The notes below the pieces were generated by a model that saw only the letters and a list, made by a program, of their open reading frames with translations, had not been told where the DNA came from and did not search any database. A stretch of 64,000 bases of DNA. Source: Polaromonas sp. (GTDB taxonomy: Bacteria > Pseudomonadota > Gammaproteobacteria > Burkholderiales > Burkholderiaceae_C). Within the stretch, counting starts at the first letter, position 1; the number at the start of each line of letters is the position of its first letter. The translations under genes were made by a program, and so were the position numbers. Location: contig NZ_JAQSDA010000009.1 of the NCBI RefSeq assembly GCF_029945685.1, positions 1-64,000 on the forward strand, given 5' to 3'. This document shows, in pieces, positions 1 to 64,000 of this stretch.

Positions 1-18
1 GGGTCGCCTTTTCTTTTG

Positions 19-54
19 CTTACTTTTCTTTTGGCGACGCAAAAGAAAAGTGAG
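19..54. repeat. Intergenic hairpin downstream of ybdK
   Basis: Two arms of 15 bases (19-33 and 40-54) are complementary with one G-T pair, around a 6-base loop. A second G/C hairpin (GCCGGG/CCCGGC) follows at about 60-77. The arms are T-rich and A-rich, so the structure could end transcription from either side. It lies about 100 bases past the ybdK stop. Similar hairpins are common between genes in this bacterial family; that is memory, not a search. Confidence 0.5.
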
Positions 55-153
55 TAGCTGCCGGGCTACCCCCGGCTTGCTGGCAAACCTCCAACAGCAG
101 AAGCAAAGAAGACTTCAACAAGCTCAGCCTGAGCAGCATGAAGACGCTGCCGC

Positions 154-1311
154 CTAAACCGGCAATCCCCGGAATTTAAGCGCGGCCTGGCGAATCACTT
201 CGGCCAGCAGGTTTTCCTTGGCCTGCAACTCGCGCAACCAGCGCGCGTCGTTGTTGGACAGCTCGACGCTGCTGCGCAGCAGGTGAATGCCGCTGCTGGC
301 CCCAAGGGCTCTGGCGTGTGAGCCGATCTTGTCCATGGTCATCAGGATGTGGTCGCGCAGGGCCATGTGTTCGCCGGTGGCCGGGTCCACGTAGACCGCC
401 TCCAGCCCGAAGCGGCAGGCCTGGAAGCGGTTGTAGGTGTAGACCAGGTAGTCGTCTTCGGTCGGCGTGAAGGGCTGGTCGTTCATGAACCACGAAGCGA
501 GCGACTGCACGTAACCCGACAGCGCGGCGGCGCGGCCCACTGTCAACGGGGTGTCGAAAACGCGGATCTCAATGGTGCCGAACTCCGGCTTGGGCCGGAT
601 GTCCCAGTAGAAGTCCTTCATGCTCCTGACCACGCCGGTGCGTGTCATTTTCTCGAAGTAGACCGTGAACTCGTCCCAGGTCAGCGCCATCGGCGCGCGG
701 CCCGACAGCGGAAAGGCAAACACCGAATTCAGGCGCGCTGAGTCAAAGGCCGTGTCCTGCCCCTGGACATAAGGCGAGGAGGCCGACAGTGCAATGAAGT
801 GCGGAATGTAGCGCGACATGCGGTGCAGCGTCAGCAGCGCGGTGTCGGCATCGGGGCAACCCACATGCACGTGCTGGCCAAAAATCGTGAACTGCTTGGA
901 CAGGTAGCCGTACAGCTCGGACAGCTCGCGAAAACGCGGCTTGTCGTAAATGCGGCGTTCGTGCCACTGCTGGAAAGGGTGGGTGCCACCACCGACCACT
1001 GCAATGTTCAGCTTGTCAGCGCTTTTGACCAGCGCGTCGCGGATTTGCGTGAGCTGGCCCAGCACCTCCGACGAAGACTGGCACACGCCGGTGGAGATCT
1101 CGATCATGCTCGACGTCATCTCGGGGACCACGCTGCCGGGCAGCGGAATCTTTTCCATCAGGCGCAGCATGTCTTCGGCATACGGGGCGAGGTCGTAGTC
1201 ATGGGTGTTGACGAGCTGCAGTTCCAGCTCGACGCCGAGCGACAGCGCCTCCGATTTCTGGAAGGGCTCCAGCCCGCCGGGTGCCAGTTGCGCAGGGGTG
1301 TGTTTACTCAC
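154..1311 (-). CDS. ybdK: YbdK-type carboxylate-amine ligase (glutamate-cysteine ligase 2 family)
   Basis: 385 residues. It belongs to the GCS2 family, ATP-dependent ligases that join glutamate to an amine such as cysteine; the physiological substrate of YbdK proteins is not settled. Visible family motifs include [10 protein letters not shown] near the N-terminus, [13 protein letters not shown], and [11 protein letters not shown] in the middle. An open frame extends back to 1398, but the better start is GTG at 1311. It has GGAGAG just upstream, and it overlaps the antiporter stop in the string GTGAGTAA. That overlap suggests translational coupling with the upstream gene. Family assignment is secure; the start is inferred. 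Confidence 0.88.
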
Positions 1312-2560
1312 GGAGCTCTCCGGTTGAGGGGGTCCAGGGTTTGTGCGCCCAGGGCTTGGAGCTTTCACGGGCACGGTAGATGGAGAAGGTCGCGACAATG
1401 GCGCCCAGCACTTCCATCAGCAGGATGGCCGGTAGCGCAATGCTTGCAATACGCGGTCCCAGGGAAGCCGACGAAGCCACAAACTGGGAAACGATGAGCA
1501 GCGCCACCGAGGACATGGGCGACATCGCGCAGCCGACCCACAGGGCCTGCTTCCAGCTGGCGCCGCTGCCCACATTGCCGAGCGCGACGCCGGTGATTTT
1601 GGCCAGAGCCCGTGCCACGACCAGCGCCGCCACCAGTCCGGCCACCTGGCCGCTCCAGTCGGCCTGTGCGGCCACCACGGAGACCAGCACAAACATCAGC
1701 ATGGTCAGCATCGCCGAGGCGGTGCCCATCTGCCGCGGCCAGGACCACGGCCGGGGATTGAGCTGCTTGAGCATCATGCCGCCCAGCAGCGCAGCCAGCG
1801 GAGCCGATCCGCCGAAGTGCGCGGCCAGTGCAGCGCCCGCAGCGATCAGGGCCAGCAGCAGGATGGCGGTGTTCTCGCTGGTCGGGCTCATCACGCGAAG
1901 GGCCGACCGCAGCGCCAGCGCCAGGCCGGCACCCACCACCACCGACAGGCCCAGCACCACGGCCACCGGGTAGAAGGTGTCGGTGAGACTTTGTTCGCCG
2001 CGGCCCATCATGCCGGCGCGGGCGCTGCAAAGCGTCAGCGCATACAGTGTGCTCAGGGTCGACAGCACCATGGCCCGCTCGGTCACGGGACCGGAGGCGC
2101 GGGTGTCGATGATCACGCGCGACAGCACCGCCGGCGAAGCCGCCATGGCCAGCAGGGCCAGCGGCTCGGCGACAACCTCCCGCATGCCGAAAAAGGTCAG
2201 CGCCCAGTAGACGGCGACAAAGGTCAGTGTCGATTCGGCCAGGCTTTGCACCAGCACCATGGGGTTGTGGCGGAACCAGCGCAGAGGAATGCGGCCACCC
2301 GCTTCAAACAGCACGACGGCCACACCGAGTTCCAGCAGAAACAGGCCCGTTCCCTGCAGCGGCCAGGCGGCGCCGGTAAACCCGGCCAGGCCGGCAAAGG
2401 CGCCGACCGCCGAATACCCCACCACCTTGGGCACGCCCGCGTAGCGTTGCACCAGGTGCCCGGTCAGTGCGGCCAGCGCCAGAAGGAAGGACCACTGGAC
2501 CGTGGGCAGACCCGCTGAGGGTTTGATCCATTCGGCCCAGATGGCCATGATTTCATTCAT
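1304..2560 (-). CDS. Cation:proton antiporter (Na+/H+ exchanger family)
   Basis: 418 residues, almost entirely hydrophobic, with about 11-13 predicted membrane helices, as expected for the CPA family of monovalent cation/proton antiporters of the inner membrane. The stretch [11 protein letters not shown] and the later ACARLG-like gly-rich helices fit this fold. A GGAGA sequence sits about 10 bases before the ATG. It is followed without a gap by ybdK, whose start codon overlaps this stop, so the two probably form an operon. The cation carried cannot be told from the sequence. Confidence 0.8.
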
Positions 2561-2838
2561 GGATGAGTGTCTCCGTTGATTGATTGAAATTCATGCAGCG
2601 CCGCACGGGTGGTGCGCGGGTGCTCGATGGGACCGGCCGCCGATGGGGCGACAAGCCCCGGTGCCTGCGGTGGGTCTATGTTGCGGCCAATGATTTCAGG
2701 CCAGGCAGGCTTCCATGAAAAAAACATGCCTAATTTACAACGCTTCACACTCTTTGCATGTAGGACAAGTACTCACATGGGCGCCTGCCGTGCTGTGGGC
2801 GTAGCAGTTGTCAGGGTGTTGACAGCTCCTGCGCGGTG

Positions 2839-4830
2839 TCAATCAGGCAGAAAAAAGCTGGCCGGCTTGCTGCGCCAGCGCGCCCAGATCGCGGAACGGA
2901 TGCGTCCGCGATCCACGCCGCTGACGCTGTGCGCCCGCAGCGCCAGCCGGAACGCGAAGTAAAAGCTCACCCCCAGGTTGAGAGCGCCGATCAGCGGGAT
3001 GGCGGCCACACACCACCACAGGGCCGGTTGCCGCAGCGCGTCCCAGCCGAGGGCCGCAACGGCCGCGGCCAGCTGGCCGGAAGACAGTGTGACGTGGCGC
3101 ACTTCGAGTTCCACCCCGAAGAAGCCGGTCATCGGCGGAATCAGTCCCAGCATGAAACCCAGGGCGATATTGGAGGTGAAGCCCGAAATGTTGTCGCGCA
3201 TGAAATGGCCCCAGCGCCGCGCCCGTGCAACGCCCAGTGCCCGGGTGATGCGCGGGTTGTAGCGCATGGCCGACGCCAGGCGGTACAGCACAAACCAGTT
3301 TTCCACCCAGCCGCCTATGATGCTGGCAGCAAACAGCACCACGCCGGTGAAGGCGGCCCACAACAGCGTTGGGCCGAGCAGGCTCAGGGCGTGCAGCACA
3401 TGAGCGGCTTCCTTGGCATCGATCATCGGTCGCCCCAGCCCGTACTGCATGGCGATGCTGATCAGCAGGACCGCCGGCACGACCACGAGCACGTTGCCCA
3501 GCACGGCCGCCACCTGGGAGCGCACCAGGTGCGTGACCTCATCGACAAACTCGCTCACCGCTTCGCCCGTGCGCAGGTCCTTGAGCTTGGCGGCCATGGC
3601 CGGTGCCGTCATGGCCGGCTGTTTGGTGGCCAGCGTGAAGTGCATCAACTGGATCAGCACAAAGCTGGCGGCATAGACGATGCTGGACAGGAAGCCGCCC
3701 CAGAAGGCCGACAGTGCCAGCCCCACCACCATGAACTTGAGCAGCGTGGTGACGGCCGTCAGGGCGCCGCCGCCGGCGGCCTTGCCCAGCATGTCGGTGT
3801 AGGCCGCGCGGTCGCGCGTGATGTAGTGCTCGCCGGTTTCGGCGCCGCGTTCGGCCACCTTGGCGGCCAGCAGGGTGGAGTTGCTGGCCACCAGCGCGCG
3901 TATGCTGCGCCGCTCCTCGGCCAGCAGCACCAGCCGGGCCAGCAACTGCATGGCGCTGGTGGCGGGTTTGTCCGAAAGCAGGCAGTCAAGCAGATCACGA
4001 ATGCGCAGGATGCGCTCGCGCAGCTGGCGCAGGCGAAACACCAGGCCGACCGAGATGCCGTGTTCATCAAGATGGACGTACACCGACGAGGCCGCACTGC
4101 GGCAAGCCTCCAGCCGGCTCTTGAACTGGTCAAGCGCCAGATGCAGTGCGCCGCTGTCGGGCCCGTGCAGCAGTAACGCGGCGCGCAGCGCTTCAAGATC
4201 GGCGAGCAGGCCGTGAAAGGGCCGGGCCAGCAGGCTCTGGGGGCTCATCCGCAGGCGCAGTTCGGGCGAGAAGCCGGTGGCGCAGACCTGGCTGGTGCAG
4301 TAGGTCAGGGACTCCAGCAGCGTGGCCTGCCAGTCCTTGAGCAGGGCACTGGCGCCGGGGGCAGGGAGGTCGGCGGGAGCGTCGTCGCCGGCCTGGCCCA
4401 ACAGTGCACCCAGCCGCCCCAGCGTGTCCTCGTCGAGCAGTTTGAGCCACTGTGCGTCAAACGGGACCGGGAACAGCAGCATGAACAGTTCGGTGGCGTG
4501 GGTGGTCTCGGGCGTGCCCGGCAACAGCTTGTAGCGCAGCCGTTCGCCGAGTTCGCTGAGAAAAGCGGCACGTGGCGCAAAACCGAAATCGGCAAACAGG
4601 GGCGTGGCATCCACCGTTTCGACCAGGGTGAGCCACCACAGGCGCAGCCGCTCCGGAAAACCCGGCCGGGCATGCGCCGCGTCGAGGAACAGCCCCACCC
4701 GCGACAGCGCCGCCTGCGCATTGCTCGCGTCCCCGCGTATCCAGTCCAGCAGGTCGCTGAGCCAGAGGTGCCGCACGGCCAGTTCAGCCCCGGGCTCCAG
4801 CTGGTCGAGCAGCTCGCTCAGTGTCCGCAT
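2839..4830 (-). CDS. Gcr-type 'site-specific recombinase' family membrane protein
   Basis: 663 residues. It resembles the betaproteobacterial family annotated as site-specific recombinase (PF10136, named after gonococcal Gcr). The name is doubtful: no recombinase catalytic motif is visible, and several hydrophobic segments lie in the middle and C-terminal half (about residues 340-400, 450-500 and 540-630), so it is more likely a membrane protein of unknown role. It starts 12 bases after the apaG stop on the same strand, so it is probably co-transcribed with apaG. Family call is moderately sure; function is unknown. Confidence 0.7.
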   Translation of the reverse strand: MRTLSELLDQLEPGAELAVRHLWLSDLLDWIRGDASNAQAALSRVGLFLDAAHARPGFPERLRLWWLTLVETVDATPLFADFGFAPRAAFLSELGERLRYKLLPGTPETTHATELFMLLFPVPFDAQWLKLLDEDTLGRLGALLGQAGDDAPADLPAPGASALLKDWQATLLESLTYCTSQVCATGFSPELRLRMSPQSLLARPFHGLLADLEALRAALLLHGPDSGALHLALDQFKSRLEACRSAASSVYVHLDEHGISVGLVFRLRQLRERILRIRDLLDCLLSDKPATSAMQLLARLVLLAEERRSIRALVASNSTLLAAKVAERGAETGEHYITRDRAAYTDMLGKAAGGGALTAVTTLLKFMVVGLALSAFWGGFLSSIVYAASFVLIQLMHFTLATKQPAMTAPAMAAKLKDLRTGEAVSEFVDEVTHLVRSQVAAVLGNVLVVVPAVLLISIAMQYGLGRPMIDAKEAAHVLHALSLLGPTLLWAAFTGVVLFAASIIGGWVENWFVLYRLASAMRYNPRITRALGVARARRWGHFMRDNISGFTSNIALGFMLGLIPPMTGFFGVELEVRHVTLSSGQLAAAVAALGWDALRQPALWWCVAAIPLIGALNLGVSFYFAFRLALRAHSVSGVDRGRIRSAIWARWRSKPASFFLPD

Positions 4831-4842
4831 GGCCGGACGCCC

Positions 4843-5250
4843 CTAGTGGAGGACACGGGCGCCGCCGGCCTGGCCGGGGCCACCGCCACGGCCAGCCTCG
4901 AGCACAAACATCGGAATGGTCGCTTCGAAACGTTCGCCATCCTCGGCAACACAGAAGTAGCTGCCGTGCATGGTGCCGGTGGGTGTGCGCAGGCGCGAAC
5001 CGCTGCTGTACTGGAAGGACTCGCCCGGTTTGAGCAGTGGCTGATGGCCGACCACGCCCAGGCCCTTGACCTCCTCGGTGTGACCGCGCGCGTCGCTGAT
5101 GATCCAGTGGCGCGAAATCAGCTGCGCCGCGACCTCGCCGGTGTTGGTGATCGTGACGGTGTAGGCAAAGCCATACACCTCGTCTTCGGGGGCCGATTGC
5201 TCGGGAAGGTAGTGTGGCTGGACGTCGCAGGAAAATTCGTATTTCGGCAT
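4843..5250 (-). CDS. apaG: ApaG protein
   Basis: 135 residues, the usual ApaG length. The family has a fibronectin-like beta sandwich and is linked genetically to Co2+/Mg2+ efflux and diadenosine tetraphosphate metabolism; its biochemical role is not known. Typical motifs are YTVTITNTGEVAAQLISRHW, the GxGVVGxQP stretch and GTMHGSYFCV. The gene is transcribed away from rpe with a 97-base gap that must hold both promoters. It lies directly upstream of the Gcr-like gene on the same strand. Confidence 0.93.
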   Translation of the reverse strand: MPKYEFSCDVQPHYLPEQSAPEDEVYGFAYTVTITNTGEVAAQLISRHWIISDARGHTEEVKGLGVVGHQPLLKPGESFQYSSGSRLRTPTGTMHGSYFCVAEDGERFEATIPMFVLEAGRGGGPGQAGGARVLH

Positions 5251-5347
5251 GGGGTTCCCATAGAGGCGCCCATGTTAACCGCCCTCCGGCGGGCATGAAA
5301 ATCCGGGGGAAATGGGCGGGGTGCGCACTTGCTGCGACAATCCTGCC

Positions 5348-6043
5348 ATGAGCCAAAACAAGCCACCGGTGTACCGGATTGCCCCGTCGATTCTGTCCGC
5401 CGATTTCGCGCGCCTGGGTGAGGAACTGAGGTCAGTCATCGAGGCCGGCGCCGACTGGATCCACTTTGACGTGATGGACAACCATTACGTGCCCAACCTG
5501 ACCTTCGGGCCCATGATCTGCAGCGCCCTCAAGCCGCACGCCAAAAAGGCCGACGGCACCGCGGTGCCGATCGACGTGCACCTGATGGTGCAGCCGGTCG
5601 ACAGCCTGGCCGCAGCCTTTGCCGATGCCGGCGCAGACCTGATCAGTTTTCACCCCGACGCTTCCGGCCATGTGCACCGCAGCGTGCAGGCCATCAAGTC
5701 CAAAGGCTGCAAGGCCGGGCTGGTCTTCAACCCCGCCGCGCCGCTGGATGTGCTGGACTGGGTCATCGACGACATCGACCTGATTCTGATCATGAGTGTC
5801 AACCCCGGTTTTGGCGGCCAGAGTTTCATCGACTCGGCCCTGCGCAAGATCGAGCAGGCGAGAAAGCGCATTGACGCGTCCGGCAAGGACATCCGTCTGG
5901 AGGTCGACGGCGGCATCAAGCTCGACAACATTGCGCAGGTGGCAGCGGCCGGAGCCGACACCTTTGTGGCGGGCAGTGCGATTTTCGGCAAGCCGGATTA
6001 CCGGTCGGTGATCGAGGGAATGCGGGCAGCGCTGGCGACATAG
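5348..6043 (+). CDS. rpe: Ribulose-phosphate 3-epimerase
   Basis: 231 residues. It interconverts ribulose 5-phosphate and xylulose 5-phosphate in the pentose phosphate and Calvin pathways. Visible motifs are [10 protein letters not shown] at the N-terminus, [14 protein letters not shown] with the metal-binding His and Asp, [14 protein letters not shown] and EVDGGI, all characteristic of the TIM-barrel enzyme. The frame is open from 5312, but family members begin at MSQ/PxYRIAPS, so ATG 5348 is chosen. In related genomes rpe is commonly next to gph; here they are separated by a 5-kb signalling block. Confidence 0.95.
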
Positions 6044-6107
6044 GCCGATAGCGCAGCCTGCGGGTGAACCAGGCGCCGTGCCCTGGCTGGATTGGAAGGG
6101 CCGGACC

Positions 6108-7760
6108 ATGGAGACTGCGGGCAGACCGGAAGTGGAGGAGCTCAAGCAGAGCAGCCGTGCGAACCTGCCGGAGCCGCTGCACAGGCACCGCATTCTGGTG
6201 ATTGAGGACAGCGCGGATATCCGCTACCTGCTCACGGCCCTGTTGCAGGACAGCTACGAGGTGATGGCGGCTGCCGCCGGCGAGGTTGGCCTGGACATGG
6301 CCCGTTCGGCCGAGCGGCCCGACATCATCCTGCTGGACGTGGTGATGCCGGACATGGACGGCTACGAGGTGCTTGCCCGGCTCAGCCGGGACCCGCGCAC
6401 CGCCGATATTCCGGTCATTTTCCTCACGGCGCTGGGCAGCGAGGATGAAGAGCAACGGGGGCTGGACCTGGGCGCGACCGACTACGTCACCAAGCCCATC
6501 AGCCCGCCGGTGCTGCTGGCGCGCCTGAAGCTGCACCTTGAGCGCCACGCCAATGCCAGGCGCCTGAAGGTGTTGTCCGAGCAGCTCTCGCGGTACCTGG
6601 CGCCGCAGGTTTACCAGTCGCTTTTTGACGGTTCACGCCAGGCCGAAATCCGGACGCAGCGCAAGAAGCTGACGGTGTTTTTCTCCGACATCAAGAATTT
6701 CACCGAGTCGACGGCGCAGTGGCAGCCTGAAGAGGTCACGCTGCTGCTCAACAGCTATTTCGCGGAAATGTCGCAGATTGCCGCCGAGTATGGCGCGACG
6801 CTGGACAAATTCATCGGGGACGCCATCGTCATTTTTTTTGGCGATCCGCATACGCTGGGCGTTCGCGAGGATGCGGTGCAGTGCGTGCGGATGGCCATCG
6901 CCATGCAAAAACGCATGGAAGGGCTGCGGGCCCGCTGGCGCGACATGGGCATCCACAGGAATTTCGAGATACGTATCGGCATCAACTCGGGGTTTTGCGA
7001 CGTCGGCAATTTCGGCAGCAGCCTGCGCATGGAATACACCATCATCGGCCGTGAGGTCAACCTGGCCGCCCGCCTTGAGCAGGCTGCCGAGCCCGGCGAA
7101 ATCCTGATTTCCAGCGAGACCCATGCCCTGGTGCAAGGCCAGGTGCAGGCCGACGCTCGGGACGCCATCCTCGCCAAGGGCTTTGCCCAGCCCATCCCGG
7201 TGTATGTGGTCCGCGGGGAAAACACCGGAGTGCCCGGCGATCCCGGGGTCATCCGCTTTGACGGGCCCGGCTTGCGTCTGGAGCTAAATGCGGTCCGCCT
7301 GACCACCGCGCAAAAGGCCGAGGCCGTGAGCGAGTTGCGCAAGGCGCTGGCAAGGCTGGAAGCGGCAACGACCGGCGACCCGGATGCCGATGCCTGGCCC
7401 ACCGCCATCGCGGGGCTGGACCTGGCCCTCGGGCTGCGCCGGGCGATGGGCGTGAAAACGCTTTATCTCTCCATGCTGGGGCGTTTTCTGGAAGGGCGCA
7501 GAGACACCCCCCGGCGCATCCGGGAGGCGCTCGACGCGGGCGACACAAAAGCAGCGGAACTGCTGGTCCACTCCCTGCGCGGCCTGTCCGGGCAGATCGG
7601 CGCCACGCAGGTGCCCGACCATGCGCAGGCGCTGGAGCAGGCACTGCACGGGGAAGCGCCGCGCGCCGCCCTCGATGTTTTGCTGTTGCGCCTGGAGGCC
7701 TCGTTGGGCGAATTGATGGCGGCGCTGGAGTCCGGCTTGCCCGCAGCGGCCACGCCATGA
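6108..7760 (+). CDS. Response regulator with class III nucleotide cyclase and Hpt domains
   Basis: 550 residues. A receiver domain (about 28-145) carries the phospho-acceptor D77 and conserved K129. It is followed by a class III adenylate/guanylate cyclase domain (about 185-350) with the two metal-binding aspartates D194 (FFSD) and D238 (FIGD), base-recognition K234 and T311, and the transition-state pair N318 and R322. Thr at the position often held by Asp is the pattern of class IIIb cyclases. The C-terminal part looks like an Hpt domain with H488 in VHSLRG. Output is probably cAMP made in response to phosphorylation. ATG 6108 is preferred over GTG 6078 because GGAAGG precedes it. It is followed 124 bases later by a hybrid kinase, its likely partner. 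Confidence 0.85.
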   Translation: METAGRPEVEELKQSSRANLPEPLHRHRILVIEDSADIRYLLTALLQDSYEVMAAAAGEVGLDMARSAERPDIILLDVVMPDMDGYEVLARLSRDPRTADIPVIFLTALGSEDEEQRGLDLGATDYVTKPISPPVLLARLKLHLERHANARRLKVLSEQLSRYLAPQVYQSLFDGSRQAEIRTQRKKLTVFFSDIKNFTESTAQWQPEEVTLLLNSYFAEMSQIAAEYGATLDKFIGDAIVIFFGDPHTLGVREDAVQCVRMAIAMQKRMEGLRARWRDMGIHRNFEIRIGINSGFCDVGNFGSSLRMEYTIIGREVNLAARLEQAAEPGEILISSETHALVQGQVQADARDAILAKGFAQPIPVYVVRGENTGVPGDPGVIRFDGPGLRLELNAVRLTTAQKAEAVSELRKALARLEAATTGDPDADAWPTAIAGLDLALGLRRAMGVKTLYLSMLGRFLEGRRDTPRRIREALDAGDTKAAELLVHSLRGLSGQIGATQVPDHAQALEQALHGEAPRAALDVLLLRLEASLGELMAALESGLPAAATP

Positions 7761-7884
7761 CCGGCAGGCTGCGTCCGGCCGCAGGCAGGCCTGCAGGGTC
7801 CACTGGTGTATCGTGCGTACAAGCGGTTCGGGAAAAGCCCGCGGGGCACCGATCCCGCACCCAGCCCCCGCACAAGGCCCCGCC

Positions 7885-10410
7885 ATGAAGCTGCCCTTTC
7901 GCACCAACATCACCATCGCCCTGGGCTTGGGCCTGCTCCTGATGGCCCTGAGCACGGTCACGTCCTACATCACCATCCATTCGCTGCTTGAGGACGAGAA
8001 GGGCGAAGAAAAAATCCAGGTGACGGTGGTCCTGCTGGAGCGGCTCGTCTCGCAGTTCAAGACCACAGAGTCCCTGCAGCGGCGCTACCTTCTGACCAAC
8101 GTCGACCAGGACCTGGCCGCCTACCGGCAGGCCAGGGCAGAGTTGCAGCAGGTGCTGCTGGGCGTCGGTGGCCTGCCGGCGGCGGACGAGCGCCTGGCAG
8201 ACCTGCGTACCCTGCAGGGGCTGGTCGCCCGACGACTGGATTTCATGGAGGAGACCGTCAGCGCCCGGCAACAGGCGGGGCTGGAGGCGGCGATCGCGCT
8301 GGTCGGCAGCGACGTGAACCGCCAGCTTCACAACGACATCGGGGAGCTCGCCGGCCGGATCAAGAGCACCCAGGCGCAGACTCTGGATCGTTCCGAAAAA
8401 AACACCCGGAGGACGGCGCAGACGGTCCGCTTGCTGATTCTGTTGAGCGGCCTGCTCACGCTTGGGCTGCTCGGCTGGACCATTCGGGCCGCAATCCGTG
8501 CGCAGGCCAAGAACCGCAGCATCCAGGCCGAACTGGCCGACAGCGAAGCCATGAGCCGCGCCATCACCGAGAGCATGGCAGAAGGGGTGGTGACCGCCAC
8601 CGGGGATGGCCTGGTCGTCCACGCCAACAGCGCTGCCCGGCACCTCTTCGGCTACCGCCTCGACGAGCTGATGGGGCAACCGGTGGTCAGGCTGCTGCCT
8701 GTGCGTTACCAGATGGGCTTCACGGCCTTCTTCGCGTCGCTGGCGGACCGGCCCCGGGGCTTCCGGGAGTCCGATACGCAGGTCGTGGGCCAGCGCCGTG
8801 ACGGCACCGAGTTTCCGGTCAACGTGTCCTTTGGCGACGTCAATGTCGGCGGCCGGCGCTTGTTCACGGCCATCATTCGTGACGTCACCGAAAGCAAGCG
8901 GATTGCCCAGCACTTGCGCGACAGCGAGGAGCAGTTGCGCCAGCTCACCGATAATGTCCCGGCCTTGATGGCCTACGTGGACAGCGACCAGCGTTTCCAG
9001 TTTCACAACAAGGCCTATGAAGAGGTTTTTGGCTTGCCGCGGGAAAGAATCGACGGCAAAACCCTGCTTGAAATCACCGGCCCCGAGTTTTACAACCGGA
9101 TCAGCCACCATGTGCAGGAGGCGCTGTCCGGCTATGCGGTGCGTTACGAGCGGGAGCAGGTCACCGCCAGCGGTGAGCGGCGCGAATACGTGATGAGTTA
9201 TTTCCCGCGCTACGGCGAGGGCGATGAGGAGGACAAGGTCATCGGATTTTTCTCGCTGGGTACCGACGTCACCGAGCTCAAGCGCATCGACCGCATGAAA
9301 AGCGAGTTTGTCTCCATCGTCAGCCATGAACTGCGCACCCCCCTGACTTCGATACGCGGCTCGCTGGGGCTGGTCTCGGGGGGCGTGGCCGGTGCGCTGC
9401 CGGAACGGGCCAAAAGCCTTGTGGAAATCGCCAAAAACAATTGTGAGCGGTTGATCCGCCTGATCAACGACATCCTCGACAGTGAAAAAATCGAGTCCGG
9501 CAAGATGCAGTTCGAGCTGCAGCCGCTGGAACTGCTGCCGCTGCTGCAGCGGACGCTGGCGGACAACGAGGGATTTGCCGCGCAGCACCAGGTCAGGCTG
9601 GCCCTGCATGCGCCCAGACAGCCCCTGAAGGCCCTGGTGGACAGCGACCGCCTGCTCCAGGTGATGACCAACCTGCTGTCCAATGCCATCAAGTTTTCTC
9701 CCGCGCAGGGCACGGTGCTGGTGCTGCTGGGCCGGCACGCCGGCCGCCTGCGTGTCGAGGTCAGTGACAATGGACCCGGTATCCCCGAAGAATTCCGCCA
9801 GCGCATTTTTCAGAAATTTTCGCAAGCCGATTCTTCCGACACACGCCAGAAGGGTGGTACCGGTCTCGGCCTGGCGATTTCAAAGGCGATTGTGGAGCGG
9901 ATGGAGGGAAGCCTGGGCTTCACCTCCAAGGTCGATGTGGGGACCACCTTCTATTTCGAACTGCCGGAGTGGCGCGAGGCGCCACCGGTGACAGCGCCCA
10001 TGAGTCTTGATGGCATCAACCGGCCGCGTATCCTGGTGTGTGAAGACGACCCGGATGTCGCCCGGCTGATAGGCATGATGCTGGACAAAGCCGGCTTCGA
10101 TGCCGACATCGCCCACACAGCGGCACAGGCGCGTGACTACCTCAACATGGTGTCTTACACCGCGATGACCGTGGACGTGCAGCTTCCCTACGAAAACGGG
10201 CTGGACCTGATCCGTTCACTGCGGCAGGACAAACGCACCGCGGACCTGCCGGTTCTGGTGCTGTCCGTGACCGCTGCGGAAGCCCGGCTGCATGCCGGCA
10301 ACACCCTGGCAGTGTCGGCCTGGCTTGAAAAGCCGATTGACGAACAACGCCTGCTGGGCAGCTTGCGTCAGGCCATCGACGGCCGGCGGGCGGCCCGTGG
10401 CCGGCGCTGA
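7885..10410 (+). CDS. Hybrid sensor histidine kinase (CHASE3-like, 2 PAS, HisKA, HATPase, receiver)
   Basis: 841 residues from the ATG at 7885. A first membrane helix (about 8-30) and a second (about 182-203) enclose a helical periplasmic region that resembles CHASE3. Two PAS domains follow (about 225-465), then a HisKA domain with H481 in SHELRTPLTS, an ATPase domain with N-box (NLLSNAIKFS), DNGPGIP and GTGLGLAIS, and a C-terminal receiver with phospho-acceptor D764. The neighbouring cyclase protein has receiver and Hpt domains, so a phosphorelay between the two is likely. The signal sensed is unknown. The open frame extends upstream to 7813 but that part looks non-coding. Confidence 0.85.
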   Translation: MKLPFRTNITIALGLGLLLMALSTVTSYITIHSLLEDEKGEEKIQVTVVLLERLVSQFKTTESLQRRYLLTNVDQDLAAYRQARAELQQVLLGVGGLPAADERLADLRTLQGLVARRLDFMEETVSARQQAGLEAAIALVGSDVNRQLHNDIGELAGRIKSTQAQTLDRSEKNTRRTAQTVRLLILLSGLLTLGLLGWTIRAAIRAQAKNRSIQAELADSEAMSRAITESMAEGVVTATGDGLVVHANSAARHLFGYRLDELMGQPVVRLLPVRYQMGFTAFFASLADRPRGFRESDTQVVGQRRDGTEFPVNVSFGDVNVGGRRLFTAIIRDVTESKRIAQHLRDSEEQLRQLTDNVPALMAYVDSDQRFQFHNKAYEEVFGLPRERIDGKTLLEITGPEFYNRISHHVQEALSGYAVRYEREQVTASGERREYVMSYFPRYGEGDEEDKVIGFFSLGTDVTELKRIDRMKSEFVSIVSHELRTPLTSIRGSLGLVSGGVAGALPERAKSLVEIAKNNCERLIRLINDILDSEKIESGKMQFELQPLELLPLLQRTLADNEGFAAQHQVRLALHAPRQPLKALVDSDRLLQVMTNLLSNAIKFSPAQGTVLVLLGRHAGRLRVEVSDNGPGIPEEFRQRIFQKFSQADSSDTRQKGGTGLGLAISKAIVERMEGSLGFTSKVDVGTTFYFELPEWREAPPVTAPMSLDGINRPRILVCEDDPDVARLIGMMLDKAGFDADIAHTAAQARDYLNMVSYTAMTVDVQLPYENGLDLIRSLRQDKRTADLPVLVLSVTAAEARLHAGNTLAVSAWLEKPIDEQRLLGSLRQAIDGRRAARGRR

Positions 10411-10474
10411 ACCGGTATGATCCCGGTCTGCGCTGCGCTGTCCTTTCCAACCTTCACTCGGGTTCCACCCACCC

Positions 10475-11173
10475 ATGAAATTCTCGCGCCATACGGAACG
10501 CCACCGCACTGACCGCATCGGCTGGCTGCGTGCGGCTGTGCTGGGGGCCAACGATGGCATTGTTTCCACCGCCAGCCTGGTGGTCGGCGTTGCCGCCGCG
10601 CAGTCAAGCCAGGGCAGCATTCTTGTGGCCGGGGTCGCCGGGCTGGTAGCCGGGGCGATGTCGATGGCCGCAGGGGAGTATGTCTCGGTTCACTCGCAGG
10701 CTGACACCGAAAAGGCCGACCTTGAGCGCGAACGTGCCGAGCTGGCGCTGGACCCCGCCGCGGAGCAGCGTGAGCTGACGGCCATTTATGTCGCGCGGGG
10801 GCTGACGCCCGGGTTGGCCCAGCAGGTGGCTGTTGCGTTGACAGCGCACGACGCGCTGGCCGCCCATGCCCGGGACGAACTCGGCATTTCAGAGGCGCTC
10901 AGTGCGCGGCCGGTGCGGGCGGCGTTGGCCTCGGCGGCAAGTTTTGCGGTCGGCGCGGTGTTGCCGCTGGCCGTGACCGCCCTGGCTCCCGCACAAGGCC
11001 TCATCGTCTGGGTTTCCGCCAGTTCACTGGTGTTTCTCGCCCTCCTGGGTGTTGTGGCTGCCCGCGTTGGCGGCGCCGGCGTTCTGGCCAGTGCATGGCG
11101 CGTCACCTTCTGGGGCGCACTCGCGATGGCGATCACGGCAGGCGTGGGCGCACTGTTCGGCGCGGTAGTTTGA
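10475..11173 (+). CDS. VIT1/CCC1-family Fe2+/Mn2+ transporter
   Basis: 232 residues. It matches the VIT1/CCC1 family, membrane proteins that move iron or manganese. Family signatures seen are the N-terminal HxERHRTDRIGWLRAAVLGANDGIVST block and GAMSMAAGEYVSV. There are about five hydrophobic helices, with a charged cytoplasmic region (about 70-140) between helices 2 and 3 that carries the metal-binding Glu residues in the family. It stands alone between the kinase gene and gph. Metal specificity cannot be read from sequence. Confidence 0.85.
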   Translation: MKFSRHTERHRTDRIGWLRAAVLGANDGIVSTASLVVGVAAAQSSQGSILVAGVAGLVAGAMSMAAGEYVSVHSQADTEKADLERERAELALDPAAEQRELTAIYVARGLTPGLAQQVAVALTAHDALAAHARDELGISEALSARPVRAALASAASFAVGAVLPLAVTALAPAQGLIVWVSASSLVFLALLGVVAARVGGAGVLASAWRVTFWGALAMAITAGVGALFGAVV

Positions 11174-11193
11174 TCTGCAGGGAAACAAGGCCG

Positions 11194-11940
11194 GTGTCCC
11201 TGAACCACAGCCTGTTTGATGCAGCGATCGTCGACCTGGACGGCACCCTGGTCGATACCCTCGGTGATTTTGTGGTTGCCCTGAACCGGATGCTGGCCGA
11301 TCTGTCCTTGTCGCCGGTCGACCGATCCGTGGTCGGGGCGCGGGTGGGCAAAGGCTCGGAGCATTTGATTCACTCTGTCCTGGATCATGTGCTGAATAGC
11401 CCTGTAGCCCCTGATGGACAAGCGTCAACAGCTATCAATAAAGAAGCAGTGGAGCGGCTGCTTCCGGCAGCCTGGGCCAGTTACCAGCGCCACTACCTGG
11501 CCATCAACGGCCAGCATGCCAGCGTCTACCCGGGCGTGGTGGAGGGTTTGCAGCTGCTGCAGCGCCAGGGTCTGAAGCTGGCCTGCCTGACCAACAAGCC
11601 GGCCGCGTTTGCCCGGCCCCTGCTCAAGGCCAAGGGCCTGGACGGTTTTTTCAGCCTGGTGTTTGGCGGCGATTCGTTCGAGCGGAAAAAACCTGACCCT
11701 CTGCCCTTGGTCAAAACGTGCGAGGCGCTGGGAAGCGCACCGGAGCGAACGCTGATGATCGGTGACTCCAGCAACGATGCGCGGGCCGCAAGGGCCGCGG
11801 GTTGCCCGGTGTTGCTGGTGACCTACGGCTACAACCACGGCGAGCCGGTTCGCGGTGTGGATGCCGACGGTTTTGCCGACACGCTGGCGGCGATGGACCT
11901 GGCCGCCCTGCAAATAAAAACGGGGCTTGCGCCCCGTTAA
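11194..11940 (+). CDS. gph: Phosphoglycolate phosphatase
   Basis: 248 residues, HAD superfamily. It hydrolyses 2-phosphoglycolate to glycolate. HAD motif I is VDLDGTLVDT near residue 12, motif II is CLTNKP, and motif IV is MIGDSSNDARAARAAG. The frame is open from 11095, but this would overlap the previous gene; GTG 11194 with AAGG close upstream puts the HAD motif at its usual distance from the start. A 49-base interspersed repeat lies in frame at 11399-11447 and encodes part of the cap region. Confidence 0.88.
   Translation: MSLNHSLFDAAIVDLDGTLVDTLGDFVVALNRMLADLSLSPVDRSVVGARVGKGSEHLIHSVLDHVLNSPVAPDGQASTAINKEAVERLLPAAWASYQRHYLAINGQHASVYPGVVEGLQLLQRQGLKLACLTNKPAAFARPLLKAKGLDGFFSLVFGGDSFERKKPDPLPLVKTCEALGSAPERTLMIGDSSNDARAARAAGCPVLLVTYGYNHGEPVRGVDADGFADTLAAMDLAALQIKTGLAPR
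11399..11447 (-). repeat. 49-bp interspersed element, copy A (in frame within gph)
   Basis: Read on the minus strand it follows the same 49-base plan as the copies at 16708, 18931, 15305, 33910 and 36601: GCT near the start, ATAGCTG around position 13-19, a GCG-type centre, and a GGGCT...GG block at the end. By hand it matches the copy at 18931 at 31 of 49 positions. It sits inside the gph cap-domain coding sequence without breaking the frame. Confidence 0.6.
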
Positions 11941-11961
11941 CCGTCACCGCCAGCGCTGGGC

Positions 11962-12549
11962 TCAGGCGGGTTTGCCGAGCAGGGCGTCCTTGAGTTTCCA
12001 GTCGGCGGGCACGGGACCGAGCCAGATGCGCATCAAGGCGTTGAAAAACTCTGGTTCCTTGAAGGGCTCGCCTTGCGGGGCGCCCTTGACGGTGATCACG
12101 GTGCCGGTGCCGGGCACCCAGTCAATCATGAAAACGTCGCCGGCGACCAGCTTTTTCTGGTCCGAGAAAATCTGGGCCATCTTGATCAGGCCGGGGATCA
12201 GCTTGGACATCTCGGCCTTGGGCGCGTTGTCCTGCACGCCGCGCGTGAAGAGCTTGCCGAGTTCATTGGAGTCGATCTCGCGCAGCATGGTGATCTGCAG
12301 GCGCTTGGCGCCGGGGGCTGCCAGAACCTCTTCCGGCGTGGCGGCTTTTTTGCCGAGGTACAGGCCGGCCGTGTACACCTTGAAGACGGCCTTGTAACGC
12401 ACACCGGCGCCATTGAGCACCAGCTTGCTTCCGCGCATGTCGATTTGGTCTTCCAGCTTGACGCCGCCCACCTCGATGGTGGCTGCGGCGGCGCTGACGG
12501 CCAGCAAAAGCGACACGACGCCCGCCAAGCATGTTTTCATCCAGGTCAT
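11962..12549 (-). CDS. Chalcone isomerase-like periplasmic protein
   Basis: 195 residues from the ATG at 12549, which has GGAGACC upstream. An N-terminal signal peptide (about residues 1-25, ending near SAAAA) implies export. The rest matches the bacterial chalcone isomerase-like family (PF16036), for example GVKLEDQIDMRGSKLVLNGAG, YKAVFKVYTAGLYL and the RxWLGxxPAD...LLG end. Bacterial members have no proven chalcone isomerase activity. The gene ends just past gph and is transcribed towards it; its promoter lies in the gap shared with the trp leader. Confidence 0.8.
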   Translation of the reverse strand: MTWMKTCLAGVVSLLLAVSAAAATIEVGGVKLEDQIDMRGSKLVLNGAGVRYKAVFKVYTAGLYLGKKAATPEEVLAAPGAKRLQITMLREIDSNELGKLFTRGVQDNAPKAEMSKLIPGLIKMAQIFSDQKKLVAGDVFMIDWVPGTGTVITVKGAPQGEPFKEPEFFNALMRIWLGPVPADWKLKDALLGKPA

Positions 12550-12791
12550 ATGAGGTCTCCCAAAAAAAGAACGGTCGTTCGTTAATGAAGTTATTCTGTT
12601 CCGGCACCCGGGTACCCGCAAGAGGGTTTGCGAGATGAGTGTTACTACTAGTTACATTTGTCCGAAGCTGTGGAGGGGCTGATTTTTTACTGTTCTTTTT
12701 TGTCGGACTTTCTGTGAACTTCGGTTTTCGGCGCCTATTCAAGGGGGCCGGGGTCTGTCTTTCAGTCGGCCTTTGCTACACTCAGCTTTCC

Positions 12792-12857
12792 ATGTTCATT
12801 CATCGCATCATTCAGACAGGTAGCAGCTACCGGGGAGCCTGGCCCTGGCGGGCCTGA
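12792..12857 (+). CDS. trpL: trp operon leader peptide
   Basis: A 21-residue open frame (starting MFIHR, ending with two Trp codons separated by one Pro codon, then three residues and TGA) lies about 160 bases before trpE. Closely spaced Trp codons in a short frame upstream of trpE are the hallmark of ribosome-mediated attenuation. A -10-like TACACT at 12777-12782 sits just ahead, which would give a very short 5' untranslated region. No strong ribosome site is visible. No experimental support is available here. Confidence 0.65.
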   Translation: MFIHRIIQTGSSYRGAWPWRA

Positions 12858-12965
12858 CAGCTCTCGCATGCCGCGGCCGATTGGTCTCGTTGCCATGCAA
12901 GCCTGTTTTGATGCGCTCTTGCCCTCCTGCAACGAGCATCCTTGCCCCGGTTTTCGGGGCGTACT
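12858..12965 (+). promoter_or_regulatory. Candidate trp attenuator region
   Basis: Downstream of the leader peptide are competing complementary segments. CTCGTTGC at 12886-12893 pairs perfectly with GCAACGAG at 12929-12936; that same 3' segment, extended to GAGCATC, can instead pair with GATGCgcTC near 12910. A G/C hairpin GCCCCGG-TTTT-CGGGGC follows at about 12943-12960. This is the layout of an attenuator, but the last hairpin is not followed by a run of T, so termination would be weak. Start of trpE is 60 bases further on. Confidence 0.5.
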
Positions 12966-13018
12966 GAATGAAGGTGGCCACGCCGGCGCGCGTGGGCCCA
13001 CCGGTGAAGGAACTTGCC

Positions 13019-14602
13019 GTGATCACTGAACTTGAATTCAAAAGCCTTGCGCAGCAGGGCTACAACCGCATTCCCCTGATGGCGGAGGCGTTTGCCGATC
13101 TTGAAACCCCGCTCTCGCTGTATCTGAAACTGGCACATTCCAGGGATGGCGGCAAATTCAGCTTTTTGCTCGAATCGGTCGTCGGCGGCGAGCGTTTTGG
13201 CCGCTACAGCTTCATCGGCCTGCCGGCGCGTACCCTGGTGCGGGCCAGCGGCTTTGGCGCCGACGTGCTGACCGAGGTGGTGCGGGACGGCCAGGTGATC
13301 GAAACCTCCAAAGCCAATCCGCTCGATTTCATCAGCGACTACCAGAAGCGTTTCAAGGTCGCGCTGCGGCCCGGCCTGCCGCGTTTTTGCGGCGGCCTGG
13401 CCGGTTATTTCGGCTACGACACGGTGCGCTACATCGAGAAAAAACTCGAATCGTCATGCCCACCAGACACCCTGGGCTGCCCCGACATCCTGCTGCTGCA
13501 GTGCGAGGAACTGGCGGTGATCGACAACCTCTCGGGCAAGCTCTACCTGATCGTCTATGCCGACCCGGCCTTGCCCGAGGCCTATGCCAACGCCAAAAAA
13601 CGCGTGCGCGAACTGAAGGAGCAGCTCAAGTATTCCGTCAGCGCGCCAGTGGTCAAACCGACCCAGGGTTACCCGGCCGAACGTGACTTTGCGAAAGCCG
13701 ATTACCTGGCCGCTGTCGAACGCGCCAAGCGGCTGATCGAGGCCGGCGACTTCATGCAGGTGCAGGTGGGCCAGCGCATCAAGAAGCGCTACACCGAGTC
13801 GCCGCTGTCGCTGTACCGCGCGCTGCGTTCGCTCAACCCCAGCCCCTACATGTATTACTACCACTTCGGCGACTTTCACGTGGTGGGCGCGTCGCCGGAA
13901 ATTCTGGTGCGCCAGGAGAAAGTCGAAGCCGCCGCGACGGGCCGCCCCGAGCAAGGCACGGCCCCCGCGGGGGGCAGCGCAGTACACGCAGTGACAAGCG
14001 TGGGGGCGCGGTTCGAGCAGAAGATCACCATCCGGCCGCTGGCCGGCACGCGGCCGCGCGCTTCGTCGCCCGAGCTTGACAAAGCCGTCGAGCAGGAGCT
14101 GATCAACGATCCGAAAGAGCGCGCTGAACATGTGATGCTGATCGATCTGGCGCGCAACGACATCGGCCGTATCGCCAAAACCGGCACGGTCAAGGTCACC
14201 GAGGCGTTTTCGGTGGAGCGTTACAGCCATGTCATGCACATCGTCAGCAATGTTGAGGGCGTGTTGCTCGACGGCATGACCAGCATGGACGTGCTCAAGG
14301 CGACTTTCCCGGCCGGCACGCTGACCGGCGCGCCCAAGGTGCACGCGATGGAACTGATCGACCAGCTCGAGCCGACCAAACGCGGCCTGTACGGCGGCGC
14401 CTGCGGCTACCTCAGTTATGCCGGCGACATGGATGTGGCCATCGCCATCCGCACCGGCGTCATCAAGGACCAGATGCTCTACGTGCAGGCGGCGGCGGGG
14501 GTGGTGGCCGATTCGGTGGCCGAGCTCGAATGGAAAGAGACCGAGGCCAAGGCGCGCGCCTTGTTGCGCGCTTCCGAGCTGGTCGAGGAGGGGCTGGAAT
14601 GA
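13019..14602 (+). CDS. trpE: Anthranilate synthase component I
   Basis: 527 residues. With TrpG it converts chorismate and glutamine to anthranilate. Family signatures include [34 protein letters not shown] and [17 protein letters not shown]. The start is GTG 13019: AAGGA lies about 8 bases upstream, and the protein then begins [16 protein letters not shown] as in relatives; the longer frame from 12968 is unlikely. Between SPEILVRQE and the RPLAGTRPR motif there is an extra stretch of roughly 33 residues ([13 protein letters not shown] and following) encoded by a G/C-rich interspersed repeat. Expression is probably set by the leader peptide upstream. Confidence 0.95.
13962..14007 (+). repeat. 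G/C-rich interspersed element, copy 1 (in frame within trpE)
   Basis: A 46-base segment with a CCCCC/GGGGGG hairpin followed by a tail ending GCGTGGGGGC. It agrees at 41 of 46 positions, counted by hand, with the segment at 14669-14714 between trpE and trpG. Here it is translated as part of an extra loop in TrpE. Confidence 0.75.
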
Positions 14603-14668
14603 TCATGGCCACATCCTCTTCACCAGCCGGGGCCGCGGAACCGGCTTTGCCGGGCCGCAGGCGCAGCG

Positions 14669-14714
14669 CCCCCTCGGGGGGCAGCGTATTACACGAAGTG
14701 AAAAGCGTGGGGGC
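14669..14714 (+). repeat. G/C-rich interspersed element, copy 2 (trpE-trpG spacer)
   Basis: Second copy of the 46-base element found in trpE (41 of 46 identical). It fills most of the 115-base space between trpE and trpG, and its GTGGGGGC end lies 3 bases before the trpG start codon, so it may provide the ribosome-binding purines. Confidence 0.75.
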
Positions 14715-14717
14715 CGT

Positions 14718-15290
14718 ATGAAGTTATTGATGATCGACAACTACGACTCCTTCACCTACAACATCGTCCAGTATTTCGGCGAGCTCGGTGCCGAGGTCGA
14801 GGTCTTCCGCAACGACGAGATCACGCTGGAAGGCATTGCCGCACGCGCGCCGGACCGGCTGGTGATCTCGCCCGGTCCGTGCTCACCGGCGGAAGCCGGC
14901 ATTTCAGTGGCGGCCATTCAACACTTCGCCGGCAAGCTGCCGATCCTGGGCGTCTGCCTGGGCCACCAGGCGGTGGGCGCGGCCTTTGGCGGCAAGATCG
15001 TGCGTGCGCAGCAGCTGATGCACGGCAAGACCAGCGTGATCAGCACCACGCAGGAAGGCGTGTTCGCCGGTTTGCCCAGGCAGTTCACCGTCAACCGCTA
15101 CCACTCGCTGGCGATTGACAAGGCGTCCTGCCCCGAGGTGCTGGCCATCACCGCCTGGACCGACGACGGCGAGATCATGGGCGTGCGCCACAAGGAACTC
15201 GCGATCCAGGGCGTGCAGTTCCACCCCGAATCGATACTGACCGAACACGGCCATGCGATGCTGAAAAACTTCCTTGAGCAGCGCGTTTAG
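14718..15290 (+). CDS. trpG: Anthranilate synthase component II (glutamine amidotransferase)
   Basis: 190 residues, class I glutamine amidotransferase that supplies ammonia to TrpE. The N-terminus [16 protein letters not shown] motif, the [10 protein letters not shown] oxyanion motif, the nucleophile Cys in [10 protein letters not shown] and the His-Glu pair in FHPES are all present. The ATG at 14718 is chosen because it gives the standard N-terminus; the longer frame upstream runs over the repeat and trpE. It lies in the same direction as trpE and then ltaE, lysE, trpD and trpC. Confidence 0.95.
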
Positions 15291-15304
15291 CCACGGCTCG
15301 GTTT

Positions 15305-15353
15305 GCTATCAAAAGCGGAGCTGCCTGCGTAGATTCCATAAAGGCTGGTGCCA
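15305..15353 (+). repeat. 49-bp interspersed element, copy D (ltaE leader)
   Basis: Begins GCTATCAAAA and ends GGCTGGTGCCA; 31 of 49 positions agree with the copy at 33910 and 29 of 49 with the copy at 16708, counted by hand. It fills the trpG-ltaE spacer and ends 3 bases before the ltaE ATG, so the ltaE translation start region is repeat-derived. Confidence 0.6.
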
Positions 15354-15356
15354 CAT

Positions 15357-16403
15357 ATGACCTCAAAAGTTGACCTGAGAAGCGACACCGTGACGCAACC
15401 CACCGAAGGCATGCGTGCCGCGATGGCGCGCGCGCCGCTGGGGGACGACGTGTTCGGTGACGACCCGAGCGTGAACGCGCTGCAGGAAAAAATCGCGGCC
15501 ATGCTGGGCTTCGAAGCGGCGCTGTTTGTGCCCACCGGCACCCAGAGCAACCTGTGCGCGATTCTGGCCCACTGCCAGCGCGGCGACGAGTACATCGTCG
15601 GCCAGATGCAGCACTGCTACCGCTGGGAAGGCGGCGGCGCGGCGGTGCTGGGCAGCGTGCAGCCGCAGCCGCTGAACCATCAGGCCGACGGCACGCTGGC
15701 GCTGGCCGACATTGAGTCCGCGGTCAAGCCGGACGACCCGCATTTCGCGCGCAGCCGCCTGCTGGCGCTGGAAAACACGCTGGGCGGCAAGCTGCTGCCC
15801 ATGGCTTACATCGAACAGGCAACCGACCTGGCGCGCCGCCAGGGGTTGGCCCGGCACCTGGATGGCGCACGCCTGTTCAATGCGGCGGTGGCGCAGGCGG
15901 CTTTCCTTGGCACCGAGGCGCGTGCAGAAGCCCGGCGCATCGCCGGCTGCTTCGATTCGGTGTCCGTTTGTTTCAGCAAGGGCCTGGGCGCGCCGGTGGG
16001 CTCGGCGCTGTGCGGTTCGGTCGAATTCATCGCCCGCGCCCGGCGCATTCGCAAGATGGCCGGCGGCGCCATGCGGCAGGCCGGCGGGCTGGCGGCCGCG
16101 GCCTCGTATGCGCTGGATCACCACATCGCCCGCCTGGCCGACGACCACGCGCTGGCAACCCGGCTGGCCGACGGCCTGGCCGGCCTCGACGGTCTGCAGG
16201 TCGAGGCGCCGCAGACCAACATCCTGTTTGTGGATCTGGTCGGCAGCGCTCGCGACCGCTCCGAGGCCTTGCTGCGGCACCTCGCCAGCGAAGGCATTCA
16301 GGCCACCGGCCTGTACCGCATGCGTTTTGTCACCCACCTTGACGTGGATGCGGCCGGCGTGGACCGCGCGATCGCGGCGATCCGCGGCTTCTTCAAGGAC
16401 TGA
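15357..16403 (+). CDS. ltaE: Low-specificity L-threonine aldolase
   Basis: 348 residues, PLP-dependent fold-type I enzyme that cleaves L-threonine or L-allo-threonine to glycine and acetaldehyde. The N-terminal DLRSDTVTQPTEGMR signature, GDDVFGDDPSVN and the PLP-lysine motif VSVCFSKGLGAPVGS are clear. ATG 15357 is preferred to GTG 15348 since the conserved sequence begins immediately after it. It is placed between trpG and the lysE/trpDC half of the tryptophan genes and does not belong to that pathway. Confidence 0.93.
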   Translation: MTSKVDLRSDTVTQPTEGMRAAMARAPLGDDVFGDDPSVNALQEKIAAMLGFEAALFVPTGTQSNLCAILAHCQRGDEYIVGQMQHCYRWEGGGAAVLGSVQPQPLNHQADGTLALADIESAVKPDDPHFARSRLLALENTLGGKLLPMAYIEQATDLARRQGLARHLDGARLFNAAVAQAAFLGTEARAEARRIAGCFDSVSVCFSKGLGAPVGSALCGSVEFIARARRIRKMAGGAMRQAGGLAAAASYALDHHIARLADDHALATRLADGLAGLDGLQVEAPQTNILFVDLVGSARDRSEALLRHLASEGIQATGLYRMRFVTHLDVDAAGVDRAIAAIRGFFKD

Positions 16404-16413
16404 GGGCCCATTC

Positions 16414-17067
16414 ATGGCGACCGAACAACTGCTGCTGTTCATGGCTGCCGGCGTGTTGCTGAACCTGACGCCCGGCCCGGATGTGCTCTACATCGTGACC
16501 CATGCCCTTCGCCGCGGCGCACGCGCCGGTATGGTGGCGGCGCTGGGCATCACCGCGGGCTGTTTTGTGCACATCCTCGCGGCGGCAGGGGGCGTCAGCG
16601 CGCTGCTGGCGGCCTCGGCCACGGCTTTTGCGGTGCTCAAGTGGGCCGGTGCCGCCTACCTGGTGTATGTCGGCATCCGCCTGCTGACCAGCCAGGGTAC
16701 CAAATTTGCTATTAATTCAGAAGCTGCTGGCGCCCATCCAGCGAGGGCTGGAGGCCTGAAAGGCATATTCTTCCAGGGTTTCTGGACAAACGTGCTGAAC
16801 CCCAAGGTGGCGCTGTTTTTCCTGGCGTTTGTACCGCAGTTCATTGCCCCCGGCGTGGACAACAAGCCACTGGCGTTTTTGCTGCTGGGCCTGCTGTTCA
16901 ACTTCAACGGGCTGTGGGTCAACATCGGCTGGGCGCTGGCAGCCAGCTGGCTGGCGCGGCGCGCGGGGGCCTTGCAGCGCGGGCTGCGCTGGCTGGACCG
17001 GGTGGCCGGCGCCATGTTCATTGGATTTGGCATCAAGCTGGCCCTGACCGACAATCCTTCCCACTAA
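16414..17067 (+). CDS. LysE/RhtB-family amino acid exporter
   Basis: 217 residues. The LysE/RhtB family exports amino acids such as lysine, threonine or homoserine lactone. The motif LLNLTPGPDVLYI near the N-terminus and FWTNVLNPKVALFFLAFVPQF in the middle are diagnostic, with about six membrane helices. It starts 10 bases after ltaE, so the two are probably co-transcribed; an exporter beside a threonine aldolase fits a role with Thr or Gly, as an inference. The loop before FWTNVLNPK is encoded by a 49-base interspersed repeat at 16708-16756. Confidence 0.88.
   Translation: MATEQLLLFMAAGVLLNLTPGPDVLYIVTHALRRGARAGMVAALGITAGCFVHILAAAGGVSALLAASATAFAVLKWAGAAYLVYVGIRLLTSQGTKFAINSEAAGAHPARAGGLKGIFFQGFWTNVLNPKVALFFLAFVPQFIAPGVDNKPLAFLLLGLLFNFNGLWVNIGWALAASWLARRAGALQRGLRWLDRVAGAMFIGFGIKLALTDNPSH
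16708..16756 (+). repeat. 49-bp interspersed element, copy B (in frame within lysE)
   Basis: Runs from GCTATTAATT to GGAGGCC. It matches the copy at 18931-18979 at 35 of 49 positions with no gaps, counted by hand. It encodes the hydrophilic loop (NSEAAGAHPARAGG) between helices 3 and 4 of the exporter, where an insertion would be tolerated. Confidence 0.7.
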
Positions 17068-17094
17068 CTCCAGAGACAAGACAAGAACACGATC

Positions 17095-18138
17095 ATGCCC
17101 ATGAGCAACAAAATCACGCCCCAGGAAGCCCTGCAGCGCACCATCGAACACCGCGAAATTTTCCATGACGAGATGCTGCACGTCATGCGCATGATCATGA
17201 GCGGGGAGATGTCCCCGGTCATGATGGCCGCGCTGATCACCGGCCTGCGCGTCAAGAAGGAAACCATCGGCGAGATCACTGCGGCGGCCCAGGTGATGCG
17301 CGAGTTTTCCACCAAGGTCCATGTGGCCGACAAGACGCACCTGGTGGACATCGTCGGCACCGGCGGCGACGGCTCGCACACCTTCAACATCTCGACCTGC
17401 TCGATGTTTGTCGCGGCGGCCGCCGGTGCCAAGGTCAGCAAACACGGCGGGCGCAGTGTCAGCAGCAAGTCCGGCAGCGCCGATGTGCTCGAAGCCCTGG
17501 GCATCAACATCAACCTCAAGCCCGACGCGATTGCCCAATGTATCGCGGACGTCGGCGTCGGCTTCATGTTTGCGCCCAACCATCATCCGGCGATGAAAAA
17601 CGTCGCCCCGGTGCGCAAGGAACTCGGCGTGCGCACCATCTTCAACATCCTCGGGCCGCTGACCAACCCGGCCGGTGCACCCAACATCCTGATGGGCGTG
17701 TTCCACCCCGACCTGGTCGGCATCCAGGTGCGCGCGCTGCAGCGCCTGGGCGCCGAACATGCGCTGGTGGTCTACGGCAAGGACGGCATGGACGAGGTGT
17801 CACTGGGTGCGGCTACGGTGGTCGGCGAGCTCAAGGGTGGCGAGATCACCGAGTACGAAATCCATCCCGAGGACTTCGGTCTGGCCATGGCCAGCAACCG
17901 CACGCTGCGCGTGGAAGCGCCCGAGCAGTCGATGGCCATGCTCAGGAGCGTGCTCGACGACGAGCCCGGTGCGGCGCGCGACATCGTCATCCTCAACGCC
18001 GGCGCCGCGCTGTATGCGGCCAATGTGGCCGAGTCCATGGTGGCCGGCATCGCGCTGGCCCGCGCGGCCATCACTTCCGGCGCTGCCAAAGCCAAGCTCG
18101 AACAGCTGGTTTCCACCTCCCAAGCCCTGGCGACCTGA
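17095..18138 (+). CDS. trpD: Anthranilate phosphoribosyltransferase
   Basis: 347 residues. It transfers phosphoribosyl from PRPP to anthranilate. Family motifs are [37 protein letters not shown], and [13 protein letters not shown]. The ATG at 17095 is followed by another at 17101; either could serve. It is separated from trpEG by ltaE and lysE, and trpC follows after 3 bases. Confidence 0.95.
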
Positions 18139-18141
18139 ACC

Positions 18142-18942
18142 ATGTCCGATATTCTGAACAAGATTGTGGCCGTCAAGCGCGAGGAAGTCGCCACGGCGAT
18201 CAAGCGCAAACCCCTGGCCGCGGTGCGTTTTGACGCCGAGTCGCGCGTGCTGACGCGTGATTTCGTCGGCGCCCTGCGCGCCAAAATCAGCGCCGGCCAG
18301 CCCGCGGTGATTGCCGAAATCAAGAAGGCCAGCCCCTCCAAGGGCGTGCTGCGCGCCGACTTCATTCCGGCGGACATTGCCCAAAGTTATGCTGAGCATG
18401 GCGCCGCTTGTTTGTCGGTGCTCACTGACAAGGACTTCTTCCAGGGCAGCATCGACTACCTGAAGCAGGCGCGGGCCTCCTGCAGCCTGCCGGTGTTGCG
18501 CAAGGATTTCATCATCGACCCCTACCAGGTCTACGAGTCGCGCGTGATGGGCGCCGACTGCATCCTGCTGATCGCTGCCTGCCTGGACGACGCGCAGATG
18601 AAGGCGCTGGAGGCGCTGGCCTTGTCGCTGGACATGGCGGTGCTGGTGGAGGTGCATGACCGTGCCGAGCTGGAGCGCGCGCTCCAGCTCAAGACACCGC
18701 TGCTGGGCATCAACAACCGCAACCTGCAGACCTTCGAGGTGTCGCTGGACACCACCTTGGGCCTGGTCAAGGACGTGCCGGCCGACCGCCTGCTGGTGAC
18801 GGAGTCCGGTATCACGACTGCGGCCGATGTGGCGCGCCTGCGCGAGGCCAAAGTCAACGCCTTTCTCGTCGGCGAGGCTTTCATGCGCGCCGAAGACCCT
18901 GGTCTCGCGCTCGCCGGCCTGTTTCCGGATGCTACTGATTAA
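18142..18942 (+). CDS. trpC: Indole-3-glycerol phosphate synthase
   Basis: 266 residues, TIM-barrel enzyme that closes the indole ring. Motifs [52 protein letters not shown] and VTESGI are complete. It lies 3 bases after trpD. The stop codon TAA is provided by a 49-base interspersed repeat that starts at 18931, so the last residues (ATD) are repeat-encoded. Confidence 0.96.
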
Positions 18943-18979
18943 ATAGCTGGCGACGCCCATGCCACAAGGACTGCAGGCC
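18931..18979 (+). repeat. 49-bp interspersed element, copy E (trpC stop / ung start)
   Basis: From GCTACTGATT to GCAGGCC; 35 of 49 positions equal the copy in lysE. It contains the trpC stop codon (18940-18942) and the ung ATG (18959-18961), so it forms the whole junction between the two genes. Confidence 0.7.
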
Positions 18980-19729
18980 GATTTGGCTTTTGAAACCCTG
19001 CCCAAACCGTTACCGGAGGGCGCCGGCCACGGCCGGCACCTGACACGCTGGCACCCGGATGACTGGCCGCTGGCGGCCGACTGGGCGCCCGAGGTTGGCC
19101 ATTTCGTGGCGAGTCGGCCCGGACAGCAACTCGGCGCGTTCATTGAGCGGCGCCTGGCGGCCGGCGCCATCATCTACCCGCCGCAGCCTTTCCGGGCCCT
19201 AGCGCTGACGCCGCTGGCTGACGTCCGCGTGGTCATTCTGGGCCAGGACCCCTATCACGGCCCGGGGCAGGCGCAGGGGTTGGCCTTTTCGGTGCCCGAC
19301 GGCGTGAAACCCCCGCCCAGCCTGCGCAACATGTTCAAGGAACTGGCGCGAGATCCAGCGGTGGTGCCGGAAGCGCACAGCGGCGGTTCGCTGGAGCGCT
19401 GGGCCAGCCAGGGGGTGTTGCTGCTCAACACCAGCCTGACGGTGGAAGAAGGCCAGGCCGCCAGTCACGCCAAACAAGGCTGGGAAGTGCTGACCGACCA
19501 GCTGATCGCCGCGGTGGCGGCCAAACCCGAGCCGGTGGTGTTTTTGCTTTGGGGCGCCCACGCGCAGACCAAACGGGCGCTGATTCCGGCCCGGCACCTG
19601 GTGCTGACGGCCAATCATCCCTCGCCCCTGTCGGCTTTGCGGCCCCCCAAACCCTTCATCGGCTGCGGGCATTTCGGCGCCGCCAATGACTTTTTGCGCA
19701 GCCATGGCCGTCGGCCGGTCAGGTGGTAA
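18959..19729 (+). CDS. ung: Uracil-DNA glycosylase, family 1
   Basis: 256 residues. It removes uracil from DNA as the first step of base excision repair. The catalytic motif GQDPYHG carries D97, and the C-terminal HPSPLS motif carries the catalytic His; GLAFSV and WGAHAQ blocks are also present. The N-terminal 25 residues before ADWAPEVG are weakly conserved. The first residues (MPQGLQA) come from the repeat copy at 18931, so the original start might have lain further inside; no better ATG is seen before the conserved part. Confidence 0.94.
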
Positions 19730-19746
19730 GCACTTGTTGTTCTGGA

Positions 19747-19776
19747 TTGCCGGATGTCAAATTTCCATGGCATAAT
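19747..19776 (+). promoter_or_regulatory. Sigma-70 type promoter for the tRNA-Tyr/Gly/Thr-tufB cluster
   Basis: TTGCCG at 19747-19752 and CATAAT at 19771-19776 are 18 bases apart. The predicted start near 19783 is a few bases before tRNA-Tyr, which fits a tRNA operon. Confidence 0.6.
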
Positions 19777-19791
19777 CTGAGGTTCGCCAAA

Positions 19792-19877
19792 GGAGAGGTG
19801 GCCGAGTGGTTAATGGCAGCAGACTGTAAATCTGCCCTCTAACGAGTACGCTGGTTCGAATCCAGCCCTCTCCACCA
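19792..19877 (+). tRNA. tRNA-Tyr (GTA)
   Basis: 86 bases including an encoded CCA. The acceptor stem GGAGAGG pairs with CCTCTCC, the anticodon loop has GTA, there is a long class II variable arm, and the T loop is GTTCGAATC. It is first of three tRNA genes upstream of tufB. Confidence 0.96.
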
Positions 19878-19962
19878 GCGATGAATTTTGATAGGCAGGC
19901 CCAGGCTTGGATGGTTGGTATGCCGTGTTTCGGGGTTGTCTTGAAGTGAAAAGGCGGTCGAT

Positions 19963-20036
19963 GCGGGAGTAGTTCAATGGTAGAACCCTAGCCTTCCAAG
20001 CTAATGACGCGGGTTCGATTCCCGTCTCCCGCTCCA
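19963..20036 (+). tRNA. tRNA-Gly (TCC)
   Basis: 74 bases with encoded CCA. The acceptor GCGGGAG pairs with CTCCCGC, the anticodon loop is CTTCCAA giving TCC, and the T arm GGGTTCGATTCCC is standard. Confidence 0.96.
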
Positions 20037-20089
20037 TCACAACAAGCGCTGGTTTTGTATTTGGCAGGTAAGCAGAGTTTTTGAATTTG

Positions 20090-20164
20090 GCCCATTTGGC
20101 TCAGTGGCAGAGCACTCCCTTGGTAAGGGAGAGGTCCCGGGTCCGATTCCCGGAATGGGCACCA
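20090..20164 (+). tRNA. tRNA-Thr (GGT)
   Basis: 75 bases with encoded CCA. The acceptor GCCCATT pairs with AATGGGC, the anticodon loop TTGGTAA gives GGT. The order tRNA-Tyr, Gly, Thr, tufB is the same as in Escherichia coli. Confidence 0.96.
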
Positions 20165-20267
20165 TTTCATCGGTGCATGGTCGGCACGACGTGCCGGCGT
20201 GGCTGGTGGGGTGGCAGTGGTGTGACAAATTTCGTAAGTAAATCCTTAAGGTATTTGGAGTCGAAAA

Positions 20268-21458
<1,191 letters not shown>

Positions 21459-21528
21459 CGAGATTCGTTTTTTGGGGATGGGCCGGTAACAAGGCTTTTT
21501 GCTCTGTCCCCAACTGATTGAGAGATGA

Positions 21529-21604
21529 AGGGGTATAGCTCAATTGGCAGAGCGTCGGTCTCCAAAACCGAAGGTTGTAGGTTCGATTCCTACTGCCCCT
21601 GCCA
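21529..21604 (+). tRNA. tRNA-Trp (CCA)
   Basis: 76 bases with encoded CCA. The acceptor AGGGGTA pairs with TGCCCCT (one T-G pair), anticodon loop CTCCAAA gives CCA, and the T arm is GTAGGTTCGATTCCTAC. It sits between tuf and secE, the conserved position. Confidence 0.96.
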
Positions 21605-21738
21605 CCCGGTTTCAAGGGTAGCCTGAAACCGAGAGTGGTGCGAAACGGAACTATGCAAGCCCGCCGGGAGTCCTTGGACCCCAGGTGGGCTTAAGCGTCT
21701 GAGAGGACGCGTGAAGAAGAACAGGAATTCAGGCGATC

Positions 21739-22122
21739 ATGGCCACTTCTCAAGTCGAAACCGTCAGCACAACTGCTGACAAGGCCAAGCTGGCCCTTGC
21801 CCTTGCCTTGGCGCTGGGTGCGCTGGCGGGCTTTTATCTGCTCGCCAAGCAGGGCCCGATCGTCCAGTGGGGTGGCTTGATTGCTGGTCTGGTGGTGGCG
21901 GTGGTCGTGTTTTTGACCTCCGAGCCTGGCAAGCAGTTTGTGGCGTTCGGGCGTGACTCCTGGCGCGAAGTCAAAAAAGTGGTCTGGCCGGCCCGCAAGG
22001 AGGCCATGCAGATGACGGCTTACGTCTTTGCATTCGTGGTGGTTATGGCCCTGTTTCTGTGGCTCACCGACAAAACGCTCGAATGGGTGTTTTACGACCT
22101 GATACTGGGGTGGAAAAAATAA
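21739..22122 (+). CDS. secE: Protein translocase subunit SecE
   Basis: 127 residues with three membrane helices, the long proteobacterial form of SecE. SecE is an essential part of the SecYEG channel. The conserved C-terminal motif [20 protein letters not shown] followed by the last helix is present. The stop TAA shares its last A with the nusG ATG (TAATG), implying translational coupling. Confidence 0.95.
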
Positions 22123-22718
22123 TGAGCGATATGAACGGTGACGTGGTCAGCGAAGTGGCGGCTGGCGCATCCCTGCAGCCGACCCCCGGCATGCAGTGGT
22201 ATGTCGTGCATGCTTATTCGGGCATGGAAAAAGCCGTTGAACGCAATATCGTCGAGCGCATCAACCGCGCCGGCATGCAGGCCAAGTTTGGCCGTTTCCT
22301 GGTGCCCACCGAAGAAGTGGTCGAGATCAAGAACGGCCAGAAGAAAACGACGGAACGCCGTTTCTTCCCGGGTTATGTGCTGGTCGAGATGGTGATGGAT
22401 GACGAAACCTGGCACCTGGTGAAACACACCAACAAGGTCACCGGGTTTGTCGGCGGCGCCAAGAACCGGCCCGCACCCATTTCCGAGGAAGACGTGCAGA
22501 AAATCGTTGACCAGATGCAGGTCGGCACCGAGAAGCCTCGGCACAAGGTCGAATTTGAAACGGGCGAATATGTCCGGGTCAAGGACGGCCCGTTCACCGA
22601 CTTCAACGGCACGGTCGAGGAAGTCAACTACGACAAGAACAAAGTGCGGGTGTCCGTCACGATTTTCGGCCGCGCTACGCCGGTCGAACTGGAATTCAGC
22701 CAGATCGAGAAAACCTAA
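22122..22718 (+). CDS. nusG: Transcription termination/antitermination protein NusG
   Basis: 198 residues. NusG binds RNA polymerase and couples it to the ribosome or to Rho. The NGN domain begins at [16 protein letters not shown], and the C-terminal KOW domain has [14 protein letters not shown]. The frame is open further upstream within secE, but the ATG overlapping the secE stop gives the expected N-terminus. A short N-terminal extension (about 22 residues) precedes the NGN domain. Confidence 0.96.
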
Positions 22719-22880
22719 AGGTCGTAAAACCTGGGTTTTTCGGCTGGCCGTCAGGAATTCGCGCATTGCAACTCGGCGCGGAGGGTTCTTTTCGGAGCCT
22801 GATTGAGTTGTGTAACCCCCGGGGAGCCCGGACCTGTCTTCTGACGGCGTCCAGGCGTTATGACCCGCAAGGAGAAAAGT

Positions 22881-23315
22881 ATGGCGAAAAAAATCGTCGG
22901 CTTCATCAAGCTGCAAGTGCCAGCTGGTAAGGCCAACCCGTCCCCCCCGATCGGCCCGGCCCTGGGTCAGCGCGGCCTGAACATCATGGAGTTCTGCAAG
23001 GCATTTAATGCCCAGACCCAGGGTGTCGAGCCCGGCCTGCCACTGCCGGTGGTGATCACTGCATTTGCAGACAAGAGTTTTACCTTTGTTATCAAGACGC
23101 CTCCTGCAGGCGTCCTGATCAAAAAGGCCATCAAGCTGGACAAGGGTTCCGCCACGCCGCACACCGTCAAGGTCGGCAAGATCACCCGCGCGCAGCTTGA
23201 AGAAATTGCAAAAACAAAAATGAAAGACATGACGGCTGCTGACCTCGACGCAGCAGTTCGCACGATTGCTGGTACGGCCCGCTCGATGGGCGTGTCGGTG
23301 GAGGGTGTTGTATGA
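22881..23315 (+). CDS. rplK: 50S ribosomal protein L11
   Basis: 144 residues; AAGGAG lies 7-8 bases before the ATG at 22881. It binds 23S rRNA at the GTPase-associated centre. The Pro-rich segment [16 protein letters not shown] and the C-terminal [12 protein letters not shown] are standard. The stop overlaps the rplA start in ATGA. Confidence 0.97.
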
Positions 23316-24007
23316 GCAAGCTGACCAAACGTCAAAAAGCTGTTGGCGAAAAGATCGACAGCAACAAACTTTACCCGGTGACTGACGCTTTGGGTCTGGT
23401 CAAGGAATTTGCCGTCGCCAAGTTCGATGAATCCATCGACGTGGCTGTGCAGCTTGGTGTTGACGCCAAGAAATCCGACCAGGTCGTCCGCGGCGCTGTC
23501 GTGTTGCCCAACGGCACCGGCAAGACCAAGCGTGTGGCTGTGTTTGCACAAGGTGCCAAGGCCGAAGAAGCCAGGGCCGCTGGCGCTGACATCGTCGGCA
23601 TGGATGATCTGGCTGCCGACATCAAGGCCGGCAAGATGGATTTCGACGTCGTGATTGCTTCGCCGGACGCCATGCGCGTGGTGGGTACCCTGGGCCAGAT
23701 CCTCGGCCCACGTGGGTTGATGCCCAACCCGAAAGTCGGCACCGTGACGCCTGACGTGGCAACGGCCGTGAAAAATGCCAAAGCTGGCCAGGTCCAGTTC
23801 CGCGTCGACAAGGCCGGCATCGTGCACGGCACGATTGGCCGTCGTTCGTTTGATACCGACAAGCTGCAGGGCAACCTGGCTGCGCTGATCGATGCCCTGA
23901 CCAAGGCCAAGCCTGCGTCAAGCAAAGGTGTGTATCTGAGGAAAGTCGCGGTTTCGTCGACGATGGGTGTGGGCGTTCGCGTCGACACGCAAACCATCGC
24001 AACGTAA
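23312..24007 (+). CDS. rplA: 50S ribosomal protein L1
   Basis: 231 residues, full length. L1 forms the mobile stalk near the E site and, in related bacteria, represses its own L11-L1 message. Motifs [15 protein letters not shown] and [15 protein letters not shown] are present. Start overlaps the rplK stop, so the two are translated together. Confidence 0.97.
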
Positions 24008-24268
24008 TCGCAAAAATTTGAACAGCCCGAAGGGGTCGTTCAAAGTGGTGGGCTGCCGGGGTTTCGACTCTGGCGGGCCATCCAGGACCGTTGGTGCGGC
24101 AGGCTGCAAAGTCCGCCGCTTAATCGTCGAAAGACAGCCAACGCAGATGGCGGTCCCGCTGCTGAATGGTTTTGAAAAGAATCTGAAACAGTTGGTCGCT
24201 GAACATAGGCGTGTTGATCGGAGGGCGCGAAGGCGTGATCTGAGAAACACATTATTAAGGAGTAGACC
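24008..24268 (+). promoter_or_regulatory. rplJL leader region
   Basis: A 261-base non-coding gap separates rplA and rplJ. In other bacteria this leader RNA binds L10-(L12) and represses rplJL translation. The segment 24050-24125 contains several short G/C pairings consistent with a folded leader, but I could not fix a structure by eye. AAGGAG at 24258-24263 serves rplJ. Confidence 0.4.
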
Positions 24269-24802
24269 TTGAGTCTCAACCGCAGTGAGAAACAAGCCGT
24301 CATTGATGAAGTGACCGGCCTCGCCGCTAAAGCTCAAACGCTCGTGATGGCGGAATACCGTGGCATCACGGTCGCTGACATGACCAAGCTGCGCAGCCAA
24401 GCCCGCGACAAAGGCGTGACCCTGAGTGTTCTGAAGAACACCTTGGCTCGCCGCGCCGTGGCAGGTAGCGCATTTGACATCGTCTCCGACCAGATGACCG
24501 GTCCGCTGATCTACGGCTTTTCCATTGATGCTGTAGCTGCTGCAAAAGTAGTGGCTGACTTCGCGAAAACCAACGACAAGCTGGTGATTCGCGGTGGTGC
24601 ATTTGGTGGCAAAGTCCTCGACGTGAACAGCGTGAAGCAACTGGCCAGCATTCCTTCCAAGGAAGTGTTGCTGGCCCAGGTGTGTGGCTTGCTGATGTCG
24701 CCTATTTCGCGTACGGCCGTTGTGCTGGGCGCGCTGGCGGCAAAAAAAGGTGGCGGCGACGCCCCTGCAGCTGAAGCAGCACCCGAAGCCGTAGCGGCGT
24801 AA
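24269..24802 (+). CDS. rplJ: 50S ribosomal protein L10
   Basis: 177 residues. L10 is the base of the L7/L12 stalk. The protein begins [14 protein letters not shown], and the only start codon in a suitable place is TTG at 24269 with AAGGAG about 6 bases upstream. A TTG start in this highly expressed gene is notable and may be part of its translational control. The C-terminus is Ala-rich ([14 protein letters not shown]). Confidence 0.95.
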
Positions 24803-24828
24803 TTTACCCAACTTTTTAGGAAATCAAA

Positions 24829-25206
24829 ATGGCATTCGACAAAGACGCATTTTTGACCGCGCTGGACAGCATGACGGTCTTGGAACTCAACGAATTGGTG
24901 AAAGCCATCGAAGAGAAATTTGGCGTGAGCGCAGCTGCAATGGCAGCGCCTGCTGCTGGTGGCGGCGGTGGTGCTGCGGCAGCTGCTGAAGAAAAGACCG
25001 ACTTCAACGTCGTTCTGCTCGAAGCTGGCGCCCAGAAGGTTCAGGTCATCAAGGCCGTTCGCGAAATCACCGGCCTGGGCTTGAAAGAAGCCAAGGATCT
25101 GGTCGATGGCGCTCCGAAGAACGTCAAGGAAGGACTTCCAAAAGCCGACGCAGAAGCAGCCAAGAAAAAGCTCGAAGACGCCGGCGCGAAAGTCGAACTC
25201 AAGTAA
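24829..25206 (+). CDS. rplL: 50S ribosomal protein L7/L12
   Basis: 125 residues, present in several copies on the ribosomal stalk where it recruits translation GTPases. The N-terminal helical domain, an Ala/Gly-rich hinge (about 40-55) and the C-terminal domain with [13 protein letters not shown] are all seen. It lies 26 bases after rplJ. Confidence 0.97.
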
Positions 25207-25541
25207 TTCTTGTGTTTCGCGAAGGCTGGAAGACCGGGTTCGGCTTCCAGCCTTTCGTGCTTTCAAGGAGTGCTGTCAAAGCGCCGCGCAAGCGGCGTTT
25301 GCAGCCTCCCCGGAGCCACCGGCAAGCAGATTTGCAGAAAATCTTCTTGCCAGTGCTTCCTGACCCCGACTGCAGGAAACGCCTTGGTTCGGGCAACGTG
25401 CAATGCGTTGCCGTCCGCCATGGTTGGTAGTGGCCAACCACCAAGTCTGTTTGATTACGTGGTGTATTCATTCAAGACAGTCGCCAGAGCTTAACAAACC
25501 AGTCTCCATACTTGTTTGTGTCCCATTAAAGCGGAGAACTC
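25207..25541 (+). promoter_or_regulatory. rplL-rpoB intergenic region with hairpin
   Basis: 335 bases without a gene. A hairpin with an 11-base-pair stem (25222-25232 with 25244-25254) comes right after rplL and is followed only by a broken T-run, so it could be a partial terminator or an RNA-processing site that lowers rpoB relative to rplL, as known in E. coli. Nothing else is recognised before the rpoB ribosome site near 25530. Confidence 0.5.
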
Positions 25542-29654
<4,113 letters not shown>

Positions 29655-29682
29655 CTCAACAGGAAAGAAAAGGATTTAACAC

Positions 29683-32600
29683 ATGAAATCATTACTCGAC
29701 CTGTTCAAGCAATTCACGCCGGATGAGCATTTCGATGCCATCAAGATCGGCATGGCTTCGCCCGAGAAGATCCGTTCATGGTCTTTCGGCGAAGTGAAAA
29801 AGCCTGAAACCATCAACTACCGCACCTTCAAGCCAGAGCGCGACGGTCTTTTCTGCGCCAAGATCTTTGGCCCCATCAAGGACTACGAGTGCCTGTGCGG
29901 GAAGTACAAACGCCTCAAGCACCGCGGCGTTATCTGCGAGAAGTGCGGCGTTGAAGTCACGCAGACCAAGGTTCGCCGAGAACGCATGGGTCACATCGAC
30001 CTGGCCGCACCGTGCGCGCACATCTGGTTCCTGAAGTCGCTGCCGTCGCGGCTGGGCCTGGTGCTCGACATGACGCTGCGCGACATCGAACGCGTGCTGT
30101 ACTTTGAAGCCTACGTGGTGACCGACCCCGGCATGACCCCGCTGAAGAAATTCAGCATCATGTCGGAAGACGACTACGACGCCAAGCGCAAGGAATACGG
30201 TGACGAGTACACCGCCAAGATGGGCGCCGAAGGCATCAAGGACCTGCTCGAAGGGCTGGATCTCGATGTCGAGATCGACAAGCTGCGCAACGACCTGACC
30301 GGTTCCGAAATCAAGATCAAGAAGAACGCCAAGCGTCTGAAATTGATGGAAGCGTTCAAGAAGTCCGGCATCAAGCCGGGCTGGATGGTGCTGGACGTGT
30401 TGCCCGTGCTGCCGCCGGATCTGCGTCCGCTGGTGCCGCTGGACGGCGGCCGCTTTGCGACCTCCGACCTGAACGACCTGTACCGCCGCGTCATCAACCG
30501 CAACAGCCGCCTGCGCCGCTTGCTGGAACTGAAGGCGCCGGAAATCATTGCGCGCAACGAAAAACGCATGCTGCAGGAAGCCGTGGACAGCTTGCTGGAC
30601 AACGGTCGTCGCGGCAAGGCCATGACGGGCGCCAACAAGCGCGCCCTGAAGTCGCTCGCCGACATGATCAAGGGCAAGTCAGGCCGTTTCCGCCAGAACT
30701 TGCTGGGCAAACGCGTCGACTACTCGGGCCGTTCTGTCATTACTGTGGGCCCGACGCTCAAGCTGCATCAGTGCGGTTTGCCCAAGCTGATGGCGCTGGA
30801 ACTGTTCAAGCCTTTCATCTTCTCGCGCCTCGAAGCCATGGGCATCGCGACGACGATCAAGGCCGCCAAGAAGGAAGTCGAATCCGGCACGCCGGTGGTG
30901 TGGGACATCCTGGAAGAGGTCATCAAGGAACACCCGGTGATGCTCAACCGTGCGCCTACGCTGCACCGCCTGGGTATCCAGGCCTTTGAGCCCATCCTGA
31001 TCGAAGGCAAGGCCATCCAGCTGCACCCGCTCGTCTGCTCGGCTTTCAACGCCGACTTCGACGGTGACCAGATGGCTGTGCACGTGCCGCTGTCCGTGGA
31101 AGCACAGATGGAAGCCCGCACCCTGATGCTGGCTTCGAACAACATCCTGTTCCCCGCCAGTGGCGAGCCGTCCATCGTTCCTTCGCAGGACGTGGTGCTG
31201 GGTCTGTACTACACGACCCGCGACCGCACCAACGGCAAAGGCGAAGGCCTGGTGTTCTCCGACACCGGCGAAGTGCGTCGCGCCTTTGACGCGGGTGAAC
31301 TCGACCTGAACGCCCGCATCAGCGTGCGCTTGACCGAGTACACCAAGAACAAGGAAACCGGCGAGTTCGTGCCATCGACCAAGCTGTGGGAAACCACCGG
31401 CGGTCGTGCATTGCTGTCCGAAATCCTGCCCAAGGGACTGCCTTTCTCCAACCTGAACAAGGCGCTGAAGAAAAAGGAAATCTCCAAGCTGATCAACGTG
31501 TCTTTCCGTAAGTGCGGACTGAAAGAGACCGTGGTGTTTGCCGACAAGCTGCTGCAGTCGGGCTTCCGCCTGGCGACCAAGGCCGGCATCTCCATCTGCA
31601 TCGACGACATGCTGATCCCCAAGGAAAAGCCGAGCATCATTGCGCGTGCCCAGAAGGAAGTCAAAGAGATCGAGCAGCAGTATGTCTCGGGCCTGGTGAC
31701 CTCCGGCGAGCGCTACAACAAGGTGGTGGACATCTGGGGCAAATCGGGCGACGAAGTCTCCAAGGTGATGATGGCCCAACTCTCGAAAGAGAAAGTCATC
31801 GACCGCCACGGCAAGGAAGTCGAGCAGGAGTCCTTCAACTCCATCTACATGATGGCCGACTCCGGTGCCCGCGGTTCCGCCGCGCAGATCCGGCAGGTGG
31901 CCGGCATGCGCGGTTTGATGGCCAAGCCCGACGGCTCCATCATCGAAACGCCCATCACCGCCAACTTCCGTGAAGGCCTGAACGTGCTGGAGTACTTCAT
32001 CTCCACCCACGGTGCCCGTAAGGGTCTGGCTGACACGGCGCTGAAAACCGCCAACTCCGGTTACCTCACCCGCCGCCTGTGCGACGTGGTGCAGGATCTG
32101 GTGGTGACCGAGGAAGACTGCGGCACCCAGGATGGTTCGCTGATGCGCGCCATTGTCGAAGGTGGTGAAGTCATCGAATCGCTGCGTGACCGTATCCTCG
32201 GCCGTACCGCGGTCGAGGACATCCTGCACCCCGAGAATCGCGCTGTTCTGGCCAAGGCTGGCGTCATGCTGGACGAGGACCTGATCGAGGAGCTGGAAGC
32301 AGCCGGCGTGGACGAGGTCAAGGTGCGTACCGCGTTGACCTGCGAAACCCGCTTCGGCCTGTGCGCCAAGTGTTACGGTCGTGACCTCGGTCGCGGCGGC
32401 CTGATCAACATCGGCGAAGCGGTCGGCATCATTGCCGCGCAGTCGATCGGCGAGCCGGGTACCCAGCTGACCATGCGGACCTTCCACATCGGTGGTGCGG
32501 CTTCCCGTGCAGCGATTGCCTCCAGCGTCGAGGCCAAGTCCAACGGCGTGATCGGCTTCAATGCACCGATGCGTTATGTGACCAACACCAAGGGTGAACT

Positions 32601-33894
32601 GGTCGTGATCGCACGTTCCGGCGAAATCGTGATTCACGATGAGCATGGCCGCGAGCGCGAGCGCCACAAGGTGCCTTACGGCGCGATCCTGTCCGTCAAG
32701 GCGGACCAGCAGATCAAAGCCGGCGCGATTCTGGCCAACTGGGACCCGCTGACCCGCCCCATCATTACCGAGTTCGCCGGCAAGGTGGCCTTCGAGAATG
32801 TGGAAGAAGGCGTGACGGTGGCCAAGCAGCTCGACGAGGTGACCGGTCTGTCCACGCTGGTGGTGATCGATCCGAAACGCCGCGGTGCAACCAAGGTGAT
32901 CCGTCCCCAGGTCAAGCTGATCGACGCCACCGGCAGCGAAGTCAAGATCCCCGGCACTGATCACTCGGTGACGATCGGCTTCCAGGTCGGTGCGCTGGTC
33001 CAGGTGCGTGACGGCCAGGACGTGGGCCCCGGCGAGGTGCTGGCGCGTATTCCGGTCGAAGGCCAGAAAACCCGCGACATCACCGGTGGTCTGCCGCGTG
33101 TGGCCGAGCTGTTCGAAGCCCGTACCCCGAAAGACAAGGGCACACTGGCCGAGATGACCGGTACCGTGTCCTTTGGCAAGGAGACCAAGGGCAAGGTGCG
33201 CCTGCAGATCACCGATCCTGAAGGCAAGGTCTGGGAAGACCTCGTGCCCAAAGAGAAGAACATTCTCGTGCACGAAGGCCAGGTCGTGAACAAGGGCGAG
33301 TCGATTGTCGACGGCCCTGCCGACCCGCAGGACATCCTGCGCCTGCTGGGCATGGAAGAGCTGGCCCGCTACATCGTCGACGAAGTGCAGGACGTCTACC
33401 GCCTGCAGGGCGTGAAGATCAACGACAAGCACATCGAAGTGATTGTTCGCCAGATGCTGCGCCGTGTGGTGGTGGAGAACGTCGGCGAGTCCAGCTACAT
33501 CGCTGGCGAGCAGGTCGAGCGTTCGGTCATTCTGGATGCCAACGACGCCCTGCGCGCCGACGGCAAGATCCCGGCGACCTTCAGCAACCTGTTGCTCGGT
33601 ATCACCAAGGCCTCGCTGTCGACCGATTCGTTCATCTCTGCGGCTTCCTTCCAGGAAACCACCCGCGTGCTCACCGAGGCTGCCATCATGGGCAAGCGCG
33701 ACGAGCTGCGTGGCCTGAAAGAGAACGTGATCGTCGGCCGCCTGATTCCCGCCGGTACCGGCATGGCCTACCATGAGGCACGCAAAGCCAAGGACCAGAT
33801 GGACGACGCCGAGCGCCGTGCCATTGCCGAAGCGGAAGCGGCCGAACTCGAAGCCATGCCCGAGCAGACCAGCGAAGGTGCTGCCAGCGAGTAA
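29683..33894 (+). CDS. rpoC: DNA-directed RNA polymerase subunit beta'
   Basis: 1403 residues. The N-terminal zinc-binding Cys cluster ([20 protein letters not shown]), the catalytic [12 protein letters not shown] motif that holds the active-site Mg2+, and the bridge-helix and trigger-loop segments are present. The second zinc cluster (about residue 890-900, [15 protein letters not shown]) is also there. It is followed by a strong terminator, ending the secE-to-rpoC block. Confidence 0.98.
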
Positions 33895-33909
33895 TCGCTG
33901 TTTTTTGAC

Positions 33910-33958
33910 GCTATAAAAAGCGTAGCGCCTCGCGCCCTGTCAATAAGGGCCCGAGGCG
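33910..33958 (+). repeat. 49-bp interspersed element, copy F (rpoC terminator)
   Basis: Starts GCTATAAAAAGCG and ends CCGAGGCG, with the same length and layout as the other copies; 31 of 49 positions agree with the copy at 15305. The inverted repeat is stronger here than in the others. Confidence 0.55.
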
Positions 33959-33966
33959 CTTTTTAT
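33924..33966 (+). terminator. Rho-independent terminator of rpoBC
   Basis: AGCGCCTCG (33924-33932) pairs with CGAGGCGCT (33952-33960), with an inner GCCCT/AGGGC stem, followed by TTTTATT. It lies 30 bases after the rpoC stop and overlaps a 49-base interspersed element. Confidence 0.88.
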
Positions 33967-34095
33967 TGGGAAATCCGGAATTGTCTTGCTGCCGCGCCGC
34001 GCGGGTCTGTCGGCAGACTGTACAGCCGCCCGCCTTGTCGGCTAAAGTCGCCCGTGCCGGTTCGCGGCGCTTGCTGTTGATAGAAAGAAGGCCCC

Positions 34096-34689
34096 ATGTC
34101 CACCACATCCCTGGTTTCGATTGTTGTGCTTGCCTTGCTGCTGTTCTGGGCTGTCGGGGCTTACAACCGGCTGGTGCGCCTGAAAAATATCATCGCCAAC
34201 GCCTTTGGGCAGATTGATGTGCAGCTCAAGCGCCGTTACGACCTGGTCCCCAACCTCGTGGAGGCCGCCAAAAAATACCTGCTGCACGAGCGTGAGACGC
34301 TCGAAGCCGTTATTTCGGCGCGCAACCAGGCGCGTTCGGCCAGCGATGCTGCGCGCAGCCGCCCCACCCACGCGCCGGAAGTGCTGGCTTTGGCTGCTGC
34401 CGAACAGGCGCTGAGCGGCAGCCTGGGACGCCTGTTCGCCCTGGCCGAGGCCTACCCCGAGCTCAAGGCCGACAGCACCATCCGCGAGCTCAGCGAGGAG
34501 CTGACCAGCACCGAAAACAAGGTGGCGTTCGCGCGGCAGGCCTACAACGATGCGGTGCTCGACTACAACAATGCGCAGGCCCAATTTCCGGCACTGCTGA
34601 TTGCCCGTCTGTTTGGTTTTGCGGCCTCGGCCATGCTCAGGGCCACAGAGACGCCCGCCGAGCGTGAAGCGGTGCGCATCCAGATGTGA
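34096..34689 (+). CDS. LemA family protein
   Basis: 197 residues. One N-terminal membrane helix (about 5-24) is followed by a long helical domain. The LemA hallmark YNRLVRLKNIIANAFGQIDVQLKRRYDLVPNLVE is present. The function of bacterial LemA proteins is unclear; they are often near M48 peptidases of the HtpX type, and here the next gene is such a peptidase, about 150 bases downstream. Confidence 0.88.
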   Translation: MSTTSLVSIVVLALLLFWAVGAYNRLVRLKNIIANAFGQIDVQLKRRYDLVPNLVEAAKKYLLHERETLEAVISARNQARSASDAARSRPTHAPEVLALAAAEQALSGSLGRLFALAEAYPELKADSTIRELSEELTSTENKVAFARQAYNDAVLDYNNAQAQFPALLIARLFGFAASAMLRATETPAEREAVRIQM

Positions 34690-34694
34690 ATGTG

Positions 34695-34759
34695 GCCTCC
34701 ACGCTTGTCGCTTCGCGTGCCTTCGGCGGTGCGCTGCCCCTCCCATGGGGAAGAGGGGC
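34695..34759 (-). repeat. G/C-rich interspersed element, diverged copy 3
   Basis: Read on the minus strand this segment has the CCCCTC...GGGG hairpin and the tail complementary to CCACGCTTGTCGCTTCGCGTG, as in the copies within and after trpE, with an extra insertion in the middle. It occupies the lemA-peptidase spacer. Confidence 0.5.
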
Positions 34760-34837
34760 TCATTTTTCCAGGGGCGGCCCGTCGAAAAATTGCTTGTCAG
34801 CTCTGGGTGCCGGTCGGCAAATCTAATTCATCTTCAC

Positions 34838-35833
34838 ATGCGTTTTTTTGAACACCAGGAGCGGGCCCGCGCCGAAACCCGGCAATTGCTGCTGCTGTTC
34901 GCCTTGACGGTGGCCGCCCTGGTGCTGGCCGTCAATGCCGCGCTGGCCCTGACCTGGCATCTGCTGACGCCGGGTGGGACGGGCTACCCGGCGTATTTTT
35001 TCAGCGTCAACACCGGCATGACCCTGCTCTTTGTGCTGGGTGGCTGGTGGCTGGAGACCTCCAGCCTGCACGGTGGCGGTGAAAAACTGGCGCGGCGTGT
35101 GGGTGCCCGTGAAGCCTGGCCCGCCAGCCGGCTTGATGAGCAAAAGCTTTGCAATATTGCGTCCGAACTCGCCATTGCCGCCAGCATGCGCGTGCCGCAG
35201 GTCATGGTGCTGGAACGCCAGAGCAGCATCAACGCCTTTGCCACCGGCTGGGACGAGGACGACGCGGTCATCGCCGTCACGCGCGGTGCGCTCGACGGCT
35301 TGAACCGCGACGAACTGCAGGGACTGGTGGCCCATGAACTGAGCCATATCCGCGAAGGCGATACCCGGCTCAACATGCGGCTGGCCGGCATGGTGTTCGG
35401 GCTGGAGCTGATCTTCAACCTGGGCGCCGGCATGTGTGAGCCCGACGAGAACGGACGGCGCTCGGTGCTGGTGCTGCCGGGTCTGGCCATTCTGGCGGCC
35501 GGTTTCCTCGGCTGGCTGGCGGGCCGCGCCCTGAAGGCGGCCGTGTCGCGCCAGCGCGAGTTCCTCGCCGATGCGCGTGCGGTCCAGTTCACGCGCAGCC
35601 GCGATGGACTGGGGGGTGTGCTGCGCAAGGTGGCCAGCCAGCAGGGCGCGGGAGGCACAGCGTTTTTTCATCCGGCGGTGCAGCACATGCTGCTGGTCGG
35701 CCAACAGGCCCGGGTGCACTGGCTGGACTCGCACCCGCCGCTGGCCGAGCGGATCCGCCGGATCTACGGTCGTGCCATGCCGGGGCTGACCGACGGCGAG
35801 CCCGCACCGACCCGTCCCGACCCCCCGTTCTGA
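34838..35833 (+). CDS. HtpX-like M48 zinc metallopeptidase
   Basis: 331 residues. Two N-terminal membrane helices (about 20-45 and 55-75) are followed by a cytoplasm-facing protease domain. The zinc motif HELSH is in GLVAHELSHIREGD, and the third ligand Glu is in QREFLADARAVQF. Two further helices lie between them (about 205-230). HtpX-like enzymes degrade damaged membrane proteins. ATG 34838 is chosen; the frame is open upstream into lemA but lacks protein-like sequence. The preceding gene encodes LemA, its common partner. Confidence 0.85.
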   Translation: MRFFEHQERARAETRQLLLLFALTVAALVLAVNAALALTWHLLTPGGTGYPAYFFSVNTGMTLLFVLGGWWLETSSLHGGGEKLARRVGAREAWPASRLDEQKLCNIASELAIAASMRVPQVMVLERQSSINAFATGWDEDDAVIAVTRGALDGLNRDELQGLVAHELSHIREGDTRLNMRLAGMVFGLELIFNLGAGMCEPDENGRRSVLVLPGLAILAAGFLGWLAGRALKAAVSRQREFLADARAVQFTRSRDGLGGVLRKVASQQGAGGTAFFHPAVQHMLLVGQQARVHWLDSHPPLAERIRRIYGRAMPGLTDGEPAPTRPDPPF

Positions 35834-35999
35834 GCCCCGGAGCCAGACGGGAGGTGGCTCCTGCGATCGACCGGAACAGCCTCATCGGGCCGGGCACCTG
35901 GCTGCGAACGGCCGCCAGGACTGGTCTAATAGGTGCAGTGCGGCCCGCTTCCGGGCGGCTTGAAGCAGCAGCGCCCCAGGGGCTGCCGTCACAGGATTG

Positions 36000-37376
36000 A
36001 TGCAAGACAACAAGACCACCCCCATCCCTCTGTGGCGCCAGCTGCAGGGGGCGGCTTCTTTATTGATGGCCATTCGCGCCGGCCGCTCCATGACGGCGGC
36101 GCTCGAAGACATCGACTCCAGCCTCCGGCCCGGCGTGCAGGCCCTGGGGTTTCATGCGCTGCGCTGGCTGGGCCGTGCTGAAGCCCTGCGCCAGCAACTG
36201 GCCCAGCGACCTCCTCCTCCGGAGGCCGATGCCTTGCTGTGTGTCGCTTTGGCCCTGGCCTGTACGGACAGCGGCTCCGACGACGCTACCGCCGGCCATC
36301 TGCCGGAAGGCGACAGCCCCCGTTATACCGCCTACACGCTGGTGGACCAGGCCGTGGAAGCGGCCAAGCGCGATGAGGCCACGGTGCACCAGGCCAGCTT
36401 CATCAACGGCTGTCTACGCCGCTTCCTGCGCGAGCGCGACGCGCTGCTGTCTGCGACGCAAAGGCATCCGCAGGCGGTCTGGAACCACCCGCAGTGGTGG
36501 ATAGACCGGGTGCGCAAGGACCACCCCGAGCACTGGCAGGCCATCCTGCATGCCAACAATGCCAAAGCGCCACTGATCCTTCGGGTTAATACAAGAAAAA
36601 CGACTCCAGCCCAATACCTGAAAGCGCTGACAGCTATGAATATAGTAGCAAGTCAGGTTGGCCCCCAAGGGGTGGTTCTGGCGACACCGAGCGCGGTGAC
36701 GGCGCTGCCCGGGTACGCCGAGGGGCATTTTTCGGTGCAGGACGCGGCGGCCCAGATGGCGGCTCCCTTGCTGCTCGATGGGCTGGACCCGACCGCTGGC
36801 GCGCCGCTGCGGCTGCTCGATGCCTGCGCCGCACCCGGCGGCAAAACGGCGCATCTGCTGGAACTCGCCGACTGCGAGGTCACGGCGCTCGATATCGATG
36901 CGCGTCGCTGCGAGCGCATGGTGCAGAACCTGCAGCGCCTGGACCTGCAGGCGGACATCCGCGTGGGCGACGCCGCCCGCCCCGATGCCTGGTGGGACGG
37001 CCGGCTTTACGACGGCATCCTGCTCGATGCGCCGTGTACTGCGTCAGGGATTGTGCGGCGCCACCCCGACGTGCGCTGGCTGCGCCGGCCCACCGACATC
37101 GCCCAGCTGGCTGCGCTGCAGGCGCGGCTGCTGGAAACCTTGTGGCCGCTGCTGCGGCCGGGCGGCCGGCTGCTGTACTGCACCTGCTCGGTTTTCAGGG
37201 CCGAAGGCGAGCAGCAGGCCCAAACGTTTGTTACGCACCACAAAGACGCTCATTTCATGCCGTCACCCGGTCATTTGCTACCCCAAAGTGGCGCCCTGGA
37301 GACCGTCTTCCCGGACAATTTGGAAGGTGAGCACGACGGTTTCTTTTACGCAGTTTTTGAAAAACGCAAAGCCTGA
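36000..37376 (+). CDS. rsmB: 16S rRNA (cytosine-967-C5)-methyltransferase
   Basis: 458 residues. An N-terminal NusB-like RNA-binding domain (about 15-150) precedes the methyltransferase domain. The SAM motif CAAPGGKT, the DAPCTASG motif with one active-site Cys, and YCTCSVF with the catalytic Cys are present. A 49-base interspersed repeat at 36601-36649 encodes TTPAQYLKALTAMNIVAS in the linker between the two domains. The next genes are a DUF4390 protein and ntrY, in the same direction; rsmB-DUF4390-ntrYX is a recurring order in betaproteobacteria. Confidence 0.93.
   Translation: MQDNKTTPIPLWRQLQGAASLLMAIRAGRSMTAALEDIDSSLRPGVQALGFHALRWLGRAEALRQQLAQRPPPPEADALLCVALALACTDSGSDDATAGHLPEGDSPRYTAYTLVDQAVEAAKRDEATVHQASFINGCLRRFLRERDALLSATQRHPQAVWNHPQWWIDRVRKDHPEHWQAILHANNAKAPLILRVNTRKTTPAQYLKALTAMNIVASQVGPQGVVLATPSAVTALPGYAEGHFSVQDAAAQMAAPLLLDGLDPTAGAPLRLLDACAAPGGKTAHLLELADCEVTALDIDARRCERMVQNLQRLDLQADIRVGDAARPDAWWDGRLYDGILLDAPCTASGIVRRHPDVRWLRRPTDIAQLAALQARLLETLWPLLRPGGRLLYCTCSVFRAEGEQQAQTFVTHHKDAHFMPSPGHLLPQSGALETVFPDNLEGEHDGFFYAVFEKRKA
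36601..36649 (-). repeat. 49-bp interspersed element, copy C (in frame within rsmB)
   Basis: On the minus strand it begins GCTACTATATTCATAGCTG, has a central CAGCGC and ends GGGCTGGAG, keeping the 49-base spacing. Agreement with copies B and E is 26 of 49 each, the weakest of the six. It is translated in frame. Confidence 0.5.
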
Positions 37377-38016
37377 CTCGGCGCTGCGGCGGCTGCTGGC
37401 GTTCTGGGTGTGCACCGTGGTGGCGCTGGCCGGCCAGGCGGCGCTGGCGACCGAGGTGACCCTGTTGAAGATGGAGCGTTCGGATGAGGGCGTGTACCTG
37501 TCCGCCAGCGTCCATTTCGACCTGCCCCCTGCCGTTGAAGACGCGCTGCTCAAGGGCATTCCCATGTTTTTTGTGGCCGAGGCCGACATCTATCGCAGCC
37601 GCTGGTACTGGTACGACAAACGCATCACCACCGCGACGCGGACCATGCGCCTGGCGTTCCAGCCGCTGACCCGGCGCTGGCGTTTCAACGTGCTGCCCGG
37701 CGCCATCAGCGTCACCGGCTTGCGTGCCTCGTTCAGCCAGAACTACGACAATCTTGACGATGCCCTGGCGTCCATCCAGCGGTTTTCGCGCTGGCGGATC
37801 GCCGATGCGGCCGAAGTCGAACCCGGTGTCCGGCACAACGTCGATTTCCGCTTCCGGCTCGACCTCTCGCAGTTGCCGCGTCCCTTCCAGATCGGCGTGG
37901 CGGGGCAGAAAGACTGGGCCATCACCGTTGAAACCAACCGCGACCTGGTGGCCGAACCGATTCGCGACCTGTCCAGGGATCTCTCTAAGGAAGCCGTCAA
38001 AGAGGCGGAGAAGTGA
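37327..38016 (+). CDS. DUF4390 family exported protein
   Basis: About 229 residues. It matches the betaproteobacterial DUF4390 family (PF14334) found between rsmB and ntrY. A hydrophobic signal-like segment (LLAFWVCTVVALAGQAALA, about residues 23-41) suggests export; the rest is a beta-rich domain with MFFVAEADIYRSRWYWYDKR. The start is not certain: GTG 37327 lies inside the end of rsmB and is the first plausible start that keeps the signal segment. The stop overlaps the ntrY GTG start (GTGA). Function unknown; a link to the NtrYX signal is only suggested by position. Confidence 0.75.
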   Translation: MSTTVSFTQFLKNAKPDSALRRLLAFWVCTVVALAGQAALATEVTLLKMERSDEGVYLSASVHFDLPPAVEDALLKGIPMFFVAEADIYRSRWYWYDKRITTATRTMRLAFQPLTRRWRFNVLPGAISVTGLRASFSQNYDNLDDALASIQRFSRWRIADAAEVEPGVRHNVDFRFRLDLSQLPRPFQIGVAGQKDWAITVETNRDLVAEPIRDLSRDLSKEAVKEAEK

Positions 38017-40292
38017 GCCTGAAGGGCCATGTCTCGTCGCTGAAAAGCAGTCCTGCGTTTCGCTGGTCGGTGGGTGTCGGCGTGGGCATCATGGCCGCAC
38101 TGGGGCTGGTGCTACTTTTTTTGCTGACCCAGGCCACCGGTAACCGGGAGCTCTACGAACGCAACTACGTGCTGTTGTTCGGGCTGAACGTGGCGGTGGC
38201 CGGCCTGCTGCTGCTGGTCATCAGCTGGATCGTGCTGCGGTTGATCCTGCGCCTGCGCAAGGGCAAGTTCGGCAGTCGCCTGCTGGTCAAGCTGGCCGCC
38301 ATCTTTGCGCTGGTGGGTCTGCTGCCCGGCATGATGATTTACGTGGTGTCCTACCAGTTCGTTTCGCGCTCGATCGAAAGCTGGTTTGACGTGAAGGTCG
38401 AAGGCGCCCTCGATGCCGGTCTGAACCTGGGCCGCGTCACGCTCGATACGCTGGCCACCGAGCTGGGCAACAAGACCCGTGCGGCCGCGGGCCAACTGAC
38501 GCAGACACCCGATGCCTCGGCCGGTCTGGCGCTGGAACGCCTGCGCGAGCAGCTGGCCGTCAGCGACGTCGTGTTGTGGACGGCGTCCGGGCAGATGATT
38601 GCCAGCGCCGGCGACTCGCGCTACTCCCTCAAGCCCGAGCGGCCGCCGGCGCAATTGCTGCGCAGTGCCCGCAACCAGCGCGTGGCCACACAGATAGAGG
38701 GCCTCGACGAGGTGGCACTGCCTGGCGCCGAGCCGCCGGGCAGTGCTGCAAGTCTTGCCGCGGGCAGTGCGACCCCGCCCCGCATCAAGGCTCTGGCGCT
38801 GATCAGCAACCCCAATGTCGGGCTGCTTGGCGAGATCCGTTTCCTGCAGGTGACGGAAGTGTTGCCGGCCAGCCTGGTCGCCAACGCCATCGCCGTGCAG
38901 GAGGCCAACCGCGAGTACCAGGAGCGCGCCCTGGCCCGGGGTGGCCTGCGCAAAATGTACATAGGCACACTCACGCTCAGTTTGTTCCTGGCGGTGTTTG
39001 GCGCCGTGCTGCTGGCAGTGTTGCTGGGCAACCAGCTGGCCCGGCCCCTGCTGGTGCTGGCCGAAGGGGTGCGGCAGGTGGCCCAGGGCGACCTGACGCC
39101 CAAGGCGGCCCTGCAGGGAAAGGACGAACTGGGCGGGCTGACCCGTTCCTTTGCCGACATGACCCAGCAACTGGCCGACGCACGCGGGGCGGTGCAAAAA
39201 AGCATGGATCAGGTGGACGCCGCACGCGCCAACCTGCAGACCATCCTGGACAACCTCACCGCCGGCGTCATGGTGCTGGACCTCAAGGGGCGTATCCAGA
39301 CCAGCAACCCCGGTGCCACGCGCATCCTGCGTGTGCCGCTGGCGGCCTATCACGGGCGCTCGCTCAGCGACATTCCGGGGCTGCAGGTTTTTGCGCAAGG
39401 CGTGCAGGCCCAGTTCGACGCCTACTTTGGCGAGAACCAGCTGCACGATGTGGAGCACTGGCAGCAATCGTTCGAACTCAATGCCGCGCAGCCCGGCGCA
39501 CCTGACAACGCCATCACGCTGATTGCGCGCGGCGCCAAGATGCCCGGCAGCGAATGCCTGCTGGTGTTCGACGATGTGTCCGAAATGGTTTCTGCCCAGC
39601 GCGCCCAGGCCTGGGGCGAGGTGGCGCGCCGGCTGGCCCATGAGATCAAGAACCCGCTCACGCCCATTCAGCTGTCGGCAGAGCGGCTGGAGATGAAGCT
39701 CACTGGCAAGGTGGCCGAGCCCGAACAGATTCTGCTGACCAAATCGGTCAAGACCATCGTTGACCAGGTCGATGCCATGAAACGTCTGGTCAACGAATTT
39801 CGCGACTATGCCCGCCTGCCGGCTGCCGAACTCAAGCCCGTCGACCTCAATGCGCTGGTCAATGACGTGATGCAGCTTTACGCCAGTGAGAACGCCGTGG
39901 TGCCGGTTGACACCGAGCTCGACCCGGCTTGCCCCCCGATCAAGGCAGATTCGCAACAGATACGGCAGGTCATTCACAACTTGTTGCAAAACGCCCAGGA
40001 TGCCCAGGAGGGACGGGTAGATGGCCGCGTGCTGCTCAAAACCGAGTACTCGGAAACCTCAAAACGGGTGCGTCTGACGGTGCGCGACAAGGGCACGGGC
40101 TTCCCGGAACACATTCTGAAACGGGCCTTCGAACCCTATGTCACGACCAAGGTCAAGGGCACCGGTTTAGGGCTGGCCGTCGTCAAGAAAATCGCCGATG
40201 AACACGGCGCGCGCGTGGATATTTCCAATCGCCTGGTTGACGGCGTCGTTCAAGGCGCCCAAGTATCGTTATCATTTGCGGTTGTGACATAA
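38013..40292 (+). CDS. ntrY: Nitrogen regulation sensor kinase NtrY
   Basis: 759 residues from a GTG start overlapping the previous stop. Four membrane helices (about 20-40, 50-75, 90-115, 315-340) enclose a periplasmic region; then come HAMP, PAS, HisKA with H543 in RLAHEIKNPLTPIQ, and an ATPase domain ending with GTGLGLAVVKKI. NtrY phosphorylates NtrX and responds to nitrogen or redox state in related bacteria. ntrX follows 66 bases downstream. Confidence 0.9.
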   Translation: MSLKGHVSSLKSSPAFRWSVGVGVGIMAALGLVLLFLLTQATGNRELYERNYVLLFGLNVAVAGLLLLVISWIVLRLILRLRKGKFGSRLLVKLAAIFALVGLLPGMMIYVVSYQFVSRSIESWFDVKVEGALDAGLNLGRVTLDTLATELGNKTRAAAGQLTQTPDASAGLALERLREQLAVSDVVLWTASGQMIASAGDSRYSLKPERPPAQLLRSARNQRVATQIEGLDEVALPGAEPPGSAASLAAGSATPPRIKALALISNPNVGLLGEIRFLQVTEVLPASLVANAIAVQEANREYQERALARGGLRKMYIGTLTLSLFLAVFGAVLLAVLLGNQLARPLLVLAEGVRQVAQGDLTPKAALQGKDELGGLTRSFADMTQQLADARGAVQKSMDQVDAARANLQTILDNLTAGVMVLDLKGRIQTSNPGATRILRVPLAAYHGRSLSDIPGLQVFAQGVQAQFDAYFGENQLHDVEHWQQSFELNAAQPGAPDNAITLIARGAKMPGSECLLVFDDVSEMVSAQRAQAWGEVARRLAHEIKNPLTPIQLSAERLEMKLTGKVAEPEQILLTKSVKTIVDQVDAMKRLVNEFRDYARLPAAELKPVDLNALVNDVMQLYASENAVVPVDTELDPACPPIKADSQQIRQVIHNLLQNAQDAQEGRVDGRVLLKTEYSETSKRVRLTVRDKGTGFPEHILKRAFEPYVTTKVKGTGLGLAVVKKIADEHGARVDISNRLVDGVVQGAQVSLSFAVVT

Positions 40293-40358
40293 CAACACTG
40301 CGAGCCCGGAGGTGGGTACCGCAGAATCGACAACTGCAGGCAGGGGTAGCGTTTCAAC

Positions 40359-41036
40359 ATGGCAAACATTCTGGTAGTCGATGATGAGCTGGGCATACGT
40401 GACCTGCTCTCCGAAATTCTCAACGACGAAGGACATCAGGTCGAACTCGCAGAGAACGCCGCGCAGGCGCGCGCCGCGCGTGGGCGATCCCGGCCCGACC
40501 TCGTGCTGCTCGATATCTGGATGCCGGACACCGACGGTGTGACGCTACTCAAGGAGTGGTCTTCCAGCGGTCTGTTGAGCATGCCGGTGATCATGATGAG
40601 CGGACACGCCACCATCGACACGGCCGTGGAAGCCACCAAGATAGGCGCGATTGCCTTTCTTGAAAAACCCATCACGCTGCAAAAGCTGCTCAAGGCGGTC
40701 GAGCAAGGCCTCATCAAATCGGCAGGCCGCAAACCATTGGCGGCTCCTGCAGCACTGCTGCATGCGGTGGACATGACGGTGGAAGTCGCGATGACCGGCC
40801 AGGTGATGCCTGTGGCGGTAGACCTCGGTCCGCAAGCCACGCAGAGTTTCCTGCTCGAAAAGCCGCTACGCGATGCGCGCGACGAGTTCGAAAAAGCCTA
40901 TTTCGAGTTTCACCTGGCCAAGGAAGGCGGCTCCATGACCCGCGTGGCAGAAAAGACCGGGCTGGAGCGCACCCACCTGTACCGCAAGCTCAAGCAGCTC
41001 GGCGTTGACCTGACCCGGGGCAAGCGCGCCGCCTGA
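40359..41036 (+). CDS. ntrX: NtrX-type response regulator without AAA+ domain
   Basis: 225 residues. The receiver domain has phospho-acceptor D52 and K103. The C-terminal part (about 165-222) is a Fis-type helix-turn-helix (MTRVAEKTGLERTHLYRKLKQLG). The sigma-54 AAA+ domain that makes up the middle of classical NtrX (about 450 residues) is absent, so this protein cannot act by sigma-54 activation. The short form is the one I expect in this bacterial family and is not a truncation: the HTH is intact. tRNA-Phe follows immediately. Confidence 0.88.
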   Translation: MANILVVDDELGIRDLLSEILNDEGHQVELAENAAQARAARGRSRPDLVLLDIWMPDTDGVTLLKEWSSSGLLSMPVIMMSGHATIDTAVEATKIGAIAFLEKPITLQKLLKAVEQGLIKSAGRKPLAAPAALLHAVDMTVEVAMTGQVMPVAVDLGPQATQSFLLEKPLRDARDEFEKAYFEFHLAKEGGSMTRVAEKTGLERTHLYRKLKQLGVDLTRGKRAA

Positions 41037-41054
41037 TATATAATCTGAGGCTCA

Positions 41055-41130
41055 GGCCCGGTAGCTCAGTCGGTAGAGCAGAGGATTGAAAATCCTTGTG
41101 TCGGTGGTTCGATTCCGCCCCAGGCCACCA
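41055..41130 (+). tRNA. tRNA-Phe (GAA)
   Basis: 76 bases with encoded CCA; the anticodon loop TTGAAAA gives GAA. The acceptor arms GGCCCGG and CCAGGCC leave a C-A mismatch at positions 5-68. A TATAAT box at 41039-41044 lies right before it. Everything downstream is accessory DNA, so this gene is a likely integration site whose 3' end has been replaced. Confidence 0.93.
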
Positions 41131-41146
41131 TATAAAACAAGCACTT

Positions 41147-41174
41147 AGGCCAGCCTTTTAGGTTGGCCTTTTTG
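41147..41174 (+). terminator. Terminator after tRNA-Phe
   Basis: AGGCCAGCC (41147-41155) pairs with GGTTGGCCT (41161-41169) with one G-T pair, followed by a run of T. Confidence 0.8.
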
Positions 41175-41356
41175 CTTTTTGTTTTTCATGTAGGCACTGT
41201 GTAGGCATTTGAGATGCGTGTAGGTCCACGCATTTACATGATAGCGAGCGACAACCGTCGTTATTTTGTCTGCCTGCACCGTTGTTATGGGTCCAGCAGA
41301 GAATTCGTGGCGTCTCGTGCGCTGGGGCCAAGATCCCCCTGCAGTGGGCCAAAACA

Positions 41357-41404
41357 GGCCTCCGAAGCCAAGGGTCATGGGTTAGATCCCCGCCAGCCGC
41401 ACCA
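41357..41404 (+). pseudogene. 3' half of a tRNA-Arg (CCG), probable attachment-site remnant
   Basis: From the anticodon stem to CCA the spacing fits a tRNA exactly: loop CTCCGAA (anticodon CCG), a 5-base variable loop, a T arm, acceptor 3' strand and ACCA. No matching 5' half is present; positions 27-28 do not pair, base 56 is A instead of C, and the T stem has a mismatch. It is not a functional tRNA. Elements that integrate into tRNA genes carry such 3' halves. Confidence 0.55.
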
Positions 41405-41862
41405 ATAGAAAATTCACGATTTAGACTCTCCGTCTGAAATTCGGGGCGTCACTGTAAGCGCCCATGTAAGCAAACTTGGTTGGGCGTACCTCGAACGCGT
41501 TTACCGGTTAGCTCTTGCGGGAGAGGCTTGGCCGGATTCGGCTGCCACCCTCTCCCCCAGTAAGCCAATAAACAAGCGCCTCTCGGGGTGCTTTTTTATT
41601 GCTTCCTACCAATGCTTCTGCCATTGGCTGCGGTGGTTGCAGGTCCTGGCCCTCGGCTCAGTTGGGCAAGGTTGCACCGCTCAACTGCCAAAATCGAGTC
41701 AAACTCGGCAGCCTCTTAGGCAGGTGCGGGCTCGACGGCTTGATCGAGCGAATTGCGCAGGCGTTATGCGAACCCTCATTGTTGGCCTATCATGCATCCC
41801 AACGACAATCTGAATTCGGGGTTGCTCAAAATTTAAGCAAAAAAAAGACAAGAATAGGCACT
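41405..41862 (+). other. Spacer before the ATPase-protease pair, with hairpins
   Basis: No gene is recognised here. A hairpin GGGAGAGG (41519-41526) / CCTCTCCC (41549-41556) is followed by a 7-pair stem and T-run at 41574-41600, a likely terminator for anything entering from the left. The frame of the next gene is open back to 41599 but the sequence before 41863 does not look protein-like. Confidence 0.4.
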
Positions 41863-42915
41863 GTGGCTAGCTCGGAACAACTTAAGGCGCTTATAAAGTC
41901 GCACATCAGTCGCGACGACGGACATTTTTATTCCGTCGCGATGCAGGTGGCCGCGCATGAAGCAAAGCTTGGTCATGGAAAGCTTGCGGAAGAGCTTCGC
42001 GACCTGATTGACTCGGGCAAGACCCGAGTCAGTCAAGACGCCTCCGGCAAGCTTGTGCCCATAGCAGGCAGTGTAAATATAGCGAACAAGCCGCGCGGTG
42101 AGCTTGCCAATCTGTTGACCGTGACTCATCCGGCCAACCGCTTGGGTGAAATGGTGTTGGATGACTTGGCCGTCAAGCAGCTTGCTCGCATCATCAAAGA
42201 GCAACGCATGCTAGCGCGGATTAAAGAGCACGGACTGTCCCCGCGCCGAAAGCTTTTGCTGGTAGGCCCACCTGGAACCGGTAAAACCATGACGGCATCT
42301 GCCTTGGCAGGTGAACTGGGCATCCCGCTGTTTTTGGTACGTCTCGATTCGTTGATTACCAAATTCATGGGTGAAACTGCTGCCAAACTGCGTCAAGTGT
42401 TTGATGCCATCGCAGACATGAGAGGCGTCTATTTTTTCGACGAGTTTGATGCGATCGGCTCGCAGCGCGGTGCCGCAAATGATGTGGGCGAAATTCGGCG
42501 AGTGTTAAATAGTTTTCTGCAGATGATTGAGCATGATCAGTCGAACAGTTTGATTATCGCCGCAACAAACCATCCCGAAGTCTTAGACAACGCGTTGTTC
42601 CGGCGCTTCGATGACGTGGTGGAGTATCACTTACCTACGCCAACGCAGGCGCTGAATCTGATTAGATTTCGTTTAGGGGGGTTTGCTCCCAAGCCCTTTA
42701 AGAGAGAGGGTCTAGTCGAGCAAGCGGAGGGACTTAGCTACGCTGAAATTTGTCGAGCTGTGGATGATTCCATCAAGGATGCGATCATGCATGATCAGAC
42801 AAAGGTGCAACGGGTGGAGTTGGGGCGTGCGTTAGAGGAACGCCGCCTCATTGGCGCAAAGCGGGCCAATAACAATAAGCACACGTCAAATCATGCCGGA
42901 ACAAGCCCAAGATAA
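41863..42915 (+). CDS. AAA ATPase of an IetAS-type defence pair (IetA-like)
   Basis: 350 residues from GTG 41863. The N-terminal 100 residues are helical (QVAAHEAKLGHGKLAEELRDLID). The AAA domain has Walker A at 135-142 (GPPGTGKT, K141), Walker B with D193 and E194 (YFFDEFDAI), a sensor Asn in IAATNHPEVLD and an Arg finger region ALFRRFDD. It overlaps the downstream subtilisin-like protease gene by 23 bases, so the two are translated together. This ATPase plus subtilase pair is the arrangement called IetAS, reported as an anti-phage system and earlier in plasmid stability. The DNA is more A/T-rich than the core genes. The pairing is clear; identity with IetA is by architecture. Confidence 0.78.
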   Translation: MASSEQLKALIKSHISRDDGHFYSVAMQVAAHEAKLGHGKLAEELRDLIDSGKTRVSQDASGKLVPIAGSVNIANKPRGELANLLTVTHPANRLGEMVLDDLAVKQLARIIKEQRMLARIKEHGLSPRRKLLLVGPPGTGKTMTASALAGELGIPLFLVRLDSLITKFMGETAAKLRQVFDAIADMRGVYFFDEFDAIGSQRGAANDVGEIRRVLNSFLQMIEHDQSNSLIIAATNHPEVLDNALFRRFDDVVEYHLPTPTQALNLIRFRLGGFAPKPFKREGLVEQAEGLSYAEICRAVDDSIKDAIMHDQTKVQRVELGRALEERRLIGAKRANNNKHTSNHAGTSPR

Positions 42916-45436
42916 ACGTCCCCACCTTGTACTGAAAAAATCATCTAAGGCCCAGCCATTTACGGCTCCGTCAGCAGGTGGCGGCGGGACGCCCGAGGTG
43001 CCCAAGCTTGACCGAGCCCAGCACGGTGCCGGGCTACAGGCACAGTTGCAGGCTCTTAAGCCGACTGCTCAGCAAGCCGTGGAGGTACAGACAGAGCAAG
43101 GACTTCAGAGTGGCTTAGGGTTGCAAATTCAGTTTGTTGGTATACCGAATGTCGAACTCGCATTTGAAAGTCTCGGTAATGAACGCAGTCGCAATCCAGG
43201 CAAACAGATTGAAGTACTGAGTGTTCGAGCCGATGGTAATTCGACTGTTGCCAACGTCTTTGTGCCCGACGGTAAGCTTGATCACTTTGAGAAATACATT
43301 GCCGAGTATCTGGATGCCAAGACAGACAAAAATGGCAAGCTGATCGACCACAGTACGTTGCTCAACGCGATCTCATCCATTCGCAATGCTGAACTTCGCG
43401 GGCTCTGGACCGATTTGCCCGACCTGCTTCCTCAGGATATGGCCGAGAAGTTTTGGTGGGAAGTTTGGCTTCCCGTTCGTGGCCAGCGAAGCAACGTGGT
43501 CGAGGATTTTCGAAAGTTAGCAGGGCTAGCTGAATGCAAAGTTAGCGCCCACCAGATCAACTTCCCCGAACGAACCGTTGTCCTGATGTTCGGGTCGCAA
43601 CAGCAGCTCTCAACCTCTGTAATGACGCTCAATTGTGTGGCAGAACTTCGCCGTGCGAAGGAGACCGCAGAGTTCTTTGACGGAATGGTTCCGCTTGAGC
43701 AACAAAATTGGGTTGATGAAACGTTGGCTCGATTAACTGTAGCGCCGGAACACGAGGCAACGCCCCATGTCTGCCTCTTGGATTCCGGAGTGAATCGAGG
43801 ACATCCTCTGCTGGCGCCGTTCCTCACCACCGCAGACCTACACTCAGTTGAACCTGCGTGGGGTGTTGACGACACGGCGAATCATGGCTCTGGGTTGGCT
43901 GGACTTGTGGCGCTGGGGGATTTGGCAGACGCGTTGGCCTCAGATGGCCCTGTGGTGGTCCAGCATCGTTTGGAATCAGTGAAGTTGACCCCCGAACAGG
44001 GCGCTAACGATGGAGATTCCAGACATCATGGCTACCTGTTCGCGGAGGCCGTTTCCCGGCCCGAAGTTGCTGCACCCATGCGTCTACGTGTATTTACCTC
44101 CGCGGTGACATCTAGCGATGACCGTGATCGAGGCCGTCCGTCCGCCTGGTCTTCGACCGTGGACCGCCTTGCTGCTGACTATGATGGCAACGGTGAATTT
44201 CCACGTCTGTTTGTTCTGTGCGCAGGCAATACTGAAGATCAACACTCTTGGAGTACCTACCCAGCAAGTTTGAGTACTAGTGGCATCCGAGACCCCGGTC
44301 AAGCCTGGAATGCGATCACGGTCGGTGCTTTTACCGAAAAGGTGAAGATCACCGAAGCCGATGCCCAAGGTTTTTCCCCTGTTGCGCTCAGTGGTGGGCT
44401 TAGTCCATATACGCGCACGTCGGCGGACTGGAGTAGCGCTTGGCCATTGAAACCTGAGGTGGTCTTTGAAGGCGGAAACGCTGGCAAGGATGCTTTGGGT
44501 GCTATTGGGATCTCCAGTCTCCATTTGCTGACAACCCACAATCAGCCGATTGACCGCTTGTTTGCCACGACCAATGCGACAAGCGCTGCTTCTGCGTTGG
44601 GCGCACGTATGGCTGGGCAACTGATTGCGGCTTACCCTGCCTTTCGTCCCGAGACCATCCGTGCATTAATTGTCCATTCAGCGGAATGGACAGATCAGAT
44701 GCGTGCCACTTATTTGCCCGCCCATGGATCTGCAACCAAAGCGGACCACGTAAAGATAATTCGGCATTGCGGCTGGGGCGCACCGCAATTGGATAGAGCG
44801 CTTTGGAGCGCGGGTAACTCGCTCACCTTGGTAGTTGAGGATCAACTACACCCTTACCAGAAGGTTAAAGAAAAGGGTGTCGTCAGCAAAGACATGAATC
44901 TTCATTCCCTGCCGTGGCCGAAGGAGCAATTGCAGGCGCTGCCGCCCGACAGCAAAGTGGAACTGCGTATCACTTTGTCATACTTCATCGAGCCGAATCC
45001 TTCGGCTCGTGGCACTGCTTCTAAGTTCTACTATCCGTCTCATCGCCTTAGGTTTGATGTTCAACGCTCACTGGACGCAACAACCGAAGACTTCGTTGCC
45101 CGCATCAATGCAGCGGCCGAGCGGGAGGACGATGACGACGCGATTGACCCCAAAGACCCAGACTGGCTCTTGGGAGATCGTCAGCGCCACCGCGGATCAT
45201 TGCACCAGGACATCTGGCGAGGTACCGCTGCTGAACTAGCAAGTCGGGGCTTCATTGCTGTCTACCCGGCTAAGGGTTGGTGGCGTACACGCCCAGCCCA
45301 AGAACGCTATAACCTGCCTGCACGTTACAGTCTCATCGTGTCTATCCGTACTGGAGAGACAGACGTGGATCTCTACACCCCGGTTGCCCAACAAATTGCC
45401 GCGCAAGTCGCAGTGCCTGTTGTTGTGAGCACCTGA
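42893..45436 (+). CDS. Subtilisin-like S8 protease of an IetAS-type defence pair (IetS-like)
   Basis: 847 residues. An N-terminal region of about 285 residues without recognised motifs is followed by a subtilase domain with catalytic D297 (LLDSGVN), H331 (NHGSGLAGL) and S564 (ATSAASALGA). Spacing and motif contexts are those of the S8 family, and the triad is intact, so it should be active. A C-terminal extension of about 250 residues follows. No signal peptide is seen, so it acts in the cytoplasm, consistent with a defence or regulated-toxicity role under the ATPase encoded by the overlapping upstream gene. Confidence 0.8.
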   Translation: MPEQAQDKRPHLVLKKSSKAQPFTAPSAGGGGTPEVPKLDRAQHGAGLQAQLQALKPTAQQAVEVQTEQGLQSGLGLQIQFVGIPNVELAFESLGNERSRNPGKQIEVLSVRADGNSTVANVFVPDGKLDHFEKYIAEYLDAKTDKNGKLIDHSTLLNAISSIRNAELRGLWTDLPDLLPQDMAEKFWWEVWLPVRGQRSNVVEDFRKLAGLAECKVSAHQINFPERTVVLMFGSQQQLSTSVMTLNCVAELRRAKETAEFFDGMVPLEQQNWVDETLARLTVAPEHEATPHVCLLDSGVNRGHPLLAPFLTTADLHSVEPAWGVDDTANHGSGLAGLVALGDLADALASDGPVVVQHRLESVKLTPEQGANDGDSRHHGYLFAEAVSRPEVAAPMRLRVFTSAVTSSDDRDRGRPSAWSSTVDRLAADYDGNGEFPRLFVLCAGNTEDQHSWSTYPASLSTSGIRDPGQAWNAITVGAFTEKVKITEADAQGFSPVALSGGLSPYTRTSADWSSAWPLKPEVVFEGGNAGKDALGAIGISSLHLLTTHNQPIDRLFATTNATSAASALGARMAGQLIAAYPAFRPETIRALIVHSAEWTDQMRATYLPAHGSATKADHVKIIRHCGWGAPQLDRALWSAGNSLTLVVEDQLHPYQKVKEKGVVSKDMNLHSLPWPKEQLQALPPDSKVELRITLSYFIEPNPSARGTASKFYYPSHRLRFDVQRSLDATTEDFVARINAAAEREDDDDAIDPKDPDWLLGDRQRHRGSLHQDIWRGTAAELASRGFIAVYPAKGWWRTRPAQERYNLPARYSLIVSIRTGETDVDLYTPVAQQIAAQVAVPVVVST

Positions 45437-45810
45437 CTGCCTTTTAGAACTAAGTTGCTGGAAAGCAATCCCGGATCTTGCTGATTAGCCTTGAAGCGTC
45501 CCGATCTTGATGCCATGGACGAAAGACTGATTCCAAGGTTTTTCAGGCACATATAACCAGCACATAGCAGGGCGACTTGACGTGATGGCCAAGGATCATC
45601 TTGGCGGCGAATTGCCCCTGCCGCTGGTCTGCCTGACACGACGGTCTAATTGCAATTTGTCGCTGTACCAGATACCCAAGTTCGCGCGCCTTTCTCCTAT
45701 GTAACTCGATCTAGCTCGACCTAGCCAAGCGCTAGGCCGGGCTTTATGCCGTCCCGTCTGTTTCCGTAAAAAAAGGAGCCATCAACCCCAACCACTTTCA
45801 AGGAGTACAT
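45437..45810. other. Non-coding spacer after the IetAS-like pair
   Basis: 374 bases. No gene is recognised. A short inverted repeat CCTAGC/GCTAGG at about 45719-45735 may be a weak terminator. CAAGGAG at about 45800 is the ribosome site of the next gene. The boundary between the defence pair and the plasmid-like block probably falls here. Confidence 0.35.
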
Positions 45811-46374
45811 ATGGATTTCAAACCCTACAGCCCACCCAACGAAGGCACAAGCCTCCTGACGGTGGACCGCGATCTTTGTTGGCGCATCAACCCGAGAGGT
45901 TTGGTAACCCCAGCCGTTATTGGCGCTGTCTGCTGGGCCAGCAACAACTTCTCCATTTCGGATCGTCAACACCAGGCCGTACTTTCTGGCCTGGGCTTGG
46001 AGTACCACCGGCTACCCGGCGGCGCCACCGTTCTGCAGCCCCAGCCGCAGTACCGCCTCCCTCCAGCAACTGACAATGCAGCAGACGAGTACTTCAACCT
46101 CACCAGCCCCCAGCTACCCTTGCATCACTACGACGCCGTCGAGGTGTATCCCTGCGTGGAAGGCGAGGGCGGTATTGAGCGCTTTGAGGCCAATGAACAT
46201 CCGGCCAATGCTCATCCGCATTTCTGGAGCGTGGCCTTGCACCTGGAAGTTGGGCACATCGAAACCATTGCTGACTTCCCCGGCAGGGCCCAGGCCGACG
46301 GCTTCGGCGACCTAATGCGGCAGATTCTCCGCTCCGCGCGCATAGCACAAGGTTTGGCTACTTCCCACGTGTAA
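45811..46374 (+). CDS. Hypothetical protein of the mobile block
   Basis: 187 residues, not recognised. AAGGAG lies 6 bases before the ATG, so it is probably translated. The sequence is soluble, without signal peptide or membrane segment; DLCWRINPRGLVTPAVIGAVCWASNNFSIS is the most hydrophobic part. The C-terminal half has scattered His residues (HHYDAVE, HPHFWSVALHLEVGHIE). It opens a set of same-direction genes that runs to 50374 and includes a DUF932 protein and a YqaJ-like protein, a mix typical of plasmids and integrative elements. Confidence 0.55.
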   Translation: MDFKPYSPPNEGTSLLTVDRDLCWRINPRGLVTPAVIGAVCWASNNFSISDRQHQAVLSGLGLEYHRLPGGATVLQPQPQYRLPPATDNAADEYFNLTSPQLPLHHYDAVEVYPCVEGEGGIERFEANEHPANAHPHFWSVALHLEVGHIETIADFPGRAQADGFGDLMRQILRSARIAQGLATSHV

Positions 46375-46544
46375 TCCGGCCAGCCCCAGTGGTTGGCAAA
46401 CCTCGCCTCGTCACGCCGCAATGGCCGGCATGTCCCGTTCTCGCCTTTCCCCTTAACGAACCATCTGAATCTGCGCCCAAGCGGAGGTCAAGTCACGTCC
46501 GCCACCAGCCAGAAACCCAATCAACCCTACCTAGGAGACCCAAT

Positions 46545-46934
46545 GTGAGATACGCCCCCCACCTCAGCCACCAGGAACTGGAACGTTACGCCTTTCTTGC
46601 CGATGACGGCCTGACAGCCGCACTGGCAGAAACAGCCGACGATCTTGAACAGCAGAACCTCGAATACTTCAACAGCCAGGATGCCCTCAAAACCCAAGCC
46701 TTCGAAGCCGGAAAGCTCGAAGGCCTGGGCGAGGACGTCCAGGCCGCCATCACTGGGCTGACGCAGGAGGCAACAGCGCTGCGCGACCAGCTGGGCAAAG
46801 CCATTGCGCTGCTCGGCACCTGCCACGCCTGGCTACAGGGCGAGCAAACCAAAACCATCAAAGGCCGCCGTCAGGCAGCACACTCCCTGGCCAACCAGAT
46901 GGCCAGCCAGGGTATGGGTTACCCCCGGCACTGA
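46545..46934 (+). CDS. Small helical protein of the mobile block
   Basis: 129 residues from GTG 46545, which has AGGAG 7 bases upstream; the frame extends to 46389 but that part is unlikely. It is rich in Ala, Leu, Glu and Gln, with a pattern that predicts a long coiled coil (about 15-100: ALAETADDLEQQNLEYFN ... LTQEATALRDQLGKA). No family is recognised. Confidence 0.55.
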   Translation: MRYAPHLSHQELERYAFLADDGLTAALAETADDLEQQNLEYFNSQDALKTQAFEAGKLEGLGEDVQAAITGLTQEATALRDQLGKAIALLGTCHAWLQGEQTKTIKGRRQAAHSLANQMASQGMGYPRH

Positions 46935-47018
46935 CTCCGCACTTCTTCCCCGTCCGCTTGCCGCCATTCATTCAGTAGTCCTGTCCCTATTCCTATCCCT
47001 ATTTTTAAGCAAGGAATC

Positions 47019-47159
47019 ATGCTCATCAACAGCTCTGCCCTCGAAACCCTGGGCGCCTTTGCCATCGCCTTCTTTGGCGGCATCGTCTGCGGCCTGGGCC
47101 TTGTACGTTACGGCCGCTACGTCCGCAAAGACGCGCGTCGCGGCTACACCGCCGTCTGA
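47019..47159 (+). CDS. 46-residue single-span membrane protein
   Basis: A short frame with AAGGAA 3-8 bases before its ATG. It encodes one glycine-rich membrane helix (about 8-28, GAFAIAFFGGIVCGLGLV) followed by a basic tail (RYGRYVRKDARRGY). Basic residues after the helix predict a cytoplasmic C-terminus. It lies between two other genes of unknown function in the same direction. No homologue is recognised. Confidence 0.5.
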   Translation: MLINSSALETLGAFAIAFFGGIVCGLGLVRYGRYVRKDARRGYTAV

Positions 47160-47226
47160 TCTTCACTTCTCATTTCCGCCTTCCACGCGCTTTCCCCTCC
47201 ACCAACCCACTTCCAGGTAAACCTCA

Positions 47227-47715
47227 ATGAGCTACTTCCAATTCTTCAACCGCAGGGCCAGGCCTTTGGCCTCCATTTGCCCCAATTGCAACCATGAGGA
47301 CGGGCGCAACCGCAACTTGGCTCGTCGCGTAGGCGGGACCGTCGGTGGCATCGCCGGGTCCGCTGCCGGCGTCGCCGGCATCCTGAGCGCCGCCCGGCTT
47401 GGCATGACCGTCGGTGCAATCGCAGGCCCGGTCGGCTCCGTGATGACCGGCCTTGCCGCGGCAACCCTGCGCGGCATCATCGGCGGCACTATCGGCTGCG
47501 AAATTGGCTCTTCGCTGGGCGGACTTATTGACCACCACGTCCTGGAGTCCGACCGCTGCAAGCACTGTGGCTTCCCGCATGGCCACGATGTCGCTTCTCA
47601 GCGACGCCTGAACCATTCGCCATGGCCCAACACACCCCATTACCCGATGGGGTCGCATGACGATGATCCGGATCTTGACGAGGAATTCCCGGACGGCGCG
47701 CCGCTTCCTGGCTGA
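47227..47715 (+). CDS. Glycine-zipper membrane protein with two CxxC pairs
   Basis: 162 residues. An N-terminal CPNC (about 18-21) and a later CKHC (about 111-114) flank a long Gly/Ala-rich hydrophobic region (about 35-100) with repeated GxxxG spacing (GGTVGGIAGSAAGVAG, GAIAGPVGSVMTG). The four Cys could form one zinc site if the hydrophobic part is a hairpin in the membrane. The C-terminal tail is acidic (DDDPDLDEEFPD). No family is recognised; the layout resembles membrane-active glycine-zipper proteins. It lies just after the 46-residue membrane protein. Confidence 0.55.
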   Translation: MSYFQFFNRRARPLASICPNCNHEDGRNRNLARRVGGTVGGIAGSAAGVAGILSAARLGMTVGAIAGPVGSVMTGLAAATLRGIIGGTIGCEIGSSLGGLIDHHVLESDRCKHCGFPHGHDVASQRRLNHSPWPNTPHYPMGSHDDDPDLDEEFPDGAPLPG

Positions 47716-47881
47716 ACGTCAGAAGGGCCTTCAGCGTCCCAGCTGACCCGGCCTACCACCTGACGTTGCGCGTCGTTCTGCTCCTCCGTTTCTCCCTTCT
47801 CTCTCCCCACCAACCCCAGTCGTTTCTGAATCTGCCTGACCGCAGAGGCCCAGTCACGCTTGAAATTTATGAAAGCAACGC

Positions 47882-48862
47882 ATGGCACACCAAATTGAAA
47901 AAATGGCCTATGTCGGCGACACCCCCTGGCACGCTCTCGGCAGCCACTTACCGGCCAAACAACCCCTGGAGGTCTGGGCCCAGAAAGCCGGCATGGACTG
48001 GAAAATCTGCGAAACCCCAGTCCGCTTCGTTGCTGCTGAAAAGCACGCTGAATCAGGCGGTCAGGGCAACATGCTGGCCTTTGAAGACCAGAAAGTCCTT
48101 TACCGCAGTGACAACCACAAAGCCCTGTCCGTCGTCTCCAAGCGGTACAAGGTCGTTCAGCCCCGCGCCGTCCTGGAGTTCTATAGAGATCTCACCCAAG
48201 CCTCCGGTTATGAGCTGGAAACGGCGGGAGTCCTCAAGGAAGGGCGCAAGTTCTGGGCGCTAGCTCGCACAGGCAAGGAGACCAAGCTCCGCGGCAACGA
48301 CCTGGTCCAAGGCTACATCCTTCTGGCCACATCCTGCGACGGCACCCTGGCCACGGTCGCGACTCACACCACCGTGCGTGTCGTGTGTGCCAACACCCTG
48401 GCTGTCGCCCTGGACAACGCCCGGGGCGCCGTCAAGGTACCCCACAGCACCACTTTCGATCCGGCCCAGGTCAAGTCCCAGCTCGGCATTGCCGTCTCCC
48501 AGTGGGACGGCTTCATGGGCCGCATGAAGGAGCTGACTGACTGCAAGGTCAATGACGCCGCAGCTGAGAAGTTCCTGCGAAGGCTGATCTGCCAGACCGA
48601 TGCGCCTGTCAGCGCCAATGAACGCCTGAGTCAGGCACGTGCCCTCAAAACTGTCCAGAGCCTCTTTGCCGGGGAGGGCCGGGGCGCTGACCTGACGTCC
48701 GCAAAAGGTACCGCCTGGGGTCTGCTCAACGCGGTGACGCAGTTTGTCGACCACGAGCGCCGGGCCCGCAGCCAGGACTACCGCCTGGACTCTGCGTGGT
48801 TTGGCGCTGGCGCCCTGCTTAAAGAGAGGGCCCTTGGGCAGGCGTTGGCTTTGGTGGATTGA
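47882..48862 (+). CDS. DUF932 (phage/plasmid-like protein, TIGR03299 type)
   Basis: 326 residues. It matches the DUF932 family of plasmid, ICE and phage proteins: the N-terminal AYVGDTPWHALG, the central YKVVQP...EFY, and TTVRVVCANTLAVAL are typical. The biochemical role of the family is unknown; it is often near recombination genes. Here a YqaJ-like gene follows, after a hairpin at 48915-48950. Confidence 0.8.
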   Translation: MAHQIEKMAYVGDTPWHALGSHLPAKQPLEVWAQKAGMDWKICETPVRFVAAEKHAESGGQGNMLAFEDQKVLYRSDNHKALSVVSKRYKVVQPRAVLEFYRDLTQASGYELETAGVLKEGRKFWALARTGKETKLRGNDLVQGYILLATSCDGTLATVATHTTVRVVCANTLAVALDNARGAVKVPHSTTFDPAQVKSQLGIAVSQWDGFMGRMKELTDCKVNDAAAEKFLRRLICQTDAPVSANERLSQARALKTVQSLFAGEGRGADLTSAKGTAWGLLNAVTQFVDHERRARSQDYRLDSAWFGAGALLKERALGQALALVD

Positions 48863-48914
48863 GCACCGGCCCGACAGAGGCCTCCGCCTTGGCCGGGTTT
48901 CGTCATCACGTCAT

Positions 48915-48950
48915 AGCCCCGCCCGAGCAGATCGGACGGGGGCTTCTTAT
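48915..48950 (+). terminator. Hairpin after the DUF932 gene
   Basis: AGCCCC-G-CCCGA pairs with TCGGACGGGGGCT around a short loop, followed by TTCTTATTT. It lies about 55 bases past the DUF932 stop and is likely a terminator. Confidence 0.6.
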
Positions 48951-48984
48951 TTAAGAAGAAACAATTCAACCTAAAGGAGTTCAC

Positions 48985-49689
48985 ATGCGCACTACATTTG
49001 CGTCTGTACGGTCGGAGCGGGCAAGACCTGCCTTGGAATTGGTCAATACAAGTCAACCAGCTCTTGTTGAGCAGATGGTGACTGGGCAGGCAGGCATCAC
49101 CGCGTCGGAGGCCGCAGCAGCAGTGGGCTGCGATCCCACCAGGTCCGCCATGGACCTCTGGCGTGAGAAGACAGGGCGACAGCCCGAACCTTCCCATCCA
49201 GCGCCGCACGATGAAACTCATCCCGGCTACTGGAAGACTCTCTTGGAGCCCTTGCTAGCAGCGGTCTACACCAAGCGGACGGGTCGCCGGCTCAGGCGCG
49301 TAAACCACGTTCTGTGCCATCCCAGCCATCCCTGGATGCAAGCACACATGGGCTGGGAAGTCATGGACGCGCCAGGAGCACAGATTCTTCAATGCCTGAG
49401 CGTCGGGGAAAACGAGATGCCTTGGTGGCGGGATGGCGTGCCGGCACACTTGCGGCTCAACGTCCAGCACCTGTTGGCAGTCACGGGGGCCTCTGCTGCT
49501 GACATGGCCGTGTTGATGTGCGGCCAGGCGCTGCAGATTCACCGGGTGGAGCGGGACGAGTCACTGATCAAGCAACTGATTCTGCGGGAGCGCAACTTCT
49601 GGCGTTACGTCGAGTTGAACGAGCCGCCTCCAGGCGCCCTGGCTACACCACGACTTACAGGGCTATGCGGTGGCCATGGCTCATCTTGA
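48985..49689 (+). CDS. YqaJ-type recombinase/exonuclease homologue with degenerate active site
   Basis: 234 residues; AAAGGAG lies before the ATG. The pattern GITASEAAAAVGCDP, LWREKTGR, LLEPLLAAVYTKRTGRR and HPSHPWMQAHMGWEV follows the YqaJ viral recombinase family (lambda-exonuclease fold). The family uses an Asp soon after the HPxxPW motif and an ExK motif; here the expected Asp is W or nearby residues (MGWEVMD) and the ExK place reads LQCLSVG. So catalysis is doubtful. It may act as a DNA-binding protein or be decaying. The next gene overlaps its end by 14 bases. Confidence 0.65.
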   Translation: MRTTFASVRSERARPALELVNTSQPALVEQMVTGQAGITASEAAAAVGCDPTRSAMDLWREKTGRQPEPSHPAPHDETHPGYWKTLLEPLLAAVYTKRTGRRLRRVNHVLCHPSHPWMQAHMGWEVMDAPGAQILQCLSVGENEMPWWRDGVPAHLRLNVQHLLAVTGASAADMAVLMCGQALQIHRVERDESLIKQLILRERNFWRYVELNEPPPGALATPRLTGLCGGHGSS

Positions 49690-50374
49690 ACACTTGTTTG
49701 CCGCCGGACTGCGCTTTGATACCGAGATCCAGTATCTGGCCCGCCACGGTGAAAGGCTGGTGTACGAGAACCTGCCGATCTGCCAGTCGGACTCACCTCA
49801 AACCTGCGCGCTGTCCAGCCTGACTCAATGCATCGCAGTTCTTGGCCAGCTTCCCGTGAGGGATGTCAAGGATCTAGGTCGAGCCGTTCAGAGAATCTGG
49901 ATCCAACGGCACCAGCCCAGCGAGCGTCAAGAGCAAGGCGAGGTGACCCCGGACAGCTTGATGACGGTCATCGAGGCCCTCTGCACAGCCCGTGCTGAGG
50001 TACACCTGTCCGGTAGCGGTGACGATCTGGGAATGGTCGCCCACCGCGCGCTGCGGGCAGGGCAGGTCAGCCTGTTGCAGTTCGAAACAGCCCGGGCCTG
50101 CCGGTGGGCGATGGTGACAGGCGTGGAGCTGGACCGCAAGGATCTGGCGTCTGGGATGAAAAGCCAAAGCCGGGCGCTGTTGTTGCTCGATTCCAGCGCA
50201 AGCCGGCCTTGGGCTTGTGCGCACAATGTAAGGGTCGAACTCCAGGCTGCAGCCGGCAAGGCGGTGCGGGCAAGTCCCGGTTTCCCACTCAATTGCCGGC
50301 ACCTGACGGGGGAAGCCTGTGCGGTGCGTTTGCGCAGTCTGATTGTGATGCGCGCATCAAAGGAATCGGGCTAG
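49676..50374 (+). CDS. Hypothetical protein of the mobile block
   Basis: 232 residues, not recognised. It overlaps the end of the YqaJ-like gene, so the two are probably translated together. The sequence is soluble and mostly helical in the middle (about 75-160), with no catalytic motif I know; Cys residues are frequent. A GTG at 49670 is an alternative start. Its end faces the XRE regulator on the other strand 17 bases away. Confidence 0.5.
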   Translation: MAHLEHLFAAGLRFDTEIQYLARHGERLVYENLPICQSDSPQTCALSSLTQCIAVLGQLPVRDVKDLGRAVQRIWIQRHQPSERQEQGEVTPDSLMTVIEALCTARAEVHLSGSGDDLGMVAHRALRAGQVSLLQFETARACRWAMVTGVELDRKDLASGMKSQSRALLLLDSSASRPWACAHNVRVELQAAAGKAVRASPGFPLNCRHLTGEACAVRLRSLIVMRASKESG

Positions 50375-50391
50375 CTGCAGCAACTGTCGCT

Positions 50392-50697
50392 TCAGCGTTT
50401 CCTGACCGGGTAGGGCCGGGCGGTGCGCGGTGCGCGGGTCACCGTGACGTCCAGCCCCCGCTCCCGAGGCAGGTCGGGGTTCAGAAGCTCCCCGGCGGGT
50501 GTTCCAAGGGCCTTAGCCAGCAACTCGATATTGTCGATCGAGATGTTGCGCAGGCCGCGCTCCAGCGTACCCACAAAGGTGCGGTCCAGTTCGGCCTCAT
50601 CGGCCAGGCGTTCCTGGGACATCCCGGCATCAATGCGGACCAGGCGGACATTTCGGGCAAACACCAGGCGAAGGGAGAGGGCGGGAGCTTTGGGCAT
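50392..50697 (-). CDS. XRE-family transcriptional regulator
   Basis: 101 residues from the ATG at 50697, with AGGA about 10 bases upstream. The HTH is at about 10-65 (LVRIDAGMSQERLADEAELDRTFVGTLERGLRNISIDNIELLAKALG), the classic XRE/Cro pattern. The frame is open to 50811 but the upstream part is not HTH-like. It probably represses its own gene or the divergent lipoprotein gene; a perfect inverted repeat lies in the shared upstream region. Confidence 0.8.
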   Translation of the reverse strand: MPKAPALSLRLVFARNVRLVRIDAGMSQERLADEAELDRTFVGTLERGLRNISIDNIELLAKALGTPAGELLNPDLPRERGLDVTVTRAPRTARPYPVRKR

Positions 50698-50840
50698 GCC
50701 GTCTATCCTGCAGATATGAGGTATTTGATACCACGGTGTTTGAAGCTCTTTAAAATCCGGAATTTGGGCTTGGCGGTCTGTTAAATCCAGGCATTTTTGA
50801 AGATCAGACATGCACTGTCGTCAAAAAAGGAGATTTAAAA

Positions 50841-50856
50841 GCATCTTTATAGATGC
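50841..50856. promoter_or_regulatory. Perfect 6-4-6 inverted repeat between the XRE gene and the lipoprotein gene
   Basis: GCATCT-TTAT-AGATGC. It lies upstream of both divergent genes and is a candidate operator for the XRE protein. No binding data. Confidence 0.4.
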
Positions 50857-50953
50857 TCGAAACAAGCGAACCCGTTTTGCCTGGCTCCTGTAGCCCGTCA
50901 TTACGGGTTGGGAGAGGCCTCACAGGCACAACAAAACTCAATAGGAAAAACAC

Positions 50954-52021
50954 ATGAAATCAATTCAGCTACACAAAATCCTTGCATCCATCTTCACCTG
51001 CCTGACCTTGATGGCATGCGCCGATTCCAGCATCACCGAGGTCAAGAAAGCGTCCATCTCCCAGAGCGACTACACATTCGGGGAGATTTTTGACAACGCC
51101 AAAGGATGCAAGACCACCGAATGGGCAAGCCAGGAGGAAAATGGCCGATCAGTGGTCCGCTATACCTGCACGGTCGACACGCCCCAGGCAATGGTGGACT
51201 TTGCAGAAAGGGACAACACCAACAAGGTCAAGGCGTTGAGCAAGTCACTCGACGACGGGTGGCAGCGAACGCTCAAAAACCTGGAATCCCGTAAAGAGAC
51301 CGTCTTGGGTGCGGCTGCGCAGGCCCGGAAATACAACGACGCCAAACTCAGCGAAGGTCACAGTCAGTTGCAGGCTGCCCAAGCCAAACTGAACGAAGCG
51401 ATGGCCAGCACACCCCAAAACTACATTGGCTATGGAGCGAGTGGCTACACACCCCAATTGCTCGCAACGGGCAGGGAGCGTAAGCAATTGGCCATTGACA
51501 GGGCCCAACGGGAGGTTGGGGTGGCACAGCGCAGGATCGCGGAAGCAACGGAGAACCAAAATGATCCGGGCTATGCCCACAATCAGTTTTCTTCACAGCG
51601 CGGCCAGAGGAGTGCTGAGGAGTATCAGCAGATGATCGATGGCATGCTTTCCTGGAGGGACCGCTACTACGCTGCCATCGCTGACCTTGAAGCGCGGGAG
51701 ATGAGCCGGGCACAGGAATTCCTGAAAACGGCGAAAGGTCGCCAGCTGCAAATGAAGGTCACTTTTCTTGTCAGGAAGAAGTCTCCCGTGGATATAGGGT
51801 CAGCGACATGGAGCTTTGACGGGCAGGATGCCGGGCCGGTCAACTTGATATTCCTTGGCGCCTCGCTGCTGAATCCAAAGACTCTTGAAGAGGTTTTGAG
51901 TCTTGCGCGAAAAGCCCGTCTGAAGCACGAAATTGACAGTCGCGCAGCAACTAACTCGTTTCCAATCGCCTGCGGCGAGACAATTCCAACTGGGTGCGAA
52001 CTCAAGGAGGGTAAAAACTAA
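50954..52021 (+). CDS. Putative lipoprotein with coiled-coil region
   Basis: 355 residues. A type II signal peptide ends with LTLMAC (lipobox, Cys at 22), so the protein should be lipid-anchored. A helical Gln/Ala-rich region (about 110-190) predicts a coiled coil. The C-terminal part (about 235-355) is globular with two Cys. No family is recognised. A strong terminator follows. AATAGGAAAAACAC precedes the ATG and gives a weak ribosome site. It is transcribed away from the XRE gene. Confidence 0.65.
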   Translation: MKSIQLHKILASIFTCLTLMACADSSITEVKKASISQSDYTFGEIFDNAKGCKTTEWASQEENGRSVVRYTCTVDTPQAMVDFAERDNTNKVKALSKSLDDGWQRTLKNLESRKETVLGAAAQARKYNDAKLSEGHSQLQAAQAKLNEAMASTPQNYIGYGASGYTPQLLATGRERKQLAIDRAQREVGVAQRRIAEATENQNDPGYAHNQFSSQRGQRSAEEYQQMIDGMLSWRDRYYAAIADLEAREMSRAQEFLKTAKGRQLQMKVTFLVRKKSPVDIGSATWSFDGQDAGPVNLIFLGASLLNPKTLEEVLSLARKARLKHEIDSRAATNSFPIACGETIPTGCELKEGKN

Positions 52022-52060
52022 ATTAGGCATCGCGTTGTTAAAGCCGCATCGGCATAGCAA

Positions 52061-52098
52061 AGAAGAGAGACCCCTGGGTCTCTCTTCTTTGCGTTTAT
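52061..52098 (+). terminator. Strong terminator after the lipoprotein gene
   Basis: AGAAGAGAGACCC (52061-52073) pairs perfectly with 52076-52088, followed by TTGCGTTTATTTTTT. Confidence 0.88.
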
Positions 52099-52202
52099 TT
52101 TTTTCCGATTGAAGGCAGCGTTCCCAAGCTGTAGGATATTGAGGCGGCACTCGAATCAGCAATTGGGGTTTACAGGTGGAAGGCTAACCGAAGGATCAAT
52201 TT

Positions 52203-53249
52203 TTGAGAGCACTGACACAGCCCGGCGTTCTCGCCACCTTGATGGCCGCGGCCTTGTTCGGCGCGGGCACGCCGCTGGCCAAACTGCTGCTGGCGCAGAC
52301 CAGTCCCTGGCTGCTGGCCGCTTTGCTGTACCTTGGCTCGGGCATTGGACTGTTCCTGTTGCGAAAAATACGCAGATCTGCGCCTGTGCGCTTGCCCGGT
52401 GGGGAGTGGAAGTGGCTGGCTGGCGCGGTGGTTGCGGGCGGAATGGTCGGACCTGTCTTGTTGATGGTGGGCCTGTCGGGTATGCCGGCATCAGGGGCCT
52501 CACTCCTTCTGAATGCGGAAGGTGTCCTGACGGCCTTGATTGCATGGTTTGTATTCCGGGAGAACTTTGATCGGCGCATTGCTTTGGGAATGCTGGCCAT
52601 CGTTGCCGGCGGTGTGCTCCTATCCTGGCCCGGTGAAAGGCGGTTTGGCGAGCTATGGCCGGCCTTGGCAGTGGTGGGTGCCTGCCTAGCCTGGGGCGTG
52701 GACAACAACCTGACGCGCAAGGTCTCTTTGTCCGACGCCTCGTTCATTGCCATGGTCAAGGGGTTGGCGGCGGGTGCGACCAACCTTGTGCTGGCACTTT
52801 CGCTGGGGGCCGCATGGCCTGAAATTCCTGTCGTGCTAGCGGCCGCGCTGCTGGGTTTTGCGAGTTACGGAGCCAGCCTGGCGTTGTTTGTCCTTGGCTT
52901 GCGTCATTTGGGAACAGCGCGCACGGGGGCCTATTTTTCCGTTGCGCCATTCGTAGGGGCAGCCCTGGCGATTGTGGTGCTTGGAGAACCAGTCACCCTG
53001 TCGCTGATCATCGCCGGCGTGTTGATGGCAGGAGGCGTTTGGCTTCATCTGACGGAAAGCCACCAGCACTCGCACACCCACGAGCCACTGGAACACAGCC
53101 ATGAGCATGAGCACGGTGACGAACATCACGACCATGCGCACGAAGCTACGGTTGAAGTGGGTGCGAACCATACCCATCCGCACCGGCACGCCCCGATTGC
53201 TCATAGCCACGCGCATTTCCCGGACGCGCATCACCGTCACCCGCATTGA
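52203..53249 (+). CDS. EamA-family (DMT) transporter with His-rich tail
   Basis: 348 residues from TTG 52203, which has AAGGA 8 bases upstream. Ten membrane helices form two EamA repeats (about 8-140 and 150-285), as in drug/metabolite transporters. The last 60 residues hold about 25 His with Glu and Asp (for example EHSHEHEHGDEHHDHAHE), a metal-binding tail not usual for the family. The location at the edge of a metal-resistance region supports a role in metal transport. Immediately downstream on the other strand is a fragment of a different transporter gene. Confidence 0.78.
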   Translation: MRALTQPGVLATLMAAALFGAGTPLAKLLLAQTSPWLLAALLYLGSGIGLFLLRKIRRSAPVRLPGGEWKWLAGAVVAGGMVGPVLLMVGLSGMPASGASLLLNAEGVLTALIAWFVFRENFDRRIALGMLAIVAGGVLLSWPGERRFGELWPALAVVGACLAWGVDNNLTRKVSLSDASFIAMVKGLAAGATNLVLALSLGAAWPEIPVVLAAALLGFASYGASLALFVLGLRHLGTARTGAYFSVAPFVGAALAIVVLGEPVTLSLIIAGVLMAGGVWLHLTESHQHSHTHEPLEHSHEHEHGDEHHDHAHEATVEVGANHTHPHRHAPIAHSHAHFPDAHHRHPH

Positions 53250-53258
53250 GCCACGCCG

Positions 53259-53347
53259 GCCACCGATGTACGCGACAACGAAAGGGATCAGGGTGCCGGG
53301 GTCACCGAAAGCACCGGCCATTCCATGCGGTCGTAGCGTAAAGCACG
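53259..53347 (-). pseudogene. N-terminal fragment of a MOT1-type molybdate/sulfate transporter
   Basis: On the minus strand the phrase RYDRMEW, then (after a one-base shift) AGAFGDPGTLIPFVVAYIGG, matches the start of putative sulfate/molybdate transporters of the MOT1 family. Only about 28 residues remain before the sequence runs into the 3' end of the EamA gene. Frame-shifted and truncated, so a relic. Confidence 0.5.
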
Positions 53348-53536
53348 TGCAAAAAGCTGAAGTATGGCCCGTGAACCTCCTTGCGGGCGAGGCTCAATTC
53401 CCGCCTCCAAGCCTCATAACCCACTGCACAGCCATAAGAGGTCGCCGCCTTGGGTGTTGCCGCTGCGCTTAGCCAAATTCCTCAAGTACAGCGAGGACCA
53501 GATTGCGCGATCGTGGGACTGGCGGACCGGAGTCGA

Positions 53537-53887
53537 TCACTTTTGGACTCCGCTGTAAAGTGCTGGCCTATTCGGTGCGGGACAACCGCAACCACCGGCG
53601 CCGGAGACAGTCGCACAACCAGCTGACACCACCGCGGGCTCGACCTGGCAGAACGCGTTGCTCCTGCGGCGCCGCACCAGCCAAATTGCGAAGCCCACCA
53701 GAGCGGCCACCACGATGGCACTGGCGATGACAGCGGCGTTGCTGCTCAAACCCAACCAATCACCGCTCGCCATCGCGATCAAGCCGGCCACCGAAGCCCC
53801 ACCAACAAGGGGAACCAGCAGTGGGATGGCGCAGCAAGCGGCACACGCTCCGGCGACTCCAAAAACCGTCAACACAGGTTTCTTCAT
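53537..53887 (-). CDS. Small Cys-rich membrane protein, mercury-transporter-like
   Basis: 116 residues with two or three membrane helices. The first helix carries CAACC (about 15-19), the Cys pair position typical of MerT/MerF/MerC-type metal carriers, and the C-terminal tail has four further Cys (FCQVE, AGCATV, GCGCP). It is divergent from a MerR-type regulator, with a candidate MerR-type promoter between them. It is not a clear member of a named Mer family. Likely function is metal uptake or delivery at the inner membrane. Confidence 0.6.
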   Translation of the reverse strand: MKKPVLTVFGVAGACAACCAIPLLVPLVGGASVAGLIAMASGDWLGLSSNAAVIASAIVVAALVGFAIWLVRRRRSNAFCQVEPAVVSAGCATVSGAGGCGCPAPNRPALYSGVQK

Positions 53888-53930
53888 TTTTTGCTAACTT
53901 GGATGAACTCGGGACAATTCCCTTAAACTG

Positions 53931-53961
53931 AATTCAGAACCTCAAGTAACTTGAGATGCAA
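53931..53961 (-). promoter_or_regulatory. MerR-type promoter/operator
   Basis: On the minus strand TTGCAT (53961-53956) and TGAATT (53936-53931) are 19 bases apart, with the dyad CTCAAG-TTA-CTTGAG in the spacer (53941-53955). A long 19-base spacer with a dyad is the mark of MerR-activated promoters. It points at the Cys-rich membrane protein gene. Confidence 0.6.
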
Positions 53962-53970
53962 GGACTATCG

Positions 53971-54435
53971 ATGAATAACCTACAGAACTCAGGGCAATTG
54001 AACATTGGCGCACTTGCACAGCGCACCGGTTTCAATGTCTCTGCCATCCGGTATTACGAGGAAGTTGGGTTGATTCCGGAGGCGATGTGCCGCCCTAACG
54101 GCCACCGGGTATACTCTCCTGATGTTCAGGAGGTGCTCACACTGGTGAAGCATTGCCGGGATTTCGGGTTTTCTATCGAGGAGACTCGCACGATGGTGTC
54201 GCTGTCTACCAGCAATGACCGCGACTGTGCGGAGACGCGCGAGATCGCGCAGACGCACCTGAATACCGTCAGGTTTAAACTAGCGAAGCTGCAGAATCTG
54301 GAGCGCAGTCTCTCAAAGTTCGTTCAGGCTTGCACCGACCAATGTGTTGGCGGGCCGGCGCCGAAGTGTTCGATTCTGAAAGGCCTCTCGGTCGCCGATT
54401 CCAAGCTGGCTACGTCGGGTCGATGCTGCGGCTAG
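53971..54435 (+). CDS. MerR-family metal-responsive regulator
   Basis: 154 residues. The N-terminal winged HTH reads LNIGALAQRTGFNVSAIRYYEEVGLIP, followed by a coiled coil and a Cys-containing C-terminus (CTDQCVGG...KCSILKG...RCCG). This Cys set suggests a thiophilic or soft metal ligand. ATG 53971 with AAGGA upstream is preferred to 53956. It sits between the Cys-rich membrane protein and an ACR3-like transporter whose ATG is 30 bases downstream, so it may control both. Confidence 0.82.
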   Translation: MNNLQNSGQLNIGALAQRTGFNVSAIRYYEEVGLIPEAMCRPNGHRVYSPDVQEVLTLVKHCRDFGFSIEETRTMVSLSTSNDRDCAETREIAQTHLNTVRFKLAKLQNLERSLSKFVQACTDQCVGGPAPKCSILKGLSVADSKLATSGRCCG

Positions 54436-54464
54436 ACCATTCGCGCTTGCTTCCAAAAATCCAC

Positions 54465-55454
54465 ATGCAGCAACTCCGCGATTCTCTCGAAAGCCGCCAG
54501 ATTTCCATCTACTTCGTGACGGTAGTCGTTGCTGCAATCATCGCGATAATGGCATCACCAGCGACCACGGTTCTGGAAGTGGCTGTCAATCCGGCGCTCG
54601 CTTTCATGCTGTTCGTGACGTTTCTCCAAGTGCCGATCGCCGAACTCAAGAGGTCTTTCGGTAGCGTGCGCTTCCTCGGCGCGCTTCTCGTTACGAACTT
54701 CGTTTTCATACCGCTCCTTGCCGCACTGCTGTTGATATTTGGCCCCACTGACCCCCTGGTTCGTCTGGGAGTGCTTCTGGTGCTGCTCACGCCCTGCATC
54801 GACTACGTTGTCACCTTCTCCCACCTTGGCCGGGCGGACGCGCGAGCGTTGCTGGCGGCGACTCCCGTGCTTTTGATTGTTCAGATGCTCCTGCTTCCGG
54901 CATACCTGACGGTGTTCCTTGGTGAGAGTGCGAGCCGCCTGGTGCAGATGGGGCCGTTTTTGCATGCCTTTGTGTGGCTGATCGCTGTGCCGCTACTGCT
55001 TGCTGCTCTCGTCCAGCTTTGGGCCTCTCGCAATGCAGCAGGCGCGAAGACGGCAGCGATATTGGGGGTTTTGCCGGTGCCCGCAACAGCGCTGGCGCTT
55101 TTCGTCGTGATCGCCGCTGTCGTTCCGCAACTCGGATCGGCATTCAAAGTGGCGCTTAGCGTCGCTCCGTTGTATCTTGCCTTTGCCGTGCTTGCGCCAA
55201 TGGTTGGTTGGTTCGTCGCCCGCGCCTTTCGACTGGAGACGTGCCTTGCCCGTTCGGTTGCCTTCAGCGCAGGTACACGGAATTCCTTGGTCGTTTTGCC
55301 GCTGGCGCTATCGGTTCCAGGGGCCATTCCCATATTGCCGGCGGTCATCGTCACGCAGACGCTGATCGAGCTGATCGCCGAGCTGGTTTATGTGCGCGTC
55401 ATGCCGAGGTTGGGGGCGAGACAAGCCAAAGCGACGGCCGGCCCGACAGCTTGA
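54465..55454 (+). CDS. ACR3/bile-acid symporter-like transporter
   Basis: 329 residues with about ten membrane helices. It belongs to the BART/bile acid:Na+ symporter clan and most resembles arsenic-resistance proteins of the ACR3 type; LLTPCIDYVVTFSHLGRADARALLAATP is the conserved region with the functional Cys of that family. It may export arsenite or a related oxyanion. It follows the MerR gene in the same direction; a MerR-controlled ACR3-like gene is unusual since ArsR is the common regulator. An ATG at 54423 overlapping merR is possible. Confidence 0.75.
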   Translation: MQQLRDSLESRQISIYFVTVVVAAIIAIMASPATTVLEVAVNPALAFMLFVTFLQVPIAELKRSFGSVRFLGALLVTNFVFIPLLAALLLIFGPTDPLVRLGVLLVLLTPCIDYVVTFSHLGRADARALLAATPVLLIVQMLLLPAYLTVFLGESASRLVQMGPFLHAFVWLIAVPLLLAALVQLWASRNAAGAKTAAILGVLPVPATALALFVVIAAVVPQLGSAFKVALSVAPLYLAFAVLAPMVGWFVARAFRLETCLARSVAFSAGTRNSLVVLPLALSVPGAIPILPAVIVTQTLIELIAELVYVRVMPRLGARQAKATAGPTA

Positions 55455-55597
55455 CGACGGCTGCGTAGCGTCGTCGACAAGTGCGTCAGTGTTTGTGAGC
55501 GCGCTTACTGTCTTGCTAACTGGGTTAACTCGGCATCGAAACATCTCTTGCGCAGGGTGACTTCGTGGTCGCCGCCCTTTGAAAACGCGAGAAATTC

Positions 55598-55729
55598 ATG
55601 TTTAAACGTTTGTTGGCCAGTTCGCTGGTCCTGCTATCCGCCTTACCGGCGCTTGCCCTGGCGCAACTCGCGCCCGCAAGTGCGCCAGCTTGCCTAGCTC
55701 GGTATCGACTTTGCGCACCTCTCCGGTAG
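55598..55729 (+). pseudogene. Signal-peptide fragment of an exported protein
   Basis: A 43-residue frame begins with a good Sec signal (KRLLASSLVLLSALPALALAQ), then loses protein character at about 55683, where sequence derived from the opposite strand (a cusF fragment) begins. It is a truncated gene start. Confidence 0.5.
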
Positions 55730-55870
55730 TCAACTGAGCGCTTGCGGGAGCAGGTGAATCCAGCGTTTTTCCTGCCGAACCCGCCGGCATGTCCTTCGCC
55801 GCCAAGACAAGTCCAGTACCGCTCGTTAAGAAGAGGGCGGCAGTGAGTGCAAAGTTGATCTTGGATTCAT
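55686..55870 (-). pseudogene. CusF-type copper-binding protein fragment
   Basis: On the minus strand the frame KINFALTAALFLTSG...LVLAAKDMPAG...TTGEVRKVDTELGKL matches the N-terminal half of periplasmic CusF-like proteins. The in-frame start codon is lost: ATG at 55870 is one base out of frame. The sequence stops just before the metal-binding half, so the gene is broken at both ends. Confidence 0.6.
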
Positions 55871-55938
55871 CGAAAACCCCTTGAAATTGGGGAATGCAAG
55901 AGTCGAGAGCTAAACACTCGGGCCACCCGCATCGATTT

Positions 55939-56298
55939 TTAGGCGCCGAAGCGTTCAGAAAACAGGTCTTGCCTGAGGTCTGGCGAAGTCACGCTGGGTT
56001 TGGCGTTGTTATGCGGCAAGTTGTCGGTGTGCACCAGCCTTCCACCCTGCATGCCGAAGCTGTGCTGCGGCGAGGTGTTGATCGCGCCGTCGGCACTGGC
56101 CGTTGCAGTTCCTGCATTTTTTGGAGCCGAGGCGGCACCCTTCTTCACCTCAACGCGCCCCTTGTCGCTTTGGCTTTGCTGTGGTGCGATATGGACACTA
56201 CCGTCCGCGCCAGCCCAGGTGCGGCCGGAGTTGGCAAAAGCAACGGGAAGAACGGCACCAGCCAAGGCAAGTGCAAATACAGTTTTTCGGATCATCAT
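55939..56298 (-). CDS. Small exported protein next to a copper-type two-component system
   Basis: 119 residues with a Sec signal (about 1-22, cleaved near VAFA-NS). The mature part has two similar segments, ADGSVHIAPQQS and ADGAINTSPQHS, so it looks like an internal duplication. AAAGGAA precedes the ATG pair. It is divergent from a response regulator gene, which suggests control by it. No family is recognised. Confidence 0.6.
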   Translation of the reverse strand: MMIRKTVFALALAGAVLPVAFANSGRTWAGADGSVHIAPQQSQSDKGRVEVKKGAASAPKNAGTATASADGAINTSPQHSFGMQGGRLVHTDNLPHNNAKPSVTSPDLRQDLFSERFGA

Positions 56299-56416
56299 GA
56301 ATAATTCCTTTGATTACGCTTGCAAAGTGCTGCCCCAACATCTGGAGCAACTGCGATGCAACCCTTGCATCACAGTTCCTAATGTAAAAATCGAGGCACA
56401 ACATCACGCTGACCTT

Positions 56417-56431
56417 CAGATTACGAATCTG
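56417..56431. promoter_or_regulatory. Perfect inverted repeat upstream of the response regulator
   Basis: CAGATT-ACG-AATCTG, 21 bases before the regulator start and in the region shared with the divergent exported protein. Candidate binding site of the CusR/CopR-like regulator. Confidence 0.45.
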
Positions 56432-56451
56432 TCATATAACCCGAGACTCAA

Positions 56452-57132
56452 TTGAAAATTCTGATCATTGAAGACGAGCCGAAAGCCGCCGAATACCTGC
56501 GCAAGGGCTTGGCAGAGAGCGGGTATGCGGTTGAAGTGGCCCATAACGGCACGGACGGGTTGCACGCCGCTGCCAACGGCGACCATGACCTGGTGGTCCT
56601 GGATGTCATGCTTCCGGTCATCGACGGGTTTGCGGTTCTGTCAGCACTACGGACCTCTAAACAAGTTCCAGTTCTGATGCTCACCGCTCGCGGTAACACC
56701 GATGACAAGCTACGCGGCTTCGATCTCGGTGCGGATGACTACTTGGTCAAGCCGTTTCAATTTCCTGAGCTTTTGGCTCGTGTAAAGGCCTTGCTTAAGC
56801 GTGGGCAGCCAGCGCCAGCGGAGTCTGTGCTGAGAGCCGCCGACCTGGAAATTGATCCCGTCCGCCACCGCGCAACACGGGCGGGACAGCGCATTGATTT
56901 GTCCGCCAAAGAATTCGCCTTGCTGACGCTTCTCGTTCAGAAAACAGGCGAAGTTCTTTCCAGAACCCAGATTTCCTCGTTGGTGTGGGATATTCACTTC
57001 GATTCAGACACCAACGTCGTGGAGGTCGCGATACGCCGGCTCCGCGCCAAGATAGACGATCCCTTTGATGAGAAATTGATTCACACCGTCCGAGGCGTTG
57101 GGTACGTTCTGGAACGCAGGGCAGCAGTGTGA
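56452..57132 (+). CDS. OmpR-family response regulator, CusR/CopR-like
   Basis: 226 residues from a TTG start. The receiver has D51 (LVVLDVMLP) and K in YLVKPF; the C-terminal winged helix (about 130-222) has LSAKEFALLTLLVQKTGEVLSRTQI and the end IHTVRGVGYVLE. Such regulators control copper, silver or other heavy-metal efflux genes with a partner kinase. The stop overlaps the GTG start of the kinase. Confidence 0.85.
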   Translation: MKILIIEDEPKAAEYLRKGLAESGYAVEVAHNGTDGLHAAANGDHDLVVLDVMLPVIDGFAVLSALRTSKQVPVLMLTARGNTDDKLRGFDLGADDYLVKPFQFPELLARVKALLKRGQPAPAESVLRAADLEIDPVRHRATRAGQRIDLSAKEFALLTLLVQKTGEVLSRTQISSLVWDIHFDSDTNVVEVAIRRLRAKIDDPFDEKLIHTVRGVGYVLERRAAV

Positions 57133-58544
57133 CGCAAGTTCAAAATCCCGGTTTCTGGTCCAGAAAATCTATGGCAATGCGCATTGCTCTGGCCAGCTGT
57201 CTGTTTGGATTTCTTGTGACGGGCGGTGTTATCGTGTTCGGCTTTTATGCGCTTGCACATCAGCTTGATGTCCGTTCAAGTGGTGAATTGCTGGGCAAGC
57301 GTGACCTGCTAGAGCATGTCCTGTCAAAGATCCCGTCACAGGAGTCCCTCAGCCTGAACACGCATCGCTTCGGCGATTTGTTGATCGGACATGATGATTT
57401 GCACCTCGCACTTGCGGATTCGAGCACGGGTCAAAATATTCTGAGCTTTTCTCGAATCGCGGAGCAATCAATGTCGGAATTGGCCCCTCTGTCGGCCAAT
57501 CCTAATTCGATCCGCAATTGGACAGCTTCCACTGGCGAGCAAATGAGCACAGTCGGCGCAAGCACGCCTTTTACCGACGGCCGCATGGTCCGCTACTACC
57601 TGTCGCAGGATCGTCGGCAAGACAACCGCTTGCTGGCAAGTTTCGTCAAGACGAGCTTGGTGGGCTGGCCTCTGATGCTGCTCATCGTGGCGTTCGGAGC
57701 CTGGCTGATTGCACGGACGAGCTTGGCACCGCTTAGGCGATTCCAGCGCATGGCTGCCTTGATAGGCACGCAGTCGCTTGGGCAACGAATATCTTCTTCC
57801 GCCCTGCCTCCAGAGCTTTTCGAGCTGGCGGAAGAATTCAACAGCATGTTGAAACGCATCGACGACGGTTATCGAAGGCTCCAGGATTTTTCCGGCGAAC
57901 TCGCGCATGAAATGCGTACCCCCGTGGCCACCTTGATGGGAAGAACGCAGGTGGCGCTTTCCCGCACGCGCAGCTCACCTGAGTTCCGGGAAGTCCTGGA
58001 AGGCAATGTAGAAGAACTCGAGCGCCTGTCCCGTCTGATTTCCGACATGCTTTTCATTGCCCGCGCCGACCACGATGAGGACCCTCTAAATCGGGAATCT
58101 GTAGAACTTTCCCAAGTGGCACAGCGGGTGGCCGACTACATGTCTGTGGTCGCTGAGGAACGCGGTTTGACCATAGATGTTACCGGTACTGCGGCTGTCA
58201 TGGCTGATCCTCTGCTTGTGGAACGCGCCATCACAAACATCTTGACCAATGCGATACGTCATGCTGCGACCGACTCGACGATAAGTGTGGCAATTGAACA
58301 AGGGGACGGTGCCACGCTGGCGGTGACTAACTCCGGCGAGCCCATTGCACCTCAACACATTGAGCGGATCTTTGACCGCTTCTACCGTATTGATACTGGT
58401 CGCGCTCGCATGGACGGCGGTTCAGGGCTGGGACTGGCCATTGTGCGTTCCATCATGTTGGCCCACGGGGGACAGGTGAAAGCGCGCAGTTCAGCAGGCG
58501 GTGATACGACATTCACTCTGATGTTTTTGAGCCATCCACCTTAG
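57129..58544 (+). CDS. Heavy-metal sensor histidine kinase, CusS-like
   Basis: 471 residues from GTG 57129. Two membrane helices (about 18-45 and 175-198) flank a periplasmic sensor of about 130 residues; HAMP, then HisKA with H260 (SGELAHEMRTPVATL), then ATPase motifs NILTNAIRHA and GSGLGLAIV. It is the partner of the upstream regulator. The metal sensed is not clear; copper-gene relics nearby suggest copper. Confidence 0.85.
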   Translation: MTQVQNPGFWSRKSMAMRIALASCLFGFLVTGGVIVFGFYALAHQLDVRSSGELLGKRDLLEHVLSKIPSQESLSLNTHRFGDLLIGHDDLHLALADSSTGQNILSFSRIAEQSMSELAPLSANPNSIRNWTASTGEQMSTVGASTPFTDGRMVRYYLSQDRRQDNRLLASFVKTSLVGWPLMLLIVAFGAWLIARTSLAPLRRFQRMAALIGTQSLGQRISSSALPPELFELAEEFNSMLKRIDDGYRRLQDFSGELAHEMRTPVATLMGRTQVALSRTRSSPEFREVLEGNVEELERLSRLISDMLFIARADHDEDPLNRESVELSQVAQRVADYMSVVAEERGLTIDVTGTAAVMADPLLVERAITNILTNAIRHAATDSTISVAIEQGDGATLAVTNSGEPIAPQHIERIFDRFYRIDTGRARMDGGSGLGLAIVRSIMLAHGGQVKARSSAGGDTTFTLMFLSHPP

Positions 58545-58557
58545 TCCTTTCGAGCTG

Positions 58558-58998
58558 CAGTGGTACCCATGGCTATACCAATCCGGCCATGTCGATTTCC
58601 AAGATGTTGGGGTTTGACCTGTGTCCGCGCTTACGTGATCTGGCCGAGCGTAAACTATTCCTGCCGCGCATCCTGGAGGCACCGGAAGGGCTGGATCAGG
58701 TGCTTGTTCGCGACGTGTTTTAGGCGCAATCCGTAAAGGCTGGGATGAGTTGCTACGCTGGCAGCGTCTATTCGTAGCGGTCGTGTCAGTGCCAATTGCC
58801 CTGCAGCGCTTCGGCAGCGCAGCTCATTGCGACCCTGTTCACCGGGCTGCAGACCAGCTGGGACGGTTGTTGCGCACGCTCAAAATGGCATATGGCCAAA
58901 GCGTAGCTCCGGCGCGTGTTGTCGCGCTCGGCGGCCTCAATATACTGGGCAAGATGGCTCATATCCCTCGCAAGTATGTGGTTCAAACAGGTTGTTCA
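58558..58998 (+). pseudogene. Tn3-family transposase (TnpA) remnant
   Basis: Fragments GTHGYTNPAMSISKMLGFDLCPRLRDLAERKLFLP, then in another frame AIRKGWDELLRW, ALQRFGSAAHCDPVHRAADQLGRLLRTL and SVAPAR, follow the order of the C-terminal half of Tn3-type transposases. A stop and frameshift near 58722 and the missing N-terminal two-thirds show it is dead. It marks an old transposon between the copper-type and cadmium-type genes. Confidence 0.75.
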
Positions 58999-59095
58999 TC
59001 CGCAAGAATCTGGGGACTTTACTTTTGACCCCGCACAATGATGACGGCGTCGCCGTCAGGCGCATTTGGTCAGCGTGGCAGATGTCGTCTATATA

Positions 59096-59587
59096 TCAAA
59101 TTTTTGCTTTATTACCCACCCGCTGATGCGTGCCGTGAATATGCCCAGCATGGCCCCCAGCGCCGCCGGGCCGCTTTTTTTCAGCTTGGGCCGCTATCTC
59201 TAGCCCACTGAGGATGCCGCAACTCGCGGCATCCTGCCCACTTGTGCATTCCTCGCGCAACGCCTTGAGCTCCTTCTCCAGAGCCTTAAGCTCGCGAATG
59301 CGTGTCGCTACATGCCCGATGTGTTCGTCTAGCAGCCCATTAACTTCGGTGCAGTTTTCAGTTGGCGCGTCCTTAAAATGCAGCAAAGCACGAATTTCAC
59401 CCAGTGACATGTCGAGTGACCGGCAGTGACGAATAAAGGCCAATCGATTGATGTGCGTGCTGTCGTAAACCCGATAGTTCGCTTCACTGCGCGATGCTTC
59501 CGGCAAAAGTCCTTCGCGTTCGTAATATCGAATGGTCTCCGTCTGCGTGGAGGCAGCTTTGGCCAATTCTCCGATTTTCATTGACAT
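59096..59587 (-). CDS. cadR: MerR-family Cd(II)/Pb(II)-responsive regulator CadR
   Basis: 163 residues. The HTH reads MKIGELAKAASTQTETIRYYEREGLLP. The metal site residues are Cys in ENCTEVN and in CTSGQDAASCGIL, as in CadR/PbrR proteins, and the C-terminus is Gly/His-rich (GGHAGHIHGTHQR), a second metal-binding tail. It is divergent from the P-type ATPase gene, with a 19-base-spacer promoter between them. It activates that gene on cadmium or lead. Confidence 0.88.
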   Translation of the reverse strand: MSMKIGELAKAASTQTETIRYYEREGLLPEASRSEANYRVYDSTHINRLAFIRHCRSLDMSLGEIRALLHFKDAPTENCTEVNGLLDEHIGHVATRIRELKALEKELKALREECTSGQDAASCGILSGLEIAAQAEKKRPGGAGGHAGHIHGTHQRVGNKAKI

Positions 59588-59642
59588 CCTTTTGCTGACG
59601 ACCTAGTTAGAACCGCGCGTAGCCGCAGATCCAACCTAGCCC

Positions 59643-59673
59643 TTGACTTTAATGCCGCTATAAGGTTTCTAAT
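59643..59673 (+). promoter_or_regulatory. CadR-type promoter of cadA
   Basis: TTGACT (59643-59648) and TCTAAT (59668-59673) are 19 bases apart; the spacer has an imperfect dyad. The predicted transcription start is about 59680, at the first ATG of cadA. Confidence 0.6.
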
Positions 59674-59679
59674 TAAGCC

Positions 59680-61938
59680 ATGAAACCAGAAACCATGCCT
59701 CAATCAGCTGAAGATTCTTGCGGCTCCGCCGCATGCAGCGCTCCTTCTGCCATTGCAACTGGCGCAACGCTACCCGCTGGAGGCAAGCTGTTTCGCATTT
59801 CCACCATGGACTGCAGCGCGGAAGAATCCGAGATCCGCAGAGCATTGGAGCCTTTGCCGGGAATTCGCTCGCTGGGCTTTCAATTGGGCGCTCGCACACT
59901 CAAGATTGACGCTTCTGATGAGGCTCTGCCGTTAGCCCTTGAAGCCATCCGTAAGGCCGGCTTTGACCCAAAGCCGGTACAAGCGACCGAGGCAGAATTA
60001 GCTGATGGCAAAGGCGCTCCCGCTGACGGTCATACCCATGACGGCGGCTTCAGTGGCGGCATATCTCGTCTGGTTGCAGCCCTCGCATTGGCTATAAGTG
60101 CCGAAGCTATTTCCTATTTCGCTCCAGAGACGTTTACCTGGAAGGTAGCGGGGATGGCCGTGGCCGCCGTGGCCATCTGGTTGGCGGGCATTGATACCTA
60201 TAAAAAAGGCATGGCGGCCTTGTTCAGGGGTAAGTTGAACATCAATGCACTGATGGCCGTGGCCGTAACCGGCGCTTTCCTGATCGGCCAGTGGCCAGAG
60301 GCAGCCATGGTCATGGCTTTGTATGCCATCGCCGAACTGATCGAGGCCAAAGCGGTCGACCGAGCCCGGAATTCGATCAAGGGTCTGCTGGACATGGCCC
60401 CAGAAGTGGCGCTTATGCTGACGGCGGATGGCGCCTGGACCACCACGCCCGTCGCCCAGGTTCCGCTTGAAGCGGTGGTCCGCATAAAACCCGGGGAACG
60501 GGTGCCACTTGATGGTGTAGTAACAAAGGGCAACGGTGCCATCAATCAGGCCCCCATTACAGGCGAAAGTATCCCAGTCGACAAAGCGCCTGGCGATCCA
60601 GTCTTTGCCGGCACCATCAATGAAACGGGTGAGCTGGAAATTCGAGTCACCGCAGCGGCAAACAACACAACGTTGGCTCGGATCATCCACGCCGTTGAGG
60701 AGGCGCAGGGCACCCGTGCACCGACACAGCGTTTTGTTGACAAATTTGCTGCCATTTACACGCCAGTCGTTTTCGCAATTGCAGTAGCTGTGGCTGTACT
60801 CACGCCGTTTCTATTGAGCCTCACTTGGCAAGAAGCCCTATACAAGGCGTTGGTGTTACTCGTGATTGCGTGCCCCTGTGCATTGGTGATTTCCACGCCC
60901 GTGACTGTCGTGAGCGGTTTATCCGCAGCCGCGCGCAGAGGCATCCTTATCAAGGGCGGTACCTACCTGGAAGAGGCGCGGCTGCTGAAAGCTATTGCAT
61001 TGGATAAGACCGGAACCATCACTGAAGGTAGGCCAAAGCTTGTAGATTGGCGTGTATGGGGCCAGGCCGATGAGGCGTCATCCAGGCATGCCGCCGCAAG
61101 CCTGGCTGCCAGATCGGATCACCCGGTTTCAAAGGCTATTGCAGCCAGCCTCGAGCAGAAAGTTGCAGAAGTTCAGGAGTTCAAGGCAATTCCCGGCCGC
61201 GGCGTTCAGGGCGTCGTGGATGGCCAGACCTTACTGATGGGCAATCATCGCCTGATGGAAGAAAACAATCTGTCTTCTCCGGAGCTCAAGGCCGAGCTGG
61301 CTATCCACGAAAATCAGGGCCGAACCGTGACCTTGCTGGCCAACAGCAAGGTGGTTCTTGCACTGTTCGCGGTTGCCGACACGATCAAGGAAACATCGCG
61401 CAAGGCCATTGCAGATCTGAAGGTCTTGGGTGTCACGACCGTCATGCTGACGGGCGATAACAGTGCCACAGCCAAAGCCATCGCCAGCGAGGCAGGCATT
61501 GACGACGCACGCGGAGACTTGTTGCCAGAGGCCAAACTCGATGCCATCAAGGATATGCAAAAGCGCTATGGCCCGACAGGCATGACGGGGGACGGCATCA
61601 ATGACGCGCCGGCGCTGGCTCAAGCAGATGTGGGCTTTGCCATGGGTGGGGCGGGCACAGACACAGCCATGGAAGCTGCCGATATTGTGATCATGAACGA
61701 CAACCTCGAACGCGTTGCCGAAACCGTGCAGTTGTCCAAGCGGACACATGCGATTCTTTGGCAGAACATTACCTTGGCGTTGGGTATCAAGTCTGTCTTT
61801 CTGGTCTTGGCCGTGTTTGGAACCGCAACCATGTGGATGGCTGTTTTTGCAGATATGGGTGCCAGCCTGCTGGTTGTGGGCAATGGCCTTCGCTTGCTTC
61901 CCCGAGCGAAAAACACCACTCCCAGCGCCAAAGTTTAG
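59680..61938 (+). CDS. cadA: Cd2+/Zn2+/Pb2+-exporting P1B-type ATPase
   Basis: 752 residues. A Cys-bearing N-terminus (SCGSAAC), one HMA domain (about 35-105, STMDCSAEES) and a short His stretch (GHTHDGG) precede eight membrane helices. The transport motif is CPC (C398, C400), phosphorylation site D442 in DKTGT, with TGES and GDGINDAPAL. This is the zinc/cadmium/lead-exporting subgroup of the inner membrane. If the promoter start is near 59680 the first ATG would be leaderless; ATG 59695 is then the alternative. Controlled by the divergent CadR. gmhA follows 32 bases later. Confidence 0.92.
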   Translation: MKPETMPQSAEDSCGSAACSAPSAIATGATLPAGGKLFRISTMDCSAEESEIRRALEPLPGIRSLGFQLGARTLKIDASDEALPLALEAIRKAGFDPKPVQATEAELADGKGAPADGHTHDGGFSGGISRLVAALALAISAEAISYFAPETFTWKVAGMAVAAVAIWLAGIDTYKKGMAALFRGKLNINALMAVAVTGAFLIGQWPEAAMVMALYAIAELIEAKAVDRARNSIKGLLDMAPEVALMLTADGAWTTTPVAQVPLEAVVRIKPGERVPLDGVVTKGNGAINQAPITGESIPVDKAPGDPVFAGTINETGELEIRVTAAANNTTLARIIHAVEEAQGTRAPTQRFVDKFAAIYTPVVFAIAVAVAVLTPFLLSLTWQEALYKALVLLVIACPCALVISTPVTVVSGLSAAARRGILIKGGTYLEEARLLKAIALDKTGTITEGRPKLVDWRVWGQADEASSRHAAASLAARSDHPVSKAIAASLEQKVAEVQEFKAIPGRGVQGVVDGQTLLMGNHRLMEENNLSSPELKAELAIHENQGRTVTLLANSKVVLALFAVADTIKETSRKAIADLKVLGVTTVMLTGDNSATAKAIASEAGIDDARGDLLPEAKLDAIKDMQKRYGPTGMTGDGINDAPALAQADVGFAMGGAGTDTAMEAADIVIMNDNLERVAETVQLSKRTHAILWQNITLALGIKSVFLVLAVFGTATMWMAVFADMGASLLVVGNGLRLLPRAKNTTPSAKV

Positions 61939-61970
61939 AGCTGCCCAATGAACCACCCAACCCTACAGCC

Positions 61971-62582
61971 ATGCGTGAAACTATTCTGAGCGCCCTCAAG
62001 GATGCGCAGAGTGCGCTTACCGCTCTTATCAGCGACGAATCTGCACTGGCTTCGACCGAAAACGCTGCGGCGTTACTGGTGAAGACATTCGAGGGCGGGG
62101 GAAGGGTTTATGCTTGTGGGAATGGCGGTTCCATGAGTGATGCCATGCACTTTGCAGAGGAGCTGACTGGACGCTTTCGTCACAACCGTAAAGGACTGCC
62201 AGCCCAGGCCATTAGCGACGTCGGTCATTTGACCTGTGTCGCCAATGACTTCGGGTATGAACAGGTGTTCTCAAGATACCTGGATGCACATGGCCGGGCT
62301 GGAGACTGTTTGCTGGCCATCAGCACAAGTGGCAAAAGTACCAACGTCGTTAATGCTGCCGTCGCAGCCAAAGAGCTCGGTATGAGCGTGATTGCATTGA
62401 CCGGTCAGGAGATGTCTCAACTGGGCGTTCTGGCAGATATTTGCATCGCTACGCCCGCTGGAGACTTTGCCGACCGCGTTCAGGAACTGCACATCAAGGT
62501 TATTCATATCTTGCTGGAGTTGATCGAGCGGCGGTTTTTCCCGGAAAACTATGTCGTGACGGCCACGCCCGTGAGCTCCTGA
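61971..62582 (+). CDS. gmhA: GmhA-type sedoheptulose 7-phosphate isomerase
   Basis: 203 residues, SIS-domain enzyme that makes D-glycero-D-manno-heptose 7-phosphate for lipopolysaccharide heptose. Motifs GNGGSMSDAMHFAEELTGRF and ISTSGKSTNVVNA are exact, with the active-site Glu and His near the end (RVQELHIKVIHILLE). The frame opens further upstream in cadA but ATG 61971 gives the family N-terminus. It follows cadA in the same direction and precedes czc genes, an unexpected place for a cell-envelope gene. Confidence 0.88.
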   Translation: MRETILSALKDAQSALTALISDESALASTENAAALLVKTFEGGGRVYACGNGGSMSDAMHFAEELTGRFRHNRKGLPAQAISDVGHLTCVANDFGYEQVFSRYLDAHGRAGDCLLAISTSGKSTNVVNAAVAAKELGMSVIALTGQEMSQLGVLADICIATPAGDFADRVQELHIKVIHILLELIERRFFPENYVVTATPVSS

Positions 62583-62607
62583 AACACATACGTTGTACAC
62601 TTTCGCC

Positions 62608-62958
62608 GTGCGCCGTTATCTGATCATTTTCTTTATTGTATTTCTGCCGCTCCAGTTCGCCTGGGGCGCTGCAGCGAGGTATTGCGTGCACGAGAAGGTC
62701 GACCAGGTAAGCCATTTTGGTCATCACGCGCATGTGCATACGGTTTCAGTGCCCGAAAGTGCTTTGACCGGTGATTTGGGCGGAACAGATGATCCAGATT
62801 GCAACTATTGCCACCTAAGTTGCGCTCAGCCGCTGCCGAGCAATGTCTTGGATTTTTCCGCGGTCTTTCCCGCAATTTTCGAACCACCGGATCCCTTGCC
62901 CACCCAGTATTGGCTTCCGGACACGATCGAACGACCCAATTGGACTCTCGCCGCTTAA
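62608..62958 (+). CDS. CzcI-like small periplasmic protein
   Basis: 116 residues from GTG 62608 (a TTG at 62593 is possible). A signal peptide (about 1-20, IIFFIVFLPLQFAWGAA) is followed by YCVHE, a His cluster (HFGHHAHVH) and CNYCHLSC. This matches CzcI, the small protein encoded before czcCBA, thought to affect Cd/Zn/Co efflux regulation. The following gene is czcC-like. Confidence 0.75.
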   Translation: MRRYLIIFFIVFLPLQFAWGAAARYCVHEKVDQVSHFGHHAHVHTVSVPESALTGDLGGTDDPDCNYCHLSCAQPLPSNVLDFSAVFPAIFEPPDPLPTQYWLPDTIERPNWTLAA

Positions 62959-63054
62959 TCCGGCGAGAACGCTCCTTTTCTTTTTAGCTGCCCTTCGGTA
63001 GCTGGCTTCCCGCCGGATTCTCCCCCCTTGGTTTTTCGCAACTAGGAGAATTCG

Positions 63055-64000
63055 ATGCGACCGAAAACGCTGGCGCTGGCCTGCACACTGTTTCTTATAT
63101 CCGTACCTGCCTTTGCGCAGTCAACCAGTCCTGTAGCGGCCAGTACGCGGGAACTTGCTCCGCTCACACTGCAGGAAGCCCTGGTACGGGCCGCTCAGGC
63201 CAATCCTGCGTTGCGCTCCAAACAGGCGGAGCTCGCCGCAGCAGAAGGGTTAAGTAGCGACGCGAGGTCGCTGCTTTTCAACAACCCCCAACTGGCTTTT
63301 GACAAGACGCGGCGGCTGGTGCCCCAGGCGGGCATGATGACTGAACGTCGCAACGAGTGGACGGGAGGAATCTCCCAGACCTTTGAAACCGGCGGGCAGG
63401 GAGGCTTCAGGCGAGAAACAGCCTCGTCTGCCCTGGAAGCGTTGCGTTACGAGATTGTTGACGCACAGCGGCAAATTCGAAGTGAGATAGCAACACGGTT
63501 TTACCGGGTGCTAGCTCTGCAGCAACGTGTTGAACTGGAGAGCCAGGCGCTTAAATTGTTCGATGATGCTGCTGCAGCCGTACAAAAGCGGCGAGTAGCG
63601 GGCGAGGATACCAAGCTTGATGCCAACGTCGCGCTGGTGGAGGCCGAGCGCGCACGGAACCAACTAGCACTGGCGCGGGAACAGCTTAACGAAGAGCGTA
63701 ACGATCTGGCGGCGCGCCTGCAGCTTGTGGGCCCAGCCCTTCCTCTGGCTCAGGGTGAACTGACACCTGCACCTATGGGGTTTGCTTTGAATGACCTGCT
63801 TGGCAGTCTCGATTCCCAGCCGCGTCTTCTGGCTCTTTCTGCCCGTGAAAAGAGCGCAAACGCAAGATATCGCCTGGAACGCGCAAGCGTCAGTCCAGAC
63901 GTGACGGTGGGACTCAATGTAGGGCGTGAAGGATCAAGCGTTGCGCGCGAAAGGCTCACCACCATTTCTGTTTCGATCCCACTCCCCATTTTCAAGCGCA
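63055..64000 (+). CDS. czcC: CzcC-like outer-membrane efflux protein (partial, cut by window edge)
   Basis: At least 315 residues; the gene runs off the right edge. AGGAG lies about 7 bases before the ATG. A signal peptide (about 1-22, ending AFA) is followed by the TolC-type outer-membrane factor domain: LTLQEALVRAAQANPALRSKQAELAAAEG and a long helical hairpin. With CzcI just upstream, this is the outer-membrane part of a CzcCBA cation efflux pump. czcB and czcA should follow outside the window. Confidence 0.85.
   Translation, partial: MRPKTLALACTLFLISVPAFAQSTSPVAASTRELAPLTLQEALVRAAQANPALRSKQAELAAAEGLSSDARSLLFNNPQLAFDKTRRLVPQAGMMTERRNEWTGGISQTFETGGQGGFRRETASSALEALRYEIVDAQRQIRSEIATRFYRVLALQQRVELESQALKLFDDAAAAVQKRRVAGEDTKLDANVALVEAERARNQLALAREQLNEERNDLAARLQLVGPALPLAQGELTPAPMGFALNDLLGSLDSQPRLLALSAREKSANARYRLERASVSPDVTVGLNVGREGSSVARERLTTISVSIPLPIFKR

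Follow-up and report, generated by a model that had tools for sequence, protein, structure and literature searches.

The ietA–ietS gene pair

The window analyzed here, the first 64,000 nucleotides of contig NZ_JAQSDA010000009.1 of Polaromonas sp. (assembly GCF_029945685.1), carries an AAA ATPase gene, ietA, that overlaps a subtilase gene, ietS, downstream of a tRNA-Phe gene (Table 1). Both frames and their overlap were recovered at the positions given in a preliminary description of this DNA, as was the neighboring tRNA. The overlap is consistent with translational coupling, and one of exactly the same length was found in 19 of the 78 relatives having both frames. The GTG and ATG starts listed were favored over longer mechanical frames because the N-termini of aligned homologues coincide, exactly or nearly, with those of the 350- and 847-amino-acid proteins; with these starts, the residue numbers used earlier for the ATPase (K141) and the protease (S564) are right.

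Table 1 Features of the ietAS locus and of the island that carries it (window positions unless marked).
Feature	Position	Strand	Remarks
tRNA-Phe(GAA)	41055..41130	+	Integration site of the island; ARAGORN
Left att repeat	41082..41130	+	49 bp of the tRNA-Phe 3′ end; identical copy at contig position 105247-105295
Remnant of the left end of an apparent other island type	41357..41624	+	tRNA-Arg(CCG) 3′ end plus ~200 bp; 90% over 269 bp to contig C28 near 189409
ietA	41863..42915	+	350 aa; classic AAA ATPase, putative antitoxin/regulator; start GTG 41863
ietA/ietS overlap	42893..42915	+	23 bp, from frame coordinates
ietS	42893..45436	+	847 aa; cytoplasmic-type subtilase, putative toxin/effector; start ATG 42893
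Tyrosine integrase (Arm-DNA-bind_3, Phage_integrase)	contig position 103701-105062	-	Beside the right repeat copy

The pair had been read as IetAS, with a search against IetAS profiles proposed as the check and a lack of matches as part of what would count against it. Both proteins matched the PADLOC models (IetA to PDLC02196, E = 2.3e-75; IetS to PDLC02198, E = 1.2e-33), which bears out the assignment; the IetS match spans residues 297-854 of the 861-amino-acid frame, the N-terminal region lying outside. Pfam placed an AAA domain in IetA (E = 1.1e-31) and a Peptidase_S8 domain in IetS (E = 6e-48), and these four values exclude a chance match. The locus thus presents adjacent ietA and ietS genes, each matched by an IetAS profile, membership in the PADLOC sense being judged by HMM matches of adjacent genes alone. 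IetA was also considered as a CBASS TRIP13 protein, an assignment that we rejected as the PADLOC TRIP13 matches are far weaker (3.7e-12 versus 2.3e-75).

IetA carries a Walker A motif (GPPGTGKT, including K141), a Walker B motif (D193-E194), a pore loop (K167-F168-M169-G170), a sensor (N236) and Arg fingers (R247/R248). Across 58 aligned IetA sequences, including that of the window, the Walker A lysine, D193-E194, N236 and R247/R248 are invariant (58/58); the pore loop has F in 39 sequences and Y in the other 19. The IetS triad D297/H331/S564 and the oxyanion residue N446 are likewise invariant in all 65 aligned sequences, again counting the window. The claims of intact Walker motifs and of an intact Asp-His-Ser triad were therefore upheld, and the two proteins are of the kinds expected of IetAS, an AAA ATPase with both Walker motifs and a subtilase with a complete triad.

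Single-chain AF2 models were obtained with a mean pLDDT of 77.9 for IetA and 83.5 for IetS. IetA has an N-terminal helical domain (residues 4-55), and in Foldseek its model resembled the motor domains of proteasomal ATPases and FtsH; when solved structures were searched by sequence, the best 60 of its 266 matches were Cdc48/p97-type and related ATPases. The IetAS pair was not found among the solved structures so searched, where IetS matched only subtilisin-type proteases (15 sequences, E up to 0.001). IetS has an N-terminal region of ~270 residues with two predicted alpha-beta domains and a beta-rich C-terminal region past about residue 640, and the pieces of these two regions that were searched had no Pfam match at the cut-off. 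The Foldseek matches of the IetS model were subtilases, mature and several in pro-form. Because of these pro-subtilases and of the predicted strand/helix order, the N-terminal region could be guessed to be an inhibitory prodomain; the pro-subtilase matches superpose poorly on the model (rmsd 22.5 for the top match).

The + strand ahead of ietA showed no sigma-70-like promoter, the region holding one site, on the - strand, where 2.2 would be expected by chance. A search for an upstream control region common to the 80 relatives described below found none apart from the tRNA-Arg part.

The island in tRNA-Phe and its left end

The 49-bp repeat and the integrase at the far end delimit an island of ~64.2 kb whose first cargo, at the end opposite the integrase, is ietAS. 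A direct repeat of a tRNA 3′ end with a tyrosine integrase at one end is the arrangement of a tRNA-targeted genomic island, and the proposal that the pair is the first cargo of an accessory region could be confirmed. We conclude that ietAS is a real, intact pair within a real tRNA island.

Among 17 loci of the same genus that were compared, one (L108) has a sequence 3′ of tRNA-Phe resembling that past the right repeat copy (83% over 298 bp) and looks as expected for an unoccupied site. The remaining 16 show, after tRNA-Phe, either no match or one of at most 56 bp, about the tRNA end itself, and the site looks otherwise variable.

The counterpart on contig C28 of the remnant upstream of ietA is the left end of an apparent other island, in tRNA-Arg(CCG), of the same genome, and because of the identity between the two, the left end of the tRNA-Phe island is composite. 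Patterns of 25 bases from the tRNA-Phe and tRNA-Arg ends, searched with up to 3 mismatches, occurred once each in the window, so that there is no second copy just downstream of ietS.

The pair had also been described as less G/C-rich than its surroundings. This is right for the immediate flanks (GC of 0.53-0.55 over 41-46 kb versus 0.60-0.69 in the preceding 6 kb and ~0.61 in the next 4 kb), but low GC is not special to ietAS, because the island further in, at 51-64 kb, is nearly as low (0.54-0.59). Cargo checked in the window comprises a heavy-metal P-type ATPase, an outer-membrane efflux protein, a DUF932 protein and a YqaJ-type recombinase.

Relatives of the pair and two IetAS branches in one genome

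A scan of the contigs of GTDB genomes gave at least 554 confirmed relatives, the best 80 of which were kept; once near-duplicates and truncated or frameshifted frames were left out, 64 of the 80 entered the IetS alignment and 57 of 78 the IetA alignment. Some of these loci are cut by contig ends. In 78 of the 80, ietS is immediately preceded by ietA; the remaining two have an IetS frame that lacks its N-terminus and starts at a contig edge, at locus base 2 in L100 and 135 in L083. For 77 of the 78, the distance between the ietA and ietS frame ends ranges from -68 to +39 bp; the exception (L044) has a broken IetS frame. Pairwise distances of IetA and of IetS correlated strongly (r = 0.874 over 58 pairs, reached by none of 2000 permutations), a comparison made without a species-tree baseline, so that shared descent alone could produce this value. 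Gene structure, conserved catalytic residues, co-inheritance and a mobile location are established here for the pair.

With two relatives, the approximate dN/dS came to 0.046-0.056, and with a third, for IetA alone, to 0.043, dS being above 1 in these comparisons. These values, together with the open frames and the invariant catalytic residues, make it very improbable that ietAS is carried along by the island in a decayed or silent state, as could be supposed from the lack of a clear promoter upstream of ietA and from the degenerate tRNA-Arg remnant just upstream.

The distribution of the pair is patchy. Within the order, 7 of 398 other genomes had relatives at E ≤ 1e-20, with at most two candidates scored per genome; within the genus, 2 of 86 other genomes had relatives of the window type (51% and 43% identity). 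Window-type IetS matches were present in 468 of 72,556 plasmid records (376 at ≥80% coverage), 329 of the 468 being typed as conjugative, a count that is redundant because 213 of the 468 are from Klebsiella. Only 2 of 50,697 phage records had such a match, one of them at ≥80% coverage.

When the neighbors of the 80 relatives were clustered, no widespread partner that could be a conserved third gene appeared, many of the regions being shortened by contig ends. Clusters were counted by similarity and not by position, with one representative per cluster scanned and some distant placements included; the counts were 13/80 loci for a type III methyltransferase-like gene, 9/80 for a NERD-UvrD helicase and 7/80 for a type I restriction-enzyme homologue. 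Of 79 regions examined (78 relatives and the window), 7 have a small HTH gene immediately before ietA, the window not being among the seven.

The NCBIfam models for the IteA/IteS anti-phage equivalogs (NF042959 and NF042956) describe the same two proteins by name and architecture, and the window pair shows detectable homology to them, yet its scores of 210.5 and 82.9 bits lie far under the cut-offs of 510 and 900. All eight members of a small IetS alignment matched the IteS model with a best E of 3.1e-38, corresponding to scores well short of 900 bits. A second IetAS pair of the same genome (C6:69183-72681), located near E1-E2 and JAB genes, reached 525.4 and 994.3 bits, above both cut-offs; its IetA (C6:71428-72552) also has a better PADLOC IetA score than that of the window. 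The second IetS (747 aa) is 24.6% identical to the window IetS over 395 columns. Matches to this second type were found in 104 plasmid records, 4 of them at ≥80% coverage, and the second-type pair in 1 of 86 other genomes of the genus.

Among the matches listed for the window IetS is a homologue on a plasmid record of Agrobacterium fabrum C58 (41.3% over 747 aa), and judged by sequence identity the window IetS is closer to this protein than to the second, equivalog-type IetS encoded in the same genome. The name IetAS therefore covers at least two well-separated branches, one of each being present here: the window pair is of a mobile-element, toxin-antitoxin-like branch, and the C6 pair of the branch that NCBIfam names anti-phage. 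The preliminary reading as an IetAS phage-defense pair thus stands as to identity, and its functional emphasis calls for qualification, given the NCBIfam scores; a match to an IetAS profile should not be taken as proven phage defense. This correction of the branch, the second pair and the composite island end are what the present analysis adds. With both branches in one genome, their comparison in one host would show whether addiction and phage defense are the same biochemical act.

Candidate functions of the pair

IetAS has reportedly been tested against phages in published papers. Our literature search recognized no mechanistic study of IetAS, which is no proof that none exists, and in the excerpts seen of PMC9958689 and PMC11878078 its mechanism is called unknown. 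The pair itself belongs to an already known type of bacterial module, one that stabilizes mobile DNA and is perhaps also active against viruses. Citing papers (excerpts of PMC5006074 and PMC8562856) describe IetA/IetS of the Agrobacterium Ti plasmid C58 (Yamamoto et al. 2009) as a toxin-antitoxin module. It resembles the window pair as an ATPase and a subtilase on mobile DNA, with the C58 plasmid-record protein, which may not be the tested gene, as its sequence counterpart; unlike it, the window pair lies on a chromosomal tRNA island and not on a plasmid. As described in excerpts of PMC5006074, SGI1, an integrative element, also carries an ATPase/subtilase operon, sgiA/sgiT, whose products share 50% (ATPase) and 36% (protease) identity with IetA and IetS of pTiC58, although SGI1 is a different element, mobilized by IncA/C plasmids. 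Expression of its subtilase in E. coli lowered transformation 100- to 1000-fold, and the ATPase relieved the effect (PMC5006074, in part). The TA132/3 AAA-ATPase/subtilisin pair of Mycoplasma mycoides, alike by description, has the same gene order, with the protease reported as toxin and the ATPase as antitoxin in the mycoplasma pairs (excerpts of PMC8562856); it differs in being chromosomal in mycoplasmas. Toxicity of the protease and its neutralization by the ATPase were thus established by others for homologues, and would extend to the window pair by analogy.

The most likely reading is that IetS is a protease toxin kept in check by the AAA ATPase IetA, to the benefit of the island and perhaps also as a phage defense. 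More precisely, we would give a probability of roughly 0.6 to ietAS being of a mobile-element toxin-antitoxin branch in which a protease toxin restrained by IetA stabilizes the element and may cause abortive infection. IetS, presumably acting in the cytoplasm, would cut cellular proteins and so kill or arrest the cell, and IetA, made from the same overlapping message and probably a hexamer, would keep it inactive. If IetA were lost or overridden, possibly on loss of the element, on arrival of a competing replicon or by a phage replication protein, IetS would be freed; this would hold the island in the population and could abort phage infection.

The IetAS profile matches, the adjacency of the genes, the invariant catalytic residues, the co-divergence and the low dN/dS argue for this restrained-toxin reading, as do the homologous toxin-antitoxin pairs of SGI1 and the mycoplasmas, the C58 match and the plasmid records, most of them conjugative. 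On the other side, post-segregational killing was not observed with the SGI1 pair under its native promoter (excerpts of PMC5006074), no + strand promoter match precedes ietA, and the correlation has no species-tree baseline; the plasmid counts are redundant and the other branch also matches plasmid records. IetA and IetS could, moreover, form a proteolytic machine.

Such a two-subunit ATP-dependent protease, with IetA unfolding chosen substrates and feeding them to IetS instead of inhibiting it, would fit the aromatic pore-loop residue, the Walker B, sensor and Arg-finger residues kept by IetA, its predicted likeness to the proteasomal and FtsH motors, and the strong co-divergence. It is nevertheless unlikely, as homologous proteases are toxic without the ATPase and are relieved by it (PMC8562856 and PMC5006074, in part), which would be unexpected if the ATPase were needed for activity.

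A primarily anti-phage role by abortive infection, in which IetA would sense a phage protein and release or activate IetS, with island stabilization incidental, is the strongest of the alternatives and still a rather doubtful one, phage defense by the window pair being plausible in itself. PADLOC counts IetAS among defense systems, restriction-modification genes (type I or type III) or the NERD-UvrD helicase lie near subsets of the relatives, and the presence in the genome of a second IetAS, the C6 pair with its E1-E2 and JAB neighbors, points the same way. Phage primase, helicase and polymerase are cited as activators of many systems, ietAS included (excerpt of PMC10732053), a statement that also counts for the restrained-toxin reading. 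Against a primarily anti-phage role stand the scores far below the NCBIfam equivalog cut-offs and a PADLOC scan of 10 other island proteins (8 at 45.8-52.0 kb and 2 near the far end), in which one HTH regulator alone matched, mostly to control-protein models. Moreover, a lysogeny test failed to obtain an ietAS-carrying lysogen (PMC11878078).

It is also conceivable, if improbable, that ietAS of the window branch is a portable end-cassette of tRNA-targeted elements, kept on the tRNA side away from the integrase, which would move between tRNA sites as an att-flanked unit and guard the end of the element, any cell that loses it or receives a competing element being killed. A complete tRNA with its 3′ end facing a nearby ietA was found in just 3 of the 55 relatives (of 80) scanned for tRNAs, a count that has no background rate and speaks against this idea. 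The leads are the tRNA-Arg remnant beside the window pair, the position of ietA a short distance past tRNA-Phe in Duganella (L039) and past tRNA-Arg(CCG) in Glaciimonas (L044), and a stretch of ~4 kb in Cupriavidus agavae (L101) where ietAS is flanked by tRNA-Met on one side and by a 50-bp copy of the tRNA-Met 3′ end on the other.

Integration at tRNA genes

The second tyrosine integrase directly beyond the right att copy, the 49-bp tRNA-Phe 3'-end repeat bounding the island, suggests tandem elements at tRNA-Phe. The tRNA-Arg remnant in the window matches the left end of another apparent island of the same genome (contig C28, ~97232-189409), where a candidate integrase-like frame adjoins position 97232. 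In Cupriavidus agavae (L101), no frame above 110 aa other than ietAS was found among those listed wholly inside the tRNA-Met/repeat interval.

Coordinates of features in the source genome (G000) and a relative
Feature	Position	Strand	Remark
Degenerate tRNA-Arg(CCG) 3' end plus ~200 bp	window 41357-41624		90% identity to left end of apparent C28 island
ietAS between tRNA-Met and 50-bp copy of its 3' end	L101:8738-12823		Cupriavidus agavae, ~4 kb
Second IetAS pair	L133:7184-10682 = G000:C6:69183-72681	minus	
Second tyrosine integrase	L102:2405-3790 = G000:C9:105405-106793		immediately beyond right att copy

Gene neighbours of ietAS

A small HTH regulator, placed as an autoregulator might be, lies just upstream of ietA in 7 of the 79 regions examined (L029-L032, L034, L052, and L088), and none was seen there in the window. 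The plasmid loci L134 and L135 also carry one immediately upstream. In four relatives (L051, L056, L063, and L069), ietAS has a type III methyltransferase-like gene on one side and a NERD-UvrD helicase on the other, with another gene of >1000 aa upstream; together these possibly form a larger composite system.

Second IetAS pair

The pair on contig C6, divergent from that of the window, reached the NCBIfam anti-phage equivalog cut-offs. E1-E2 and JAB genes lie nearby.
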